Below are positions 1 to 64,000 of a DNA stretch of 64,000 bases, in pieces. This DNA is from Phycisphaerae bacterium (GTDB lineage: Bacteria > Planctomycetota > Phycisphaerae > Tepidisphaerales > Tepidisphaeraceae), in NCBI GenBank assembly GCA_026004655.1, contig BPJO01000014.1, positions 1 through 64,000 of the forward strand, read 5' to 3'. Below the pieces are notes generated by a model. It worked only from the letters and a program-made list of their open reading frames with translations, searched no databases and was not told where the DNA came from. The position numbers and the translations under genes were made by a program. How positions within the stretch are numbered: position 1 is the stretch's first letter; each line of letters opens with the position of its first letter.

Positions 1-21
1 CGGTAAAGCAGCATCTGTCAT
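1..21 (-). CDS. N-terminal stub of next gene in the oxidase operon (coxC?)
   Basis: An ATG at position 21 on the minus strand opens a frame (M-T-D-A-A-L-P) that runs off the window edge. It lies 94 bases downstream of the coxA stop in the same direction. Subunit III (coxC) commonly follows coxA in such operons, but seven residues cannot identify it, so the product is a guess from context only. Confidence 0.3.
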
Positions 22-115
22 AAGTGTTCTCGTTTTTCAGTCTTTCAGTCTTCTCAAACGTTGACAGGGTGACGGACAAACTCGATCAACGATCCGGTAT
101 TCGAAACAACACGTA

Positions 116-1867
116 TCAATGGTGGTGGGCGTCTTTATCCGGTTTGTAATTCGGATCGATCTGCCAGTCATATTCACCGACCTGTTTCCATTGGGCAATG
201 TCATAAGGATCGTCTGCCGTCATGACCTGGGAGAAATTGTCATGCGGAGGTGGTGAACTGGTCTGCCATTCGAGGGTGTTAGCGCCCCACGGGTTGGCTG
301 AGGCAGGCGCACCCATTTTTCAGACCATGCAACCAATTAAACAAGACACCGACCAGACCCAGACCCATGATATAAGCCCCGATCGAGCTGATCACGTGAT
401 AAATCTGATATCCTTCGGGATAGCTCGCGTACCGACGAGGCATCCCATGTGTTCCGGCCAGGAATTGAGGGAAGAACGTGATGTTAAACCCGATGTACAC
501 GATGATGGCCAAGATCACTCCCACCCGTTCGTTGTACATTTTTCCGAACATCTTGGGGAACCAGTAATACATCCCTGCCAGGAATCCGAACAACATCGAA
601 CCCATCATGACATAATGGAAATGGGCGACCACGAAATAGGTGTCATGCAGAGGGACATCGGTGCTCATCGCAGCCAGGGGAAGCCCTGTCAGCCCCCCCA
701 CGGTGAACAGACCAATGAATCCCAGCGCGTAAACCATGGGTGTCTTGAAACGCACCGAACCGTTGTACATCGTGGCCATCCAGTTGAAAACTTTGATGGC
801 CGAGGGAATGGCAATGAAGAAGGTGATTGCAGAGAAGATCGCGTTGGCGATTGCTGACTGTCCGCTGACAAACATATGATGCCCCCACACCAAAAATCCC
901 AACAACGCGATCGCCAGGGATGATAAAGCAATGAACTTATACCCGAAAATGTGTTTACGGCTGAAGGTGGTGATGACCTCTGAAATGATTCCAAAGGCCG
1001 GTAAAATCATAATGTAAACCGCGGGGTGCGAGTAGAACCAGAAAAAGTGCTGATAAAGCACCGGGTCTCCACCGTATTTCGGATCAAAGATACCGACGTG
1101 AAGAGCACGTTCAGCAATCAGAAGCAAAAGCGTGATGCCCAGAACCGGGGTGGCCAAGATCTGGATGATGCTGGTCGCGTACAAAGCCCAGCAGAACAAG
1201 GGCATCTTGAACCAAGTCATTCCCTTCGGACGAAGGGTGTGGATGGTAGCGATGAAGTTGACCCCGGTCAGGATCGAGCTGAATCCGAGAATGAATGCCC
1301 CAAAGGTTGCGGGGATGACCGAGCTTGTGGTTGTCGTCGAATAAGGGGTGTAGAACGTCCACCCGGTGTCCAAACCCCATCCGCCCCACATTTCGATCCC
1401 GAAAGCCGATCGGAGTACCCCGGATAACAGAACATAAGTAAAGAACAACGCCCCGACCAGCCACAGATAAAAGCTCAACAGGTTCAAACGGGGAAAGGCC
1501 ACGTCCTTGGCACCGAGCATGAGAGGCATGGCGAAATTGCCCAGGATCGCAGGCACGGCCGGATGATAAACATGAACACCATCACCGCTCCGTGAAGGGA
1601 GAACATGTGGTTATAAAAATCCCAGTTGGCCGTCGGTTCGGAGATAAAGGTCGGTCCGGGGGTCAGTAATTCGGTCCGGACCATCATTGCAAACACGCCA
1701 CCGAGGAGAAACGAAGCACAGACCCCGATCATGTACATGATCCCGATCCGTTTGTGATCGAGGGTAAAAGCCCAGGACAACAGCCCGGACTGGTGATTCA
1801 GGTAATTATCCCCGTGCGGCTTCTCGGCCGGGGCATGGGTGTGAATCGCAGGATTAATGGTGGACAT
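116..1867 (-). CDS. coxA: Cytochrome c oxidase subunit I (two frameshifts)
   Basis: Catalytic heme-copper subunit that reduces O2 to water and pumps protons in the cytoplasmic membrane. Ligand motifs are all present: the heme a histidine in HMFSLHGAV, the CuB/Tyr motif in SHPAVY, GHHMF, and [12 protein letters not shown]. The frame is broken twice. Near 1561 a C is missing (minus strand), so the N-terminal 100 residues and the middle are in different frames. Near 316-320 an extra A in an A5 run displaces the last 65 residues. Correcting both gives a continuous protein of about 580 residues ending in HHH. The ATG at 1867 is preceded by AGGAG. It follows coxB by 133 bp. Both breaks sit in homopolymers, so sequencing error is the likely cause. 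Confidence 0.93.
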
Positions 1868-1895
1868 ATCCGTACTCCTATTTCACAGTCATCCG

Positions 1896-1994
1896 CACGA
1901 CCGAAAACCGGTCGTGTCGGGTTCGTCGGCAGACATAACGCCTACGTTTATTGCGTTTGCAGATCCCGATTCACGCTTTCGCGAAAACCGGGAT
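1896..1994 (-). other. Hairpins in the coxB-coxA gap
   Basis: The 133-bp gap between coxB and coxA holds three inverted repeats: CACGACCG/CGGTCGTG (1896-1903 and 1909-1916, 5-nt loop), AACGC/GCGTT (1937-1941 and 1953-1957) and ATCCCG/CGGGAT (1963-1968 and 1989-1994). None is followed by a T-run, so they look like processing or stability elements rather than terminators. Function is inferred. Confidence 0.4.
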
Positions 1995-2000
1995 GAAAAA

Positions 2001-3155
2001 TCATCGGGCCGAGGCCTGCGGTCCGACAGGCTTGGCTTTGGGGTCAGGCAGGGGAGCGTTCAGCTCGTCCAGAGAACCCTTGTAGTTTTCACTGATCGAT
2101 TTCATGTAGTTAATGATAGCCGTGATGTCGCGGTCCGAGAGTTTACCCAGGTAACTGGGCATTCCGGGGGCAAAACCGGCGACGATGTGTTTGTTCGGGT
2201 AAAGGATCGACTCACGGATGTAGTCCTCGTCGGCCTTGTAGGATTGACCGTCAACAAACCGCCCGCTATGCCCGAACAGGTTCTTCCATGTCGGCCCGAT
2301 CTTAGTGGTACCATCGACGGAATGGCACTGGAAGCACCCATTTTTCTTGGCCAAGGCTTCACCGATCTGAGTCGTTGGGGTGGTTTTACCGTCAGGACCG
2401 ACACGATAGGGGTCTGACGCTTTGGCCAGCCATTGGGCGTAAGATTCATAGGTCGGATGGACGTACACTTTAGACAACATCCGCGAATGGCTTGTGCCGC
2501 AATACTCCGTGCAATAGATGTCAAACCCTTCAGCGTAGGTCTCGGGTCTATCGACATCAAAGCTGAAGCTGGATGGTTCGGTCCAGTCCTTACCCTCGGC
2601 GAGTGGGCTGGTCTGAGTGGCGACGACCCACATCTTGTTATATCGACCCGGGACGGCGTCTTTTTTGATCCGGAAATGAGGGAAATACAGACTATGAATC
2701 ACGTCCTGTGAACTGAGCACAAACCGGACTGGTACGTCCTTGGGAATGTGCAACGTTGGTTCGCTGTGCCCGTTGGGATAGATGAATCGCCAGCCCCATT
2801 TATACGCCTCGACCTGAATCTCAAGGGCTTCTTGGGGGATGACACTGAACTTCATATATCCCTGGAAGCCCCAGATGGCAATGAGCAACACAATGATTCC
2901 CGGGATGACGGACCAGGTGATTTCGAGGATGGTATTATGGGTCGCCCCTTTCCCGTTGTCGTTGACACCGGGTTTATGTCGGAACCGCATCGCGATCAGG
3001 AACGTCGTCACCAGGACTCCAAACCCGAAAATGATGCAGACCCAAGTGATGAACCAGGTCAGCCAGTCGAACTCAGCTGCCAAGGTAGATGCCCGGGCGG
3101 GCAGGAGAAAATTACCGGTCGAATCAGCCAGAATGCCTAACATAGTCGTGTTCAC
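2001..3155 (-). CDS. coxB: Cytochrome c oxidase subunit II with fused cytochrome c domain
   Basis: Receives electrons at CuA and passes them to subunit I. The N-terminus has two membrane segments (about residues 30-55 and 75-100), then a periplasmic cupredoxin domain with the CuA ligands: His in DVIHSLYFP, both Cys and Glu in CTEYCGTSH, the following His, and Met in SRM. A C-terminal class I cytochrome c domain carries CFQCH and a later Met in GMPSYLG, so this is a caa3-type subunit that can take electrons from cytochrome c domains of complex III. The 384-residue length fits the fusion. The GTG start at 3155 overlaps the sco stop (GTGA); an ATG at 3143 is possible. Confidence 0.95.
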   Translation of the reverse strand: MNTTMLGILADSTGNFLLPARASTLAAEFDWLTWFITWVCIIFGFGVLVTTFLIAMRFRHKPGVNDNGKGATHNTILEITWSVIPGIIVLLIAIWGFQGYMKFSVIPQEALEIQVEAYKWGWRFIYPNGHSEPTLHIPKDVPVRFVLSSQDVIHSLYFPHFRIKKDAVPGRYNKMWVVATQTSPLAEGKDWTEPSSFSFDVDRPETYAEGFDIYCTEYCGTSHSRMLSKVYVHPTYESYAQWLAKASDPYRVGPDGKTTPTTQIGEALAKKNGCFQCHSVDGTTKIGPTWKNLFGHSGRFVDGQSYKADEDYIRESILYPNKHIVAGFAPGMPSYLGKLSDRDITAIINYMKSISENYKGSLDELNAPLPDPKAKPVGPQASAR

Positions 3156-4027
3156 GCAGTTATAACCTGTTGTTGTTTTCGGTGTTTCAATTCCCGTAAA
3201 AGCATCAATCCGATGAAACTACCGAGCAGGATCACGCTGACGGCTCCTCCGAATCGCATGATCGCCATCCAGTTCTTGGTGTATTTGCCCGCGTAGCTGT
3301 CGTAGTGATAGCAGAGCATGATGATCCGGTCGAGGGTATTACCGATCTTTCCCTGGCCGGCTTCGATCAGCGCCATTCGGAGTGTCCGGTCGGAATATTC
3401 CACGCCGTACAAGTATCGGCTGATTTGGGCGTCAGGGGTCAGGATCGTCAGAAGGGTCGGATGGGCGTAATCGTTGCTGCCTTCGACTTTCTGATAGCTG
3501 AAACCGATCTCATCGGCCAGGGTTTTGACGTGTTCCTGTGTTCCGGTGAGGAAGTGAAATCCGTTGACCGACCCCGGACGGTTGTAACTCAGGGCATAGG
3601 CCCGTTGCTTTTCCTGGGCGAGTGTCCAGTGTTCGTTAGGATCGATCGAAACATAGATCATGTCGTAATCTTTTCCGATCGTCAGGTCGCCGATCTGATC
3701 GGCTGTTCGGATGACCTGGGTGGAAACAATGTCACAGATCTGAGGACAGCGGAAATACCCCATCTGTAGAATGACCGGGCGTTGGCGGTTGAAAAAGTCG
3801 GAGAGCTTAACGGTTTTCCCGGTCGAATCGACGAATTGCAGGTCGGTACGGATGCGTTGACCGAGCTTTTCGTTGACATCGACCTGTTTGACATTGTTTT
3901 GAAACTTTTCCGGGACCGGTTCGTAACGACTTTCTGGTACGGGAGCTTGCGCGTAGGCCTGATTCACGCCCCCGATCAGGGCGATTGTCAGTGCTAGGGT
4001 CTGAAGATGTCGTGCCTGCCGTGCCAT
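3152..4027 (-). CDS. SCO1/SenC-family copper chaperone
   Basis: Thioredoxin-fold protein that delivers copper to the CuA site of subunit II. It has an N-terminal signal peptide ending near AYAQA, the copper-binding CPQIC (CxxxC) motif in the first third, and the conserved His in the YAHPTLLTIL segment. A C-terminal membrane helix (about residues 258-280) is followed by a basic tail, an arrangement common in Sco proteins of ACIII operons. The gene lies directly upstream of coxB with a 4-bp overlap, implying translational coupling and a role in assembling this oxidase. Confidence 0.93.
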   Translation of the reverse strand: MARQARHLQTLALTIALIGGVNQAYAQAPVPESRYEPVPEKFQNNVKQVDVNEKLGQRIRTDLQFVDSTGKTVKLSDFFNRQRPVILQMGYFRCPQICDIVSTQVIRTADQIGDLTIGKDYDMIYVSIDPNEHWTLAQEKQRAYALSYNRPGSVNGFHFLTGTQEHVKTLADEIGFSYQKVEGSNDYAHPTLLTILTPDAQISRYLYGVEYSDRTLRMALIEAGQGKIGNTLDRIIMLCYHYDSYAGKYTKNWMAIMRFGGAVSVILLGSFIGLMLLRELKHRKQQQVITA

Positions 4028-4078
4028 TCCGGGGTTTGTTGATGATAATCCTAGTGCTCGGGGTTCTTAACTTTCTTT

Positions 4079-4366
4079 TTACTTCGTAGGTTGTGTCGAA
4101 GGCAGCTTTCCACCGGTTGCGACAATTTGCGCCATCGCTTCACGGATGGGGATCGAGGTCCACTCGGGGGAAAGATGTTTTTTCTGTTCCTGTTTCAGGG
4201 GTTCGTAACTGTTAATCCGATACATTTCTGCTTTTCGAGCGGTTTCGATGTAGTTGTAGTGGTTGTAATACGCACGCACGCCTTCGACGATCGTCATGGT
4301 CAGGATGGTTCCGACGATGCCAGTGGTCAGGATAGCGGGGATATTAAGACCTTGCGGTTGAGCCAT
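4079..4366 (-). CDS. Small single-span membrane protein of the ACIII-oxidase operon
   Basis: A 95-residue protein not assigned to a named family. One membrane segment lies near residues 8-30 (NIPAILTTGIVGTILTMTIV), followed by a soluble tail rich in Tyr, Lys and Glu. A TTG at 4378 would overlap the actF stop, but the ATG at 4366 has GAGG six bases upstream and is preferred. It sits between actF and sco in one transcription unit. ACIII complexes contain small membrane subunits of low conservation, so an accessory subunit of ACIII or the oxidase is plausible but inferred from position alone. Confidence 0.75.
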   Translation of the reverse strand: MAQPQGLNIPAILTTGIVGTILTMTIVEGVRAYYNHYNYIETARKAEMYRINSYEPLKQEQKKHLSPEWTSIPIREAMAQIVATGGKLPSTQPTK

Positions 4367-4374
4367 GATAGTCC

Positions 4375-5826
4375 TCAAAAGTTTTGAATCGCCAGTGATT
4401 CGTGCACCCGGGGGTCTTTAATCGGACGTAACGCGTGAGAGGCCAACATCCGGATTATGTTGCCCATCCACAAGGCCCCTGCGCCCAGGAGACACAGGAT
4501 CTCGGGCAGACCAAAGACCGGTTCACGTGAAAACTCCGGGATCACGATCAGATACACGTCTACCAGGAAGCATAGGATAAGCCATACCGCCCAGAAACCC
4601 ACACCGAACCGATTTCGTTTCACGTGTCTTGAAACCAGACCCAAGAACGGGATCACGAACCGTCCGATCAAAAGGATCAATACCAGCGGACTGTACCCGT
4701 TGGGGTACATCGTGCTGTAACCCCGCTTATCGTACCAGAAGGTTTCTTCCGGCAGATTGGCGTACCACTGGAGCATGTACTGGCTGAACGCGATGTAGGC
4801 GAAAAATACCACGAACGCGAACATAAACTTGCCCATGTCGTGATAATGTTCTTTGTTGACCGAAGCCGTCAGATATCCTCGGGATTGCAGGACTAGACAG
4901 ATCAGGATCATGAACGCCCACATCGCCTGGGTACCGGTGGCGAAGAAATAGACCCCAAACATCGTGCTAAACCAATGCGGATCCAACGTCATGAACACAT
5001 CAAAGGCAATGAATGTGACAATCAATCCCGCAGCGATGAGGAAAGGACCGGATATTTGCATCAGGTTCATGGATATATCCGGATCCCCGGAGACATCCTG
5101 ACGGACTGATCGGGAATAGAAGTACCACCCGATCAGGGACAAGACCGTCAGATAGACCACCACCCGGACGGTCCAGAAGATCGGTTGAAGCCAACCTTGG
5201 CGTTTTTCGTGGATCAGTTCGTCGTAATGACGTTCGATGCCGGGCATGATCTGTTCGTCACGCAGCTTTTCGGAGACGTTGGGCTGGTACCGGGCGTCGG
5301 TATCCCGTCGTGAACCCGTTGGTTTGGTTTCGGTCTGAGAATGATCGGAATGACCCTGTTCGGATGAATGTGATTCTGCCGAGACGGGGGTTGTGACATA
5401 TCCGGGGGCGTGATGCACCACCTCAGTCCCCTCGGGAACCGCCCAGGAATAAACCAGGGGTCTTTTGTGGTCTCCGTGTTCGTCCTGCCAGGTCAAGGCG
5501 GTCGCGATCACCACCGGGATCAATAGCAGACCGACCAGAGGCACCTGCATGGCCAGGGTTTCCAGAATCCGTCGGACATTGGTGATCCAACCCGCGCGGA
5601 CCAGATGATTGATCAAAACAAACACCAAAGCCGAGCAGCTGACGGATAAAAAGGCGCAAACCGCGAACAGCAACGCTGCATAGCCCCGTGTCCCATGACC
5701 CAGGACAAACCCGACCACCACGGCGATCAGCCCGACGATCATCAACACGAGACCTAACCGCTTGGAACTGTTTCCGAGCTGAACCTTTTCATCCATCACT
5801 GAATGAGCCTGCGAGTGTGAACCCAC
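4375..5826 (-). CDS. actF: Alternative complex III subunit ActF (quinol:cytochrome c oxidoreductase membrane subunit)
   Basis: A 483-residue polytopic protein with about ten hydrophobic helices, matching the ActF family of alternative complex III. ActF packs against ActC and contributes to the membrane domain of the quinol:electron acceptor oxidoreductase. A soluble loop between helices 3 and 4 (about residues 125-205) is rich in His, Ser, Thr and charged residues. The start is a GTG at 5826 with GGGAG eight bases upstream. The stop nearly abuts the next small ORF. Assignment rests on size, topology and its place after actE. Confidence 0.85.
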   Translation of the reverse strand: MGSHSQAHSVMDEKVQLGNSSKRLGLVLMIVGLIAVVVGFVLGHGTRGYAALLFAVCAFLSVSCSALVFVLINHLVRAGWITNVRRILETLAMQVPLVGLLLIPVVIATALTWQDEHGDHKRPLVYSWAVPEGTEVVHHAPGYVTTPVSAESHSSEQGHSDHSQTETKPTGSRRDTDARYQPNVSEKLRDEQIMPGIERHYDELIHEKRQGWLQPIFWTVRVVVYLTVLSLIGWYFYSRSVRQDVSGDPDISMNLMQISGPFLIAAGLIVTFIAFDVFMTLDPHWFSTMFGVYFFATGTQAMWAFMILICLVLQSRGYLTASVNKEHYHDMGKFMFAFVVFFAYIAFSQYMLQWYANLPEETFWYDKRGYSTMYPNGYSPLVLILLIGRFVIPFLGLVSRHVKRNRFGVGFWAVWLILCFLVDVYLIVIPEFSREPVFGLPEILCLLGAGALWMGNIIRMLASHALRPIKDPRVHESLAIQNF

Positions 5827-5954
5827 GATTTTGCTCCCATCTTTTAGGGATTAACATCATTGCATTCTCGGCATAAAACGGAGCGCTCCATTTTGTGCCA
5901 TCCAAGTGTCATGAACCTCTTGATCATTCATGTCCCGAATCCGTCCGGGACCGG

Positions 5955-6695
5955 TTACTCAGTCGCCAAAACGGTCTTTTCCGCTTTCGGTTTGGAACCG
6001 GTATGCGACAGTTGCAACGCCCGTACATACGCGACGATCGCCCAACGATCATTCACGTCCGTCACTTGGGTTCCGTAACCGGGCATGTTTCGGATTCCGT
6101 TGACGATCGTGTTGTAAATATGACCGTCCGGACGCGCCATGATGGTCGCGTCGGTCAGATTGGATGGTGCTACCCAGCTCATCCCGGCGACGCCGTTTTG
6201 TTGCAACTGGGTGGCTCGGACGGAAACCGGACCGTTGCCCAATCCGTCATACCCGTGACAAGGCATGCAGTACGTATTGAACTTGGTTTGTCCTCGGGCC
6301 AACAGGTTCGGGGTGATTTCGACCGGAATCCCGTTCAAAAAACGGACTTGAAACTTGTTTTCGGAATTGTTCCACGTGGAACTGTATCCCCGGTACAGGT
6401 GATCGTCGGTTTTGAGTTGACCCCAAGCGACGGTCCCGGGGATTTTGGGACGGATTGACAACCCGTCGGCGAAGACCTCGCTAGCGTGCTGGGTCTTGAC
6501 TTTAACCTGGTTGTCCATGTCCTGGATCAGGTGCACCCGGGGCAGGTGAGAAAAGGCGCCCCGTGAACGCAGAATGCTCATGAACACCAACAGGGATAAA
6601 CATAAACCGATCAGAATCACGGACGTCAACCAGAACGGCGGTTTGGGGAACCGTCCGTTGATCATCGCACGAGGTTTTTTGTTGTTCTCAGCCAT
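5955..6695 (-). CDS. actE: Alternative complex III subunit ActE (mono-heme cytochrome c)
   Basis: A 246-residue protein with an N-terminal membrane anchor (about residues 17-40), then a class I cytochrome c domain with one heme site, CMPCH, and a downstream Met in RNMPGYG as likely axial ligand. ActE is the mono-heme electron-exit subunit of alternative complex III on the periplasmic side. It sits between actD and actF. The coxB product also carries a cytochrome c domain, so direct transfer between the two complexes is possible. Confidence 0.9.
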   Translation of the reverse strand: MAENNKKPRAMINGRFPKPPFWLTSVILIGLCLSLLVFMSILRSRGAFSHLPRVHLIQDMDNQVKVKTQHASEVFADGLSIRPKIPGTVAWGQLKTDDHLYRGYSSTWNNSENKFQVRFLNGIPVEITPNLLARGQTKFNTYCMPCHGYDGLGNGPVSVRATQLQQNGVAGMSWVAPSNLTDATIMARPDGHIYNTIVNGIRNMPGYGTQVTDVNDRWAIVAYVRALQLSHTGSKPKAEKTVLATE

Positions 6696-6759
6696 CAGCG
6701 TCTCGTCGTTTATTGCGCTTCCTGTTTTGTTCGGTCCGGGTTCGTTTCACCGTTTCGGG

Positions 6760-7389
6760 TCAATCTTCGATCGTTTCCACGTTCAGCGGTTGGGTTGAAC
6801 GAAGCAATTCCAGTGTTTTTTGTTCGTCGTATTTCGGGTCCCCTGCATCGATCACAATGAAGAACCGGTCGTCAGTCACCCGTCGAAAGTTCTTAAGTTT
6901 AAACAGAGGGTTATAAAGCATCGGCAGACGGTTCAACAAAAGCATCCCAAAGACCGTCGTCAACGCACTGAACAATACGGTGCACTCGAAAATGACCGGA
7001 ATATTGGCAGGCAACGACCACAGGGGCTTACCACTGATGAAAAACTGATACCCCTGCAGGTTTACCCAGTCAAAAGGCGCAGGAGGACGGGCTTCGAACG
7101 CATTGATCCAAGCGGTCATGAAAATCCCGAAACAACACCCCGTCAGTCCTCCGACCAGCACCAACCACGGCAAAATCGTCGGTTTGTTTCCCATGGCTGC
7201 GTCGATCCCGTGGATCGGAAAAGGCGAGTGCACGTCCCAGATCGAGTACCCGGCGTCCCGTACTTTCTCCGCAGCCAGGGTCACTGAGGTCACATTGTCG
7301 TACTCAGCCACCAGGCCCACCACCTTGGGGATTTCCACGTCCAGAGACGGGGTGACGACCGTTTCAGCGGGGGTGTCTAATGTGCTCAT
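6760..7389 (-). CDS. actD: Alternative complex III subunit ActD (DUF3341)
   Basis: A 209-residue protein matching the ActD/DUF3341 family. The N-terminal globular part has the family-typical segment DAGYSIWDVHSPFPIHG, followed by two membrane helices (about residues 72-92 and 120-145). ActD is a structural membrane subunit flanking the core of alternative complex III and binds no cofactor. The C-terminal region contains FIVIDAGDPKYD, also seen in this family. It follows actC by 38 bp. Confidence 0.9.
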   Translation of the reverse strand: MSTLDTPAETVVTPSLDVEIPKVVGLVAEYDNVTSVTLAAEKVRDAGYSIWDVHSPFPIHGIDAAMGNKPTILPWLVLVGGLTGCCFGIFMTAWINAFEARPPAPFDWVNLQGYQFFISGKPLWSLPANIPVIFECTVLFSALTTVFGMLLLNRLPMLYNPLFKLKNFRRVTDDRFFIVIDAGDPKYDEQKTLELLRSTQPLNVETIED

Positions 7390-7427
7390 ATCTCAAACCT
7401 CAACTTCATCACCACGATCCAACACCT

Positions 7428-8909
7428 TCAATGCTTTTGCACCTCATCCGGGTTGTAATCCGAACGACGATGGTCATACGTCTGTTTATGAGGCTCGTCA
7501 TGATGAACATGGGCCTCGGGCATTATCGATTTGACCTCGGCCATGGCCACGATCGGTAGGAACCGACAAAACAGCAGGAACAACGTGAAGAACAACCCGA
7601 AGCTCCCGATGAACATTCCGATCTCGACCGGTGTCGGCCAGTAAAGTCCCCAGGACCCGGGCAAAAAGTCCCGGTTCAGTGAGGTCACGATGATAACGAA
7701 ACGTTCCCACCACATCCCGATGTTGGCAATATTGGCGACCAGGAACAGGATCCAGGGGTTCAACCGCCATTTTCTTACCCACAACACCTGGGGTACGATC
7801 GCGTTACAGAACATCATCGCCCAGAACGACCACGCGTAAGGTCCACCCAGGGCACGGAACTTGAACAACGATTGTTCGTAGTGCACTCCGGAGTAATACG
7901 CAATAAACAATTCCATGCAGTAGGCGTACGAAACGATCATTCCCGTCGCGAGCATGATCTTGGCGCAATTGTCCAGGTGACGCATCGTGATGATGTCTTT
8001 TTGACCGAACCACTCCCGGGCAGGAATGGCTAGCACCAAGACCATCGCGAACCCACCGAAAATCGCCCCGGCCACAAAGTAGGGGGGCAGGATCGTTGTA
8101 TGCCAGCCCGGCAGTTGGGATGTCGCAAAGTCGAACGACACCACCGAGTGCACCGACAACACCAAAGGCGTCGCCAACGCTGCCAATAGCAGATACGCCC
8201 GTTCAAACCGTTGCCAATGACGAGACGATCCCGTCCAACCAAGGCTCGCGATTCCGTAGGCGATTTGCGCAAGACGGGCTTTGGATTTGTCCCGAAGCGT
8301 TGCCAGGTCGGGGATCATTCCCACATACCAGAACAGCAGCGAAACGGTCGCATACGTTGAGACAGCAAAAACGTCCCACCACAAAGGTGAACGCGCCTGA
8401 GGCCACATGGCCATTTGGTTCGGGATCGGGAAAAGCCAATATGCCAACCACACACGTCCCACGTGCAGCGCCGGGTACAACCCTGCGCACACCACCGCGA
8501 AAATGGTCATGGCTTCTGCGAAACGGTTGATCCCCGTCCGCCAGTTCTGACGGAAAAGGTACAAAATGGCTGAGATCAGCGTCCCTGCGTGACCGATACC
8601 GACCCAGAACACGAAGTTGATGATGTCAAACGCCCATGCGACCGGTTGATTGTTTCCCCACACCCCCACGCCCGTCGTCAACAACAAGAAGACGCAAGTC
8701 ACGTACAACAGAAACAGCAGGAACGAGATCCCGAACCCGATGTACCATCCTATCGGGGCGGGTTTGAGGTTGACGTCCGTGACCACTTCGGTCACAGCGG
8801 CAAAGTCGCGTCCACCTAAAACCAGGGGGGCACGTTTGCCCGGAACTTCGATCGCGTTATCGACTTCGCGATAGATCACAGAAGAGGGATCGGAATAAAC
8901 AGTCGCCAT
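7428..8909 (-). CDS. actC: Alternative complex III subunit ActC (NrfD/PsrC-like)
   Basis: A 493-residue NrfD-like integral membrane protein with about ten helices, the quinol-oxidizing membrane subunit docked to the iron-sulfur protein ActB. The conserved [18 protein letters not shown] segment in the second helix pair and the [11 protein letters not shown]-type His/Asp region are typical of ActC, where these residues line the quinol site and proton path. It lies between actB and actD, and its length is normal for the family. Confidence 0.92.
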
Positions 8910-8984
8910 TGTAATTCTCGTGGATCACGCACCCGTCTGCCGGGATTGACCAATCTTTCCGTTTCCAGGTGGTGATCGACTCTC

Positions 8985-11900
8985 CTAATGAACCTCTTGC
9001 TTCTTCTCGGACGCGGTTCCCGTATCCGTTACGGGGTTACGAATCTTGGCCAGGTGGTGCGTCCGGGGACGGTTGTTCAGTTCCTGGAGCACCTGATAAG
9101 CCCGCGGACCCGTCTGTAGTCGGGTGACCAGGGCATCTTTGTCGTTCAGATTTCCGAACACAATAGCCTCGGTCGGACAGACCTGCTGACAGGCGGTGAC
9201 CACGTCAAAATCGTCCACCGTCGGGGAAGATCGTTTCCCGTTGACCCATTCGTTTCGACGTTGGATGCTGGCTGATTTGATCCGTTGGATGCAGTAGGTG
9301 CATTTTTCCATCACGCCTCGCATCCGCACGGTCACTTCCGGGTTGAATACCAGGGCTTTGATCTTGTCGACCGACTCTTTCTGCTGAGTATCCGGGATAT
9401 TCAACCACGGAACCCAGTGCTGTCGGGGGTGTTTGGACTGATAGTCCAGGTAATTGAATCGACGCACCTTGTAGGGGCAGTTGTTGGCACAATATCGGGT
9501 TCCGATGCAACGGTTGTACACCATGGTGTTCAACCCTTCGCTGTCGTGGACCGTGGCAGCCACTGGACAGACCTGCTCACACGGTGCGTTTTCGCAGTGC
9601 ACGCAGGTGATCGGTTGGTAGGTCACTTCGGGGTTGTCGTCAACAATCTTTTCAGAATAACTGTCCGCGCCGGATTTGAAGTAGCGGTCGATCCGCAACC
9701 AATGCATTTCCCGGTTCACCATGACCATGTCTTTACCGACCACCGGGATGTTGTTTTCCGCCTGACAGGCGATGACGCAGGCATTGCACCCGATGCAGGC
9801 GTTCATGTCCATGGTCATTCCCCATGCATGGGGGTTGTTGAACGCGGTAGGCGCCTGATCGTGCGCCGCAGGGGTCTTGTACGGTTCGGGGAACAGTTGC
9901 AGGGGAAGCAGGTTGTGTGCCTTTTTGTGGGGCGCAGCCGGGTCTTTCAAGTAGGCGGCCAGGGTCGATTCATGGACGACTTTGCCCCCTTCGTTTTTGA
10001 CCCCGACCCGTTTCTCAGCGATCTCAAACCCCATCGGTTCGATGATGTAATGCGTCTGTGTCGAAGCAATCTTATAACGGGTTCCGGTCTTCTCAGGTTT
10101 GGGAATGTTGGCTGACCAGAAACTCGTGCTGGTCCGTACGTCGTAGGTATCAAAACCGATCTGGTATCCGATCGAACCGGGGTTGTCCGTCAACAGGATC
10201 GCGCCGGCACGTTTCCGACCGTAACCCAGCGGGAGGGTGATCACGCCACGGGGTTGACCGGGCAAAATAAAGGCGGCGATGTCGATCGAACGGTCACCTA
10301 CTTTCAGACGAATGACGTCGGTCGAATAATCGTCCTGATGGATGCCTAGCTGCTGGGCGTCATAGGCACTGATCAGGGCGGCATTATCCCAGGTGATTTT
10401 GCTGACAGGGTCGGGCATTTCCTGCAACCAACCGTTGTTGGCGAATCGACCGTCGTACATCGAATAGTCTGCGACGAAACGGACTTCGTACAGGTCCGCT
10501 GGTTTGGCTTCGACACGGACGGTCGGTTTGTTCACAGGGGTTTTGACCGTGAACGGATCGGACGAGATAAAACCGTCATGCAACGCTTGCCGGAATGTCG
10601 GGTTATTGGCAACGAACGGGTCCTTGAAAATCCCCGACCACGTCCGGTACAGGACCGCTTGGTCGAGAGTAATTTCCTTAGCAGCTTCGGCGGGAATACC
10701 CAGAATCGACTCGACCGTCTCTCCCATCAGGGCAGCCAGGAGCGATGCAGGGGTGAATCCGTTGAACAACGGGCGGATCAACGGTTGTTGCAGGCAGATT
10801 GAACCGTCCCATGCTTCAGAATCTCCCCAGGATTCCAGGTAATGGGCTCGGTTGACATGCCACTGACAGGCGTGGGAAGTCTCGTTGTCGTAAAGAGACA
10901 AATGAACGGTCGTACCACCTCGCTGGGTCAGTGTTCCCAAGGCATCGGCGAACTTCAGATCCGCGGGTGCGTCGTAGACAGGGTTACCACCGAGGATCAG
11001 AAGGGTATCCACCGACCCGTTTTGAATCGCATCGACCAGTTCACGGATTTGTTCCAAGTGAGAGGGCTGATCGATTTCCGGACGAAGCTGGATCGTGGTA
11101 CCGTAGGCGCCTAACGAAGCATTGATTGCGGAGATCATTCCCAGTACTTCGGGTCGCAGGTGCGGACCGCCGGCGACGACGACCCGCCCACGGTGGGAGG
11201 AAAGATCTGACCACATTTTGGCAACGAACGCCACTTCACGATCGCTGAGGTTACTTTGGGCGCTTTCCAGTCCCGCATGATGGGCCAATTGCAGGATCAA
11301 TTGTTCGATCTTGCGAACCGACGCGGGCAACCGTTCGTCGGCGACGGTACCGGTGGTCGAAAAACCGGATTCCACCACGTACATCCGGTTCATGGTCCGA
11401 TCGGTATCGACTTGTTTTCGACGTCGGGCCCAATCGTTGGCGTGACGAAGAGCGTACGGATGCAGGTTCAAAAGGTCGGCATCGAAGCTGACGATGATGT
11501 CGGCTTGGGACAGATCAAACACCTGACGAACGGACTGTCCGAACGTCTCTTTGTCGGACCGAAGTTGGTTCGAATATGAAACCGGTTCGTATTCATAAAC
11601 CTTTGTCCCGGGATACTTTGCAACAAAGGCATCGATTTGCGCACGGGTCGTGCGCGAGTGCGTGGCTTCGTGGAGAATCGCCACACGGGTTCCGAGCTTG
11701 GTCCGGATCGTGCTAAAGAACTGTTCCGGTGACTGAGCAACGCCTTTTCCTTCCACCAGTCGGTGAATGATCCCCCGGCTTCGCTCGGGGTCATACATGT
11801 CTAAAAGGCTGGCTTGGGCAAAGGTGGTCGATGCGCCCAACGGTCGTTTGGTGTCGGCAAACGTTCGGGTCATCGGGTGCAGGGGATTTCCTTCCACCTT

Positions 11901-12245
11901 GATGGGTCTTCCGTCCATGGAGCTGACCAAAAGAGGCTGGGCGTATCCTCCGAGTTCAAAAGCCGTCGCGTAGGCTTCGGGAACTCCGGGAACGCGATCC
12001 TCGGAGGTCGAAGTCTGAGGGACCACGTTTTCCTTAGGCCAGCGACGACACCCGGTCAGGGTGATTCCCGCCAAAGCCATCGAAGCCCCGGCCAACTGGA
12101 GAAAACGTCTCCGGGAGGTGTTGACCATCGCACCCGGGTCATAGCTGGGAAACTCTTTTTCAATGGCTTCGCGAACGGCGGGCGTGTTCGCCAACTCGTT
12201 TAACGATTGCCAATACGTTCGGCCTGTGTTCTGTTGATCGTTCAT
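8985..12245 (-). CDS. actB: Alternative complex III subunit ActB (molybdopterin-like domain fused to Fe-S protein)
   Basis: A roughly 1086-residue fusion. The N-terminus carries a Tat motif (SRRRFLQLAG) for export of the folded protein, followed by a molybdopterin-oxidoreductase-like domain that in ActB proteins lacks the cofactor. The C-terminal ferredoxin part has four cysteine clusters (CIGCNACVIAC, CVHCENAPCEQVC, CTYC and CQQVC, plus the CIGTRYCANNC group), matching the [4Fe-4S]/[3Fe-4S] wire that carries electrons from quinol to the c-hemes. The ATG at 12245 overlaps the actA stop (ATGA); the TTG at 12263 is less likely. Confidence 0.94.
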   Translation of the reverse strand: MNDQQNTGRTYWQSLNELANTPAVREAIEKEFPSYDPGAMVNTSRRRFLQLAGASMALAGITLTGCRRWPKENVVPQTSTSEDRVPGVPEAYATAFELGGYAQPLLVSSMDGRPIKVEGNPLHPMTRTFADTKRPLGASTTFAQASLLDMYDPERSRGIIHRLVEGKGVAQSPEQFFSTIRTKLGTRVAILHEATHSRTTRAQIDAFVAKYPGTKVYEYEPVSYSNQLRSDKETFGQSVRQVFDLSQADIIVSFDADLLNLHPYALRHANDWARRRKQVDTDRTMNRMYVVESGFSTTGTVADERLPASVRKIEQLILQLAHHAGLESAQSNLSDREVAFVAKMWSDLSSHRGRVVVAGGPHLRPEVLGMISAINASLGAYGTTIQLRPEIDQPSHLEQIRELVDAIQNGSVDTLLILGGNPVYDAPADLKFADALGTLTQRGGTTVHLSLYDNETSHACQWHVNRAHYLESWGDSEAWDGSICLQQPLIRPLFNGFTPASLLAALMGETVESILGIPAEAAKEITLDQAVLYRTWSGIFKDPFVANNPTFRQALHDGFISSDPFTVKTPVNKPTVRVEAKPADLYEVRFVADYSMYDGRFANNGWLQEMPDPVSKITWDNAALISAYDAQQLGIHQDDYSTDVIRLKVGDRSIDIAAFILPGQPRGVITLPLGYGRKRAGAILLTDNPGSIGYQIGFDTYDVRTSTSFWSANIPKPEKTGTRYKIASTQTHYIIEPMGFEIAEKRVGVKNEGGKVVHESTLAAYLKDPAAPHKKAHNLLPLQLFPEPYKTPAAHDQAPTAFNNPHAWGMTMDMNACIGCNACVIACQAENNIPVVGKDMVMVNREMHWLRIDRYFKSGADSYSEKIVDDNPEVTYQPITCVHCENAPCEQVCPVAATVHDSEGLNTMVYNRCIGTRYCANNCPYKVRRFNYLDYQSKHPRQHWVPWLNIPDTQQKESVDKIKALVFNPEVTVRMRGVMEKCTYCIQRIKSASIQRRNEWVNGKRSSPTVDDFDVVTACQQVCPTEAIVFGNLNDKDALVTRLQTGPRAYQVLQELNNRPRTHHLAKIRNPVTDTGTASEKKQEVH

Positions 12246-13006
12246 CGGTGGCACGTAGAGCAACTGGTCATGAAATGATGATCACGAATCCCGTACTTCT
12301 TCTTCAAAAACTCGCCCAACTTCGATTGTGTGATTTCCTCATTGGGCGCCAGGTTCATTTCCTGCAGGATCTGGAAACTTTCGGTCCCCGGTTCGGCCAA
12401 TTTCAACTGATCGGGGGTCCAGCCGAGATTGGTCACCTGGTCCTTCGGACGAAGCGCCTGTTCGGGGTTGCGATGGCAATCCAGACACCATCCCATGGAC
12501 AGGTTCTTGGCCTGGTAAACACCTTCTTCACCCATGTGATCCACCCGTCCATGACACGAGACGCAGGAGACACCTTTGTTCACGTGGGCAGAATGGTTGA
12601 AATAGCTGTAATCAGGAAGGTCATGGACTTTGACCCACTCGATCGGTTTACCGCTTTGCCAAGACTCCCGGACCGGGGCCAGTTTCGGGGATTCGGTCCG
12701 AACGTTCGTGTGACAATTCATGCACGTCTGTGTCGGAGGAATCGCAGCAAAAGCGGCTTTGTCCACGGTCGTGTGACAGTAAGTGCAGTCCAGACCCAGC
12801 TGACCGACGTGCAACGCGTGACTGTACGGGACAGGCTGGACCGGTTGATACCCTACGTCCGTGTTTTCCGGAGAAGCGCCCAATCCCACGACGACCGGTA
12901 CGTATGTACCTGCACCGATCACCAGAAGAACCAGAAGCGGCAGAACCAGGTTCGCCGTCTTCGGGAAGACGTATTTGGATGTGTATTTCTCTGCCATGTT
13001 CTTCAT
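12242..13006 (-). CDS. actA: Alternative complex III subunit ActA (pentaheme cytochrome c)
   Basis: First gene of the operon. The 254-residue protein has one N-terminal membrane helix (about residues 17-40) and five CxxCH heme sites: CTYCH, CMNCH, CVSCH, CLDCH and a C-terminal CSTCH. This is the multiheme c subunit that receives electrons from the Fe-S clusters of ActB. An internal ATG at 12997 (MAEKYTS) is an alternative start. Overlap of its stop with the actB start implies coupled translation. Confidence 0.93.
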   Translation of the reverse strand: MKNMAEKYTSKYVFPKTANLVLPLLVLLVIGAGTYVPVVVGLGASPENTDVGYQPVQPVPYSHALHVGQLGLDCTYCHTTVDKAAFAAIPPTQTCMNCHTNVRTESPKLAPVRESWQSGKPIEWVKVHDLPDYSYFNHSAHVNKGVSCVSCHGRVDHMGEEGVYQAKNLSMGWCLDCHRNPEQALRPKDQVTNLGWTPDQLKLAEPGTESFQILQEMNLAPNEEITQSKLGEFLKKKYGIRDHHFMTSCSTCHR

Positions 13007-13043
13007 GCGACGAAAAGTACCTTCGTCCTTCGAGAGAATGGAG

Positions 13044-13071
13044 AAGATAGCGAACTATGCGCCGGTTACAA
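13044..13071 (-). promoter_or_regulatory. Possible promoter of the act-cox operon
   Basis: On the minus strand, TTGTAA (13066-13071) and TATCTT (13044-13049) are separated by 16 bases and lie about 40 bases upstream of the actA start. The match to a housekeeping sigma promoter is moderate; nothing else convincing was seen in this gap. Confidence 0.3.
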
Positions 13072-13151
13072 CTTAAACTGCTTTCAATAATCATCTTCTG
13101 CACGATTTCGTCCAGTAAATGACGCGGAAGTGCGACATTTAGACACACAAA

Positions 13152-13171
13152 AAAGGACTTGAAAGTCCTTT
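13152..13171 (-). terminator. Rho-independent terminator after the cytochrome c peroxidase gene
   Basis: On the minus strand an 8-bp stem (AAAGGACT/AGTCCTTT, 4-nt loop) runs into a six-base T-run. It lies 75 bases past the peroxidase stop and before actA, so it separates the two transcription units. Confidence 0.75.
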
Positions 13172-13245
13172 GAAAGGGTGTATCAAGGATCGTTTGATGA
13201 TAAGGACGTGATATTTAAAACGATGACGGTCGGGTTCTGCGCGTG

Positions 13246-14493
13246 TTAATCCGGGGTTTCAGGACGATCCGGAATGACTAAGACTCGTTGTCGGGGTTCG
13301 GTCAGAGACAACAAGAACGCTTTCAAATCCGCTTTTTCCTCGGGGGTCAGGTCAAGAGGTTTCAACAACGGGGATTTGGTTGGAAAAAGCGGATCGTTTT
13401 CCTGGTGCGGTTTCCGTCGAAGGGTGGGCATGCCTGCGTTGTACAGATTTATCACCCCGTCAAGCTCAAAAAGACCGTTATGCATATAAGGCGCGGTCCT
13501 TTCGATATTCCTGAGCGTCGGTGTCAGGAAAGCGCCGACATCCTTCGGATCCTTTGTAACTTCATATCTACCAAGATCTTGCAACCTTCTTCCGTAATAA
13601 CTTAGTCCGACATCATGGAACTTACCGTCCGTGAAGTTCGGTCCGTTATGGCAATTGATGCACCCGGCTTTGGTCCGAAACAGGTGAAGTCCACGAATGG
13701 CTTCATCGGATAACGCGTCATATTTGCCTTTGAGAAACTGGTCGAACTTACTTCTTCCCCCAACGATTGTACGTTCAAAGCACGCAATGGCTTTGGCGAT
13801 ATTTTCCATGGTAATGGCATTGTCCCCGAACACCTTCCGGAATCGTTGTTGATAATCCGGATTCTGACGGAGTCGTTGAACGATCTCATCCGGGTCCCCT
13901 TTCATCTCATTAGACGCCAGGATGGGTCCCATGATCTGTTCTTCCAGAGTCGTTGCCCGTCCGTCATAGAACAAAAACGGTTTGTGGGCAGCATTCATGA
14001 TCGTCGGGGCGTTGCGTTTGACCCGTTGACGATCATGTCCGAAGGAAAGGGTTTGACCGTCTGCCCAACCTAGTTCAGGAATGTGACAGGAAGCGCAGGC
14101 CCATTGTCGGCTTCCGGAAAGGTCCTCCTCAAAAAACAATTCTCGACCCAGGGCAGCTTTTTCCGGGGAATACGGGTTGTCGGCGGGGTGTTTCACGGGA
14201 GGAAGCAGACCCAGTTCCACGTGTTGCACGGAAGGATCGACTTCCGCAGCCGGCCATTCGGACGGTGGACGACTATAGGCGATCCGCAGGGACATGACTG
14301 GCTGGGTGGTAGGCGCTGGCTCGGCATACAACCCCGAACCGGAAAGTGTCATCCAACCGACCAACGTCACCAGACCGAGTACCAGCAACGACATCATCGA
14401 CAAAGCAGAAAGATCCGTGCTCGCCACGGACGAGTCCGATCTTGATTCAGAACCGGAAGAGGCTGGAAACGGTTTGCAAGGCATAGGGTTCAC
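13246..14493 (-). CDS. Di-heme cytochrome c peroxidase (CcpA/MauG family)
   Basis: A 415-residue protein with an N-terminal membrane segment or signal (about residues 30-57) and two c-heme sites, CASCH (about residue 131) and CINCH (about residue 280), spaced as in bacterial di-heme peroxidases, plus the family motif YMHNGLF. These periplasmic enzymes reduce H2O2 with electrons from small cytochromes; MauG relatives instead oxidize protein side chains, and the two cannot be separated here. It is the third gene after a PEP-CTERM protein and a pseudopilin, 10 bp after the latter, so it is probably co-transcribed and controlled by the palindromic operator at 16944-16974. Confidence 0.9.
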   Translation of the reverse strand: MNPMPCKPFPASSGSESRSDSSVASTDLSALSMMSLLVLGLVTLVGWMTLSGSGLYAEPAPTTQPVMSLRIAYSRPPSEWPAAEVDPSVQHVELGLLPPVKHPADNPYSPEKAALGRELFFEEDLSGSRQWACASCHIPELGWADGQTLSFGHDRQRVKRNAPTIMNAAHKPFLFYDGRATTLEEQIMGPILASNEMKGDPDEIVQRLRQNPDYQQRFRKVFGDNAITMENIAKAIACFERTIVGGRSKFDQFLKGKYDALSDEAIRGLHLFRTKAGCINCHNGPNFTDGKFHDVGLSYYGRRLQDLGRYEVTKDPKDVGAFLTPTLRNIERTAPYMHNGLFELDGVINLYNAGMPTLRRKPHQENDPLFPTKSPLLKPLDLTPEEKADLKAFLLSLTEPRQRVLVIPDRPETPD

Positions 14494-14503
14494 GATTCAA
14501 GAC

Positions 14504-15202
14504 TCATTGAATTTGGTTGATGGAAATATGCCCCCCGATTTTCAGTTCGTAAAACGCCCCTCGGATTCCGTCGGGTCTTTTGAAACGGTGGGGATAAACT
14601 CGTTGAGCCGTAGGAATGCTGTATCCGGAAAATGGTCCGATGAATCCGGATAATCCCGGCATCAAAGCAACGTTCTCGTACACCATGGTGACGGTTTCTT
14701 TGGCCCGTCCTCGACGTAATGACCCGCCTGACAGGACCGTCGCGTTTAACGTAAAAGCGTAGGTGTTTTGAAAACGCTTTAAATAATCGGGTTGAGCTTG
14801 ACAGACCCAGATTTCGCTCGTGCCGTCAAGATACTTCGCTGGGGGGAGGGGTAAAGTCAAGTTCACGTCATTCGGATCGATCCCATGAAGCATGGCTGCG
14901 AGTCCATACCGTTCCGGACGAGCTGCCGGGTCGCCGGGGGTTTTGTCTCCCGGTCTCATCCGGTAAGCATGACGACCGAGACTTTGGGGGTCAGGAAACC
15001 GGTCTCGATTGTCGTTGGCGTACAAAATCAGCCCGGAATAGATCTGACGCAGATTCCCTTGACAGCGGACTTCAAGCGCCTGTTTGCGCGCCTTGGTCAG
15101 AACCGGAAGCAGGATCGCCATCAGGACCGAAATGATCCCGATGACGACCAGCAGTTCGACCAGTGTAAACGCCATTGAACGGCGTCCAGGCGACATCTTC
15201 AT
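14504..15202 (-). CDS. Type II secretion-like pseudopilin (prepilin N-methylation motif)
   Basis: A 232-residue protein with a short basic leader followed by [13 protein letters not shown], the prepilin peptidase recognition site and hydrophobic helix (cleavage before F). The rest is a globular domain of the planctomycete pseudopilin type (N-L-R-Q-I near residue 50), with no metal-binding signature. Such proteins occur in many copies in planctomycetes and their roles are unknown. Its ATG overlaps the stop of the PEP-CTERM gene upstream (ATGA), so translation is probably coupled. Confidence 0.88.
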   Translation of the reverse strand: MKMSPGRRSMAFTLVELLVVIGIISVLMAILLPVLTKARKQALEVRCQGNLRQIYSGLILYANDNRDRFPDPQSLGRHAYRMRPGDKTPGDPAARPERYGLAAMLHGIDPNDVNLTLPLPPAKYLDGTSEIWVCQAQPDYLKRFQNTYAFTLNATVLSGGSLRRGRAKETVTMVYENVALMPGLSGFIGPFSGYSIPTAQRVYPHRFKRPDGIRGAFYELKIGGHISINQIQ

Positions 15203-16923
15203 ACCCCTCTCCGTCTTCGCAACACAAGTCCCATGCCCACGCCAAGCAGCGTGAGCATCCCGGGTTCAGGAACCAGAGCTGCCATCACGTCCAGACGGAA
15301 CTGACCCGTATACCCTCTGGAATCGACCTGCCCCAGGGTCAGGTGAGGAAAACCTAAGACATTTAACCAGGTATGGGCGAACAGGTTCACATCCACCGCA
15401 TTGACCAGATTGGCATCCGCAGCCGTGGCGTTATAGACCGTCGCCAGGGGATCGAGGCTGGCAATGTCCCCTTGTGCCCAAGTTTTGTCAGCAGAACCCC
15501 CGAGGGTGTAGTAATTTGCTCCCAGAATGTCCAAATCGTCAAGCGTCAGTGCCCCGTCCAGGTTGACATCCCCGTTTTGAAAACCAAGGAACGATTGAAG
15601 AATTTTAACGTCCTTCCAGTCAACGCTTCCGTTGCCATTGAGGTCGTATTTGCCTTTATTGCTTAATTCTTCTGAGCTGATTGGGGTTCCGCGAGGTGTC
15701 AGTGCCGAAAGAAACATTGCTCGGTCCGCGGAATCGACCAGTCCATTTCGGTCAAAGTCTCCCACTTTGTAAATATTAATTCCGGTCACGGATTGGGTTT
15801 TATTCTCCGCGTATAACAGTTGTTGGATCGTTCCTGCAGTGGTGTGAACAATCTGGCGAACTTGCATTCGTAACGTGTTAGAGTTCGGACTGTCGTTAAG
15901 AAAGGCTTGACGCTGGGCTCTATTGACTAAGGTGACCAAACGTCCCTGGGGGTCTAGACGCATGACCGTTCCCGTTCCGTTGGTGCTGTTGAAGTACAAA
16001 TTGCCTTGGCTGTCGGAAGTTGCTGAAAAAGTCGTGGGTATGACATCCCCCTGATCCAGAAAATCTTTCAAAGCATCACGCGACAACAACACACCGATGG
16101 ACGAGGTGGTATTGGTCGACGCATCATGGTCGATATAAACGAGGCCCCCTTCATCAGGTCCTGTTCCTCGAAAAACAATCCGATCGACACCACCACCCGG
16201 GTTTAACACGGCCACTTCGGTATTGGCCCCGCTGACGGCGACCAACCTGTCGGCTTGGCCGGTCAAGGGGTTCAGTTTCCACACTCCTCCGAACGCGGTG
16301 GATGTGTCCATATGATAAATCCGCTGTCCGTCATTAGACCAGGCGAATTGTCGTCCCCAGTTGGACGAGGTATTGCTTGTATTGACGACGTTCTGAAGGT
16401 CGCTGAGTGTTGTCAACGTGGTGATGGCATTGACCGGGTAGGTATCCGGTATCACGGAGGGATCAAACCGATAAAACCGTTTGGTGGCAGCAGGGTCAAC
16501 CGTTGTGCTACTGGGTAACCGTGTCAATGACGCGTCGGTAGCCCAAATCATGGTGTACGGTGCGAACGAACCAACGGTTTGAGGATTGAATAAGAACCCG
16601 CTGATCAAAGGGGTGGTGACGGAACGGTTGGTATCGTTGTTTCGGTAATAGAGTTGAAGTTGTCCTTCCGAAAGCACATCGGTCGCGGTCTGGCTGCTGC
16701 TGACGTTGGTGATGAGTCGTATGGCGCCTAGACCGCTGAAGGGACTGGAACCGTAGTTGGTGACCAACATTCGATCATTGACCGGATCGTATGCAAAAGC
16801 GGCGATCGCTTTGCCATTCGTCGCGTTGGCACCATTGACGACGGTGACCAGCACATCATTCCCGTGGGCAAAGGATCCAGAAACGACCACCACACTGGCG
16901 GTTAAGACGGACATGGAACGCAT
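15199..16923 (-). CDS. Exported PEP-CTERM protein with dockerin-like repeats
   Basis: A 574-residue secreted protein. It has an N-terminal signal peptide, then a large beta-rich region of unrecognised fold (possibly propeller-like). Three dockerin/EF-hand-type calcium loops follow at about residues 390-475 (GDFDRNGLVDSADR, DLNGNGSVDWKD, GDVNLDGALTLDD). The C-terminus is a PEP-CTERM sorting signal: VPEPG, a hydrophobic helix and an Arg cluster. The ATG at 16923 has AAGGAGAG at the right distance; the upstream TTG at 16944 lies in the operator and is unlikely. It heads a three-gene unit with the pseudopilin and the di-heme peroxidase. Confidence 0.87.
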   Translation of the reverse strand: MRSMSVLTASVVVVSGSFAHGNDVLVTVVNGANATNGKAIAAFAYDPVNDRMLVTNYGSSPFSGLGAIRLITNVSSSQTATDVLSEGQLQLYYRNNDTNRSVTTPLISGFLFNPQTVGSFAPYTMIWATDASLTRLPSSTTVDPAATKRFYRFDPSVIPDTYPVNAITTLTTLSDLQNVVNTSNTSSNWGRQFAWSNDGQRIYHMDTSTAFGGVWKLNPLTGQADRLVAVSGANTEVAVLNPGGGVDRIVFRGTGPDEGGLVYIDHDASTNTTSSIGVLLSRDALKDFLDQGDVIPTTFSATSDSQGNLYFNSTNGTGTVMRLDPQGRLVTLVNRAQRQAFLNDSPNSNTLRMQVRQIVHTTAGTIQQLLYAENKTQSVTGINIYKVGDFDRNGLVDSADRAMFLSALTPRGTPISSEELSNKGKYDLNGNGSVDWKDVKILQSFLGFQNGDVNLDGALTLDDLDILGANYYTLGGSADKTWAQGDIASLDPLATVYNATAADANLVNAVDVNLFAHTWLNVLGFPHLTLGQVDSRGYTGQFRLDVMAALVPEPGMLTLLGVGMGLVLRRRRGV

Positions 16924-16943
16924 TTTCGAGGCTCTCCTTATCA

Positions 16944-16974
16944 ATTGAGATTGAATCTCATTATAAATCTCAAT
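16944..16974. promoter_or_regulatory. Nested palindromic operator upstream of the PEP-CTERM gene
   Basis: A perfect 15-bp palindrome TGAGATTGAATCTCA (16946-16960) lies inside an outer inverted repeat ATTGAGATT/AATCTCAAT (16944-16952 and 16966-16974). It overlaps the -10 box. The 7-1-7 form resembles Fur-family boxes, but the regulator is not known. Confidence 0.7.
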
Positions 16975-16987
16975 CGCTTATTTTCAA
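16960..16987 (-). promoter_or_regulatory. Promoter of the PEP-CTERM/pseudopilin/peroxidase unit
   Basis: TTGAAA (16982-16987) and a perfect TATAAT (16960-16965) are separated by 16 bases on the minus strand, 37 bases upstream of the ATG at 16923. The palindrome overlaps the -10, as expected of a repressor site. Confidence 0.7.
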
Positions 16988-17092
16988 CACGACTTCCCAA
17001 AAAAGGAGAACTGTAAAATACGAAACGATTCGGTGAATCGCCGAGAAGGACCCAAGGTCCGACCTATGGGGCCTATCAGGAGGTGGAGGTAT

Positions 17093-18394
17093 TTATCGAC
17101 CTAAGATCAGCACCAAAAAAACGATATTCAGAACGACGGACAGCCCGACGAGGCTTAGCAAGGTAATGACGACAGGGTTTTGCCAGATCGTAGGGATAAG
17201 CGAGGGGGGCGCATCAAGATCGAGTGTCTGGGTGTGCTGCTCGAGCTTTTGAAGGGCATCCAGATCAACCGTGCGACGGGCGTGTTTGGGGGGTTGACCT
17301 TCTTTGACCAGTTTGAGGTCTTCGAGCATGTCCTCGGTGGTCTGATAGCGTTCGTCACGGTTTTTGGCCATCGCGACTTCGATGATTTCGCTGATCCCGC
17401 TGGATAACGCGACATTAATATGATCCGGCGGGGTCAGGGGTTCACGCAGATGCTTGTGCATCACGGCAGAAGGGGAATCCCCGTCAAAGGGGGGGTGTCC
17501 GGTAACCAGGTGATAAAGCGTCGCGCCAAGGGAATAGATGTCAGCCCGATGGTCGATATCGATATCCCCGCGGATCTGTTCCGGACTAATATAATAGGGG
17601 GTTCCGTAGGCTTTTCCGGCTTCGGATTCGGCGGCCTGTTTGTCATCGGTGGAACGGGCCAGACCCAAATCCGTGAGTTTGGCGACATTATTGTGTGTGA
17701 GAATGATATTTTTGGGTTTGACGTCGCGATGGATCAACCCTTTGCTATGGGCATGGGCCAGGGCGTCCGCCATCTGGATACCGATATCCAGAGCTTCGGC
17801 TTCGGAAAAATTGCGTCCTTCCCCGACGGGCGGGGGCTGCATGATGTCATAGAGGGTTTTGCCCTCGACGTATTCCATGACAAAGTAATGAAATCCGTCT
17901 GGGGTGCTCCCGACGTCGATGGCTTGGACAATGTTGTTGTGTGACAGTTTGGCGGCGGCGCGGCCTTCTTTGTAGAACCGTTCCACAAAATCGACTGAAT
18001 CGGAGTTTTTCTTCGGAAGGACTTTAATGGCCACGATGCGATCCAGAGAGACCTGCCGGGCTTTGTAAACGGTGGCCATTGCGCCTTTGCCGAGTTTGCC
18101 GAGCAGGACATATCCGGGGATCTGAGAATTGCGGCGTTCTTCGAGGTGTTTACGGATGCGCTTGGCTTGGTTGGCGGTAATAAACCCGTGCTCAACCAGG
18201 AGATCGGCCAAGGAGCGCTGGTTCGGATCGGAGGACTGTTTTTGTTGTTCTCGACAGAAGTCGATTTCGGGTTTGGTGGCCAAGCCGGTTTCCATGACGA
18301 CACGACCGACCTCGGTATCGAGATTGGGTCCGAGCCCAAAGATCCCCGTCTCGGTGTTGGGTTGAGGCTTGGTGTCCATTGGAACGTGAGTCAT
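17093..18394 (-). CDS. Membrane-anchored Ser/Thr protein kinase (Hanks type)
   Basis: A 433-residue protein in three parts. Residues about 25-90 hold two short repeats of the kind (L)G..L...G(L/F)IT..Q found in MshEN/GspE N-terminal domains. Residues about 95-360 are a Hanks-type kinase domain with GKLGKGAMATVYKA (P-loop), the VAIKVL lysine, catalytic HRDVKPKN, TDLG in place of DFG, and the APE-like SPEQ. One C-terminal membrane helix (about residues 408-430) leaves almost nothing outside, so any signal sensing is probably cytoplasmic. The DLG and SPEQ variants are common in active planctomycete kinases. Confidence 0.92.
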   Translation of the reverse strand: MTHVPMDTKPQPNTETGIFGLGPNLDTEVGRVVMETGLATKPEIDFCREQQKQSSDPNQRSLADLLVEHGFITANQAKRIRKHLEERRNSQIPGYVLLGKLGKGAMATVYKARQVSLDRIVAIKVLPKKNSDSVDFVERFYKEGRAAAKLSHNNIVQAIDVGSTPDGFHYFVMEYVEGKTLYDIMQPPPVGEGRNFSEAEALDIGIQMADALAHAHSKGLIHRDVKPKNIILTHNNVAKLTDLGLARSTDDKQAAESEAGKAYGTPYYISPEQIRGDIDIDHRADIYSLGATLYHLVTGHPPFDGDSPSAVMHKHLREPLTPPDHINVALSSGISEIIEVAMAKNRDERYQTTEDMLEDLKLVKEGQPPKHARRTVDLDALQKLEQHTQTLDLDAPPSLIPTIWQNPVVITLLSLVGLSVVLNIVFLVLILGR

Positions 18395-18531
18395 CGAGCG
18401 ATCTGCAGCTTAACCCTAGATTGGTGCAATCGTTATGTCAAGAAAAATGAACACAACTTCGTACCCCGTCAGGAAGGGTCCTGCGTCAAGGCGGTCCGGG
18501 GTATCTGACCGGTATAGATGGTGGTTTTTGA

Positions 18532-18566
18532 CCGTTTTAACAGCGGACTCTCGAAAACGGGCTGTT
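18532..18566 (+). repeat. Interleaved inverted repeats
   Basis: CCGTTTT (18532-18538) pairs with AAAACGG (18554-18560), while AACAGC (18539-18544) pairs with GCTGTT (18561-18566). The two pairings interleave and so form alternative hairpins or a pseudoknot-like fold. Role unknown. Confidence 0.45.
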
Positions 18567-18588
18567 GAAAGATCAGGCCGAACGTGAT

Positions 18589-18777
18589 ATGTCTGATAAA
18601 CAAGTCGGTTATGATCCTGCCGAGCCAGATGAGACACCTGAAATACCTGCCGCTGGCGTTTTTGGCCGGCGTTCATGGGTTTGCCATCCTCGCTCCGTAC
18701 CTCGGCGTTTGCGCCGCCATCCATGCGTTATCGGTCCAGAGGCGCCGTCGATCCAGCCCTTCTACGAAAGCCATTGA
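18589..18777 (+). pseudogene. Possible small membrane protein, frame broken
   Basis: From the ATG at 18589 one frame encodes an acidic, Pro-rich start (MSDKQVGYDPAEPDE). A second frame then continues with HLKYLPLAFLAGVHGFAILA and a further hydrophobic run, with G/C-rich third positions as in real genes here. Joining them needs one indel near 18630-18640, similar to those in neighbouring genes. A small single- or double-span membrane protein is plausible, but neither the family nor the 3' end could be fixed; the end given is the stop of the first frame. Confidence 0.3.
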
Positions 18778-18830
18778 CAACAGATTTCGGGGACCAACCA
18801 GACAGAGGAGCTACTCACAGAGCAAGTGGC

Positions 18831-19083
18831 TTAAGCGGTCGGGGGGGTGGAATCCTTGTCTTCGGCGAGTCGTTCCAGAATCAGGGTGGCAATATCTTTT
18901 TTGAGCAGATCGGGATAAAGCCCCAGAATGGCGGCTTGGATGTGGTCCGGCTGATTGGCAAACCATTCCACCAGCCTGGAAGTGATGGCGATCTGGGTTA
19001 TCCCGAGCTGGTCCGATAGCTCCATGAAGTTTCTGTTTGGCCTCGGTGCTCAGCTGGATGCGATAGACAACGCGTTCTTTCAT
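18831..19083 (-). CDS. Small ribbon-helix-helix-like protein (frameshifted)
   Basis: The ATG at 19083 is preceded by AAGGA. The first 19 residues (VVYRIQLSTEAKQKL) look like the beta-strand and first helix of a MetJ/Arc/CopG-type fold. An extra base near 19027 then shifts the frame, and the continuation (MELSDQLGITQIAITSRLVE) fits the helix-turn-helix of that fold. Corrected length is about 83 residues. It begins 13 bp after the corrected stop of the FixJ-like regulator and is likely co-transcribed. DNA binding is inferred from the pattern only. Confidence 0.6.
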
Positions 19084-19096
19084 AAAAAATCCTTCG

Positions 19097-19838
19097 TCAA
19101 ACCAGCGCGTGGTTCTCGATGTCCACTTTGTGGTTTAATGTGGTGCGCGGCTTTGATTTCGGTGCACTCAATCTCGCTTGAGGCCTGAAGCATGAGCATG
19201 AGTTACGAGAACTCGTTGATGGGTTTATCGGCCCCTTCACATCGCAACGCAAAGCCGCCCGGACCAGAGATGCCAGACTGTCCACGTTCATCTTTCCGCA
19301 TGACATTTCCACGATGAACCTCGATCGTTTTCTCACTCAGACCCAGCTTCCCGGCGATTTGTTTGTTGGCCAGCCCGCTGACCACCAGTTCCAGAACCTG
19401 TCGTTCCCGTTCCGAAAGGGTCTGAAAATGTTCTCGAATCCGGTTTTTTTCTTTCAGATAGGCCCATTCCGAAGCGTCATGAGCGATGGCCCGCTGGATG
19501 CTTTGCAGAAGGATTTCGGGTTCGACCGGTTTTTCAAACAGATCAAAAGCTTTTTGCTTCATTGCCTGAACGGCTGAGGAGACCTCGGCTTTTGCTGACA
19601 AAATGATCACGGGCAAGGTGATGTTTCTTTTCAACAGTTCGGCTTGAAGCGCCAGACCGTCCATGTCCTCCAGACACAAATCTAGCACGATGCAACCACG
19701 AAAGTCAGGGTGAACTTCTGCAAGAAACTGATTGGCTGAGAGATAACACGTTGAAGCAAATCCGCCTCTGGAAGCAACCTTTGCAACAAAAGCCGAAGCT
19801 ACCGGATCGTCATCAATGATATAAACCTGCTCGACCAC
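19097..19838 (-). CDS. FixJ/NarL-type response regulator (frameshift near C-terminus)
   Basis: Receiver domain (residues about 1-120) with the acidic pocket in YIIDDD, phospho-acceptor Asp in IVLDLCLEDMDG, switch Ser in ILSAK and the Lys in FEKPVE. A LuxR-type helix-turn-helix follows (LSERERQVLELVVSGLANKQ and GLSEKTIEVHRGNVM). An extra A near 19293-19295 diverts the frame, which then stops at 19203; the other frame continues MNVDSLASLVRAALR, the normal last helix of FixJ proteins, and runs to 19097. Start is GTG at 19838 with AGGG upstream. Divergent from the histidine kinase/NtrC pair, which may be its partner. Confidence 0.85.
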
Positions 19839-19935
19839 TTCCTTGACCCTTTCCTGCGCCCGAACGAATTGTCAAAATCGCGATGCATTAATCTATAGCA
19901 ATTCAATAGGAAATAGATAGTCTTTACAGTTAAAA

Positions 19936-19974
19936 CCTCGAAACGTATTGAATTACGTCAATACGTTATCGAGG
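19936..19974. repeat. Long inverted repeat between divergent two-component genes
   Basis: CCTCGAAACGTATTGA (19936-19951) is the inverted copy of 19958-19974, with a 6-nt loop and one bulged base. It lies in the shared promoter region of the FixJ-like gene (minus) and the histidine kinase (plus). It could be an operator for either regulator; no T-run follows, so a terminator is less likely. Confidence 0.6.
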
Positions 19975-20032
19975 GTCTTCTGTCGCGTGACAAACCGAAG
20001 ATGAACCAGATCAACCTCGGAAAGGCTTGCCA

Positions 20033-20833
20033 ATGCTGGAGTTAGCACTCGGAGCAGGCGCAGGATTGTTAGTCGGACTTGGTATCGCAGGTCTGGCCGG
20101 GTGGTATTTGAATCGTCGGTTGTTGGCCGCCCGAGAACAAATGCGCCAAGCCGAGCGTCTGGCCGAACTCGGGTCACTGACCGGAGGGTTGGCACATGAG
20201 ATCAAAAACCCGTTATCCACGGTCCAGTTGAATCTTCAATTACTTCAGGAAGATTTGGCATCGGACCGATCAACCCCGCCGGGGGTTTTGTCCCGTCTGT
20301 CAACGATCACGCGAGAGGCTTCCCGGTTGCGCGATACCCTGGACGACTTTTTAAGGTACGCAGGTCGGATCGAAATCCAACCCCAAACGGTCAATCTTTC
20401 CCAACTCCTAGGCGAACTGGTCGATTTTCTGTCTCCCCAGGCGCAATTGGCTAAGGTTCAGCTGCGTCATGCCAACCCCGACCAGGAAGTATTGGCGCAC
20501 GTCGATCCGAAACTGATCAAACAAGCCTGTCTGAATCTGATGATCAATGCTATCCAGGCCATGCCCAACGGTGGAGAGCTGATCGTGTCGGCCGGTCCAC
20601 GAGACCGTTGGGTCGAGTTGTCAATTACCGATACCGGACCCGGAATCCCACCCGAAGAACAGGACAAAATCTTCCAAGCCTACTACTCAAAACGCAAAGG
20701 CGGAACCGGAATCGGTCTGGCCATGACCAAACGCATCGCACAGGAGCACGGGGGACGGGTCGAACTCAAATCCGAAGTAGGAAAAGGGTCACGGTTCTCT
20801 ATCCTCTTGCCTCGCGGCAAATCCTCTTCCTGA
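20033..20833 (+). CDS. NtrB-like sensor histidine kinase
   Basis: A compact 266-residue kinase with one N-terminal membrane helix (about residues 4-24) and no recognisable sensor domain. The HisKA helix carries the phospho-acceptor His in GLAHEIKNPLSTVQLNL. The ATPase domain has the N box (NLMINAIQAMPNGG), DTGPGIPPEEQ and GGTGIGLAMTK. It is followed 51 bp later by an NtrC-type regulator, its probable partner. The ATG at 20033 has GGAAAGG upstream and is preferred over the TTG at 20027. Confidence 0.92.
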   Translation: MLELALGAGAGLLVGLGIAGLAGWYLNRRLLAAREQMRQAERLAELGSLTGGLAHEIKNPLSTVQLNLQLLQEDLASDRSTPPGVLSRLSTITREASRLRDTLDDFLRYAGRIEIQPQTVNLSQLLGELVDFLSPQAQLAKVQLRHANPDQEVLAHVDPKLIKQACLNLMINAIQAMPNGGELIVSAGPRDRWVELSITDTGPGIPPEEQDKIFQAYYSKRKGGTGIGLAMTKRIAQEHGGRVELKSEVGKGSRFSILLPRGKSSS

Positions 20834-20884
20834 ATCAAAACAGTCTCAGACGAATCAGAGAAGGAAACCCGATCGTCTCAGAGA

Positions 20885-22294
20885 ATGACTTTGCCTGGTG
20901 ACGACGTACAATATCCAGATATGTCTGACAACAAACAGGACACGGCTCGTATTCTGATCGTCGATGATGAGAAGGACCATGCCCAGGTCATGTCCGATGC
21001 ACTGATCAGGTTGGGACATTCCCGGGATTTGGCTTACAACTTGGATGAAGCACTTTCTAGGCTTTCTCGCAAGCAGTACGACGTCATCATCACCGATTTG
21101 ATGATGGACGGTCACCCCCAGGGGCTCGATCTGCTCGCCCATGCCATGAAATTAACTCCTACTCCGGTGGTGCTGATGGTCACCGCCCATGCCGACATTC
21201 CCACGTGCAAGACGGCCTTGAACCAGGGGGCTTTTGATTACATCGAAAAACCCCTGGACCTGGAATATTTTCGACTCAAAGTCCAGCAGGCTTCTGAAAA
21301 GGCCCTTCTCCGACGAGAAAACGAGGTGCTGCAGGCGCAACTGGTCGAAACAGGGGGGTTCGAAGGGATCATCGGACGTTCCGCTCAAATGCAACAAGTC
21401 ATCACGACGGCCCGTCAGGTCGCTGCCAGTGATATACCGGTCCTGATTCTCGGAGAAAGCGGAACGGGCAAGGAGCTGATCGCCCGGGCGATTCACAATA
21501 ATTCTCGTCGTCGTAAATCGCGTCTGGTGACGATCAACTGTGCCGGTCTGAGCGAATCGATCCTGGAAGATGAGCTGTTCGGACACGTGAAGGGCGCCTA
21601 CACCGGTGCACAATCGGACCGTGAAGGTCGGTTCGAATACGCCGATCGAGGAACACTGTTTCTAGATGAAATCGGGGACATGCCCGCGTCCATGCAAGCC
21701 AAGTTGCTCCGTGTCCTGGAAAGCGGAGAAGTAGTCCGGTTAGGAAGCAATGAACCCCGACGGGTGGATGTTCGGATCATCAGTGCGACCAACCGTCATC
21801 TAGAAGAAATGGTCCAGGAGAAAAAGTTCCGCGAAGACCTGTTCTTCCGGATCAAAGGCATTACGATCCAGTTACCCCCGCTTCGAGAACGCAAACAGGA
21901 CATCCCGCTTTTGACCCACTTTTTCATCAAACAGATGTCCGAAAAATATGGCAAAACCATCGACGGGATCGATTCGGACGCCCAAAATCTGCTGATGGCG
22001 TATTCTTGGCCAGGAAATGTCAGGCAACTCCGGAACGTGATCGAAAACATGGTCGTCCTGGCCCGGGGGAATCATTTGACAAAATCCGATATTCCCTCAG
22101 ACATCAACCCTCGTGCCGATACAGGCGCCGGACCATCGATGGATCATTTTGTCGGTTATTCGATCGAACAGGCTGAACGCGAGCTGATTCGCAATACACT
22201 CAAAGCCACCAACGGGAACCGTGAACAGGCTGCCCAGATCCTCGGTATCGGCGAACGCACCCTTTATCGCAAAATCAAAGAATATCAGTTATAG
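20885..22294 (+). CDS. NtrC-family sigma-54-dependent response regulator
   Basis: A 469-residue protein: receiver domain (about residues 20-135, acceptor Asp in [10 protein letters not shown]), AAA+ activator domain (about 160-395) and a Fis-type helix-turn-helix at the end ([20 protein letters not shown]). The AAA+ part has Walker A GESGTGKE, Walker [10 protein letters not shown] and the sigma-54 contact loop as GAYTGA instead of the usual GAFTGA. It activates sigma-54 promoters when phosphorylated, presumably by the kinase immediately upstream. A second in-frame ATG at 20921 (MSDNKQD) is equally possible as the start. Confidence 0.93.
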
Positions 22295-22429
22295 ACCTTT
22301 GCATTTCTAAGCGTTCGAAGAACCGATCAGGTACCCGCGCCAGCCTCGAGTACATCTCAGAGAGTTAGTGTGGTTCAATGGAGGGATTGACACAGACGGT
22401 GCTCCCTTGACCGGAACTTCAACGGATGC

Positions 22430-22871
22430 TCAGTTATCCGCAAATCCACTTTCCCAGGCACGTGATTTGTCATGATTTCTCAAGTCGATGTCGTGATCGA
22501 CCGCAGCCTTCATGGCCAGGAGCACCGAAACCCAGCCTGCCACCATTTCCATGCGAATGGATTCATCAACATTCGTAGCCAAGAGTGAAAGGTCGGTACC
22601 CGCCTTTTCCGTCACCGGATAAAGAGAACTCAACAACGGTTCCAAAATACTCGAGGCTGAAAACGGTAGGTTCGTTCCTGACTAAAATCCGGCCTGAGAA
22701 TGGTTCATAATTCAAAATATGGAAGGTGATGACCCCATCGACCTCCGGCGCTGATTCAGCCCAGAAACGAGCTCGCCCTTCATCCGTAGCTAGTGCTGCA
22801 AAGACCCTCTCCGGGGAAGATTTGAAATGCACTTTCCAACGGATGATGCCCGGTTCTGACTGGAACGACAT
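22430..22871 (-). CDS. SRPBCC/AHSA1-like ligand-binding domain protein (frameshifted)
   Basis: The ATG at 22871 has GAGG five bases upstream. The product starts with the SRPBCC pattern IIRWKVHFKSSPERVFAALA, then TDEGRARFWAESAP, as in activator-of-Hsp90-like START-fold proteins. An extra A in the run at 22606-22609 shifts the frame; the continuation (GTDLSLLATNV, then VAGWVSVLLAMKAAVDHDID) is the expected last strand and long helix. Corrected length is about 146 residues. Ligand unknown. It follows the pseudopilin by 94 bp and may share its transcript. Confidence 0.8.
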
Positions 22872-22965
22872 AAACACCTCACTATTGGCTGGATGTTTCG
22901 TTGTCATCCAGGTCAGCCTGCGAGATTCGATGGGGTCATCAGACGTGGATGACCAGTCGGAGAGT

Positions 22966-23940
22966 TTATCGGTTCTCCAGTCCACTAGGACCATGGTCAG
23001 CGATGTCGAGACCGGTCCAAAGCCCGTTGTCTCGGACACCATCTCCGTTGGAATCATCGATCTGGTCGAGAGTGAGCATTTCGCCATGTCCGTCGCAGAA
23101 AGCGACAGCGATCCTACCCCGGTGTCGTTCATCGGGCAAAGAACGATAAGCCGATTTGCCTTTGAGAGATGGGTCTTCATTGGAAGCCCTTGACCCGCTA
23201 CCGTTACGATATCCGTAATTGTTTGTATCTCGATCGACGGGGTTGCCCGAGAGGTTTCTCCTACCCCCTTTGGAACCCAAGTTATACGACTGAAGCGGTG
23301 GGTCGATCACGTACACACCGTCGCCGTTATACGGATTGGCAACTGCGTTGGTACCACGGGTGTCTGCGACGGCGACCGTTCGAGAACTGGAACGGATTTT
23401 AGAGGCGCGTTGCAAAAAGGCGGTGCGGTAATTCGGATCCGCAGCGGCCGGGTCGTGTCGTCCGTTTCCGAGATACTGGTAGTTATATCCGTATCCCCCA
23501 AAGTATTTAACCCCCTGAGGGGCCCAGGTCGCGTACGGTGGATTCGGTTTCTGAGCGTCCGGGACGATATCGGTCGTGTGGTTGAAAGCTTTGTTCATGT
23601 TGGGATACCAGACCGGATCTAAAGAAGGGCAAACGAAAATGTCCGTGTTCCTAATATGCGGATAGATGGCATCGACCCAACGTGTCCGGGCGACATTGGG
23701 TCGTTCCGCCCAGGCGCCGGGGGGGTAGTATCCACGGTTTTCGTTGACGTACATCGCGATGGCGTTCCCGATGTTACGAATATTCGACAGACACTTAACC
23801 GAAGCGGCCTGTTGACGGGCGATATTCAACGACGGGAGCAAAATCGATATTAACAAGGCGATAATCCCGATGACCACCAACAGTTCGACAAGCGTAAATG
23901 CTTTTTTGATATTGCTTTGTGTAAAAATGGATGGAGACAT
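22966..23940 (-). CDS. Pseudopilin with H-X9-DG C-terminus
   Basis: A 324-residue protein beginning with a short leader and [21 protein letters not shown], the prepilin cleavage site and hydrophobic helix. The C-terminal part contains the planctomycete H-X9-DG signature ([13 protein letters not shown]). The middle is rich in Gly, Asn and Tyr, with repeated YNYQYLGNG-like stretches. Role is unknown; export and assembly in a pseudopilus-like structure is assumed from the N-terminus. Its promoter carries a TGAGA-N5-TCTCA palindrome similar to that before the PEP-CTERM unit. The ATG at 23940 has GAGGA upstream. Confidence 0.88.
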
Positions 23941-23949
23941 AGTAATCCT

Positions 23950-23982
23950 CTTATATGAGATAGAGTCTCAATATCATATAAG
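23950..23982. promoter_or_regulatory. Nested palindromic operator upstream of the second pseudopilin
   Basis: TGAGATAGAGTCTCA (23956-23970) lies within a perfect outer inverted repeat CTTATATGA/TCATATAAG (23950-23958 and 23974-23982). It covers the region from the -10 box to the ribosome binding site. Confidence 0.7.
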
Positions 23983-24000
23983 TCGGAGACGATTCTGCAA
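23973..24000 (-). promoter_or_regulatory. Promoter of the second pseudopilin gene
   Basis: TTGCAG (23995-24000) and TATGAT (23973-23978) with a 16-base spacer on the minus strand. The palindrome starts two bases downstream of the -10, almost the same geometry as at 16944-16987. Confidence 0.55.
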
Positions 24001-24080
24001 CACCGTAACGTGATTTGTCCAAAACAATTTAAAAGTGCAAAGATTGCTCAACTTTGGACAGGGTTCAAAACAAACGCGGT

Positions 24081-25319
24081 TTATCGTGTCCGACGGGCAA
24101 TGATGATCGTCTGGTCATCTTTAGGTGTCGTCCTGTCGGACCAGGTACGAACGATCTGTCGGAGGTGGGCGATTTGTTGATCCGCGGGTCGATTCGTTTG
24201 AGACCCCAGAATGGTTTCGAGACGCTGGGTGCCCAGTTGTTCACCGGACCGGGAAGGGGCTTCGAAAATTCCGTCCGAGACCAGCACGATCTGACCGCCC
24301 GGTTGCAGGTGAAAGATCGGGTAATTCTGCACGGTGGATTCGGGATCGACCACCAGAGGTAATCCCGAGGCATTCCATTGTTCAAACACCGAGTCGCCCG
24401 AACTCGAAACCAGGATCGGTCCATGACCTGCCGACGCCATTTCTACCTCACCGGTCGAGGACAGATAAACCAACACCGCTGTTACGAACCGGTTGGGGGA
24501 TAGGTCCTCCGAGAGTCGGGCGTTGACTTTATTCAACACGTCCGCGGGGGAAAGAGTGTCGGTCGTCAACACTCGGATCAACGACCGGACCTGCGCCACC
24601 ACCATTGCCGCTGCCATCCCATGACCGGCAGCATCGGCCAAGAGCATCGCGAGTCGCCCGTCGTTGAGTTGCCACAAGTCATAACAATCTCCTCCGGTCA
24701 CCGAAGCAGGGACCGACCAGCCAGCGACATCCAGCGTCGTAATCGCAGGCACTTCTCGGGGTAACAGCTCTGTCTGTACCTGCGCCGCCAGCTCCATTTC
24801 GTGTCGTATTCTGACGGATTCTATCACTTGCTCATGAAGCCGGTGTCTTTGCACGACCACCCCGATCTGGTCGGCTAAAAGCTGACACAGGTCCAGATGC
24901 GTCCGGGAAAAACCATCTCGGTGGTTGATGGCTTGTAAAACACCCACCGGACACCGGTCCAGATCGAGTATGGGAACGGTCAAGAGGTCGCGGGTCCGAA
25001 ATCCGGTCTGTTCATCCACAGCCCGATTGAACCGCGGGTCGGCGTAAGCATCGGGTGTCCAGACCGATTCTCCGGTCTGAAACACGTGCCCGGCCAGACC
25101 TGTTCGATAATCCAGACGGATCGGATCGGTACCGATCGCAACCTGTGTCCACAATTCGTGGGTCGATTCATCCAAAAAATAAACACTCGCACGTTCGCAC
25201 CCGAGCACCTGACACGTAATCCTCGCTGCCCGGGGTAAGAGTGACTCGAGGTCCAGGGTGATGGCTAGAACACGCGACAGATCCAGTAAATGGGTCAATT
25301 GATCGGATGACAGCGACAT
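24081..25319 (-). CDS. GAF domain-SpoIIE/RsbU-type PP2C phosphatase
   Basis: A 412-residue soluble protein. Residues about 20-165 form a GAF sensor domain. After a helical linker (about 165-190) a PP2C/SpoIIE domain follows, with metal-binding Asp residues in GGDCYD and LLADAAGHG and a late DD in KDDQT. Such proteins dephosphorylate anti-anti-sigma factors in partner-switching stress pathways, though no RsbV or RsbW homolog is seen nearby. The ATG at 25319 has AGGGA upstream. It is divergent from the metallophosphoesterase. Confidence 0.9.
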   Translation of the reverse strand: MSLSSDQLTHLLDLSRVLAITLDLESLLPRAARITCQVLGCERASVYFLDESTHELWTQVAIGTDPIRLDYRTGLAGHVFQTGESVWTPDAYADPRFNRAVDEQTGFRTRDLLTVPILDLDRCPVGVLQAINHRDGFSRTHLDLCQLLADQIGVVVQRHRLHEQVIESVRIRHEMELAAQVQTELLPREVPAITTLDVAGWSVPASVTGGDCYDLWQLNDGRLAMLLADAAGHGMAAAMVVAQVRSLIRVLTTDTLSPADVLNKVNARLSEDLSPNRFVTAVLVYLSSTGEVEMASAGHGPILVSSSGDSVFEQWNASGLPLVVDPESTVQNYPIFHLQPGGQIVLVSDGIFEAPSRSGEQLGTQRLETILGSQTNRPADQQIAHLRQIVRTWSDRTTPKDDQTIIIARRTR

Positions 25320-25407
25320 GACATGTTCCCTCCACATTTCACCCTATCACAGTCGTGTGGGTTTCCCAAACAGAGAATATTTTTCCAGGATTCGATCAAA
25401 CCGTATC

Positions 25408-26217
25408 ATGTCGCGGATGGTTCGATTTATTCACATCACCGACACCCACATCGGTCCACACAAGGATTTTACGCTCTACGGGCGAAGACCTTATGAGTAT
25501 CTACAAGTGTTGATCGATCAGATCAACGCCCTCCCGTTTGAGGTCGATTTTGTGCTCCATACCGGCGACGTGGTGGATGATGCCAACCCGATTTCGTACG
25601 AACTCTTTCGTGATCAGATATCACGTCTGAGGTTTCCGGTCCGGTATGCGATGGGGAATCACGATCATGCTGGGGAACTTCAGACTCGACTGATGGAGTC
25701 GCGCACGGTTCTGGAACGGGTGGACTACCGTTTTGACATAGGCGGGATTCGATTCGTGATCGTGGATACTCGCGGACCGTTCGAACCAGGGGGACGGGTG
25801 GAACAAGGACAACTTGACTGGTTGAAGACGCAATGCGCCCCTGACGGTCCTCCGCTGGTGATCGGGATGCATCATGTTCCGACGTTTTTGGATACGCCTT
25901 GGCTGGACCATCCTCCGCGAGGTTGGGGGGGGAAGTTCATGTTCATCGACAACGCATCGGAATTGTTGGAAACGATTCGTCCTGCCCGGTCCCGGATTCG
26001 GGGGATTTTCACGGGTCATGTGCACGGACTTTTCATAACACAAGTCCACGGGCTGATGGTCTGCGCGGGTCAAAGTGCGTTCGGTCCGTTACAGTCTTAT
26101 CCCCACACCGATGAAGTGACCGTGGACCACGAACAAGACGTCATGTTCAACCTGGTGACGGTGACAGCGGAACAAACCATCATCCGACCGAGGACCTATT
26201 CCCTATCGGGAGGGTAG
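25408..26217 (+). CDS. Calcineurin-like metallophosphoesterase (Icc/CpdA type)
   Basis: A 269-residue class III phosphodiesterase-like enzyme with the full metal-ligand series: DTHIG, HTGDVVDD, GNHDH, GMHH and GHVHG. This arrangement is that of CpdA-type cyclic-nucleotide and related phosphodiesterases; the substrate cannot be told from sequence. Starts at 25408 or 25417 both give a protein that begins just before the first motif; in-frame codons further upstream encode non-conserved sequence. Convergent with cysNC, 41 bp away. Confidence 0.88.
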   Translation: MSRMVRFIHITDTHIGPHKDFTLYGRRPYEYLQVLIDQINALPFEVDFVLHTGDVVDDANPISYELFRDQISRLRFPVRYAMGNHDHAGELQTRLMESRTVLERVDYRFDIGGIRFVIVDTRGPFEPGGRVEQGQLDWLKTQCAPDGPPLVIGMHHVPTFLDTPWLDHPPRGWGGKFMFIDNASELLETIRPARSRIRGIFTGHVHGLFITQVHGLMVCAGQSAFGPLQSYPHTDEVTVDHEQDVMFNLVTVTAEQTIIRPRTYSLSGG

Positions 26218-26233
26218 GAAATGGTTACTCCAA

Positions 26234-26263
26234 GGATATTGATTCAAGGGATATTGATTCAAG
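26234..26263. repeat. Tandem 15-bp duplication at the cysNC stop
   Basis: GGATATTGATTCAAG occurs twice in direct tandem (26234-26248 and 26249-26263). The second copy covers the stop codon of cysNC. Probably a slippage duplication. Confidence 0.8.
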
Positions 26264-28205
26264 GTCCCGGGACATAACCCCGTTCGATCAGAAGCTGGAT
26301 GATTTTTTGACAACAAGCGTCGATGTCGAGCTGATCGGTGGGAAGGACCAGGTCGGGTCGTGTTGGTTCGTCGAAAGAGGCGCTGACGCCGGGGAATTGC
26401 TTGATTTTGCCTTCGTCGGCGAGTCGCCAGGCGCCTGTTTCATCCCGTTGTCGGCAGATCTCAGGGGGGCATTTGAGATAGACGCTGACGAACCGGTCCG
26501 GACCGATGACCTGACGGGCTTTTTCTCGAACCGAGTCATGGGGCGCGACAAACGCACAAATGCAGATCTGTCCCGAATCATTGATGATCCGAGCGACTTC
26601 GGCGCTTCGGCGGAGGTTTTCGCTCCGGTCGTCAGCGGTAAATCCCAGATCGCGACACAATCCCTGGCGCATATCCGGACCGTACAGAGTGGTCACCGCA
26701 CATCCCCTTTCCCAAAGGGTTTTTTCGACGGCATAGGCGATCGACGCTTTGCCCGATCCGGTCAACCCGTAAAGCAGCACAGTGACCGGTTGATGTCCAT
26801 AACGTTTGGAACGTTCTGAAGTTGAAATCAACGAGGCCTTTTGTTTGAGCTTACCCGCCACCGGTTGTTGTTGCCACAAATCCCCTTGGCTTCGACGGTC
26901 GGTGTGTTCCAGGATCATTCCCGCGCCGACGGTATTGTTGGTCAGACGGTCGATGACGATAAAAGCACCGGTCGTCGGATTCACCTTGTAGGGGTCAAAC
27001 ACGAGAGGTTGATTCAGGCTCATCACCACGTGAGCTACTTCGTTCATCCCTAGTTGAGAAGCCGCACGACGTTCGAGGGTGTTGACATCCACCCCGTAAC
27101 GGATCTCGGCCAATTCGCCGGAAACGGTTCGGGTGGTGTGTTTGATCCAATACGAACGTCCGGGGACGAACGGTTTTTCGTGCATCCAGACGATCATGGC
27201 TTCGATTTGGCTGGAGACATGGGGTTCGTTACCCGGTAACACCAGCATGTCCCCCCGCGAGATGTCGATTTCATCCTCGAGTGTAATCGTTACTGCCTGA
27301 GGGGCAAAAGCTTCGGTAAGTTCCCCGTCGAAGGTCACGATCGATCGGACCTTGGATTGTCTCCCCGAAGGTAGCACCAAAATGGGATCTCCTTTTTTGA
27401 TAATCCCGGACGCGATGGTCCCGCAAAACCCCCGAAAATTGAGATTCGGACGAAGCACATACTGGACGGGAAAACGAAAATCTTCCAGATTCCGATCCGA
27501 CGCGATATGAACGGTTTCCAGATGTTTCAAAAGCGGGGGACCGAAATACCAAGGCATGGCCTGAGATTTTTCGACCACGTTATCCCCTTTTAACGCTGAA
27601 ATAGGGATGAACTGCACGTCAGGGATTCCCAGTTTGGCGACGAATCCGGTGTAGTCGGATTTGATCTTGTCGTATACGTCCTGAGAGTAATCGACCAAAT
27701 CCATCTTGTTGATCGCGACGACGACGTGTTTGATCCCAAGTAGAGAGACGATAAAGGAATGCCGTTTGGTTTGGGGCATCACCCCATGTCGGGCATCGAT
27801 CAGGATAATCGCCAGATGACAGGTCGAAGCTCCGGTGGCCATGTTTCGGGTGTATTGTTCATGTCCGGGCGTATCGGCGATGATGAACTTTCGTTTGTCG
27901 GTCGAAAAATAACGATACGCCACGTCGATGGTGATCCCTTGTTCCCGTTCGGCTTTGAGACCGTCGGTCAGAAGCGCCAGGTCCACTTGTCCTGCACCGG
28001 TGGTTCCGTGTTTGACCGAGTCTTTCTGGATCGCAGCCAATTGATCTTCGTAAATGCCTTTTGTGTCATGCAACAGACGTCCGATGAGCGTGGATTTGCC
28101 GTCATCGACGCTTCCACAGGTCAAAAAACGTAACAATTCCTTGCGCTGGTTGCGTTCCAGATAGGCATCAATGTCAGTGTCAATTAATTGGGCTTCGGTT
28201 TGCAT
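26259..28205 (-). CDS. cysNC: Bifunctional sulfate adenylyltransferase subunit 1/adenylylsulfate kinase
   Basis: A 648-residue fusion for sulfate activation. The N-terminal CysN GTPase (about residues 1-430) has [17 protein letters not shown] and NKMD and powers APS formation with CysD. The C-terminal CysC kinase (about 465-648) makes PAPS. Its P-loop reads GLTGSGKAS, with Ala where Ser or Thr is usual, and the APS-binding motif is YGPDMRQGL rather than DGDNVRHGL, so kinase activity may be altered. The ATG at 28205 is chosen over a TTG at 28214. It follows cysD by 50 bp in one operon. Confidence 0.94.
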
Positions 28206-28255
28206 GGTCAACAAGAAATAGTATTGGTCGTGTTTGGAAGATCAGAGGTTGGAGA

Positions 28256-29164
28256 TCAAAAATAACCTTCACGTTTTTTTTGTTCCATGGAACCTGCTTC
28301 GTCGTAGTCGATCAGACGTCCCTGACGTTCGGAACGTCGGGCTAAAAGGGTTTCCTGGATGACTTCGGGGACGGTTTTGGCGTTGGATTCGATCCCGGCG
28401 GTCAACGGGTAATCACCAAGCGTACGGAATCGGATGACTTTTTCGACAATCCGATCTTCCGGGGTCAGACGCATTCGGTCATCGTCCACGACGATCCATT
28501 GTCCGTTCCTTTGAACCACCGGTCGAGGGGCGGCAAAATAAAGAGGAGGCAGAGGGATTTTCTCCGCATAAATGTATTGCCACACGTCCAGTTCGGTCCA
28601 ATTGCTCAAAGGGAAAACCCGGATCGATTCCCCGGGATTCACTTTCCCGTTATACAAAGACCAGAGTTCCGGTCGTTGGTTTTTGGGGTCCCATTGCATC
28701 TGTTTGTCCCGAAAACTGTAGACACGTTCTTTGGCACGGGACTTTTCCTCGTCCCGACGGGCACCCCCAAATGCTGCGTCGTATCCCCCTTTTTTCAGTG
28801 CCTGAACCAACGCTTGGGTCTGCATTGCTGCGGAATACTTCGGTGTCGGATAATCGAACGGATTGATCCCGGCAGCCAGTGCTTCTTCGTTCGTGTAAAT
28901 CGTCAGATTTAACTGATTTTCCGCACAATACCGGTCACGAAACTCCAGAAGTTCCCGAAAATCCCACGTCGTGGCAATGTGAAGCAAGGGAAACGGAACT
29001 TTTCCCGGCGCAAAAGCCTTTCGTGCCAGGTGAATCAGACACATGGAGTCTTTCCCACCGGAATAAAGTAACACCGGTTTTTCGAACTCGGCTGCGACTT
29101 CCCGGATGATATGGATGCTTTCGGCTTCCAACTGTTTTAAATGTGTCAGGTGATAACTGCTCAT
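28256..29164 (-). CDS. cysD: Sulfate adenylyltransferase subunit 2
   Basis: A 302-residue ATP sulfurylase small subunit that forms APS from ATP and sulfate with CysN. It has the PP-loop [11 protein letters not shown] near residue 35, the conserved [15 protein letters not shown] segment and the C-terminal [17 protein letters not shown] typical of CysD. Length is standard. It is upstream of the cysNC fusion on the same strand; together they supply APS or PAPS for assimilation or for sulfation of polysaccharides. Confidence 0.95.
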
Positions 29165-29178
29165 GGTCGCGAATCCGC

Positions 29179-29207
29179 AACCTATCGGGGACGTTTGTTA
29201 CTGTCAA
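29179..29207 (-). promoter_or_regulatory. Possible cysD promoter
   Basis: A perfect TTGACA (29202-29207) is followed after 17 bases by TAGGTT (29179-29184) on the minus strand. The predicted transcript would have only about eight bases before the cysD ATG, which makes the call uncertain. Confidence 0.35.
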
Positions 29208-29328
29208 CAATTCAGATAGGAATAGTGGGAATTACACCCCCCGGACGACTTTTCCCCAACCGGCGTGAAAATCACGACCGGAGTCGAAACCTGCCGGAGA
29301 GTGTTGAGGGTGAGACGAATTCCTCGTT

Positions 29329-30009
29329 TTAGGGCTGAGACGATGAAACCGGAGAAGAGGGGGATGAATCAAGCATCGAAGGGTTCTGAAGTTTCAACGG
29401 TTCTTCCCCTTTAGGAAGATCCTGGAGAGAGTTCAGACCGAAAACCTCAAGAAACCGTTTGGTGGTTCCGTACAAGATCGGTCGTCCGGGAACTTCAGCC
29501 CGACCGGCAATCTTGACAAGGTGTTTTTCCATCAGACTCCGGATCGTTTCACCGCAAGCGACCCCACGAATGGCTTCGATGTCTGCACGCAAGATCGGTT
29601 GCTTGTAGGCAATGACAGCCAATGTCTCCAACGCGGCTTTGGTCAACTTGGCGTCGGCTTCTTTCATTTGATGCTTTTTGATCAAGGGAGCAAAAACAGG
29701 CAAAGTAAGCATCTGATATCCCCCTGCGACCTGTTCGATCCGGAACGAACGATTCTGTGATTCGTACTGGCGGTTGAGTTCACGGATAGCTTGCCGTACC
29801 GGACGGGTCGAGTTGAGCTCTAACAACTCTGCCAATCGTCCTGCGGTCAAGGGGTGATGTGTGGAAAACAATAAAGCTTCGACCGACGCCGTATCGACCG
29901 TCTCGGGGGGAGTGTTTTCGGACGGGGAATGCGCCTCACCCGGTTCGGTTTCGACCGGCCCGTCTGCTGGCTCTTCTTGTTGATTAGGATCGACGTCCTT
30001 GTCTTTCAT
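29329..30009 (-). CDS. scpB: Segregation and condensation protein B
   Basis: A roughly 226-residue kleisin-interacting protein of the SMC-ScpAB condensin. It has the two winged-helix domains of ScpB: VEALLFSTHHPLTAGRLAEL, then LTKAALETLAVIAYKQPILR and IRGVACGETIRSLMEKHLV, GRAEVPGRPILYGTTKRFL. A poorly conserved acidic N-terminus of about 50 residues precedes it. The ATG at 30009 is preferred; longer frames reach 30252 but encode Arg-rich sequence with no family match and overlap ispF. No scpA is seen in the window. Confidence 0.9.
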   Translation of the reverse strand: MKDKDVDPNQQEEPADGPVETEPGEAHSPSENTPPETVDTASVEALLFSTHHPLTAGRLAELLELNSTRPVRQAIRELNRQYESQNRSFRIEQVAGGYQMLTLPVFAPLIKKHQMKEADAKLTKAALETLAVIAYKQPILRADIEAIRGVACGETIRSLMEKHLVKIAGRAEVPGRPILYGTTKRFLEVFGLNSLQDLPKGEEPLKLQNPSMLDSSPSSPVSSSQP

Positions 30010-30244
30010 ACGGATGACCTGTATCAACGATCGGGAATGACGATAGCGGAACGTACGTTCCTGTAACCACCCCACCAGGGGTAGAACCTGATGAACTGTA
30101 TGAAAGTTATCCCCGAAGATCAATACACAACCTGCGACATGCTCGGGATCAACAAGAGCAGTCGAAAGTCGCGATCGGAAAGAACCTTTCGGCATCGAGG
30201 TATAACATTGTCCGCGACGGGAATAGAAAGATAGGATAAAGTTG

Positions 30245-30727
30245 ATGGACATGGATCAGTCGTTTCGGATCGGGTTGGGATATGACATACACCGGATCGA
30301 GCCCGGTGGGCGGCTAATCCTGGGGGGGGTTGTTGTTTCCGAGGAACTCCATGCGGTAGCTCATTCGGACGGTGATGTGGTGATCCATGCCCTGGTCGAT
30401 GCGATCTTAGGTGCGATGGGAAAAGGGGACATCGGTGAGATGTTTCCCAATTCGGACCCACGATGGAAAGGGGCTAGCAGTTTGGTATTTCTCGAACAGG
30501 TGTTACAACTGATGAAGGCGTCAGACTTTGCGGTCGTCAATGCCGACCTGACCGTGCAAGCAGAACGCCCCCGGCTGAAAGAGTATAAACCCCTGATGCA
30601 AAAAGTGTTGGAAGAAAAACTGGGTGCGCCGGTCGGGGTCAAGGCTGGAACCAACGAGTCGTGCGATTCGGTCGGACAGGGACAAGCGATCTCAGCCCAG
30701 GCGGTCGTTTTGCTCCGACGTGTGTAG
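30245..30727 (+). CDS. ispF: 2-C-methyl-D-erythritol 2,4-cyclodiphosphate synthase
   Basis: A 160-residue MEP-pathway enzyme that converts CDP-ME 2-phosphate to the cyclic diphosphate for isoprenoid synthesis. The zinc ligands are in GYDIHRIE (Asp, His) and AHSDGDVVIHALVDA (His), and the C-terminus has the family hallmark AGTNESCDSVGQGQAI. Length is normal. ispD is not adjacent; cysS follows after 56 bp on the same strand. Confidence 0.96.
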   Translation: MDMDQSFRIGLGYDIHRIEPGGRLILGGVVVSEELHAVAHSDGDVVIHALVDAILGAMGKGDIGEMFPNSDPRWKGASSLVFLEQVLQLMKASDFAVVNADLTVQAERPRLKEYKPLMQKVLEEKLGAPVGVKAGTNESCDSVGQGQAISAQAVVLLRRV

Positions 30728-30783
30728 GTGTTACACTCGCGTTACGTGAAAAATCTGATCATCAATCCTTGAATACATCATCA

Positions 30784-32239
30784 ATGAGACTAAGAGTTTA
30801 TAACACGCTAACGGGTGAAAAAGAGGTCTTTGAACCGGTGGTTCCTGGTCGAGTCGGGATCTATTTGTGCGGACCAACCGTTTATAAACCCCCTCACCTC
30901 GGACATTTGGTCGGACCGGTCATTTTCGACACGATCAAACGTTACCTGGTTCATAAAGGATTTCAGGTCACGTGGGTCGTCAACATCACCGATGTGGATG
31001 ACAAGATCATCGCTGAAGCGCAAAACCGGGGAATGGACTTTTCCGCCTTGGCCGAGGAACAAACCCGCCTTTACATGCAAGTGCTTGCGGATCTGGGAGT
31101 TAAAGATCAGATCGATCATTTTCCCCGCGCCAGTCAGCACATTCAGCAGATCATCGAATTGGTGGATTGTCTGATCCGTAAAGGACACGCCTACACGACC
31201 GAGCACGGGGACGTGTGGTTTGATACGACGTCCGACCCCGATTACGGAAAGTTGTCACATCGTCGGTTAGAAGAACAAGAATCAGGCGGGCGTGATCTGG
31301 CAGGGTCGGGTAAACGACACCCTTCCGACTTTGCGTTGTGGAAAAGTGCCAAACCCGGGGAGCCGGCCTGGAAAAGTCCTTGGGGAATGGGAAGACCGGG
31401 ATGGCATATCGAGTGCTCGGCCATGAGCATGAAGTATCTCGGTGAAACGTTTGACATCCACGGTGGGGGAGACGACCTCAAATTCCCCCATCACGAAAAC
31501 GAACGAGCTCAGTCCGAGTGCTGCACCGGCAAAACATTTGTCAAGTATTGGTTGCACAATGGTTTAACCCGAATTCGAACCAAGGCCGCTTCCGGGGAAT
31601 GGAAAACCGAAAAGATGAGCAAATCGTTGGGCAATACGTTGGACGCACGATCATTGATCGATACGCACGGTCCTGATGTGATCCGGTATTTGCTGTTAAG
31701 CACGCATTACCGAAGTCCGATCGAGTTTTCGGAAGAAGTCCTGGGGAATGTTAAAAAAGCCCTAGCTGTCTTCGCGAGGTTATTCGAACGGGTTGAACGC
31801 ATCGGCGCCGGGGCGGACGAGGGGACTTGTGAACTGGTCCAACCTTACGAGACCAAGTTTTTGGCGTCGATGGATGACGATTTCAACACCGCAGGCGCGA
31901 TCGCATCGTTGCACGAGTGTGCCGGTGCGATCAATGCCCGGATCGAGAAAACCGGGGTCGAAAAAAACCCGGGATCCGCAGGTTCTCCGGGAGATCGGCC
32001 AGGCCGTACAACGGGTCCGATTTTTGGGTAGATTGCTCGGGTTGTTTGAACGATCTGCGCACAAGACGATAGACGATTCGCTGGTGGAGGGTTTGATGGA
32101 TCTGATCATTCGCATCCGTGCCGAAGCGCGAAAACGCAAGGATTTTGCCACCGCCGACGCGATACGGGACGGGTTGGCGGGTCTGAAAATCGCTTTGATC
32201 GATCGTCCGGACGGGACCGGTTGGGAAAAACGCGACTGA
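30784..32239 (+). CDS. cysS: Cysteinyl-tRNA synthetase (one frameshift)
   Basis: Class Ia synthetase that charges tRNA-Cys. It has the zinc-binding Cys in YLCGPTVY, HIGH as PHLGH, the second zinc Cys in HIECSAMS and KMSKS in TEKMSKSLGN. A seven-A run at 31961-31967 carries one A too many: the frame then ends early at 32031, while the shifted frame continues TRDPQVLREIGQAVQ and a standard C-terminal domain (DFATADAIRDGL) to 32239. Corrected length is about 484 residues, the family norm. As the enzyme is essential, a sequencing error is likely. Confidence 0.95.
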
Positions 32240-32311
32240 AGGCGTTTTTCTTTTGATAACCCGTAACGCATCGGCTGAGGATCATGCCGGATTCGTGTCA
32301 GAAAGAGACCC

Positions 32312-32785
32312 ATGCGTATTGTTGGTCTGGATCCTGGTTTACAGTTGACGGGCTACGGGGTGATCGACTTTAACCCCGGTCGGCCACGTCTGGTGGATGC
32401 GGGGGTGATCCGGTTGAACAGCAAAAAGACCGTGTCCGAACGATTGTTGGAACTGGAGCGAGAGCTGGAGGAGATTCTAAAGGAACATTCTCCGGAGGTG
32501 GTCGCGATCGAACAGTTGTATTCTCATTACGCCCACCCGCGGACGGCCATCATCATGGGTCACGCCCGGGGGGTGTTGATGCTGGTCTGTCAGCGTCGAT
32601 CGTTGCGAGTTCGAGAGTTTCCTGCCAATCGGATCAAGAAGAATCTGACCGGCAACGGTCATGCGTCGAAGCTACAGATGCAACGGGCAGTGCAGATGCT
32701 GTGGAATCTTCCCGAACTTCCTCATCCGCCGGATGTCGCCGACGCACTAGCGATCGCGTTGTGTTGTGGAAGATCGAGCGGATGA
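32312..32785 (+). CDS. ruvC: Holliday junction resolvase RuvC
   Basis: A 157-residue crossover-junction endonuclease that resolves recombination intermediates with RuvAB. The catalytic acids are in IVGLDPGLQLTGYG (Asp7), VVAIEQLY (Glu) and the C-terminal PPDVADALAIA (Asp pair). Length is slightly short of the usual 160-175 residues but complete. ruvA and ruvB are not in the window. Confidence 0.95.
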   Translation: MRIVGLDPGLQLTGYGVIDFNPGRPRLVDAGVIRLNSKKTVSERLLELERELEEILKEHSPEVVAIEQLYSHYAHPRTAIIMGHARGVLMLVCQRRSLRVREFPANRIKKNLTGNGHASKLQMQRAVQMLWNLPELPHPPDVADALAIALCCGRSSG

Positions 32786-32889
32786 AGCCTTTTTTATCGG
32801 ACTCGACTTGTTCACCGAATCGGACGTGTGTCTGAATCATCAGAACCCGCGCCCTACAAGCCAAAATCGGGTAGGATTCAATCTGACGT

Positions 32890-35538
32890 ATGACACTTAC
32901 TGCTGAACCGTCATCTGCTGCTACGTCTGCCGGGGTTCCGGGGGGACGTCGACGTATTGAGACCGTTGTTACCGACCGTGTAAGAAGGGACGGCAAGTTT
33001 TTCCGTCTCGGGGACGAGAAGTTTTTTGTCAAAGGGGTGACTTACGGTCCGTTCGCCCCCAATTCTCTGGGAGAACACTATCCCGAACCGGAGCAGGTCC
33101 GACGTGATTTTGCGCAGATCCGGGAACTGGGCGCCAATTGTATACGGGTGTATTGGACACCGAGTCAGTGGTTTCTCGATATCGCACAGGAAACCGGGTT
33201 AAAAGTCTTTGTGGACGTTCCCTGGCCGAAGAATCTGACGTTCATCGGAAATACGCAGGTCATGAGTCAGGCGCGCCAAGCGGTTCGTGACGCGGCTCGG
33301 GCTTGTGGAAATCATCCGGCGACGTTTGCGATATCGGTGGTGAACGAGTTGCCTGCCGACATCGTGCGGTTTGTCGGACATCGACCGATCGTCGATTTCA
33401 TCGACGAACTGATTGACATCGTCCACGAAGAAGCCCCCAACTGTCTGGCAACATTTGCGAACTATCCGACGACCGAATACCTGAATCCGCGGAACGTCGA
33501 TTTTGTGAGTTTCAACGTCTATCTGCACAAGGAGCAGGTATTTCGCAATTACTTGGCCCGGTTGCAGATGATCGCCGGGGAAAAGCCTCTGATGCTGGGG
33601 GAATACGGGATCGATACCCATCAGGAAAAGACCGAACAGGAACAGGCCGAGATCCTGGCAACCCACGTCCGTTGCGTTTTTGATGAAGGTTTGGCCGGTA
33701 CGTTCATTTTCAGTTATACGGACGACTGGTACACCGGGGGAATGCAGATCACCGACTGGGCGTTCGGGCTGGTGCGTAGCGACCGAAGCCCCAAACCCTC
33801 GTTTCATGCTGTCAAAAAGCTTTTTGACAGAGTACCCCAGGTCAGTGACGAGACTTTCCCCAAAGTCAGCGTGATCATCTGCAGCTACAACGGGGCCAGT
33901 ACCGTCGAATCCTGTCTGAGGTCGATGGAAAAGATCCGTTATCCGGGAGAATACGAGGTGGTATTCGTCGATGACGGGAGCAAGGACAACACGCAGGAGA
34001 TCCTCAAGAAGTTCCCGTGGGTGATCAACATTCAGCAAAAGAACATGGGGCTTTCGTACGCGCGGAACGTGGGAATGCATGCTGCCACGGGAGAAATCAT
34101 TGTCTATACCGATTCCGACTGCGAAGCCGATGAGGATTGGCTTTATTATCTGGTCCTGGCGTTAAAACGGTCGAGTCATATCGGGATGGGAGGTCCGAAC
34201 CTGATTCCGGACGAAGGATCCTGGATCGCCGATTGCGTCGGACTAAGCCCCGGTGGACCGACGCACGTGATGATCAACGACCGTGAAGCCGAACACGTGC
34301 CCGGGTGTAACATGGCATTTTATCGTTACGCGGCGTTGGAGGTGGGAGGTTTTGATCCACAGTTTCGTGCAGCCGGGGATGACGTGGATTTTATCTGGCG
34401 CCTCCAGCAGAGGGGGTATACCATCGGTTTTTCCCCTGCCGCACAGGTCTGGCATTACCGACGCAACAGTGTCGAAGCCTATCTGAAACAACAACGTGGG
34501 TACGGTACGGCTGAGGCGCTATTGAAATACAAGCACCCGGACCATTTCAATACACTCGGGGCTAGTTTTTGGCGTGGCAAAATCTACGGCGGAGAGGATA
34601 TCGGGGTTAAGATCGGGTCGGACGTGATCTATCACGGGATCTTTGGAACGGGATTGTTTCAGACCATTTATCGTCGACCTGTGTCGATGGTCGCCGCCAT
34701 GATGATGAGCATTGAGTGGCATCTGCTCTCGGCGTTTGTCACATTCCTGGGTCTGGCGATCCCTCAACTGTTTGTCGTTGCAGCTGCGATGTTTGCCACT
34801 CCGGTCGTGTTGGCGATTGTCGCAGCCTATCAGGCGCCGATGCCCAGGCACCGATCGATCTGGTCTCGTCCGTTGATCGCGTACCTTCATTGGCGTCAAC
34901 CGATTACACGCGGGTGGGCACGGTATGCGGTTCGACTCCGTGCCAAAACGATGACGCTCAAAGGCACTTCCGATCGACGACGGGAATTGCCTTTTGACCC
35001 TCAGATGCCCGGTGTGCTGCGGTACTGGAGCAAAAGTCATGAAAGGCTGCACCTGCTGAGTGAAATCGCACGTTTGGCTACCGAACAGGGTTGGCGGATT
35101 CGTACCGACTCGGGATGGCAAAACTGGGATATGGAAATCTATGGTAGCCGGTACGTGAAAATCCGATTGTCCAGTTGCACAGAAATCCACGGCGGCGGGG
35201 CGATGCTGACACGATTGCGCGTGCAACCCCTGATGAGCAAGTTCTGTCAGGTGTTGACGGTGGCACTGGTGATGCTCAGCGGTTTGTTGTTATGGCACCT
35301 GTGGCCTTACTCGCGTCCGTCGGCACTAATCCCGGTGGTGATGCTGGCGATGTATTATGTGAATCGTGCTCGGGTGCTACGCCCGGTTCTCCAACTGATC
35401 GATGATGCTGCGGACCGACTCGGTTTTATTCCCGTACCCCGTAAACAAGCCGGCAACCAGATGATCCATGAGCTAAAAACAGAAACACCATCGGGCCCGG
35501 TGGAGATTTCCGCACACGCTGGTGGACAAAAGGGGTAG
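32890..35538 (+). CDS. Fusion of clan GH-A glycoside hydrolase-like domain and GT2 glycosyltransferase, membrane protein
   Basis: An 882-residue protein. Residues about 30-315 form a TIM-barrel like GH2/GH5: FFVKGVTYGPF at the start, catalytic acid/base Glu153 in VVNELP and nucleophile Glu238 in LGEYG, so both catalytic residues are present. Residues about 324-560 are a family 2 glycosyltransferase with VSVIICSYNG, VDDGS, the metal-binding DSD (about 408-410) and GDDVDFIWRL. Membrane helices follow (about 595-655 and 780-830) around a soluble segment. The GT probably extends a glycan at the membrane while the GH trims or transfers it. Next to an ABC exporter and two more glycosyltransferases. 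Confidence 0.88.
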   Translation: MTLTAEPSSAATSAGVPGGRRRIETVVTDRVRRDGKFFRLGDEKFFVKGVTYGPFAPNSLGEHYPEPEQVRRDFAQIRELGANCIRVYWTPSQWFLDIAQETGLKVFVDVPWPKNLTFIGNTQVMSQARQAVRDAARACGNHPATFAISVVNELPADIVRFVGHRPIVDFIDELIDIVHEEAPNCLATFANYPTTEYLNPRNVDFVSFNVYLHKEQVFRNYLARLQMIAGEKPLMLGEYGIDTHQEKTEQEQAEILATHVRCVFDEGLAGTFIFSYTDDWYTGGMQITDWAFGLVRSDRSPKPSFHAVKKLFDRVPQVSDETFPKVSVIICSYNGASTVESCLRSMEKIRYPGEYEVVFVDDGSKDNTQEILKKFPWVINIQQKNMGLSYARNVGMHAATGEIIVYTDSDCEADEDWLYYLVLALKRSSHIGMGGPNLIPDEGSWIADCVGLSPGGPTHVMINDREAEHVPGCNMAFYRYAALEVGGFDPQFRAAGDDVDFIWRLQQRGYTIGFSPAAQVWHYRRNSVEAYLKQQRGYGTAEALLKYKHPDHFNTLGASFWRGKIYGGEDIGVKIGSDVIYHGIFGTGLFQTIYRRPVSMVAAMMMSIEWHLLSAFVTFLGLAIPQLFVVAAAMFATPVVLAIVAAYQAPMPRHRSIWSRPLIAYLHWRQPITRGWARYAVRLRAKTMTLKGTSDRRRELPFDPQMPGVLRYWSKSHERLHLLSEIARLATEQGWRIRTDSGWQNWDMEIYGSRYVKIRLSSCTEIHGGGAMLTRLRVQPLMSKFCQVLTVALVMLSGLLLWHLWPYSRPSALIPVVMLAMYYVNRARVLRPVLQLIDDAADRLGFIPVPRKQAGNQMIHELKTETPSGPVEISAHAGGQKG

Positions 35539-35544
35539 TCCAAG

Positions 35545-37388
35545 ATGCGATTGATCCGACGAGCACTCCATTATTACCGGGAAGAAACCGGACGCATCAT
35601 TCTGCTTTTGGTGATGATCGCGGTCGGTACGGGTTCTTTGATCCTGCAGGTTTTCCCACTGGCGATTCTGGTGGACTATTTCGCCGGACTCCGAGGAACC
35701 GGATGGGTCAGTCGCATTTTTTTTCATCTCACGCCCGATCATCCGGTAGCGGTCGTTATTGGGATTGCGTTGTTTTATCTGATCCTGAAGCTGTTGGAAG
35801 AGGTTCTGAGGATGTTCCAGACCCTGTTGAGTATCCGGATCGGGTACAGCGCCTTGATGCGGGTTCGGTGTGATCTGTTCAGGAAACTGCAGGAACTGTC
35901 ATTGGCGTATCACCGGTCGCAGCCCCAGGGGGATGCGATTTATCGTTTGTCTTGGGACACCTACGGGATCCAGACGGTCGTTCAGGGATTTATCCAGTCG
36001 GTCGTGGTCAATTCGCTGACGCTGGTTTACATGGCCGTGATCATGTTCGCCAATAACTGGCGATTGACGCTGGTCGCGCTGGCGGTGGCGCCTCTGTTGT
36101 ACTGGACGACCAAGCTGTATGCCCGGGTGCTCCAAGCCAAAGCTACCGAAGCAAAAGAGGTCGAATCACAACTCACGACCACGATCCAGCGTTCGTCAGC
36201 CACGATCGGTCTTGTTCAGGCGTTCAACCGCGAAAAGGACGAATACCAGCGGTTTCATACGAATGTGACCAACAGCGTAGCAGCGTATCTCCGGTTGCAC
36301 TGGCAGGAGGTGCTCTTCTGGTTGATGGTGGGCGTGATTCTGGCAGTCGGAGCCTCAGCCTTATTAGGCTACGGGGGGTATCTGGTTTATCAGGATCAAA
36401 TGGTGCTGAAAAAGGGAGACGCGGGCTTCACGCCCGGACAGTTGACAATCTTTTTCGGTTTCCTCATGCAATTGTATGGTCCGTTTGAAGAACCTGTCGG
36501 GATCGGCTTCGATGCTGGCTACGGGTGTGGCAGGGTGTAAACGGGTTTTTGAGGTGCTGGACCGTGATCCGGTGATTCGCGATTTGCCAGGTGCCATCAG
36601 CCTGCCCAAACAACCCCGGGTCCTGGAGCTGGATCGTGTGGTATTTCGATATCGAGAAGGTAGCAATGTCCTGGACGGAGTGTCTTGTCGGATTCATCCC
36701 GGAGAAATGGTCCGCGTTTTGTCGGATCGTCCGGCGTTGGCAAAACCACGTTATTGAACCTGTTGCCCCCGATTCTACGATCCGGTGGAAGGGTCGATTC
36801 GTCTGGACGGTCATGACCTGCGGGAGATCCGGGTGTCGGATGTGCGTCGTCATATCGCGTTGGTTCTGCAGGAAAACGTGGTGCTCCCGACGAGCAATCC
36901 GTGAAAACATCGCTTACGGTCGTCCCGATGCCACCGACGAGCAGATCCGACAGGCGGCGGAACTGGCCGGGGCGTCCGGTTTCATCGAAAAGCTCGAACA
37001 CCAGTACGACGAGCAGATCTCTGAATCCGGATCGAATCTGTCCGGTGGCCAGCGTCAACGGATCAGTATCGCCCGGGCATTACTTACCGAAGCGCCCATC
37101 ATTATCATGGACGAACCGACCAGTGCCCTGGACCCCCAACACGAACAACTCATCATCGAAACACTCAAAAAGATCAAAGGTCAACGCACCTTGATCCTGG
37201 TCTCTCACCGATTGAGCACCGTGGCGGACTGTGACCAGATTTTTGTCATGGAAGCCGGAAAAATCATCGAACAAGGACGTCACGAAGAATTGATTCGTCG
37301 ACATGGGTTGTACTGGACCATGGCCAGACACCAGCTCAAACTCCAGGACGATGTCCCCGGTGCGCCGACCTCGACGGCTTCGGTATGA
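35545..37388 (+). CDS. ABC exporter, fused permease-ATPase (MsbA-like; several frameshifts)
   Basis: Half-transporter of about 612 residues after correction: six-helix membrane domain (residues 1-320) and ATPase. The frame is broken by about five single-base insertions: near 36493, 36712, 36718, 36766-36770 and 36886-36888. Corrected reading gives Walker A GSSGVGKTT, a Q-loop Gln in ALVLQENVV, signature NLSGGQRQR, Walker B IIIMDEPTSALD and the H-loop SHR. All restored motifs are canonical, so a working gene misread in sequencing is likely. It starts 6 bp after the GH-GT2 gene and probably exports the glycan or lipid-linked product of this cluster. Confidence 0.88.
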
Positions 37389-37434
37389 CAAACGTGTTAA
37401 AAGATCAGAGGGTCTGACTAAATAATCAATCGTT

Positions 37435-38658
37435 ATGACAAAGCTTCGGATTATTGTCGGAGGGATGGTAGGCCAGTTTCCGCTAGGCGGGGTGGCTTGG
37501 GACTATTTTCATTACGTCTTGGCGTTTCATGAGCTCGGACACGAGGTCTACTATCATGAAGACACGAACACGTGGCCTTACAATCCGTCGATTCGTCAGC
37601 CGTCCGCGGACGGGGTTTATAACGCCCGGTTTATTCAGTCATTTTTTGAGAAACACGCCCCCGAACTGTCGGACCGGTGGCATTACCGTCTTTTGCAGGA
37701 TCGGTGTTTCGGAATGTCCAAACAAGCGTTTGATGACATCGCCAGGGGGGCCGATCTGTATTTGAATGTTTCGGGAGTATGTCGGTTGCCCGAGTCGTTG
37801 TCTTCCCGTTGTCGACGGGTTTTCTTAGACAGCGATCCGGGGTACAACCAGTTCGGGTTGCAAGAATTACTTGATACCGAAGGTCCTGATGCTAAACGGT
37901 ATGTGGAAGTCGCACGGGATCATGACGTGCACCTGACCTACGCCGAGAACATCGGTCATCCGGACTGTCAGTTGCCTGATTGCGGGATTCGGTGGATTCC
38001 AACGCGTCCGGTGGTGACGTTGGGTAATTGGAAATCCGGTCTTCAAACCCCTCCGGATCATCGACAGTCGTTGACAACCGTGATGACCTTGGATTTATCC
38101 AAAGAGCCAAAACGTTTGCACTATCGGGGAGTGGATTATTTTGATAAACGGGTGGAGTTTGAACGATTTATCGGGTTGCCGCGTCGGGTTCCGGGGATTT
38201 CGCTGGTTCTGGCGATCGGAAACAACAACGATCAAACGATCCGACCGCTTCAGGAGAACGGGTGGGAGGTGACGGATGCCCATGACGCCAGTTTAACCCC
38301 CGAAGCCTATCAGGAGTTCATTTTCAAAAGTCTGGGGGAATGGAGTATTGCCAAAAACGTCTACGCTGCGACCAACAGCGGGTGGTTTTCGTGTCGGACC
38401 TGTTGTTATCTGGCGTCAGGTCGTCCTGCGGTCGTCCAGGATACGAGTTGGTCGAGATACATTCCAAGCGGTTCCGGGGTGTTCGCATTTCGGACAATGG
38501 AACAAGCCGTTGCGGGATTGGAATCCGTCGCCCGTGACCCCGTGAAAGAAGGTAAAAATGCCTACGAAATCGCCCGGGAATACCTGGCAGCAGATCGCGT
38601 GATTGATCCCATGCTGCAAGCTGTTTTTGCGTCAGAGGCGGGGAGTGAACGAGAATGA
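37435..38658 (+). CDS. Glycosyltransferase-like protein (GT-B type), first of a tandem pair
   Basis: A 407-residue protein, paralogous to the next gene: both open with a G-G..W.Y..Y.L....LGHEV.Y.ED...WPYNP pattern and end with GWFS.R...LASGRP.V.....S followed by a segment reading ...SG.FAF.T.EQA. This C-terminal pattern is typical of GT-B enzymes that bind the sugar nucleotide. No signal peptide or membrane helix was seen, so it should act in the cytoplasm. The donor and acceptor are unknown. Its stop overlaps the start of the second copy (ATGA). Confidence 0.8.
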   Translation: MTKLRIIVGGMVGQFPLGGVAWDYFHYVLAFHELGHEVYYHEDTNTWPYNPSIRQPSADGVYNARFIQSFFEKHAPELSDRWHYRLLQDRCFGMSKQAFDDIARGADLYLNVSGVCRLPESLSSRCRRVFLDSDPGYNQFGLQELLDTEGPDAKRYVEVARDHDVHLTYAENIGHPDCQLPDCGIRWIPTRPVVTLGNWKSGLQTPPDHRQSLTTVMTLDLSKEPKRLHYRGVDYFDKRVEFERFIGLPRRVPGISLVLAIGNNNDQTIRPLQENGWEVTDAHDASLTPEAYQEFIFKSLGEWSIAKNVYAATNSGWFSCRTCCYLASGRPAVVQDTSWSRYIPSGSGVFAFRTMEQAVAGLESVARDPVKEGKNAYEIAREYLAADRVIDPMLQAVFASEAGSERE

Positions 38659-39810
38659 GGATCATTCTTTGCGGTTACATCGTTGGTTATCCGCTAGGGG
38701 GGATGACGTGGCACCATTTGAATTACATACTCGGGATGGAGCAACTCGGGCACGAGGTGGTGTTTTATGAGGACTCCGGACAGTGGCTTTGGCCTTATAA
38801 CCCGGTCGACAATACCAGTTCCGAAGACCCGTCGTATGGAATCGACTATCTGAATCGAACGTTTGCCGAAGAAGGCGTCCGGGGGAGGTGGTGTTATTAC
38901 TCGGAACTGCAAAACCGGTATTACGGAATGGACCGACGGGAATGGATCGATCAGTTGACCGGAGCGGACGTTTTGATATCCGTCAGCGGTATAACCCCCT
39001 GGCGGGAAGAGTTCGCCCGGGTCAAACGCACCTGCGTGATCGATACGGATCCGGTATTCACGCAGCTGAGAATGCTGCATGATCAGGCGTTTCTGGACTA
39101 TTACAAACGATTTGACCGGATAGCGACCTTCGGAAGACTCATCGGCACCTCGGATAGTCCTTTACCGACAAACGGGATTCGATGGATCGGGACGAATCAA
39201 CCGATCGCGATGGATCATTGGCCCAAGGTTCCGATGCCTACCGGATCGGCTTTTAGCACCGTCGGGAAGTGGGAACACTCCTCGGATCGTCATTTTGAAT
39301 ACAACGGTCAAACGTACGCCAGTAGTAAGGGGTTGGAGTGGATGAAACTTCTGGAGTTACCCCGGCATACCGGTTGGACTCTGGAAATGGCAATGGCGTC
39401 GATGCCGATCGAAACTGAAAAATTGTTCGAATCCCATGGGTGGCGTCTGACGGACGCGACCCGGGCATCGATCTCAACCCAAGCCTACCGCACGTTCATT
39501 CAATCCCGAGCCGGGGAACTGACTGTTGCTAAACAAATCTATGCAGGGTTACCCAGCGGGTGGTTCAGCGATCGCAGCGCTGCGTTTTTAGCTTCGGGGA
39601 GACCCGTTGTGACGCAATCCAGCGGATTTGAACATTGGTTACCCACGGGAAATGGGTTATTTAGTTTTTCGACGCTCGAACAAGCAGCCGAGGCGCTGGA
39701 AACGATTGCGACAGGACCCCATCCGCCACGCCGATGCTGCTTATGACCTGGCACGGTCCTATTTCGATTCGAAAACCGTGTTGACTCACCTGCTCGACCA
39801 GCTGGGTTAA
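38655..39810 (+). CDS. Glycosyltransferase-like protein (GT-B type), second of a tandem pair (frameshifted)
   Basis: About 384 residues after correction; related to the preceding gene over its whole length (LGHEVVFYEDSG, YYGMDRREW, GWFSDRSAAFLASGRPVVTQ). An extra G near 39715 shifts the frame so that it stops at 39746; the alternative frame continues DPIRHADAAYDLARSYFDSK and ends at 39810, giving a C-terminal helix like that of its paralogue. The 4-bp overlap with the first copy and the shared direction suggest that both work in one pathway with the GH-GT2 protein and the ABC exporter. Confidence 0.8.
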
Positions 39811-39955
39811 CAGATCGGTGGGGTTGAATGGTTTAATTCCCCACAATACCTGCCGGAACTCAGGACAATTAGGACACGGAAACCCGACCCGACCACAAAA
39901 CCACTAAATTAAGGTCCTGTGAACGCGGAAAGGTTATCGAAAAGAACATAGCGGT

Positions 39956-40252
39956 TTAGCGCCAGAACCCGGGCCAGACCAGACCGGTAAACAGGAAAAT
40001 TACCAGAAGGATCAAGAAAATGATGATCAGTTTCTTCTGATTGCTGCCCGATTCCTCTTGACGGTAGTTCTTTGCCATGGCGTGTTTCGTCTCCTCAGCG
40101 GTGCTAGAATCATTCACAGGGGTTATGTGACTGACAATCATGCCAGCCTGAGCGGCTTTGCGTTCTGCATCACCCTTGCTGGCTGCGGTTAGCTCAAGAG
40201 TCATGCGGGCACTGGTCTCACGGTTGGAACCCGTTACCCGAAACTTTGGCAT
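39956..40252 (-). CDS. Small C-terminally anchored membrane protein
   Basis: A 98-residue protein: an N-terminal soluble domain (FRVTGSNRETSARMTLELTA, then KGDAERKAAQAGMIVSHI) that looks like a small alpha/beta fold, a polar linker, and one C-terminal hydrophobic helix (about residues 74-94). No named family recognised. It is divergent from atpG with 239 bp between the starts. Start ATG at 40252 has GGGAG upstream. Confidence 0.7.
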   Translation of the reverse strand: MPKFRVTGSNRETSARMTLELTAASKGDAERKAAQAGMIVSHITPVNDSSTAEETKHAMAKNYRQEESGSNQKKLIIIFLILLVIFLFTGLVWPGFWR

Positions 40253-40491
40253 GGGTCATATCTCCCTGAACGTCCCCGATCATATCATAACACCATTCAA
40301 CATGTTAAGTCATCAGCCTCTTTCGACAGCCCGGGTCTGGACGGATTCATCCGAAGTTCATTCGGGATCGGACAAACCGTCATATCAGAGCCTGCGTCAC
40401 CCGGTCGCACCGGGCCGGGGGATGAAAACTTGCGTCCGGCTTTGGCTTTGCCATAATCCTGTCCAGATTACTTGACTCATCGAGGGAACGA

Positions 40492-41472
40492 ATGGCCAAA
40501 GCACGTGCGATTGTGAAACGTCGAAAAGCGGTCCGAAACATCCGTAAGATTACCCGGACCATGCAGATGATCGCCACCGCCAAGTTTCAGAAATCGCTGA
40601 AAAGGGCGGTCGGAACCAAACCGTATGCCTTGAAAGTTCGTGAAATCGTCGGGGACGTTGCACGGGCGGCCGGGGATGTGGAACACCCGTTGTTCCGACA
40701 GGTCGATCCTCAGACGGCTTCGAAACGAGTGGCTTTTGTCATGCTCACCAGTAACCGGGGTCTAGCCGGGGGGTATAACGGAAATGTCATTCGGACCAGC
40801 ATGAAGTTCATCCAGAACCTCGAAGCCCAGGGGTTGACCGTTGATTTGTATGTGGCGGGGAAAAAAGGGGCTACTTATCTCAATTTCCAGAAAAAACCCA
40901 TCAAGGCCAAAGTCACCATCAGCGACCCCCCCAAGTTCATCGAAGCCGAACAACTAGCCGATGAACTGATGGCCGAGTTCGCTTCGGGGAAGATTGACGC
41001 CGTGTATGTCGGGTTTATGAACTTTATCTCCACCGGTGTTCAACGACCCGATGTGATGCCTTTGCTGCCCCTCGGAGCCTTGAAAGAGACGATCGACAAC
41101 ATCGCCAAACAGGTGGCCGAAAAGGAAGAGCAAGCCAAACGCGGGGCCTTGGACGACAAGCATATCGGTGTAACTACAACCATGGTCAGTCCCGAACCAT
41201 CGGACAACAATTTAATGTATGAGTTTTCTCCCGACGCCAAAGAATTGTTGGACGAACTGATCCCGCTAGCGGTCAAGACTGCATTCTTTCAGACGTACCT
41301 GGATGCTGCTACCAGTGAGCACGTTGCGCGGATGGTGGCTATGAAAGCCGCTACCGACAACGCCGAGGAAATGGCCCGGGCACTGACGCTTCAGTACAAC
41401 CGCGCCCGACAGGGTCAGATCACGACCGAGCTCTCCGAAATCATGGGCGGCGTCGAAGCCATGAAAGGCTAA
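40492..41472 (+). CDS. atpG: ATP synthase F1 gamma subunit
   Basis: A 326-residue rotor-shaft subunit of F1Fo ATP synthase. N-terminal helix: KRRKAVRNIRKITRTMQMIATAKFQ; C-terminal helix: MVAMKAATDNAEEMARALTLQYNRARQ with the terminal ITTELSEIMGG. It is about 35 residues longer than most, with extra sequence around residues 195-250. It stands alone: no other atp gene is within 20 kb on either side, whereas atpG normally lies between atpA and atpD. SD GAGGGAA precedes the ATG. Confidence 0.95.
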   Translation: MAKARAIVKRRKAVRNIRKITRTMQMIATAKFQKSLKRAVGTKPYALKVREIVGDVARAAGDVEHPLFRQVDPQTASKRVAFVMLTSNRGLAGGYNGNVIRTSMKFIQNLEAQGLTVDLYVAGKKGATYLNFQKKPIKAKVTISDPPKFIEAEQLADELMAEFASGKIDAVYVGFMNFISTGVQRPDVMPLLPLGALKETIDNIAKQVAEKEEQAKRGALDDKHIGVTTTMVSPEPSDNNLMYEFSPDAKELLDELIPLAVKTAFFQTYLDAATSEHVARMVAMKAATDNAEEMARALTLQYNRARQGQITTELSEIMGGVEAMKG

Positions 41473-41541
41473 TCAACTGCCTCCCGATGCGGGCAACGGA
41501 TCGCAAATCCTTTTGATCTGAGTTTGGAACCGGGATCAGGA

Positions 41542-43833
41542 TCATTTTTTGGTTCTGCGGATCGCGACTACACAGGATTTGGGCACATCCCCCAGTTTGC
41601 CCGACGGGAAGTTGCTTCCTAACGGTACGGTTCGGATTTGAGTGAAGGTCTGTCCGTCGGGGTCAGTGAGCACCATTCGTCGTTTTTCCTCTGTAGGTTG
41701 GTTCACGTCTTGTTGGCCACGAGTTCCGTGCAATTCCCCGGGATGTTGGATCGCTGCGATCAATGTGTTTCCGTCTTCGGTAAAAGTTGGTCCGGTGATT
41801 TCGCATTCCATTGGTCCGATCCCGAAGCAGAAGGGCTGACCGGTGTACGGACCGGTGGTAGGAATACAGAAAATCGCGTTGTTTCCGAAGATACCGACGA
41901 ACCCGCTATTGCCCGGATTGGTCTTATCGTCGAGCTGTCGTGTAACGGGAAAATTATGTCTGGGAGTGGAAATGTCACAAACCATCCACAGATTCGCGTT
42001 CGGATCAAACACGAGGTTGTCTGCGCAGGCAAACCCCGAGCCTTGTTCATACACCTCTCCCGAAGCCACAAACCGTCCCCACGTAAAGGTTGTGGCGTGG
42101 GGTTGGTTATCGGTTTCGACTAATCGATAAATCGCGCCATATTGCCGGGAGTTTTCGCCTTGTGAATCGGGGAAAATACTCACGTCCGGATACCCATCTC
42201 CGGACCCGGTCGAATCGGTAAAAGCGATGTAAACACTCTGATCGACGGGGTGGACTTCGATATCCTCAGGACGGGCCGTCGGTGTGGCGCCTGCGGCGTT
42301 GGCCATTACGTAGGCGTCCATCAGGATAACCCCTTGTTTGGCAGTGACGTCCAACCCGGGATCACACAAATCACCGAGGTTGCTTTGATCCAGGGGTTTA
42401 CCGGTAAACATCTCGATCTGTGAGATCCATCGACGCAAGCTCATCTGGGAGCTTTTCCCGATCCCGACCGCGACATGTCCTCCCTGAGGACGATACGGTA
42501 ACCAGAGCAGGTTTCCGGATGTTTGTTCGGGTCGGGGACGGGATAAGGGTGTCTGAGGCGTCAATGCCACCCATTCACCCGTGAAATCGGGACGAAAACG
42601 GGCAGCGTACAAGGTACCACGTTCCAAAAGTCGAGTGTTCTGAGCCGACGTGGGGTCTTGGACCGGTTCCTCGGAAACAAACTTCCAGACATGTCCCCCG
42701 CGTCGGTCATCGCCCATGTACGCGACAAGGGGTTTGCCGGACTCGACTCGGAGGGCTACGTTCTCATGACGGAACCGTCCGAGACAGGTGTGTTTGCGGA
42801 GGGTCTTAAGGACCGGATCGACCTCCACGACCCATCCGAATTGCCTGCCGTCCAAAGGATCATCCAATCCCGTGCCCAATCCTTCAAACTCGTAAGGCAA
42901 CCCCGTCGGATGATCTTCACCAATCCCACGGAATAGTTTCGAGTCATCCGGAAGGGGTGTCCCGGAAGGGGTAACAAACTCCGGTACCTGGTCCTGGAAG
43001 TTTTCTTCACAGCTCAGAAAAGTGCCCCAAGGGGTGGTTGCACCGGAACAATTCGAAAACGTTCCCCGGGGGCGTCCCAGCCACGGGGCCGCAGGTCCGG
43101 TGAATGACATCATCCTCGGGTCAAAGTTCTGTCCTCCATACCCGTGAACACGGAAATGAAGTGTCGAATCGGCAACGACCTCAAACCCACCGTCCGGGCG
43201 ACGTCGGACGTGCAACACCGATAATCCCAGATCAGACAACGCCCGAGCGCATAGATTCTGAATACCTTCTTTCAGATCAGGGTCTAGGTCATGGTTGTGG
43301 AGCAGGTCCACCTCCAGACCGAGCAATCGGTGACCGGCGATGCACCCCTTTTCGTCCACGAATGCTTGACCATGGACCTCCTCAACCCCCTGTAACCATG
43401 GACGAGCCGAAATGTACTCATGATTGACAATCAGGAAGTATTCGTTCGGTCGATTCCGGATAGGTAACAAACCGGTATAATCAGCAGAGGTTCCGAAAAC
43501 GATCGGTCCGAACCGGTCACCCCATTTGGCTAGAACTTCATAACCCCATCCTTCGGGAAGGATTAGATCATCAACAACGTCATATTCCGCGAGCCTTTGA
43601 TTAACCGGAACCGAATCAGGCGAATCTGTCGGAAGGGGCAGGGGGTATCGAACGCTGGTAAACCGGGGAACCCCATCCGGTCCGATCCAGCTTTCGACCA
43701 ATGGGGTGGTCCCGGCAGTGGACTGAAAAGGACTTAACCACCCGCTAGCGATGGTCGCAGCAGTCCCATATCCGATATATCGCAAAAAGGATCGACGTGA
43801 AACAAAGACATCGCAACTCATATCGCTTAACAT
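41542..43833 (-). CDS. PhoX-type alkaline phosphatase (DUF839)
   Basis: A 763-residue exported protein with a Tat signal (SRRSFLRYIGYG, about residues 12-23) and a PhoX-like domain: YDVVDDLILPEGWGYEVLAKWGDRFG near the start, NHEYIS, GTFSNCSGATTPWGTFLSCEENF and ARPEDIEVHPVDQSVYIAFTDS. PhoX phosphatases bind Ca2+ and Fe3+ and hydrolyse phosphate esters in the periplasm. The Glu and Asp metal-binding segments typical of the family appear intact. Divergent from a LysR gene, with a T-N11-A site between. ATG at 43821 is an alternative start. Confidence 0.9.
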   Translation of the reverse strand: MLSDMSCDVFVSRRSFLRYIGYGTAATIASGWLSPFQSTAGTTPLVESWIGPDGVPRFTSVRYPLPLPTDSPDSVPVNQRLAEYDVVDDLILPEGWGYEVLAKWGDRFGPIVFGTSADYTGLLPIRNRPNEYFLIVNHEYISARPWLQGVEEVHGQAFVDEKGCIAGHRLLGLEVDLLHNHDLDPDLKEGIQNLCARALSDLGLSVLHVRRRPDGGFEVVADSTLHFRVHGYGGQNFDPRMMSFTGPAAPWLGRPRGTFSNCSGATTPWGTFLSCEENFQDQVPEFVTPSGTPLPDDSKLFRGIGEDHPTGLPYEFEGLGTGLDDPLDGRQFGWVVEVDPVLKTLRKHTCLGRFRHENVALRVESGKPLVAYMGDDRRGGHVWKFVSEEPVQDPTSAQNTRLLERGTLYAARFRPDFTGEWVALTPQTPLSRPRPEQTSGNLLWLPYRPQGGHVAVGIGKSSQMSLRRWISQIEMFTGKPLDQSNLGDLCDPGLDVTAKQGVILMDAYVMANAAGATPTARPEDIEVHPVDQSVYIAFTDSTGSGDGYPDVSIFPDSQGENSRQYGAIYRLVETDNQPHATTFTWGRFVASGEVYEQGSGFACADNLVFDPNANLWMVCDISTPRHNFPVTRQLDDKTNPGNSGFVGIFGNNAIFCIPTTGPYTGQPFCFGIGPMECEITGPTFTEDGNTLIAAIQHPGELHGTRGQQDVNQPTEEKRRMVLTDPDGQTFTQIRTVPLGSNFPSGKLGDVPKSCVVAIRRTKK

Positions 43834-43873
43834 GCAGATTTGTGTTGAGATCGAATCAGGAACATGTAAGCAA

Positions 43874-43896
43874 AAGGTTACTATAGGAAAAACCTT
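43874..43896. promoter_or_regulatory. Candidate LysR-type operator between phoX-like gene and lysR gene
   Basis: AAGGTT (43874-43879) and AACCTT (43891-43896) form an interrupted dyad with an 11-base spacer, so it contains the T-N11-A core expected of LysR-family sites. It sits 44 bp before the lysR start and 40 bp from the phosphatase start. Confidence 0.5.
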
Positions 43897-43940
43897 GTTT
43901 ACGATCGAGGGACTCTTAACACTGGCCTATGCTTAGGAAT

Positions 43941-44949
43941 ATGTCGAACCTGAACTATCATCATTTAGAGTACTTTTGGGAGGTAGCCCGTCATCGGAGT
44001 GTTTCTCGGGCGGCAAGAGAGTTGGGGGTTTCTCAACCGACCGTAAGCGCGCAAATCAAATCCCTCGAGCAGGCATTGGGGACAGAACTATTCATCCGTA
44101 CAGGTCGCGATCTGGTTCTGACCAATCTGGGTCAGATGGTTTACGAATATGCGTGTGAAATTTTTACGCTCGGACGGGAGCTCCAGCAAGCCGTTCTCAC
44201 CCGACAAAGCAATCGTTCGCTCCAATTGAGAGTCGGGATAACTGATTCGATGCCCAAACGGGTTGCTCATGTGTTAATTCGACCGGCAATGGGTATCGGT
44301 CAGCCCTTTCAACTGTTTGTTAAAGAAGATCGGCATGACCGAATTCTCAGCGAACTGGCGTCTCATCAATTGGATATCGTTCTAGGACACGAACCCGCTC
44401 CATCAGCATCGGCGTTTAAAGGAAAAAGCTTTCATCTAGGGGAAAGCGGAGTCTCCTTTTTTGCTGCCAGTGACTTGGCACGACGAATCAAGGGAAGCTT
44501 TCCCCAGAATCTCGATCAAGTTCCGATCTATCTACCCACACCGGAAACCACTCTCCGAAGACTGCTCGAAGACTGGTTTGCCCAGGAAAACGTTCGTCCG
44601 CGATTGGTCGGTGAGTTTTCAGATAACGCGATGATGGAAACATTCGGACAGGGAGGCGCAGCCGTCTTTCCTACCCTCACTCTGGTGGAAAACGAAGTGG
44701 TCCGACAGTTCAGGGTGAGGGTCATCGGTCGGACCGAACAGGTCCGGGAACGCTTTTTTGCCATCACATCGAGCAGACGTTTAAACCCATCCCGGCGTCC
44801 AAGCGATCTGTCGTCAGCCCCGATTGCTTGCGGATCTGGTGGATGGGATGCCGATCAGCGACATCGGAGTCTTGAAAAAAATCGTCAAACGACTCCGAGA
44901 ACGACAAAAACGGTCGCGATCGCACGAGTCCGATTTCTCCCGATCTTAA
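43941..44949 (+). CDS. LysR-family transcriptional regulator, NhaR-like (frameshifted)
   Basis: N-terminal winged helix (NYHHLEYFWEVARHRSVSRA and AARELGVSQPTVSAQIKSLE) and the substrate-binding domain as in NhaR-type LysR proteins. The frame loses one base near 44767-44771 and gains two (or loses one) near 44786-44788. In the corrected reading the protein continues AICRQPRLLADLVDGMP, then VLKKIVKRLRERQKRSRS, to a stop at 44947-44949, about 335 residues. The uncorrected frame would run to 44981 with low-complexity sequence. Divergent from the PhoX-like gene, which it may control. ATG 43941 (after AGGAAT) is chosen over 43929. Confidence 0.85.
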
Positions 44950-45034
44950 AATCGATTCATCTACTTCTCATGACGCCTTGAAATGCACACCCCTATCCTT
45001 GTTAAGTCATAAATGAACAGGGAAGCGAATCGGT

Positions 45035-45163
45035 ATGAAAAACCCACGAAAAATCTTCCAAGCCCGGGGAGCCGTCGGCAAAGCACTCGTCGTCTGGCTC
45101 GCCAGCGGGAGTGTTTTTGCTGCGATTATTGCCTATCTGATTTTTTCGGCCATGGGATGTTAG
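45035..45163 (+). CDS. 42-residue membrane protein
   Basis: A short frame reading MKNPRKIFQARGAVGKAL, then a hydrophobic helix VVWLASGSVFAAIIAYLIFS and AMGC. GGGAAGCG lies about ten bases before the ATG, and the basic start followed by one helix is typical of a genuine small inner-membrane protein. No family recognised. It lies between lysR and a convergent kinase gene. Small proteins are easily missed and also easily invented, so confidence is moderate. Confidence 0.55.
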   Translation: MKNPRKIFQARGAVGKALVVWLASGSVFAAIIAYLIFSAMGC

Positions 45164-45220
45164 CCAAACCCGGGAAGTCCTGGACAGTTTTTTTTCCGGT
45201 TCGCTTGTTGAGTCTCCGGA

Positions 45221-48082
45221 TCAGTCCGTTTGAGATCGTAAGAAAATGATCGAAAAGACCCAAATTCCCACAGCAGCCAGATAAGCCATCCAGATCGAGG
45301 GATATCCGATTACCGGCAAATGCACCAGATGACCCGCCAAGGCGACTGCAGCTGCTAAGTACATCCCGAGTCCCAGCCAAGTGCCTCTGAAAAAGATGCC
45401 CAACAGAAGTAACGACCCGGCCACCAGCAGGGCAGACGGTTTAATCGGTTCAGTCAGCGATTTCGGGACCATCGGAATTATAAGCGGTTTCTCATCCGCT
45501 TGCGCAGTCGCTTCAACGGCCCGGACCACGGTAGCGGTTGAAATCTCTTTTTGCGAGGCAATGATCGTCTTGTCTTCCTGTCGGGTCGTGAGAATTTCAT
45601 TCGCGGTCGATAAAATCGATTGACCGTGGTTCACGTTCCACCAGTTGGCGTAAACAGTCAACAATATCAATCCCATCGCTAGACGAAGCATCGAACTAGT
45701 CAGTATCTGCATCGGCGTTCCGTATCGACGTCGAAGGTATCCGTGACGGACGTACCCGGGCATGGATTCCAGATTCTTGTGGTGTTCTTCCTCAGAAGCG
45801 CCTGAAGTAATCAAGGACATCGCCAACGAAGTCTTTAACATCGCGGGCGCAGTTTCTTTGATGCCTGACGATCCTAGGGTGGGCTCGCCGGGAGGCGCGA
45901 GCGTCGCTGCAAGGGATCGGTTTATTTCGCGCTTGATCACCTCAGCGGTACTGATGAGTCTTTGGGCATTTTTCTTAGCCTGTTTGGCGGCAAGTTTTTC
46001 GCTGATCCCTTTGGCCTGCATGGCTTTGGCTTCGAGTTTGGCCAGCAGTTTGGCCTCACGTAGTTGCTTGCGGGATTCGATCCTGTAATCGATGTAATGG
46101 ATCAACGGTTCCCGCCAGGCAGCAAACTTGGGTCGATCTTTTCCTCGCTCTTTGCCCCAAACCTGTCGGGCCTGGAGTTTGGCTTCATAACCAAACAAGT
46201 TTTCGAAAAACTCCTCCCAGTGTCTCCCAGCGAACTTGCAGACGAATTGACGAATGGCGTTTTCGTCCAGACCCTTTAAACGCATCTGTTTAATCAGGTG
46301 CTCAGCCTGTTTGAGATATTTTTCACGGCTTCGGGCTGCCTGATAATCCACTCCCCAGTAAAACGCCTGTGATAACATCACTGCCAATATCGCAGCCAAC
46401 AACCAAGGCCAGTGCAATCCGAAGGAGTATATGACAAAACCGAAAATCCCGACCCCGGCGATCCAGAGCAACCAGTCGAGGATTCCCGCCCCGAACACCA
46501 GTTGACGAACCTTGCGGAACAGATAGGTGCCCTGCAAAACCCCCAGCGTGATCTGATACGCCAACGTGGTCAGCACCGCCAGTCCGACGACACCTCCAAC
46601 CAGATTGATCTTCCACGTAATACCGTCCCCCACATAAGCCATCAACACCCCCAACAACACACAGGCAGCGTAAAAGCCCATGATCAGCTTGGGACGAAGT
46701 TTGGTCCAGAACGTTTTGTTGTACTGCTCGACCGCGAACTCGAGGATTTTGACCTGTTCCTCCTTGGGCGTGTAAGGACCGGACGACGCAATTCCCAAAA
46801 AACCTTCTAGCGCATCGATCACGTCTTTCATGCTCGCATAGCGGTCTTCAGGACGTTTGGCGAGCATGCGGACAATGATCGGCGATAGATTGGCAGGAAC
46901 ATCTTTGACAATCACGTCCGGCGGAGTGACCGGTTCGTGCTGGTGCTTGGTGATGACCTCCATCGCGGTCCGTCCGGTAAAAGGTGGACGACCGGTCACC
47001 AGGTGATAAAGCGTGCACCCGAGAGAATAGATGTCGGCCCGGTGGTCAACCCGGGCGGCATCGACGGCCTGTTCGGGTGGCATGTACAACGGGGTGCCCA
47101 TTGATTTGTTAATCTGGGTCACCGCCACACCGGAATCATTGGCGGCCACCTGCTGCGCGTTTTCGGTTTCGTGGCTACCGACTTTTTTCACTAGTCCCAG
47201 GTCGGCTACCTTCACAATCCCTTGGTCGTTTAAAAGCAGGTTTTCGGGTTTGATGTCGCGATGGATCAGACCGTGGTCGTGTGCGAACTTGAGTCCGCGA
47301 GCGGCTTGTAGAACATAACTCACTGCCGTCTCCGGGTCGAGTTTCCCGGCTTCTTGTAAGACATTAGCCAAGGTTTTCCCGGAAACGAACTCCATGGAAA
47401 AGAAGTTGATCTGTTTGTCCTGACCGATGTCGTGGATCTGAACGATGTTATGGTGACTAAGCTGGGCAGCGGCATAGGCTTCACGGGTGAACCGACTGAC
47501 CAGTTGGGCATCGGTGGCTAGCTGTTGATGGAGCGTTTTTAAAGCAACATTCCGGTCCAAAGAGACCTGTCGGGCTAGGTAAACCGCTCCCATACCCCCG
47601 GATCCGAGTTTATGGAGTACTTCATATCCCCCCAGTGTTGTTCCGCTGGGGATTTCGTTCTGGGTGGGGCATGCTGGGGATCCATTGGCCTGGTGTGGTG
47701 GTTCGGCGCCAGCAACGACAGATTCAATGCGAGGTGAAAAGGCAGGTCTTGCTGACGGAACACTTGTTGCTGAGACCGGGACGCTTGTCGCTCCGACTTG
47801 GGTGGATGCAACGACCGGTGCGGAAGCCCGTTTCTTGGGCACAGTCGAAGAAGCCGGGGTAGAACCGGTCGGTTTGCTATCCTTGATCCCCAAAGCCTCG
47901 GCGACGGTGGCATCGACCCGGTCGTGGGTGGCTGTGACCGTCGGTTGCATGGTCGGGTCGGTATGAATGACTAAGCTGAACTTTTCATGGCATTTCGGGC
48001 ACTTGGGGTGAAAATGCCCGGGACGCACACCCTTAAGTTCGATCGAAAACGAACAATACGGACAACGAATTGCCACGACCAT
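45221..48082 (-). CDS. Large Ser/Thr protein kinase with N-terminal zinc ribbon and C-terminal membrane region
   Basis: About 953 residues. The N-terminus is a CPYC...CPKC zinc ribbon (MJ0042-like) followed by a Pro/Ser/Val-rich linker. The Hanks kinase domain (about residues 150-425) has KLGSGGMGAVYLA, VALKTL, HRDIKPEN, ADLG and MPPEQ. The C-terminal half is unusual: about four helices at 465-600, a long charged coiled region (600-760) with many Lys/Arg, and four more hydrophobic helices to the end. Start is uncertain: GTG at 48076 has GGGAGG at ideal spacing, ATG at 48082 overlaps that motif. Divergent from the ribosomal operon. Sensor role inferred. Confidence 0.88.
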   Translation of the reverse strand: MVVAIRCPYCSFSIELKGVRPGHFHPKCPKCHEKFSLVIHTDPTMQPTVTATHDRVDATVAEALGIKDSKPTGSTPASSTVPKKRASAPVVASTQVGATSVPVSATSVPSARPAFSPRIESVVAGAEPPHQANGSPACPTQNEIPSGTTLGGYEVLHKLGSGGMGAVYLARQVSLDRNVALKTLHQQLATDAQLVSRFTREAYAAAQLSHHNIVQIHDIGQDKQINFFSMEFVSGKTLANVLQEAGKLDPETAVSYVLQAARGLKFAHDHGLIHRDIKPENLLLNDQGIVKVADLGLVKKVGSHETENAQQVAANDSGVAVTQINKSMGTPLYMPPEQAVDAARVDHRADIYSLGCTLYHLVTGRPPFTGRTAMEVITKHQHEPVTPPDVIVKDVPANLSPIIVRMLAKRPEDRYASMKDVIDALEGFLGIASSGPYTPKEEQVKILEFAVEQYNKTFWTKLRPKLIMGFYAACVLLGVLMAYVGDGITWKINLVGGVVGLAVLTTLAYQITLGVLQGTYLFRKVRQLVFGAGILDWLLWIAGVGIFGFVIYSFGLHWPWLLAAILAVMLSQAFYWGVDYQAARSREKYLKQAEHLIKQMRLKGLDENAIRQFVCKFAGRHWEEFFENLFGYEAKLQARQVWGKERGKDRPKFAAWREPLIHYIDYRIESRKQLREAKLLAKLEAKAMQAKGISEKLAAKQAKKNAQRLISTAEVIKREINRSLAATLAPPGEPTLGSSGIKETAPAMLKTSLAMSLITSGASEEEHHKNLESMPGYVRHGYLRRRYGTPMQILTSSMLRLAMGLILLTVYANWWNVNHGQSILSTANEILTTRQEDKTIIASQKEISTATVVRAVEATAQADEKPLIIPMVPKSLTEPIKPSALLVAGSLLLLGIFFRGTWLGLGMYLAAAVALAGHLVHLPVIGYPSIWMAYLAAVGIWVFSIIFLRSQTD

Positions 48083-48263
48083 CCTCCCGAGATGCAAGAT
48101 GACCAATTCCCCCTATTTCCATAGATTAACACAAGTTTGACCAATCCACACAGCAAATGAATATCTCATAAAACAAAAAACGAATATAAGAAGGTATTCA
48201 TCCAATCCCTCGATACGGTGTGTTGAATGAAATTAGAAACGAAAAAACGTGCCGTGTACGGAC

Positions 48264-48291
48264 TTGACCTGAGGAACGGAGGTGTTATATT
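48264..48291 (+). promoter_or_regulatory. Promoter of the S10 ribosomal operon
   Basis: TTGACC (48264-48269), 16-base spacer, TATATT (48286-48291). It lies about 100 bases upstream of the rpsJ start, leaving a long 5' leader. Confidence 0.65.
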
Positions 48292-48298
48292 ACCCGAC

Positions 48299-48354
48299 TC
48301 CCTTGAACTAAGGGACCGAATAACGACTCGGGCGTGTATCCCGGTCGCTCGGGA
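48299..48354 (+). promoter_or_regulatory. Two stem-loops in the rpsJ leader
   Basis: TCCCTT/AAGGGA (48299-48304 and 48310-48315, 5-nt loop) and TCCCG/CGGGA (48339-48343 and 48350-48354). Both are in the untranslated leader directly after the predicted start of transcription. Possible autoregulation or stability elements. Confidence 0.45.
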
Positions 48355-48390
48355 ACAAGTAAAGTATCGGAAGAATGGACAGGTGCTGAA

Positions 48391-48699
48391 ATGACCGGTG
48401 AGCGGATTCGTATTCGTCTAGAAGCTTATGACAACCGTGCTCTGGACCAGTCAGCCAAAGAGATCGTCGAAAACGCCAAGCGTACCAACGCGCGGGTTTG
48501 TGGTCCGGTTCCTCTTCCGACGCGTGTGGAACGGTATACCGTTCTGCGTTCGCCGCACATCGATAAAAAGTCGCGCGAACAGTTCGAAATGCGAACCCAC
48601 AAGCGAATCATTGATATTTTTGAAGCCAACGCCCGTACGATCGAGGCCTTGAATCGGTTAGTCGTTCCGGCGGGTGTTTTTGTGAAGATTAAGGCGTAA
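48391..48699 (+). CDS. rpsJ: 30S ribosomal protein S10
   Basis: A 102-residue protein, first gene of the operon; S10 helps form the 30S head and in many bacteria acts with NusB in transcription antitermination. The family pattern [20 protein letters not shown] and the C-terminal [11 protein letters not shown] are present. The ATG at 48391 gives the standard length; an upstream in-frame start at 48334 would add a non-conserved 19-residue tail. Confidence 0.97.
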
Positions 48700-48720
48700 G
48701 TCCTTGAAAATAAAGCTGTA

Positions 48721-48875
48721 ACGAGTAATCGTCGCGGCTCGTGGTGACCCGGACGTGAGGTTCATCCAAGAACCTGTGCCTGATCAACTATCAGGACGCG
48801 ATCCGGGAAGGTAATTTGTCCTTTTTTGGGACGGGCACCAGGCCTTGGAATTATTGTTAAGGTCTGCTCTGCCCG
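48721..48875 (+). ncRNA. Structured leader-like RNA between rpsJ and rplC
   Basis: Three structured parts in series. First, ACGAG/CTCGT (48721-48725 and 48738-48742). Second, a three-way junction: closing stem CCCGGACGT (48748-48756) with ACG (48796-48798) and TCCGGG (48802-48807), a 3-nt bulge; arm 1 AGGTTC/GAACCT (48758-48763 and 48770-48775, loop ATCCAA); arm 2 CCTGAT/ATCAGG (48779-48784 and 48790-48795, loop CAACT). Third, CGGGCA/TGCCCG (48832-48837 and 48870-48875) enclosing AGGCCTT/AAGGTCT (48840-48846 and 48859-48865). A short AAGG/CCTT stem with a T6 run (48808-48827) could act as an alternative terminator. The last stem ends nine bases before the rplC ATG. Pairings are seen in the sequence; regulation is inferred. 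Confidence 0.6.
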
Positions 48876-48884
48876 AGACTTAAG

Positions 48885-49547
48885 ATGACTCCAGCGATTC
48901 TGGGCCGAAAAGTCGGGATGACCCGAGTCTACAACGACAAGGGTCAGATTATTCCGGTGACCGTCGTTCAAGCCGGTCCGTGTGTGGTGACTCAGGTCAA
49001 GTCCGCCGACGGAAAGGACGGTTACCACGCCGTTCAGCTCGGTTTTGAACCGGTCGATCCCAAGCATAGCACGATGCCCCTGATCGGGCATGCTGCCAAA
49101 GCCGGGGTTCAACCCCAACGGTTTTTTCGGGAGGTCCGACTGAAGGAACCGACCGATAAAAAGCCCGGGGATCAAATCACCGTCGGGATCTTTGATGGGG
49201 TTCAGTTCGTCGATGTGGTCGGCACGAGCAAAGGAAAAGGTTTTGCCGGAGTTATGAAACGATGGAACTTCGGTGGTCAGCCGGCCTCGCACGGGACCGA
49301 ACGGAAACACCGAAGTCGTGGTTCGATCGCCTCAATGGCCACTAATCGTGGTCACAGCGGTAAACCCAAAAAAGGCCTGAAAATGGCCGGACACATGGGT
49401 GATGAGCGGGTTACCACCCGAAACCACGCGCTGGTTCGTGTGGATGTCGAGAATAACGTCCTGCTGATCAAGGGTGCTCTTCCGGGCGCCAACGGATCGC
49501 TGGTGTATGTCCGGAAAAGCATAACTGCCAAGGAAAGCAAAGCCTAA
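48885..49547 (+). CDS. rplC: 50S ribosomal protein L3
   Basis: A 220-residue 50S protein that binds 23S rRNA early in assembly and reaches the peptidyl transferase centre. Family motifs GRKVGMTRVYNDKG, the central GKGFAGVMKRWNFGGQPASHG and GSIASMATN are present. It is separated from rpsJ by 185 bp of structured RNA, unusual for this operon, and its ribosome binding site lies at the foot of the last stem. Confidence 0.97.
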   Translation: MTPAILGRKVGMTRVYNDKGQIIPVTVVQAGPCVVTQVKSADGKDGYHAVQLGFEPVDPKHSTMPLIGHAAKAGVQPQRFFREVRLKEPTDKKPGDQITVGIFDGVQFVDVVGTSKGKGFAGVMKRWNFGGQPASHGTERKHRSRGSIASMATNRGHSGKPKKGLKMAGHMGDERVTTRNHALVRVDVENNVLLIKGALPGANGSLVYVRKSITAKESKA

Positions 49548-49616
49548 AAACGTCAATCCGTCGCGGTTCATCGTTTCGGCTCGAAACGCGACAATCAAAG
49601 ACGAAGGACGACAGTC

Positions 49617-50231
49617 ATGATTGAAGTACCTGTATTCAATATCGAAGGCGCCCAGGTCGGCACCGTATCGATCGACGAGCAGAAGCTCGGCGGGGAAGTC
49701 AATGCCCCTTTGCTCAAACAGGCGTTGGTTTACTATCACGCCAACAAGCGCCAAGGGACCGTCCGTACCCTCGCTCGGGGCGAGGTCGAAGGTTCGACCC
49801 GTAAACTCTATCGCCAAAAAGGGACTGGAAACGCCCGTACGGGTGGGATCCGCAACCCGATCAAGGTAGGCGGTGGTCATGCCAAGCAAAAGCGTCCTAA
49901 AGACTGGTCCCTCGATCTACCCAAAAAAGCCCGCCGACTCGCCCGTAACAATGCCCTCCTGGCCAAAATCAAAGATAATCAGCTTAAAGTCGTCGATCAG
50001 TTCACTCTTTCCGAACCGAAAACCAAACTGTTCGCGGGTGTCTTGAAGAAGCTCGGGATCGACCGCACGGTCCTGTTCGCGTTGGAATCCAAAACCGAAC
50101 CCATCGTCCGTGCCAGCCGCAATATCCCCACCACCCGATTGACGACCGTTGCCCAGCTCAATGCCTGGGATATTCTTCGTAACCGTACCGTCCTGATCAC
50201 CAAGTCCGGCTTGGAGGCACTACTGGCCTAA
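49617..50231 (+). CDS. rplD: 50S ribosomal protein L4
   Basis: A 204-residue protein lining the peptide exit tunnel. The tunnel loop region KLYRQKGTGNARTGGIRNP is recognisable and the C-terminal AWDILRNRTVLITKSGLEAL is typical. In gammaproteobacteria L4 represses its own operon by binding the leader; the same might apply here through the structured RNA upstream of rplC. It follows rplC by 69 bp. Confidence 0.97.
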   Translation: MIEVPVFNIEGAQVGTVSIDEQKLGGEVNAPLLKQALVYYHANKRQGTVRTLARGEVEGSTRKLYRQKGTGNARTGGIRNPIKVGGGHAKQKRPKDWSLDLPKKARRLARNNALLAKIKDNQLKVVDQFTLSEPKTKLFAGVLKKLGIDRTVLFALESKTEPIVRASRNIPTTRLTTVAQLNAWDILRNRTVLITKSGLEALLA

Positions 50232-50244
50232 TCGGAGATTTTCC

Positions 50245-50523
50245 ATGGAAGCGACTCAGATCATTATCAAACCCCTGATCACGGAAAAGACCAGCCGACA
50301 GGCCAACGGAAGGAATACCTATTCATTCCACGTGCATCCCAAGGCCGACAAAATCGCCATCAAAACTGCGATCGAATCCCTTTATAACGTCAAAGTTCAA
50401 GACGTTCGAACGTTGATCCGCAAGGGCAAAGCCCGTCGAACCAAGACAGGATACACCTACGGGACCGATATCAAGCGGGCCATTGTCAAACTGGCTGATG
50501 ACTCGAAGATCGAATTGTTCTAA
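50245..50523 (+). CDS. rplW: 50S ribosomal protein L23
   Basis: A 92-residue protein at the exit of the ribosomal tunnel, docking site for trigger factor and SRP. Motifs: IIKPLITEKTSRQANG at the start, the NVKVQDVRTLIRKGKARR loop and the final strand KRAIVKLADDSKIELF. Starts 13 bp after rplD. Standard length. Confidence 0.96.
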   Translation: MEATQIIIKPLITEKTSRQANGRNTYSFHVHPKADKIAIKTAIESLYNVKVQDVRTLIRKGKARRTKTGYTYGTDIKRAIVKLADDSKIELF

Positions 50524-50572
50524 ATGGAGCGTGGTTACGGTCTTCTGACAAGACGACGGACCTGAAAACGTT

Positions 50573-51439
50573 ATGCCGATTAAACAGTACAATCCGACCT
50601 CCCCCGGACGCCGACAGGGTTCGGTGATCGATTACAAAAGCGTGATCACCAAGACCGAACCCGAAAAATCCCTCGTCGTTGGCAAACGTCGTGCCAACGG
50701 TCGAAACAATCACGGCGTGATCACTGCCAAGCACCGAGGTGGAGGGAACAAAAAACTCTACCGGTTGATCGATTTCAAAAGAATCAAGGACGGTATCCCC
50801 GCCGAAGTCAAAGCCATCGAATACGATCCCAACCGAAGCGTCTTTATCGCGCTGATCGAATATGCCGACGGCGAAAAATCATATATCCTTGCCCCCGAAG
50901 GACTTAAAGTCGGTGCTAGGGTGGTCAGCGGTCCGGACGCAACCCCCGACATCGGCAACGCCATGCCTTTGATGAACATTCCGGTCGGTTTAGAGATCCA
51001 CAACATCGAGATGAACCCCGGTCAGGGTGGAAAGCTCGTCCGTTCGGCCGGTCTGGCGGCTCGGTTGACCGCCAAGGAAGGGGATTACTGTGTGATTACC
51101 CTCCCGAGCGGCGAAATCCGACGGGTCAAGAGCAAATGCCGTGCGACCATCGGTGTTCTAGGTAACAGCGACTGGATGAACGTCTCGATCGGAAAGGCCG
51201 GTCGAAACCGACACAAGGGGATTCGTCCCCATACCCGCGCCAAAGCCATGAACCCGATCGACCACCCGCTGGGCGGAGGTGAAGGACGCTCGAACGGCGG
51301 ACGACACCCGGTCAGCGCCACCGGCGTGCCCGCCAAAGGCGGAATTACCCGTCGCAGCGGATTGGCGAGTGAAAAGTTGATCCTTCGACGTCGTAAGTTC
51401 GGTCGGTTCCAGCAAAGACCGCAGACCGTCAACGTGTAA
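50573..51439 (+). CDS. rplB: 50S ribosomal protein L2
   Basis: A 288-residue core 23S-binding protein required for subunit joining and peptidyl transferase activity. It contains [20 protein letters not shown], the conserved [15 protein letters not shown] segment, and the C-terminal [16 protein letters not shown] loop with its invariant His. Follows rplW by 49 bp that hold a small GTCTT/AAGAC hairpin. Confidence 0.97.
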
Positions 51440-51513
51440 TCTGGTGAATGGAGTTGTGTACAAACGTCCGTTGCTTGGTGTCCAATAGATAACCTTACGA
51501 AAGACCCGATACC

Positions 51514-51795
51514 ATGAGCAGAAGCAGCAAAAAAGGCCCGTACGTGGACGAAAAGTTGTACCTGAAGGTCAACGCCCTCAACGAACGAAAAGCCAAAGCG
51601 GTAGTCAAGACCTGGGCCCGCGCGTGCACCATCATCCCCGAGTTCGTCGGGCATAATTTCGAGGTGCACAATGGAAACAAGTTCGTCCGTGTGTTTGTTA
51701 CCGAAGACATGATCGGACACAAGCTCGGGGAGTTCGCCCCGACCCGCCAGTTCCGCGGACACTCGGGAAACAAGAAAGAAGCCGCCGCTAAATAA
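51514..51795 (+). CDS. rpsS: 30S ribosomal protein S19
   Basis: A 93-residue protein of the 30S head that contacts the A-site and B1 bridge. [14 protein letters not shown] at the start and [17 protein letters not shown]-like central segment with [18 protein letters not shown] are all conserved. Located between rplB and rplV as in other bacteria. Confidence 0.96.
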
Positions 51796-51847
51796 TGATC
51801 GGATGTATAAGGTTCCGCAGACCCCTGCGGGTTGATTGGTGAGAGTC

Positions 51848-52186
51848 ATGGCTTACACTGCAAAACATAATTTCGCCCGCATCGCCCCCCGGAAAGCGAG
51901 GCTTGTCATGGATCTGATCCGTGGTCGGACCGTGGATGACGCGCTGAGCATGCTTCAGTTTTCCAAAAAACGGGCTGCGGTTTATATCTCCAAGGTGATT
52001 AAAAGTGCCGTCGCCAACTATCAGGAGCAGGAGACGTCGGCAGGTCGTAACCCGTTGGTCGTTTCCGAAGCCCGGGTCGATGCCGGTCCCATCATCAAAC
52101 GGTTTCAACCCAAGGATCGTGGTAAGGCTTACCCGATCTTGAAACGGACGAGTCATCTGATCGTGAGTGTCGAAGAAAAAGCATAA
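51848..52186 (+). CDS. rplV: 50S ribosomal protein L22
   Basis: A 112-residue tunnel protein. NFARIAPRKARLVMDLIRG at the start and the C-terminal hairpin RVDAGPIIKRFQPKDRGKAY, which extends toward the exit tunnel, are conserved. The ATG at 51848 yields the usual N-terminus; a TTG at 51836 is less likely. Followed by rpsC after 14 bp. Confidence 0.96.
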   Translation: MAYTAKHNFARIAPRKARLVMDLIRGRTVDDALSMLQFSKKRAAVYISKVIKSAVANYQEQETSAGRNPLVVSEARVDAGPIIKRFQPKDRGKAYPILKRTSHLIVSVEEKA

Positions 52187-52200
52187 CCGGAAAGAATTTT

Positions 52201-52899
52201 ATGGGTCAGAAAGTCAATCCAATCGGCTTCCGTGTCGGTATCACCGAGGACTGGAAGAGCAAATGGTTCGCTCCGAAATCGGCTTACGGTGAGTTTCTCA
52301 TCGAGGACGTTCAGGTGCGTCAGCATATCGACGAGAAGCTGAACCGTCGTCCTCCTTACGCCGGGGTTTCGGATGTTCTGATCGAGCGGACGCGGGAGGA
52401 AGTGACCGTGACCCTCAAAACCGCCCGTCCCGGACTGGTGATCGGTCCGAAAGGGGCGGAGCTGGACAAGCTTCGGGAAGAACTCGAAGACCTGATCCGT
52501 AGAAAAATCGCCCCGATCAAGGTGATCGAGGTCAAAAATCCGGACCTGAACCCCCAACTGATCGCCGAAGCGATCGCCGAGCAGCTGAAAAAGCGGGCAA
52601 GTTTTCGACGGGTCATGAAACAACGTCTCGAGGCCACCATGGCAGCCGGTGCCAAGGGAATCCGAATCCAAATTTCCGGACGTCTCGGTGGAGCCGAAAT
52701 CGCCCGTTCTGAAAAGGCTACGCTCGGTTCGGTTCCTCTGACGACCTTGCAGGCCGACGTCGGATACGGTTATGCGGTGGCTTGTACGACCTACGGTACG
52801 ATCGGAATCAAGGTCTGGGTCTATCGTGGGATGAAGGGTGAAGAAGTGCTGGATACGGACGTGCGAGTCGGTGGTCCGCTTCGTCGGATCCGCAGGTAA
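52201..52899 (+). CDS. rpsC: 30S ribosomal protein S3
   Basis: A 232-residue protein at the mRNA entry channel. MGQKVNPIGFRVGITEDWKS at the start, the KH domain with VIGPKGAELDKLREELE and the C-terminal domain ISGRLGGAEIARSE and GVKVWVYRG-like stretch are present. Normal length and position. Confidence 0.97.
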   Translation: MGQKVNPIGFRVGITEDWKSKWFAPKSAYGEFLIEDVQVRQHIDEKLNRRPPYAGVSDVLIERTREEVTVTLKTARPGLVIGPKGAELDKLREELEDLIRRKIAPIKVIEVKNPDLNPQLIAEAIAEQLKKRASFRRVMKQRLEATMAAGAKGIRIQISGRLGGAEIARSEKATLGSVPLTTLQADVGYGYAVACTTYGTIGIKVWVYRGMKGEEVLDTDVRVGGPLRRIRR

Positions 52900-52954
52900 C
52901 GTTGAAACAGGAGTCGCGTCAAACGAAGACGCGTCGAAAGACTGAGGTGCCAAG

Positions 52955-53377
52955 ATGCCTTTGATGCCCAAACGAGTAAAGTTCCGCAAGAGCATGCGGG
53001 GCAAGATGCGCGGCAACGCGACTCGCGGGAATACGGTTGCGTTCGGTGAATACGGCCTTATGGCGCTGGAACATTGTTGGCTTCCGGGTCGGACGCTCGA
53101 AGCCTGTCGTGTGGCTGTCGCCCATTTTCTTCGAAGGGAAGGTCGATTGTTCATTCGGGTCCACCCCAACAAACCTATCTCGGCCAAACCCTTGGAAGTG
53201 AGAATGGGTTCGGGAAAAGGCGAACCGGAATACTGGGCCGCGGTGATCAAACCCGGAACCATCCTGTTCGAAATCGCCGGAATCGACGAAGCTACGGCCA
53301 AACGTTGCTTGGCCCGAGTGGCTCACAAACTTCCTATCAAGTGTCGTTTTGTAACCCGCAAACACGCAGCCGTTTAA
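52955..53377 (+). CDS. rplP: 50S ribosomal protein L16
   Basis: A 140-residue protein that stabilises tRNA in the A site. KRVKFRKSMRGKMRGNATRG at the start replaces the more usual KYRKQQRGR pattern but is in register; RRPLLR-like and MGSGKGEPEYWAAVIKPG motifs follow, then ATAKRCLARVAHKLPIKCRF. Follows rpsC by 55 bp. Confidence 0.95.
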   Translation: MPLMPKRVKFRKSMRGKMRGNATRGNTVAFGEYGLMALEHCWLPGRTLEACRVAVAHFLRREGRLFIRVHPNKPISAKPLEVRMGSGKGEPEYWAAVIKPGTILFEIAGIDEATAKRCLARVAHKLPIKCRFVTRKHAAV

Positions 53378-53398
53378 AAGTTTATTCAGAGATCGGCC

Positions 53399-53611
53399 AT
53401 GAAAAAGAACGCCAAGAAGGAACTGCTGGAAAAAACCGACGACGTACTCAAGCAATTACTGGCTGAGAAACAACGTCATTTGTTTGACCTTCGAAGTCAG
53501 TCGGTCACCGAAAAACTCGAAGACCCGACCAGGATCGGAAAAACCCGTCGGGAAATTGCTACGATCAAAACGGTTTTGCGACAACGCGAACTGGCAGTGG
53601 TGAAGAAATAA
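53399..53611 (+). CDS. rpmC: 50S ribosomal protein L29
   Basis: A 70-residue helical hairpin protein near the tunnel exit. Conserved L-LAEKQRHLFDLRSQSVTEKL followed by D-P-TRIGKTRREIATIKTVL. The gene starts 21 bp after rplP and fits its usual place before rpsQ. Confidence 0.95.
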   Translation: MKKNAKKELLEKTDDVLKQLLAEKQRHLFDLRSQSVTEKLEDPTRIGKTRREIATIKTVLRQRELAVVKK

Positions 53612-53663
53612 CAGAAACGGAATAATCGCCCGAAACGGGCAAGATCGAACGAGACCAACGATT

Positions 53664-54011
53664 ATGGCAACTGCAACCACAACTTCCCGGACCCGGCCTC
53701 AACTCCGGACGATTATCGGCCAGGTGACCTCGGCCAAGATGCCCAAAACACTTAAGGTCGTGGTCGAATACCAAACCCGTCATCCGAAGTACGGTAAATA
53801 CCTCAAAAGGTCCAGCGTCTATCACGTCCACGACGAGAAGAGTGAAGCCCGAGAGGGAGACGTAGTGGAAATCGCAGAATCGCGTCCGTTCAGTCGTACC
53901 AAGTGTCATCGTTTGGTTCGTATCGTTCAGAAAGCGCCGGAAAAGATCACTCACGACACCGGCGATGAAATCACCGGAGCTAGCGGCGAAAAAAAGGATA
54001 ACCAGGAGTAA
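53664..54011 (+). CDS. rpsQ: 30S ribosomal protein S17 with C-terminal extension
   Basis: A 115-residue primary 16S rRNA-binding protein. The OB fold is present: GQVTSAKMPKTLKVVVEYQT, HPKYGKYLKRSSVYHVHDEK, GDVVEIAESRPFSRTKCHRL. The last 25 residues form an acidic/polar tail not found in most S17 proteins, and the first 15 residues are also extra. Such tails recur in this operon. Confidence 0.94.
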   Translation: MATATTTSRTRPQLRTIIGQVTSAKMPKTLKVVVEYQTRHPKYGKYLKRSSVYHVHDEKSEAREGDVVEIAESRPFSRTKCHRLVRIVQKAPEKITHDTGDEITGASGEKKDNQE

Positions 54012-54015
54012 ACCT

Positions 54016-54044
54016 CCCCCAGACGTCTTCGGACGACTGAGGGG
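54016..54044 (+). other. Hairpin with TTCG loop between rpsQ and rplN
   Basis: A stem of CCCC-CAGACGTC against GACGACTGAGGGG, with a TTCG tetraloop, one mismatch and one bulge. No T-run follows, and downstream genes continue the operon. Probably an mRNA stability or processing site. Confidence 0.5.
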
Positions 54045-54078
54045 ATCGAACATCGGTCCTTGAGATTGGAAACCGACC

Positions 54079-54465
54079 ATGATTCAGCAACAAACCTATG
54101 TAGACATCGCTGACAACACCGGCGCCAAACAGGCGATGTGTATCAAAGTCCTCAAAGGGTCATCATCCCGAGGCAAGTTCAAGCGCAAAAGCGCCTACGT
54201 CGGGGATGTGATCATCGGCGTGGTTAAAAAAGCCTTGCCCAACGGAGATGTCAAGGACGGCGACAAGATCCGCTGCGTGATCGTTCGGACCAAGCAGCCG
54301 ACGCTCCGTCCGGACGGGTCGTATATCCGATTTGACCGAAACGCAGCGGTTGTGATCGACAAGGACGGCAACCCCAAGGGAACCCGTATTTTCGGAGCGG
54401 TCGCGCGGGAATTGCGTGAAAAAAATTATATGAAAATCGTCTCCCTGGCGGCTGAAGTGGTGTAA
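54079..54465 (+). CDS. rplN: 50S ribosomal protein L14
   Basis: A 128-residue 23S-binding protein of the subunit interface. [54 protein letters not shown] and [20 protein letters not shown] are all conserved. A six-residue insertion relative to the usual 122 lies around [16 protein letters not shown]. Confidence 0.97.
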
Positions 54466-54485
54466 TCGAAAGTCGAGTACGAGTT

Positions 54486-54806
54486 ATGGCACAACGAGTT
54501 AAAAAAGGTGACACGGTCGTCGTCATCGCCGGCGCGGAAAAGGGCAAAACCGGGACGGTCAAACGAGTTCTGATTAAACAGAATCGTGTGATCGTCGAAG
54601 GCATTAATCGGGTGTGGAAACACGTCAAACCTTCACAACGGTTCCCTCAAGGCGGACGTATTCAGAAGGAAGCCCCGATCCATCTGAGCAACGTCCAACC
54701 CGTTGATCCCAAAACCGGTAAGGGCACACGAGTACGATTCGAAGTCAAAGACGGTGTAAAGCATCGGGTTGCCGTTCGCAGCGGACAAGACCTAGGTAAG
54801 GCATAA
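54486..54806 (+). CDS. rplX: 50S ribosomal protein L24
   Basis: A 106-residue assembly-initiating protein of the 50S subunit with a KOW motif: [20 protein letters not shown]. It continues with the typical [20 protein letters not shown] and [19 protein letters not shown]. Follows rplN by 20 bp. Confidence 0.95.
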
Positions 54807-54864
54807 TCATCCAAGCAGAGGCGTGATCGCGACTGTTCGGTCACGAACCTGAAGGAAGACAAAT

Positions 54865-55566
54865 ATGGTAGAAACTAAAACTAAAAATGACGCAGCCAAT
54901 AAAGCCAAGGGTGAAGCAGCCCGGGCCGCTGCCGCGGCACGCAAGAACGCCGGTCCCGGATTTAAAGTCGCTACCGACGATGACACCGGACCAGTTCCTC
55001 CGCCACGGTTGTTCAAACTGTATAACGAAAAGATCGGTCCGGAGCTTCAAAAAGAACTGGGCATCAAGAACCGTCTGGCTTTACCCCGTCTGGAAAAGAT
55101 TGTCATTTCCATGGGACTAGGTAAAGCCATGACCAGTGGCGAAAAGGCCCGGATGGACGTTGCCGAAAAGGAATTGGCGATCATCGCCGGGCAAAAACCG
55201 GTCCGTTGTCGGGCCAAAAAATCGGTCGCGAACTTCAAAGTCCGTGAAGGCATGGAAACCGGGCTGAAGGTCACGCTCCGCGGTTCACGAATGTACGAAA
55301 TGCTCGACCGGATCATCACGTTGGCCTTTCCCCGTGTGAAGGACTTTCGCGGCATGAGTGTCAACGGTTTTGACAAGCAGGGCAACTACAACTTCGGATT
55401 TACCGAACAAACCGTCTTCCCTGAAATCGTCGGAGCCGATGTCAACCACCAGCAGGGAATGAACGTGACACTGGTGTTCCGCAGCAGTAACGTCAACGCG
55501 TCACGGGAGTTGTTGAAGAAGTTTGGTTTTCCGTTCAAAACGGACGAGAAAGTGAAAGAATCGTGA
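54865..55566 (+). CDS. rplE: 50S ribosomal protein L5 with N-terminal extension
   Basis: A 233-residue protein that binds 5S rRNA and contacts P-site tRNA. The L5 core starts near residue 48 (RLFKLYNEKIGPELQKELG) and continues with ALPRLEKIVISMGLG and NYNFGFTEQTVFPEI. The first ~47 residues, rich in Lys, Ala and Asp, are extra relative to the usual 180-residue protein. The ATG at 54865 is well placed after a GAAGGAAG ribosome binding site. Confidence 0.95.
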   Translation: MVETKTKNDAANKAKGEAARAAAAARKNAGPGFKVATDDDTGPVPPPRLFKLYNEKIGPELQKELGIKNRLALPRLEKIVISMGLGKAMTSGEKARMDVAEKELAIIAGQKPVRCRAKKSVANFKVREGMETGLKVTLRGSRMYEMLDRIITLAFPRVKDFRGMSVNGFDKQGNYNFGFTEQTVFPEIVGADVNHQQGMNVTLVFRSSNVNASRELLKKFGFPFKTDEKVKES

Positions 55567-55644
55567 TCCCCGGTCCGTGGCTTGGGGTCTTCAACCCTGA
55601 CAGAACTGTCGAAGATCACCAGCCACTTAAATGTAGGAACAGAT

Positions 55645-55914
55645 ATGGCCACTAAAGCCTGGATTTCAAAACAGAAGCGTCGTCAGGAGCTGGCTCAACG
55701 GTATGCCGAGATCCGTCGGCAGTTGAAAAAAGAGGGCAACTACGCCGCGCTAGCGAAGCTCCCTCGGGATGCCAGCCCGACCCGTTCAAAAAATCGTTGC
55801 CAACTGACCGGTAGAAGCCGGGGATATCTGCGGAAGTTCAAAATCTCCCGCATGATGCTCCGGGAACTGGCCCTTAAAGGAATGATCCCGGGATTGAAAA
55901 AGGCTAGCTGGTAA
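55645..55914 (+). CDS. rpsN: 30S ribosomal protein S14 (zinc-free form)
   Basis: An 89-residue protein of the 30S head. It is the long C-minus type: the [19 protein letters not shown] region has only one Cys and cannot bind zinc. The ATG at 55645 gives the usual [13 protein letters not shown] start; a start at 55582 would add a non-conserved leader. Confidence 0.95.
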
Positions 55915-55982
55915 ATGGAGAACAAAAAGAACCATCAGGCTTCTGATCCTGAAACGATTGGTTCTTTGATAAGAGGTTTCTG

Positions 55983-56381
55983 ATGAGCATGCAAGACCCC
56001 ATCGCGGACCTGTTAACCCGCATCCGTAACGCCAACCGTGTCGGCAGACGGTACGTGTTCGTACCCAAAAGCAAGATCGGTGTCGGGATCCTCAACGTCC
56101 TTAAAGACGAAGGATACATCGACGGTTACGACGAGATCGAAGCCAAACCGGTGAACCAGATCCGTGTCCAGCTGAGGTATGCCCTTAGCGGACAAAGCGT
56201 GATCCACGAGATCCAGCGTGTGTCCAAGCCCGGACGCCGCGTTTACAGCTCCGTGGAAAAACTGCCCAAAGTGCTTGACGGTTTAGGAATTTCGGTGATC
56301 TCGACCAGTCGGGGTGTGATGAGCGACCGACGTGCCCGTGAATCGAACGTCGGCGGCGAAGTGTTGTGTCAGGTCAGCTGA
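55983..56381 (+). CDS. rpsH: 30S ribosomal protein S8
   Basis: A 132-residue central-domain assembly protein, which in E. coli represses the spc operon. MQDPIADLLTRIRNANRVGR, KIGVGILNVLKDEGYIDGY and the C-terminal ISVISTSRGVMSDRRARESN plus GGEVLCQV are conserved. Confidence 0.96.
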   Translation: MSMQDPIADLLTRIRNANRVGRRYVFVPKSKIGVGILNVLKDEGYIDGYDEIEAKPVNQIRVQLRYALSGQSVIHEIQRVSKPGRRVYSSVEKLPKVLDGLGISVISTSRGVMSDRRARESNVGGEVLCQVS

Positions 56382-56455
56382 TGTCGAATGATTAATGTTG
56401 TTATCGCCGGGAAGCCGGCCTCAGGCCGAGAGCAGACCGGAAAGGATGATGCCAG

Positions 56456-57019
56456 ATGAGTCGTATCGGTAAAAAACCCGTCCCCGTCGGAAAAGCCAAA
56501 GTCACGATCAACGGTCAAAAGGTCGATGTCGAAGGAACCAAGGGCAAACTGTCGTACACTGCCCCTCCTCAGGTCAAAGTCGAATTGAAGGACAACCAGG
56601 TCCTCGTCACCCGTACCGGAGACGACCGTCAGTCCAAAGCAATGCACGGTCTGGTTCGGGCATTGATCAATAATATGGTCGTCGGTGCCACCGAAGGCTA
56701 CAAAAAGGTCCTGGAAGTTCGCGGTGTTGGTTACAAAGCCGAACTCCGGGGTAAGGAACTGGTGCTTAGTCTCGGTTTTGCCAACCAGCTTAAGGTCTCT
56801 GTGCCTCAGGGTCTAACCGTCACGGTCGAACCCGGGCAGGGGGATGTGGCCAACAAAATTACCGTAGCCGGGGCGGACCGACAGCAAGTCGGGGATTTTG
56901 CCGCCAATATTCGTAAATTGCGAAAACCCGAACCCTACAAGGGTAAGGGTATCCGCTACGAAGGCGAAGCCGTCAGAATCAAGCCCGGCAAGGCCTTTGC
57001 CGGTGCCGGCTCGAAATAA
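56456..57019 (+). CDS. rplF: 50S ribosomal protein L6
   Basis: A 187-residue protein near the sarcin-ricin loop. MSRIGKKPVPVGKAKVTING at the start and the two L6 repeats ending in VRKLRKPEPYKGKGIRYEGE-like IRKLRKPEPYKGKGIRYEGE are typical. Follows rpsH by 74 bp that hold a CGGCC/GGCCG hairpin. Confidence 0.96.
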   Translation: MSRIGKKPVPVGKAKVTINGQKVDVEGTKGKLSYTAPPQVKVELKDNQVLVTRTGDDRQSKAMHGLVRALINNMVVGATEGYKKVLEVRGVGYKAELRGKELVLSLGFANQLKVSVPQGLTVTVEPGQGDVANKITVAGADRQQVGDFAANIRKLRKPEPYKGKGIRYEGEAVRIKPGKAFAGAGSK

Positions 57020-57037
57020 TCAGGAAAGGTCAATCGT

Positions 57038-57059
57038 ACCCACGGTTCGAAGCGTGGGT
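57038..57059 (+). other. Hairpin between rplF and rplR
   Basis: A perfect 7-bp stem ACCCACG/CGTGGGT with an 8-nt loop, 18 bases before the rplR start. No T-run. May be a processing site or influence rplR translation. Confidence 0.45.
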
Positions 57060-57076
57060 CGTGAGGTTGAAATCAG

Positions 57077-57445
57077 ATGGAAAAGAACAAAGCCAAATCC
57101 ATTCGACTCCAACGTCGCAAGTGGAGCATTCGCAAAAATCTCGTCGGAACGCCCCAGCGTCCGCGTCTGTCGGTGTTCCGTTCCGACAAGCACATCAGTG
57201 CTCAGATCATCGACGACTACGCCGGCCGAACCCTGGTCTCCGCATCTAGCCTGCAGAAGGATGTCCGAGGTTCGTTGCCTAACGGCGGAAACATCGAAGC
57301 GGCTAAGTTGGTCGGAAAGGCCATTGCCGAACGAGCCAAGGCGGCCGGTATCACAGCCGTGGCGTTCGACCGAAATGGTCGTCGGTATCACGGACGGATC
57401 AAAGCGTTGGCCGATGCGGCACGCGAAGGCGGACTGAGTTTTTAA
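57077..57445 (+). CDS. rplR: 50S ribosomal protein L18
   Basis: A 122-residue 5S rRNA-binding protein. Motifs: [60 protein letters not shown] and [20 protein letters not shown]. Length and location are standard. Confidence 0.96.
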
Positions 57446-57456
57446 CCCGATATGGA

Positions 57457-57480
57457 TGACACGATCCTCGATTCGTGTCA
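57457..57480 (+). other. Hairpin between rplR and rpsE
   Basis: A perfect 8-bp stem TGACACGA/TCGTGTCA with an 8-nt loop, 15 bases before the rpsE start codon. No T-run follows, and the operon continues. Confidence 0.45.
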
Positions 57481-57495
57481 GAATGAGATATAACT

Positions 57496-58170
57496 ATGAG
57501 TGACCCGATCGAACCGCAGAACCAAACCCCCCCAGAAGCGACCCCTACGTCTGAACCCGTCCAGACCCCCGAAGCGCAACAACCCGAGGAGGCATCCCAG
57601 CCGGCCGAATCTTCCGGTCGTGCCCGTGGTCCCCGGAGTTCGCGTCGGGAACGAACCTCAGACCGGGACGAGGGAGGCATCGAATCTTCACTCGTCCGAA
57701 TCTATCGTTGCGCCAAAGTGGTCAAAGGCGGACGTACCTTCAGCTTCGGTGCACTGGTCGTGGCTGGCGATCGGCAGGGGAATGTCGGGATCGGATACGG
57801 AAAGGCCAACGAAGTGCCCCAAGCCGTCGAAAAAGCCACCAAGGATGCCCGACGGTCCATGATCCGCGTGCCCCTCAAAGGACAGACCATTCCCCACACC
57901 GTCAAGGGCAAATGTGGTTCGTCAAGCGTGACGCTTGTCCCTGCCATGCCCGGAACGGGTGTCACGGCCGGGAAGAGTGTCCGTCCCGTGCTGGAATTGG
58001 CAGGCGTGACCGATATTCTTACCAAAGCATACGGTTCGACCAGCCCCAAGAATCTGGTCAAAGCCACGATCGATGCACTTCGCAAGCTCCAAAGCCGCGA
58101 AGAAGTCGAACGTGACCGGAAGGTGAAAATCTCCACCGAAACCGGCGCCAAAGAGCTGGCCGAAGTCTAG
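57496..58170 (+). CDS. rpsE: 30S ribosomal protein S5 with N-terminal extension
   Basis: A 224-residue protein that supports decoding accuracy and mRNA unwinding. The S5 core begins near residue 60 (SLVRIYRCAKVVKGGRTFSF) and has GNVGIGYGKANEVPQAVEKA and the C-terminal AGVTDILTKAYGSTSPKNLV. The first ~55 residues are rich in Pro, Glu, Gln and Arg and look disordered; E. coli S5 has nothing comparable. Confidence 0.95.
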   Translation: MSDPIEPQNQTPPEATPTSEPVQTPEAQQPEEASQPAESSGRARGPRSSRRERTSDRDEGGIESSLVRIYRCAKVVKGGRTFSFGALVVAGDRQGNVGIGYGKANEVPQAVEKATKDARRSMIRVPLKGQTIPHTVKGKCGSSSVTLVPAMPGTGVTAGKSVRPVLELAGVTDILTKAYGSTSPKNLVKATIDALRKLQSREEVERDRKVKISTETGAKELAEV

Positions 58171-58264
58171 TAACATCCGTTCGACGCCCGAGCGAGGAAT
58201 TTCGAGAAAGTTTTAGGCGAGGCGTGCAACCATCGGTTTCATGCCGTTAGTCACAGGAGTATTC

Positions 58265-58807
58265 ATGGCACAGATTCACGATATCACCAAAGGTCTTCGC
58301 AATAAAAAGGGTCAACGCAAAGGTCGTGGCGAGTCCAGCGGACGCGGCAAGACCAGCGGTCGAGGAACCAAAGGATCCAAAGCCCGGGCCGGTACTTACA
58401 TCCGACGCGGATACGAAGGCGGACAAACCGAAATCTTCCGACGGTTCCCCAAGCGCGGTTTCAGCAACTATCAGTTCGAACGCAAGTACTATGTCGTGAA
58501 CCTCGAAGCACTTAATGCGTTCGACGACGGCGCAACAGTCGACGTGACCACGCTGATCGAAAAAGGACTGGTCCCCGATACCAAGCAACCGGTGAAAATC
58601 CTCGGGGATGGGCAACTGACTAAAAAGCTTACGGTCGTTGCCCATGCTTACAGCCGATCGGCCTATGCTGCTATCGGTCAGGCGGGCGGAACGGCTAACA
58701 ACGAAAAAGGCCAGCCGTTCGAGTTTCCGAAGGAAAAGAAGAAGTTCGTTCCGCGTGAAATGCCGAAGAAAAAAGCCGACGCCCCCGCGGAAGAAGAATC
58801 AAAATAG
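58265..58807 (+). CDS. rplO: 50S ribosomal protein L15
   Basis: A 180-residue late-assembly 50S protein. The Gly/Arg-rich start (KGQRKGRGESSGRGKTSGRG) and the central RRGYEGGQTEIFRRFPKRGF are typical. A Lys/Glu-rich C-terminal tail of about 25 residues is extra. It directly follows rpsE: rpmD (L30), which usually lies between, is absent. ATG 58265 is used. Confidence 0.95.
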   Translation: MAQIHDITKGLRNKKGQRKGRGESSGRGKTSGRGTKGSKARAGTYIRRGYEGGQTEIFRRFPKRGFSNYQFERKYYVVNLEALNAFDDGATVDVTTLIEKGLVPDTKQPVKILGDGQLTKKLTVVAHAYSRSAYAAIGQAGGTANNEKGQPFEFPKEKKKFVPREMPKKKADAPAEEESK

Positions 58808-58816
58808 CCTTGCATG

Positions 58817-58879
58817 GCCGATTCCCGCTTGCAATTGCCAAATACCGGCCGTTGACCGACAATCGGGAATCGGCAATTG
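58817..58879 (+). other. Overlapping inverted repeats between rplO and secY
   Basis: GCCGATTCCCG (58817-58827) pairs with CGGGAATCGGC (58864-58874), a perfect 11-bp stem. CAATTGCC (58832-58839) pairs with GGCAATTG (58872-58879). The two pairings share GGC and cannot form fully together. They lie 19-80 bases before secY. Confidence 0.55.
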
Positions 58880-58897
58880 TCTGAATGGAAGTCGGTC

Positions 58898-60403
58898 ATG
58901 ATTAAAACACTGATCAACATCTTTCGTGTTCCTGAGCTTCGGAACAAAGTCTTGTTCACTCTCATGATGCTGGCGATTTTCCGGATCGGGCATTCGGTAC
59001 CGATTCCCGGGGTAGACCAGTGGCAGTTTCTGACCCGAGAGCAACAGGCAGTGGAAACGGCCAAGATTGCTTTGGCCGATGCCAAAGCCACCGGTGATCC
59101 GGAATTGATCAAGGTTGCCGAGGCCGAACTGGCTGCCCGGGAACGGGAAAAGGCGCAAAGCGAAAGCAGTTCGGACAACTCGGCTGCAGGTCGTCTGGCG
59201 ACGTATGTGTCGATCTTTTCCGGGGGTAACCTTTCGCACTCGACCATCTTCGGTCTGGGGGTGATGCCCTATATTTCCGCATCGATCATTTTCCAGTTGC
59301 TCGGAACGGTAGTTCCGGCATTGGAAAAACTACAGAAAGAAGGAGAATCCGGGCGTCGCAAAATTCAGGAATGGACCCGATACGCCACGGTACCGATTGC
59401 GGCCATGCAGGCCTATTTTTGGTTGGGCACGATGGGAGCCGACAAAGTACAATCGACTTGGGATGGTCCGATGTTCTGGATCACCGGCGTGATCGCGCTG
59501 ACGGCTGGTTGCATTTTTCTGATGTGGATCGGTGAGCAGATCGACGAATACGGTTTGGGTCAAGGTATTTCGCTGATTATCATGGCCGGGATCGTTTGTC
59601 GCATGCCGGCTGCGATCAATACGGTCTGGTCCAACCTGGACCTTTCGGGTCAGGGGGGAACTGGTGCGTTTGGTCCCGGAACGATCATCGCGCTGATCTG
59701 TGCGTTTGTATTCGTTGTCGCGACCGCGATCCTGATCACCCAGGCCCAGCGTCGTATTCCCATTATGCAGGCCAAACACACCCGTGGTCGTCGTGTCTAC
59801 GGCGGGGCCAAACAGTTCCTTCCTCTGAAAGTCAATATCGGTGGCGTCATGCCGATCATCTTTGCCCAGTCCCTGATGTTGTTCCCCGGGATGTTGTTGG
59901 GCTATCTCGACAGTCTGGCACGAAGTCAGGGGTGGGGTGGTTTCGGTAATTTTATTATCTTCCTGAATCAGCAGTTCGGCCATGGACATTTCCTATACGT
60001 GATCACGGAAATGGCACTGATCTTCTTCTTCGCCTTCTTCTGGACGACCGTCCAGTTCAAACCGAAAGAAATTGCCAATAATCTGCGAGACTACGGTAGC
60101 TTCATTCCCGGTCTTCGTCCCGGAAAACGTACAGCGGATTACCTTGAAAAGGTTATGATGCGAATGACCTACGTCGGTGCGTCGTTCCTGTGCCTGATTG
60201 CAGTTGTTCCCACCATCGCGTTTGCTTACCTGGGAATCCCGTATGAAGTGGCGGCTTTTCTGGGAGGAACCGGATTACTGATCGTGGTATCGGTGACTCT
60301 GGACATCGTCCAGCGGATCGAAACCAACCTGCTGACCCGCAACTACGCGGGTTTCCTTGGTGCCGGTGAAGGTGGTAAACGAATCAAGGGAAGAAGCGCA
60401 TAA
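58898..60403 (+). CDS. secY: Protein translocase subunit SecY
   Basis: A 501-residue channel subunit of the Sec translocon. Ten helices follow the usual pattern, starting NIFRVPELRNKVLFTLMM and HSVPIPGVD, with the plug-side FSGGNLSHSTIFGLGVMPYI. Between PGVD (about residue 40) and the plug (about 107) there is an extra ~37-residue charged helical stretch rich in Ala, Glu and Lys, longer than E. coli SecY. The ATG at 58898 gives the standard N-terminus; a start at 58877 would add seven residues. Confidence 0.96.
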   Translation: MIKTLINIFRVPELRNKVLFTLMMLAIFRIGHSVPIPGVDQWQFLTREQQAVETAKIALADAKATGDPELIKVAEAELAAREREKAQSESSSDNSAAGRLATYVSIFSGGNLSHSTIFGLGVMPYISASIIFQLLGTVVPALEKLQKEGESGRRKIQEWTRYATVPIAAMQAYFWLGTMGADKVQSTWDGPMFWITGVIALTAGCIFLMWIGEQIDEYGLGQGISLIIMAGIVCRMPAAINTVWSNLDLSGQGGTGAFGPGTIIALICAFVFVVATAILITQAQRRIPIMQAKHTRGRRVYGGAKQFLPLKVNIGGVMPIIFAQSLMLFPGMLLGYLDSLARSQGWGGFGNFIIFLNQQFGHGHFLYVITEMALIFFFAFFWTTVQFKPKEIANNLRDYGSFIPGLRPGKRTADYLEKVMMRMTYVGASFLCLIAVVPTIAFAYLGIPYEVAAFLGGTGLLIVVSVTLDIVQRIETNLLTRNYAGFLGAGEGGKRIKGRSA

Positions 60404-60459
60404 CGCAGCGTCTCTGAAGACGGGTGTCGAACATCACACGGACCAGAAAACCAAGAGAC

Positions 60460-61254
60460 ATGCCGATTATCATCAAATCACGCCATGAAATCGAAATGAT
60501 GCGCCGTTGCGGGTACATCGGTCACCATATTTTAAGAAAAATGGCCAAGGCGGTCCGGCCCGGTATCACGACAGCTGAGTTAAATCAGATCGCCAGGATC
60601 GAGCTTCAAAAAGCCGGAGCGATTGGGTTGTCCAAAAACTACCCGACATACAAACCCAACGAAGGATATCCCGCCGAGACATGTATCTCTGTTAATGAGG
60701 AGATCGTCCACGGGATTCCCGGCCCGAGACGATTAAAAGAAGGAGACGTGGTGACGTTGGATATTGCTCCGGCTGTGGACGGATACTGTGCGGATACCGC
60801 GATTACCGTTCCGGTAGGAACCATTTCACCCGAAAACGAAAAATTGCTCCGGATCACGAAAGAAGCTCTGGACCTGGCGTTATCATTGATTAAGCCCGGA
60901 AAGCTCTGGAGTGAAATCGCGCGTCTAATCCAACACAAGGTCGAAAGTAACGGTTTTAATGTTGTACGCGAGTTTGTCGGTCATGGGGTCGGCAAAAGGA
61001 TGCATGAAGATCCGAAAGTGCCCAACTTTATGACCGCAGAGCAGTTGCGATCGGATTTCAAACTTCGACCGGGCATGACTCTTGCGGTCGAACCGATGGT
61101 GGTGAGTGGAGATCGGGAAGTGGAGCAGCTGGAAGACAACTGGACGATTGTGACGGCAGACCGAAGCTTTGCAGCCCATTTCGAGCATACCGTGGCAGTG
61201 ACCGAAAACGGATGTGATGTCCTGACCGATGGTCGAGCGCCTTGGGGAATTTAA
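60460..61254 (+). CDS. map: Methionine aminopeptidase, type I
   Basis: A 264-residue di-metal enzyme that removes the initiator Met. The five metal ligands are in VTLDIAPAVDGYCADTAIT (two Asp), FVGHGVGKRMHEDP (His), TLAVEPMV (Glu) and FEHTVAVTENG (Glu). Last gene of the operon; adk, which often lies between secY and map, is missing, and infA, rpmJ, rpsM, rpsK, rpoA and rplQ do not follow. Confidence 0.96.
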   Translation: MPIIIKSRHEIEMMRRCGYIGHHILRKMAKAVRPGITTAELNQIARIELQKAGAIGLSKNYPTYKPNEGYPAETCISVNEEIVHGIPGPRRLKEGDVVTLDIAPAVDGYCADTAITVPVGTISPENEKLLRITKEALDLALSLIKPGKLWSEIARLIQHKVESNGFNVVREFVGHGVGKRMHEDPKVPNFMTAEQLRSDFKLRPGMTLAVEPMVVSGDREVEQLEDNWTIVTADRSFAAHFEHTVAVTENGCDVLTDGRAPWGI

Positions 61255-61291
61255 TTGTAGAAGTTTTTGAACACTCTTCTCAAGACCGTTT

Positions 61292-61321
61292 TTGACAAGA
61301 TCGTTCCCTTGTAGTTATGCT
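61292..61321 (+). promoter_or_regulatory. Promoter of the small exported protein gene
   Basis: Perfect TTGACA (61292-61297), 18-base spacer, TATGCT (61316-61321). It lies 30 bases upstream of the ATG at 61351, just after map. Confidence 0.55.
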
Positions 61322-61350
61322 TGCAGTCAAACAAAACCAAGGAGGTTTTT

Positions 61351-61710
61351 ATGTATAAAGTTCTGTTAGCATCGGTCGTGATCTTGGGGCTAACTGCTTT
61401 TGAATGCCCGGCCAAGGAAAAATCCGAATCCGGTGAGTGTAAAGTCGATTCAGAAAAGAAAGAAGCATGTGAACACGAGAAAGGTCAGAAAAAGGACGAA
61501 ACTCGTGAGGAAAAAGTTTCGGCTGATCAGGTGCCGGCGGGAGTCATGGCGGCTTTTAAAAAAGCCTTTCCGGATGTGACCATTGAAAAGATCAAGAAAG
61601 AAACCTACACCGATGGCACCGTCCACTATGAGTTTGAGTACAAGGATAAAGACGGGAAAAAGCACGAAGTCGAATTGAACAGCGACGGCGAAGTGCTTGA
61701 AGATCACTGA
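61351..61710 (+). CDS. Small exported PepSY-like protein
   Basis: A 119-residue protein with an N-terminal hydrophobic signal (about residues 1-20), a charged Lys/Glu-rich stretch (25-58), and a C-terminal domain (AFKKAFPDVTIEKIKKETY, HYEFEYKDKDGKKHEVELNS) that follows the PepSY-like/DUF2874 pattern: one helix and a beta-hairpin. Such domains are found in periplasmic proteins of unknown role. AAGGAGG precedes the ATG by five bases, one of the strongest ribosome binding sites in the window, suggesting high expression. Confidence 0.75.
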   Translation: MYKVLLASVVILGLTAFECPAKEKSESGECKVDSEKKEACEHEKGQKKDETREEKVSADQVPAGVMAAFKKAFPDVTIEKIKKETYTDGTVHYEFEYKDKDGKKHEVELNSDGEVLEDH

Positions 61711-61746
61711 ACAAACGAAAGTCATTTCTTTAGTCAGTACATATTC

Positions 61747-61775
61747 TATAGCCCGACGGTTCGCGTCGGGCTATA
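61747..61775 (+). terminator. Strong hairpin between two small exported-protein genes
   Basis: A perfect 12-bp stem TATAGCCCGACG/CGTCGGGCTATA with a 5-nt loop (GTTCG). Only a weak T-rich stretch follows (TTGTT). It ends 8 bases before the next start codon, so it may act as terminator of the first gene or limit translation of the second. Confidence 0.6.
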
Positions 61776-61783
61776 TTGTTGGG

Positions 61784-62458
61784 ATGCAGAAAGAATTAAT
61801 AACCCTCGTGTGTTTATGGGGTGTCTGTGCAATTGCTCAGACAACCACCACTACCCCAGAGGAACCTGAAGAGGTTCGTCTTCACACGGGGTCGACCGGG
61901 GAGTATAAAACCCTGTTTGAGTTGCCGGACCTCACCGATCAGCAGAGAAAAACGGCCGAGGAAAGGCTTCAGGCCCGCAACCAAGCTCTTCAAGCATTTA
62001 ATGCTTCTCCGGAAGGCCAAAAGCTCATCACTTTACGGACCGAACTGGCTGCTGCACGCCGCAACAAGGAGACCGAAAAGATCGGTCCTCTGCGGGAGCA
62101 AATCCAACCTTTAGCGGATGCTTATTTCAAATTGCGGGCTCAAGGTCGGATCGATATCCTGTCTGTTCTTACGCCGGAGCAACTGGTCCGATATACCGCA
62201 CGCGCAATACATGCTCGGGCTATGCGGGGGATTGATTTCCGTCAGCTAACGTCAGAGCAATCTGAACAGGTCATGCAATGGTGTGTTGAAGCAGCTCGCC
62301 GGCATTTTCAGGAGCATACGCTTCAGGATGACCCGTTTTTTCATACCACCGAACCTCTGGCAACCGAAATTAGAAGGCAAGTTCAGAGTTTGCTTTCGGG
62401 TCAAAAATCTTCTGACACAAAATCACCAGACGCAACGCCTCCGGCACGGGCTGAGTAA
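61784..62458 (+). CDS. Exported helical protein of unknown function
   Basis: A 224-residue protein with a signal peptide (about residues 1-18, ending CAIAQ), a Thr-rich linker and a long helical region (LTDQQRKTAEERLQARNQAL, then LTPEQLVRYTARAIHARAM). The LTPEQ helices recall the LTXXQ pattern of Spy/CpxP-type periplasmic chaperones, but the match is loose. No ribosome binding site is evident; the start lies right after a strong hairpin. The C-terminus is a polar, Pro/Ser-rich tail. Confidence 0.65.
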   Translation: MQKELITLVCLWGVCAIAQTTTTTPEEPEEVRLHTGSTGEYKTLFELPDLTDQQRKTAEERLQARNQALQAFNASPEGQKLITLRTELAAARRNKETEKIGPLREQIQPLADAYFKLRAQGRIDILSVLTPEQLVRYTARAIHARAMRGIDFRQLTSEQSEQVMQWCVEAARRHFQEHTLQDDPFFHTTEPLATEIRRQVQSLLSGQKSSDTKSPDATPPARAE

Positions 62459-62662
62459 GTGCATCTCAAAGCAATCAACTGCTTATCCGTTTTCCCCGTG
62501 AAAATGGATCATGCTCCGTTTAACGCAACGAACGAATGCATCGATCCGAACAATAAAGGAAAATGCTAAAAACATCGATTGATAGAAAGCGCTCTTGCAC
62601 TTCCGAGGGCGATCCGATTCCGGTAAGACTTGAACAGCGATATCGATTGATACTGAACGATT

Positions 62663-63925
62663 TCACACTTCCAGAAGCAACCGAGACGGGTCTTCCAGTA
62701 ATTCTTTAACCCGCACCAGGAAGCTGACGCTTTCTTTTCCGTCGATTAAACGATGATCATAGCTCAGCGCGATATACATCATCGGACGAATCACGATTTG
62801 ATCATCCACTACCACAGCCCGTTTCTGGATGGTGTGCATCCCCAGAATGGCGCTTTGGGGAGGATTGAGGATCGGGGTGCTTAGTAATGACCCGAAGACT
62901 CCACCGTTGGTGATGGTGAACGTCCCACCGGACAACTCCTGCAGGCCGAGTTTGCCATCACGAACGGCCTGGGCCAGACGTTTGATTTCGGATTCGATCT
63001 TGGCAAAAGACATTTTGTCAGCATGTCGCAGGACCGGAACAGCCAATCCACGGTCGGTACTGACTGCAATACCTAGATTGACGTAATCGAATGTGATGAT
63101 GTCATCGCCGTCGATTTGCCCATTGACCCGGGGAAACTCCTTCAAAGCCGTGGTGCAGGCTTTTGCGAAAAAGCTCATAAAGCCTAGCCCCACACCGTGA
63201 AGCTTTTCAAATCGCTCTTTGTGCTTGGTTCGCAATTCCATTACCCGGGAAAGATCGACTTCGTTAAAGGTTGTGAGAATAGCAGCCGTCTCCTGGGCAC
63301 GCAGAAGATTATCCGCGATCCGCTTTCGGATCTTTGACATTGGGGTACGAGTGACCCCTTGTGATTCTTCCTTGGCTTGGGGGACGATCTGTTTGGCAAC
63401 CGCAGCCGCAGACATTTCGACATCGGATGCCTGGACCTTCGAAGTGGTCGGCGCACTGTTGGATTCGAGATATTTGACGACGTCTTCCTTGGTCAGTCTT
63501 CCGCCTGGTCCGGTGGGGGTGATTTTCGACGGGTCAAGATGATGTTCCTCGATCAACCGTCGAACAGCAGGGGACAGATCTTCGGTCGAAGCAGAAGTGG
63601 TTTCTGATCGGGGAGTTGCGGTTTGGTTTGTCGTGGTAGTCGACGTCGGGGAAACCGGTGATGACGGTATGACAGAGGGTTGGGCATTGGGATCGATGGT
63701 TCCAAGTGCTTGCCCGACCTGCACGACCGTTCCGGGTTCGATGCCCGGGGCGGGGGTAAACACCCCTGCAGCAGTGGCGGTGACGTCGGCGTTGGCCTTG
63801 TCGGTTTCCAGTTCGCAGAGGGGTTCATCGAGAGCAACTTTTTCGCCCGGTTGCTTGTGCCAACGGAGCAGGGTCGCTTGGGTGACGGAATCGCCGAGGT
63901 TAGGAACAGTGACCGTAGTGGACAT
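62663..63925 (-). CDS. sucB: Dihydrolipoyllysine succinyltransferase (E2 of 2-oxoglutarate dehydrogenase)
   Basis: A roughly 420-residue E2 subunit of the TCA cycle. A lipoyl domain (residues 1-80) has the acceptor Lys in [12 protein letters not shown] Pro/Thr/Ser-rich linker, a peripheral-subunit-binding domain ([18 protein letters not shown] and [12 protein letters not shown]) and the catalytic acyltransferase domain ([36 protein letters not shown] with catalytic His and Asp) follow. The E2o rather than E2p type is favoured by [13 protein letters not shown] at 63925 gives the lipoyl start [13 protein letters not shown]. No sucA or lpd is in the window. Confidence 0.93.
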
Positions 63926-64000
63926 GGTGGTGATTGTATTCAGGAAAATGCAGATCGACAAAGGGTCATCACGAGATAGAAATCGATCTGCAACAGCCGA

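Follow-up and report, generated by a model that had tools for sequence, protein, structure and literature searches.

A structured RNA between rpsJ and rplC in a Phycisphaerae bacterium: a candidate L3 operator with a loop resembling helix 96 of 23S rRNA

The rpsJ–rplC gap

What is encoded in the 185 nt that separate rpsJ from rplC in this genome, and does it regulate the genes behind it? The window, that is, the whole stretch of 64,000 nt analyzed here, occupies part of a contig of 98.6 kb; the genome measures 3.4 Mb, and its nearest rplC matches include Phycisphaera, which assigns it to the class Phycisphaerae. Its gap (48700–48884) has the length reported in an earlier reading made from the sequence alone, the last base of rpsJ being 48699 and the first of rplC 48885. 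That sequence-only reading had proposed a ribosomal-protein leader RNA at this place, with a three-way junction as its core. The S10-spc genes continue after rplC, and a kinase gene is divergently oriented upstream of rpsJ. Before rpsJ there is also a promoter-like sequence (TTGACC-16-TATATT with an extended −10, 48264–48291); the scan gave this single site where chance alone predicts 0.8. The features of the locus are collected in Table 1.

The whole gap is predicted to fold at −72.5 kcal/mol, compared with −53.3 ± 3.9 for shuffled sequences (z = −4.96, with none of the 200 shuffles as low), which bears out the view that it is a structured RNA; the junction alone (E2) gave z = −3.26. The Rfam search suggested by the sequence-only reading found no family matching the window, and none matched six relatives and the window's own locus at a lax threshold. 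The lax search returned one sub-threshold match, located outside the element and taken as chance.

Table 1. Features of the rpsJ–rplC region (window coordinates)
Feature	Position	Strand	Basis
rpsJ (S10), gene upstream of the gap	48391..48699	+	ORF; 84–94% identity within the order
E1, hairpin after rpsJ, without U-run in the window	48714..48739	+	Gap folding; alignment of relatives
E2, three-way junction; arm 2 variable	48748..48807	+	Folding, order alignment, covariance model
U-rich linker after E2, with conserved UUUGUC (48816–48821) and T6	48808..48827	+	Order alignment
Shine-Dalgarno-like GGGA directly 5′ of E3	48828..48831	+	SD-like letters in 15/15 E3 loci
E3, hairpin with 1×3 internal loop resembling the 23S H96 C-loop	48832..48875	+	Folding, covariation, rRNA comparison
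rplC (L3), putative target, encoding the putative regulator	48885..49547	+	ORF
rplD (L4), second gene, rival regulator	49617..50231	+	ORF

A three-way junction confined to the order

The sequence-only reading had staked the leader on long gaps and compensatory changes in relatives. Among the 26 genomes of the window's order, 20, the window's own included, yielded rplC; their gaps measure 129–334 nt, E2 was found in all 20 readable ones, and both E2 and the last hairpin, E3, covary. The arms of the junction are perfect 6-bp stems, exactly as described before: AGGUUC/GAACCU (48758–48763 with 48770–48775) and CCUGAU/AUCAGG (48779–48784 with 48790–48795). The closing stem, earlier given as 9 bp with a 3-nt bulge, is instead one of 10 bp with a single bulged base (A48801), in which CCCGGACGUG (48748–48757) pairs with CGCG (48797–48800) and UCCGGG (48802–48807). 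The hexaloop of arm 1, AUCCAA (48764–48769), is nearly invariant, being AGCCAA in two of the 20 sequences.

Double changes were observed in 12 of the 19 pairs of E2, 83% of the cells can pair, and the covariation score was not reached by any of 500 shuffles. When the pairing partner was slid by 1–3 columns, paired cells amounted to 31–49% and the score to 0.08–0.11, versus 0.28 for the unslid alignment. The same three helices were recovered by RNAalifold with no structure supplied. A covariance model (R1) matches the window at 48741–48821 with 59.3 bits. Within the order, the model finds E2 confidently once in each genome, always in front of rplC; across other families of the class and phylum it gave weak matches and no confident one. 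The single match from the phylum beyond the order (L272) falls inside a coding sequence, and an E2-like hairpin in L131 and L154 was taken as chance because their sister L160 lacks it.

As a compact junction with an invariant loop, E2 might act as a riboswitch for a metabolite or as a small RNA in its own right, an idea that we find scarcely plausible, given its restriction to one place, one copy per genome and one order, and its failure to match Rfam. More probably E2 is a second conserved domain that is also bound by protein. Five of the 20 order members carry E2 without E3 (L005, L011, L014, L015, and L019), and in all of these save L005 the junction ends 1–19 nt before the rplC start. Two further ideas about its loop were discarded. 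Kissing between AUCCAA and the apical loop of E3 would form five or more pairs in three loci, against 5.9 expected, and a search for the loop as a 23S mimic found no TTCATCCAAGAA-like site, apart from a single TTCATCCA that lies, in one genome, within the sarcin-ricin arm.

The last hairpin lies between the Shine-Dalgarno sequence and the start codon

The leader had been said to end in an irregular 13-bp stem nine bases before rplC. The distance holds; the stem has 16 bp and is interrupted by a 1×3 internal loop, in which C48838 lies opposite C48867-U48868-C48869 between the flanking pairs A48837–U48870 and C48839–G48866. This arrangement of outer stem, single base opposite CUC, and inner stem recurs in 15 of the 20 gaps of the order. 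The A–U pair below the loop and a second A–U pair two steps above it are invariant or nearly so, while the remaining pairs covary, with 19 double-change cells over the 15 loci, a value found in none of 500 shuffles and far above the slid controls. There is one confident copy of E3 per genome, again only before rplC. The sequence-only reading is therefore upheld as to a conserved, covarying RNA and amended as to its informative part, which is this hairpin rather than the junction.

In all 15 loci, the outer stem is immediately preceded by Shine-Dalgarno (SD)-like letters (AGGAG, GAGGA, GGAG, AAGGA, GGGA, etc.), which in every case pair better with the 16S tail (anti-SD) than does the stretch between the hairpin and the AUG. 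If E3 is looped out, the spacing from the SD to the rplC start is 6–11 nt in 14 of the 15 loci; in the exception, L021, the spacing would be normal from an upstream in-frame ATG. E3 thus stands between the SD and the start codon, so that the hairpin would have to form for normal spacing. The same geometry, and the terminator-like hairpins found after rpsJ in relatives (see below), would also suit an E3 and E2 without regulatory function, serving to set the SD–AUG distance, to protect the mRNA or to insulate the rpsJ and rplC transcripts. We judge this improbable: a plain spacer needs no fixed CUC/N loop with invariant flanks, and the same loop recurs where the hairpin is permuted and the SD arranged differently.

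The same loop in other families

In family f18, the gap contains GRUC-CUC-U..A-N-GAYC, the same 3×1 loop in a hairpin closed on the other side. This permuted form covaries in an unselected alignment (18 double-change cells; 0 of 500 shuffles). Family f4 also has the permuted form, and the hairpins of f21 and f23 are built like E3. Overall there are two circularly permuted topologies, with one topology per family and a single exception in f1. Under one criterion, the 3×1 module was found in 59 of the 104 rpsJ–rplC gaps of five Phycisphaerae families, where about 2.6 would be expected (by family, 11/20, 18/28, 19/29, 9/24, and 2/3, against 0.84, 0.67, 0.62, 0.36, and 0.13), and in none of 13 gaps from other families. 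In the 63 modules extracted, the center of the loop is U in 51, C in seven, and G in five; the C-N-C letters and the U–A pair after the loop were fixed by the search, with the loop center and stem letters left free. Since 2.6% of random 185-nt segments of the window contain the loop pattern by chance, single instances are weak and the argument rests on recurrence. The module finder also selects for pairing, so that only the E2, E3, and f18 alignments count as unselected tests of covariation.

The two features usual for ribosomal-protein leaders were thus observed, namely a consistent location upstream of r-protein genes (20 of 20 loci for E2 and 15 of 15 for E3, all before rplC) and a secondary structure supported by covariation (E2, E3, and the permuted f18 form). 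Sequence comparison therefore strongly supports a conserved, covarying leader RNA before rplC that matches no Rfam family.

Similar loops were also seen outside the class. In seven loci, mostly of Lachnospiraceae (L068, L075, L086, L090, L099, L108, and L109), a hairpin before rplC with a 3×1 C-N-C loop and a varying stem was noticed by eye: UAGRA-U-GAUYGC..GCRAUC-CGC-UGUAGA..AACAGGAGG. In five of these seven loci Rfam left this hairpin unmarked, the only match being RF03136, before rpsJ. The gap of an actinobacterial MAG, UBA3086 (L060), has a single loop of this type in the permuted form, GUGGUC-CGC-UGGG..CCCA-A-GACCAC.

Resemblance to helix 96 of 23S rRNA

When the window's 23S rRNA was aligned to the Rfam LSU model, a 3×1 loop was found next to the sarcin-ricin loop, on its 3′ side (GGAC-CCC-UGG .. 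CUA-U-GUCC), where the LSU consensus is gcggaC-Cuc-ugG / Cca-u-Guccgc. From the 23S numbering, we take the loop at 2680–2684/2725–2727 to be that of helix 96 (H96). The same positions serve as the C-loop model in a paper on viroid RNA (PMC8983868). The H96 loop is present in all four 23S genes inspected. Applied to these and to five 16S sequences, the leader criterion with the U–G step picks out a single native helix, H96. The core AC-C(C/U)C-UGG / CCA-N-GU of f21 and f23 matches H96 letter for letter. A C-loop is an asymmetric loop with C first on the longer strand, and this holds for 14 of the 15 E3 sequences (L003 has U). E3 shares with the H96 C-loop (PMC8983868) the 3×1 loop, the leading C on the long strand and the U–A that follows, and differs in lying in an mRNA; the likeness is judged from sequence and Watson-Crick pairing. 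Loop and flanks are thus common to the leader and to H96 in 23S domain VI.

A first, strict rRNA search for the E3 loop, demanding U-S before it, gave nothing conserved; it missed H96, which has A-C there and surfaced later in the Rfam alignment. The 16S helix h15 was rejected as the copied site, since its 3×1 loop (CAA, then U–G) lacks the C-N-C and U–A of the leaders.

A putative L3 autoregulator

L3 is among the earliest proteins to attach to 23S rRNA. In yeast it is described as the major binder of domain VI (PMC4671574), and in Escherichia coli its occupancy tracks the order of domain VI (PMC9687910). As the copied loop belongs to a domain bound mainly by L3, and L3 is made by the very next gene, L3 is the best candidate for the ligand. 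Alongside the conservation, the covariation, the SD–hairpin–AUG geometry and the match of the loop to H96, we therefore propose, with a probability of about 0.6, that the gap serves as the rplC-operon leader and mediates translational autoregulation by L3. L3 in excess over 23S rRNA would bind the 1×3 loop of E3, folded between the SD and the start of rplC; the bound protein would clamp the ribosome-binding site and repress rplC, and the genes behind it would be repressed through translational coupling. A statement of direct contact between L3 and H96 was not found in the literature searched, which comprised open-licence papers.

The operator could also serve another ribosomal protein, such as uL14 (rplN, 54079–54465), bL19 or L4, which we consider unlikely. 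Both bL19 and uL14 adjoin H96 and H101 (PMC11354259), the S10 operon of E. coli is known to be regulated by L4 (PMC10931766), and the ligand of a leader is often not the product of its first, neighboring gene (PMC7247131). Against this, the element always lies directly before rplC, no bL19 gene was recognized among the listed operon genes, and L4 binds domain I of 23S rRNA, in which no native helix was found to contain the module. The sequence-only reading had named L4 as a candidate binder; the copy of H96 in E3 would rather favor L3.

A broader proposal, to which we give slightly less than even odds, is that operators for L3 copying the H96 C-loop as two circularly permuted hairpins arose more than once in front of rplC in Phycisphaerae and occur in Lachnospiraceae as well, the window's order combining an SD–hairpin–AUG switch with its own three-way junction. 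Should L3 prove to be the ligand, the leader would add both a regulator and an operator type to those described, one rRNA loop would have been copied in two permuted topologies by different lineages, and a small RNA would become available for measuring L3–H96 recognition outside the ribosome.

Terminator-like hairpins after rpsJ

The hairpin that had been noted ahead of the junction is present (E1). At its place, directly after rpsJ, 13 of the 20 order members carry a terminator-like hairpin with a U-run (0.25 expected), as do 16 of 28 gaps in f4 and 11 of 24 in f21. With such a hairpin right after rpsJ in many relatives, rplC is probably the effective start of the regulated unit in many species, which partly explains the location inside the operon that had seemed unusual. 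In the window itself, the terminator scan found none in the gap, where the combination of a G+C stem and a U-run is lacking. The AAGG/CCTT stem and T6 suggested as an alternative terminator do exist as letters; they are unconserved in relatives and were not called by the scan.

The hairpins of the 13 order members would fit transcription attenuation, with polymerase stopping in the gap and the leader deciding on read-through, in an L4/NusA-like manner as in E. coli. This seems to us very improbable, because they sit upstream of E2 and E3 and so form first, and because the window's E1 lacks a U-run, relatives do not preserve the T6 candidate, and the gap gave no terminator in the scan.

Relation to known leaders

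Like the leader described here, that of the E. coli S10 operon is a structured RNA controlling the S10/rplC-rplD cluster. It lies before rpsJ, binds L4, and acts partly by attenuation, whereas the present one follows rpsJ, places an H96-type C-loop where rplC begins, and is matched by no Rfam family. The S10-Clostridia leader RF03136 is also a covarying r-protein leader of this operon; it does not match here and stands before rpsJ in the Lachnospiraceae loci. The Archaeoglobi L4 leader (PMC7247131) shares the position before rplC-rplD and is set apart, by its description, as archaeal, assigned to L4, and rated borderline. A cyanobacterial "rplCD operon leader" cluster (PMC1242208), compared by description as well, is likewise a conserved RNA before rplC, listed only as a predicted cluster with no ligand. 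As in the leaders for S15, L20, and S4 that imitate rRNA on unrelated scaffolds across lineages (PMC7247131), the operator here would copy an rRNA site; the ligands and copied sites listed there include neither L3 nor the H96 C-loop. Neither an L3 ligand nor a planctomycete leader is named in the r-leader table (PMC7247131) or in a 2023 review (PMC10931766), and no bacterial L3 autoregulator was found in the open-licence literature covered.

Other RNAs in the same gap

Different RNAs were observed in the rpsJ–rplC gaps of other lineages. Family f5 and close relatives (L022, L026–L029, L031–L035, and L043) have a strongly conserved RNA of ~250–300 nt, with the motif CCACCUGAGUGAUCUCGGG ... GGACGGGAUAUCCGGGAGAACCUGACACCGC..GCGG..AACGGGUUCCC and no enrichment of the H96-type loop. 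In f3 and f12 (L112, L130, L194, L195, and L200), another hairpin, roughly CGNGUGAGCNUNAUCGCG, recurs before rplC. Nine gammaproteobacterial gaps (L051, L061, L064, L065, L071, L072, L073, L078, and L097) contain a conserved GUGUAACGC..GGCGGCCAUAGCGGGU..AGCCCCGUACAC before rplC; seven of them were searched against Rfam, with no match, and part of the motif resembles the 5′ strand of 5S rRNA.
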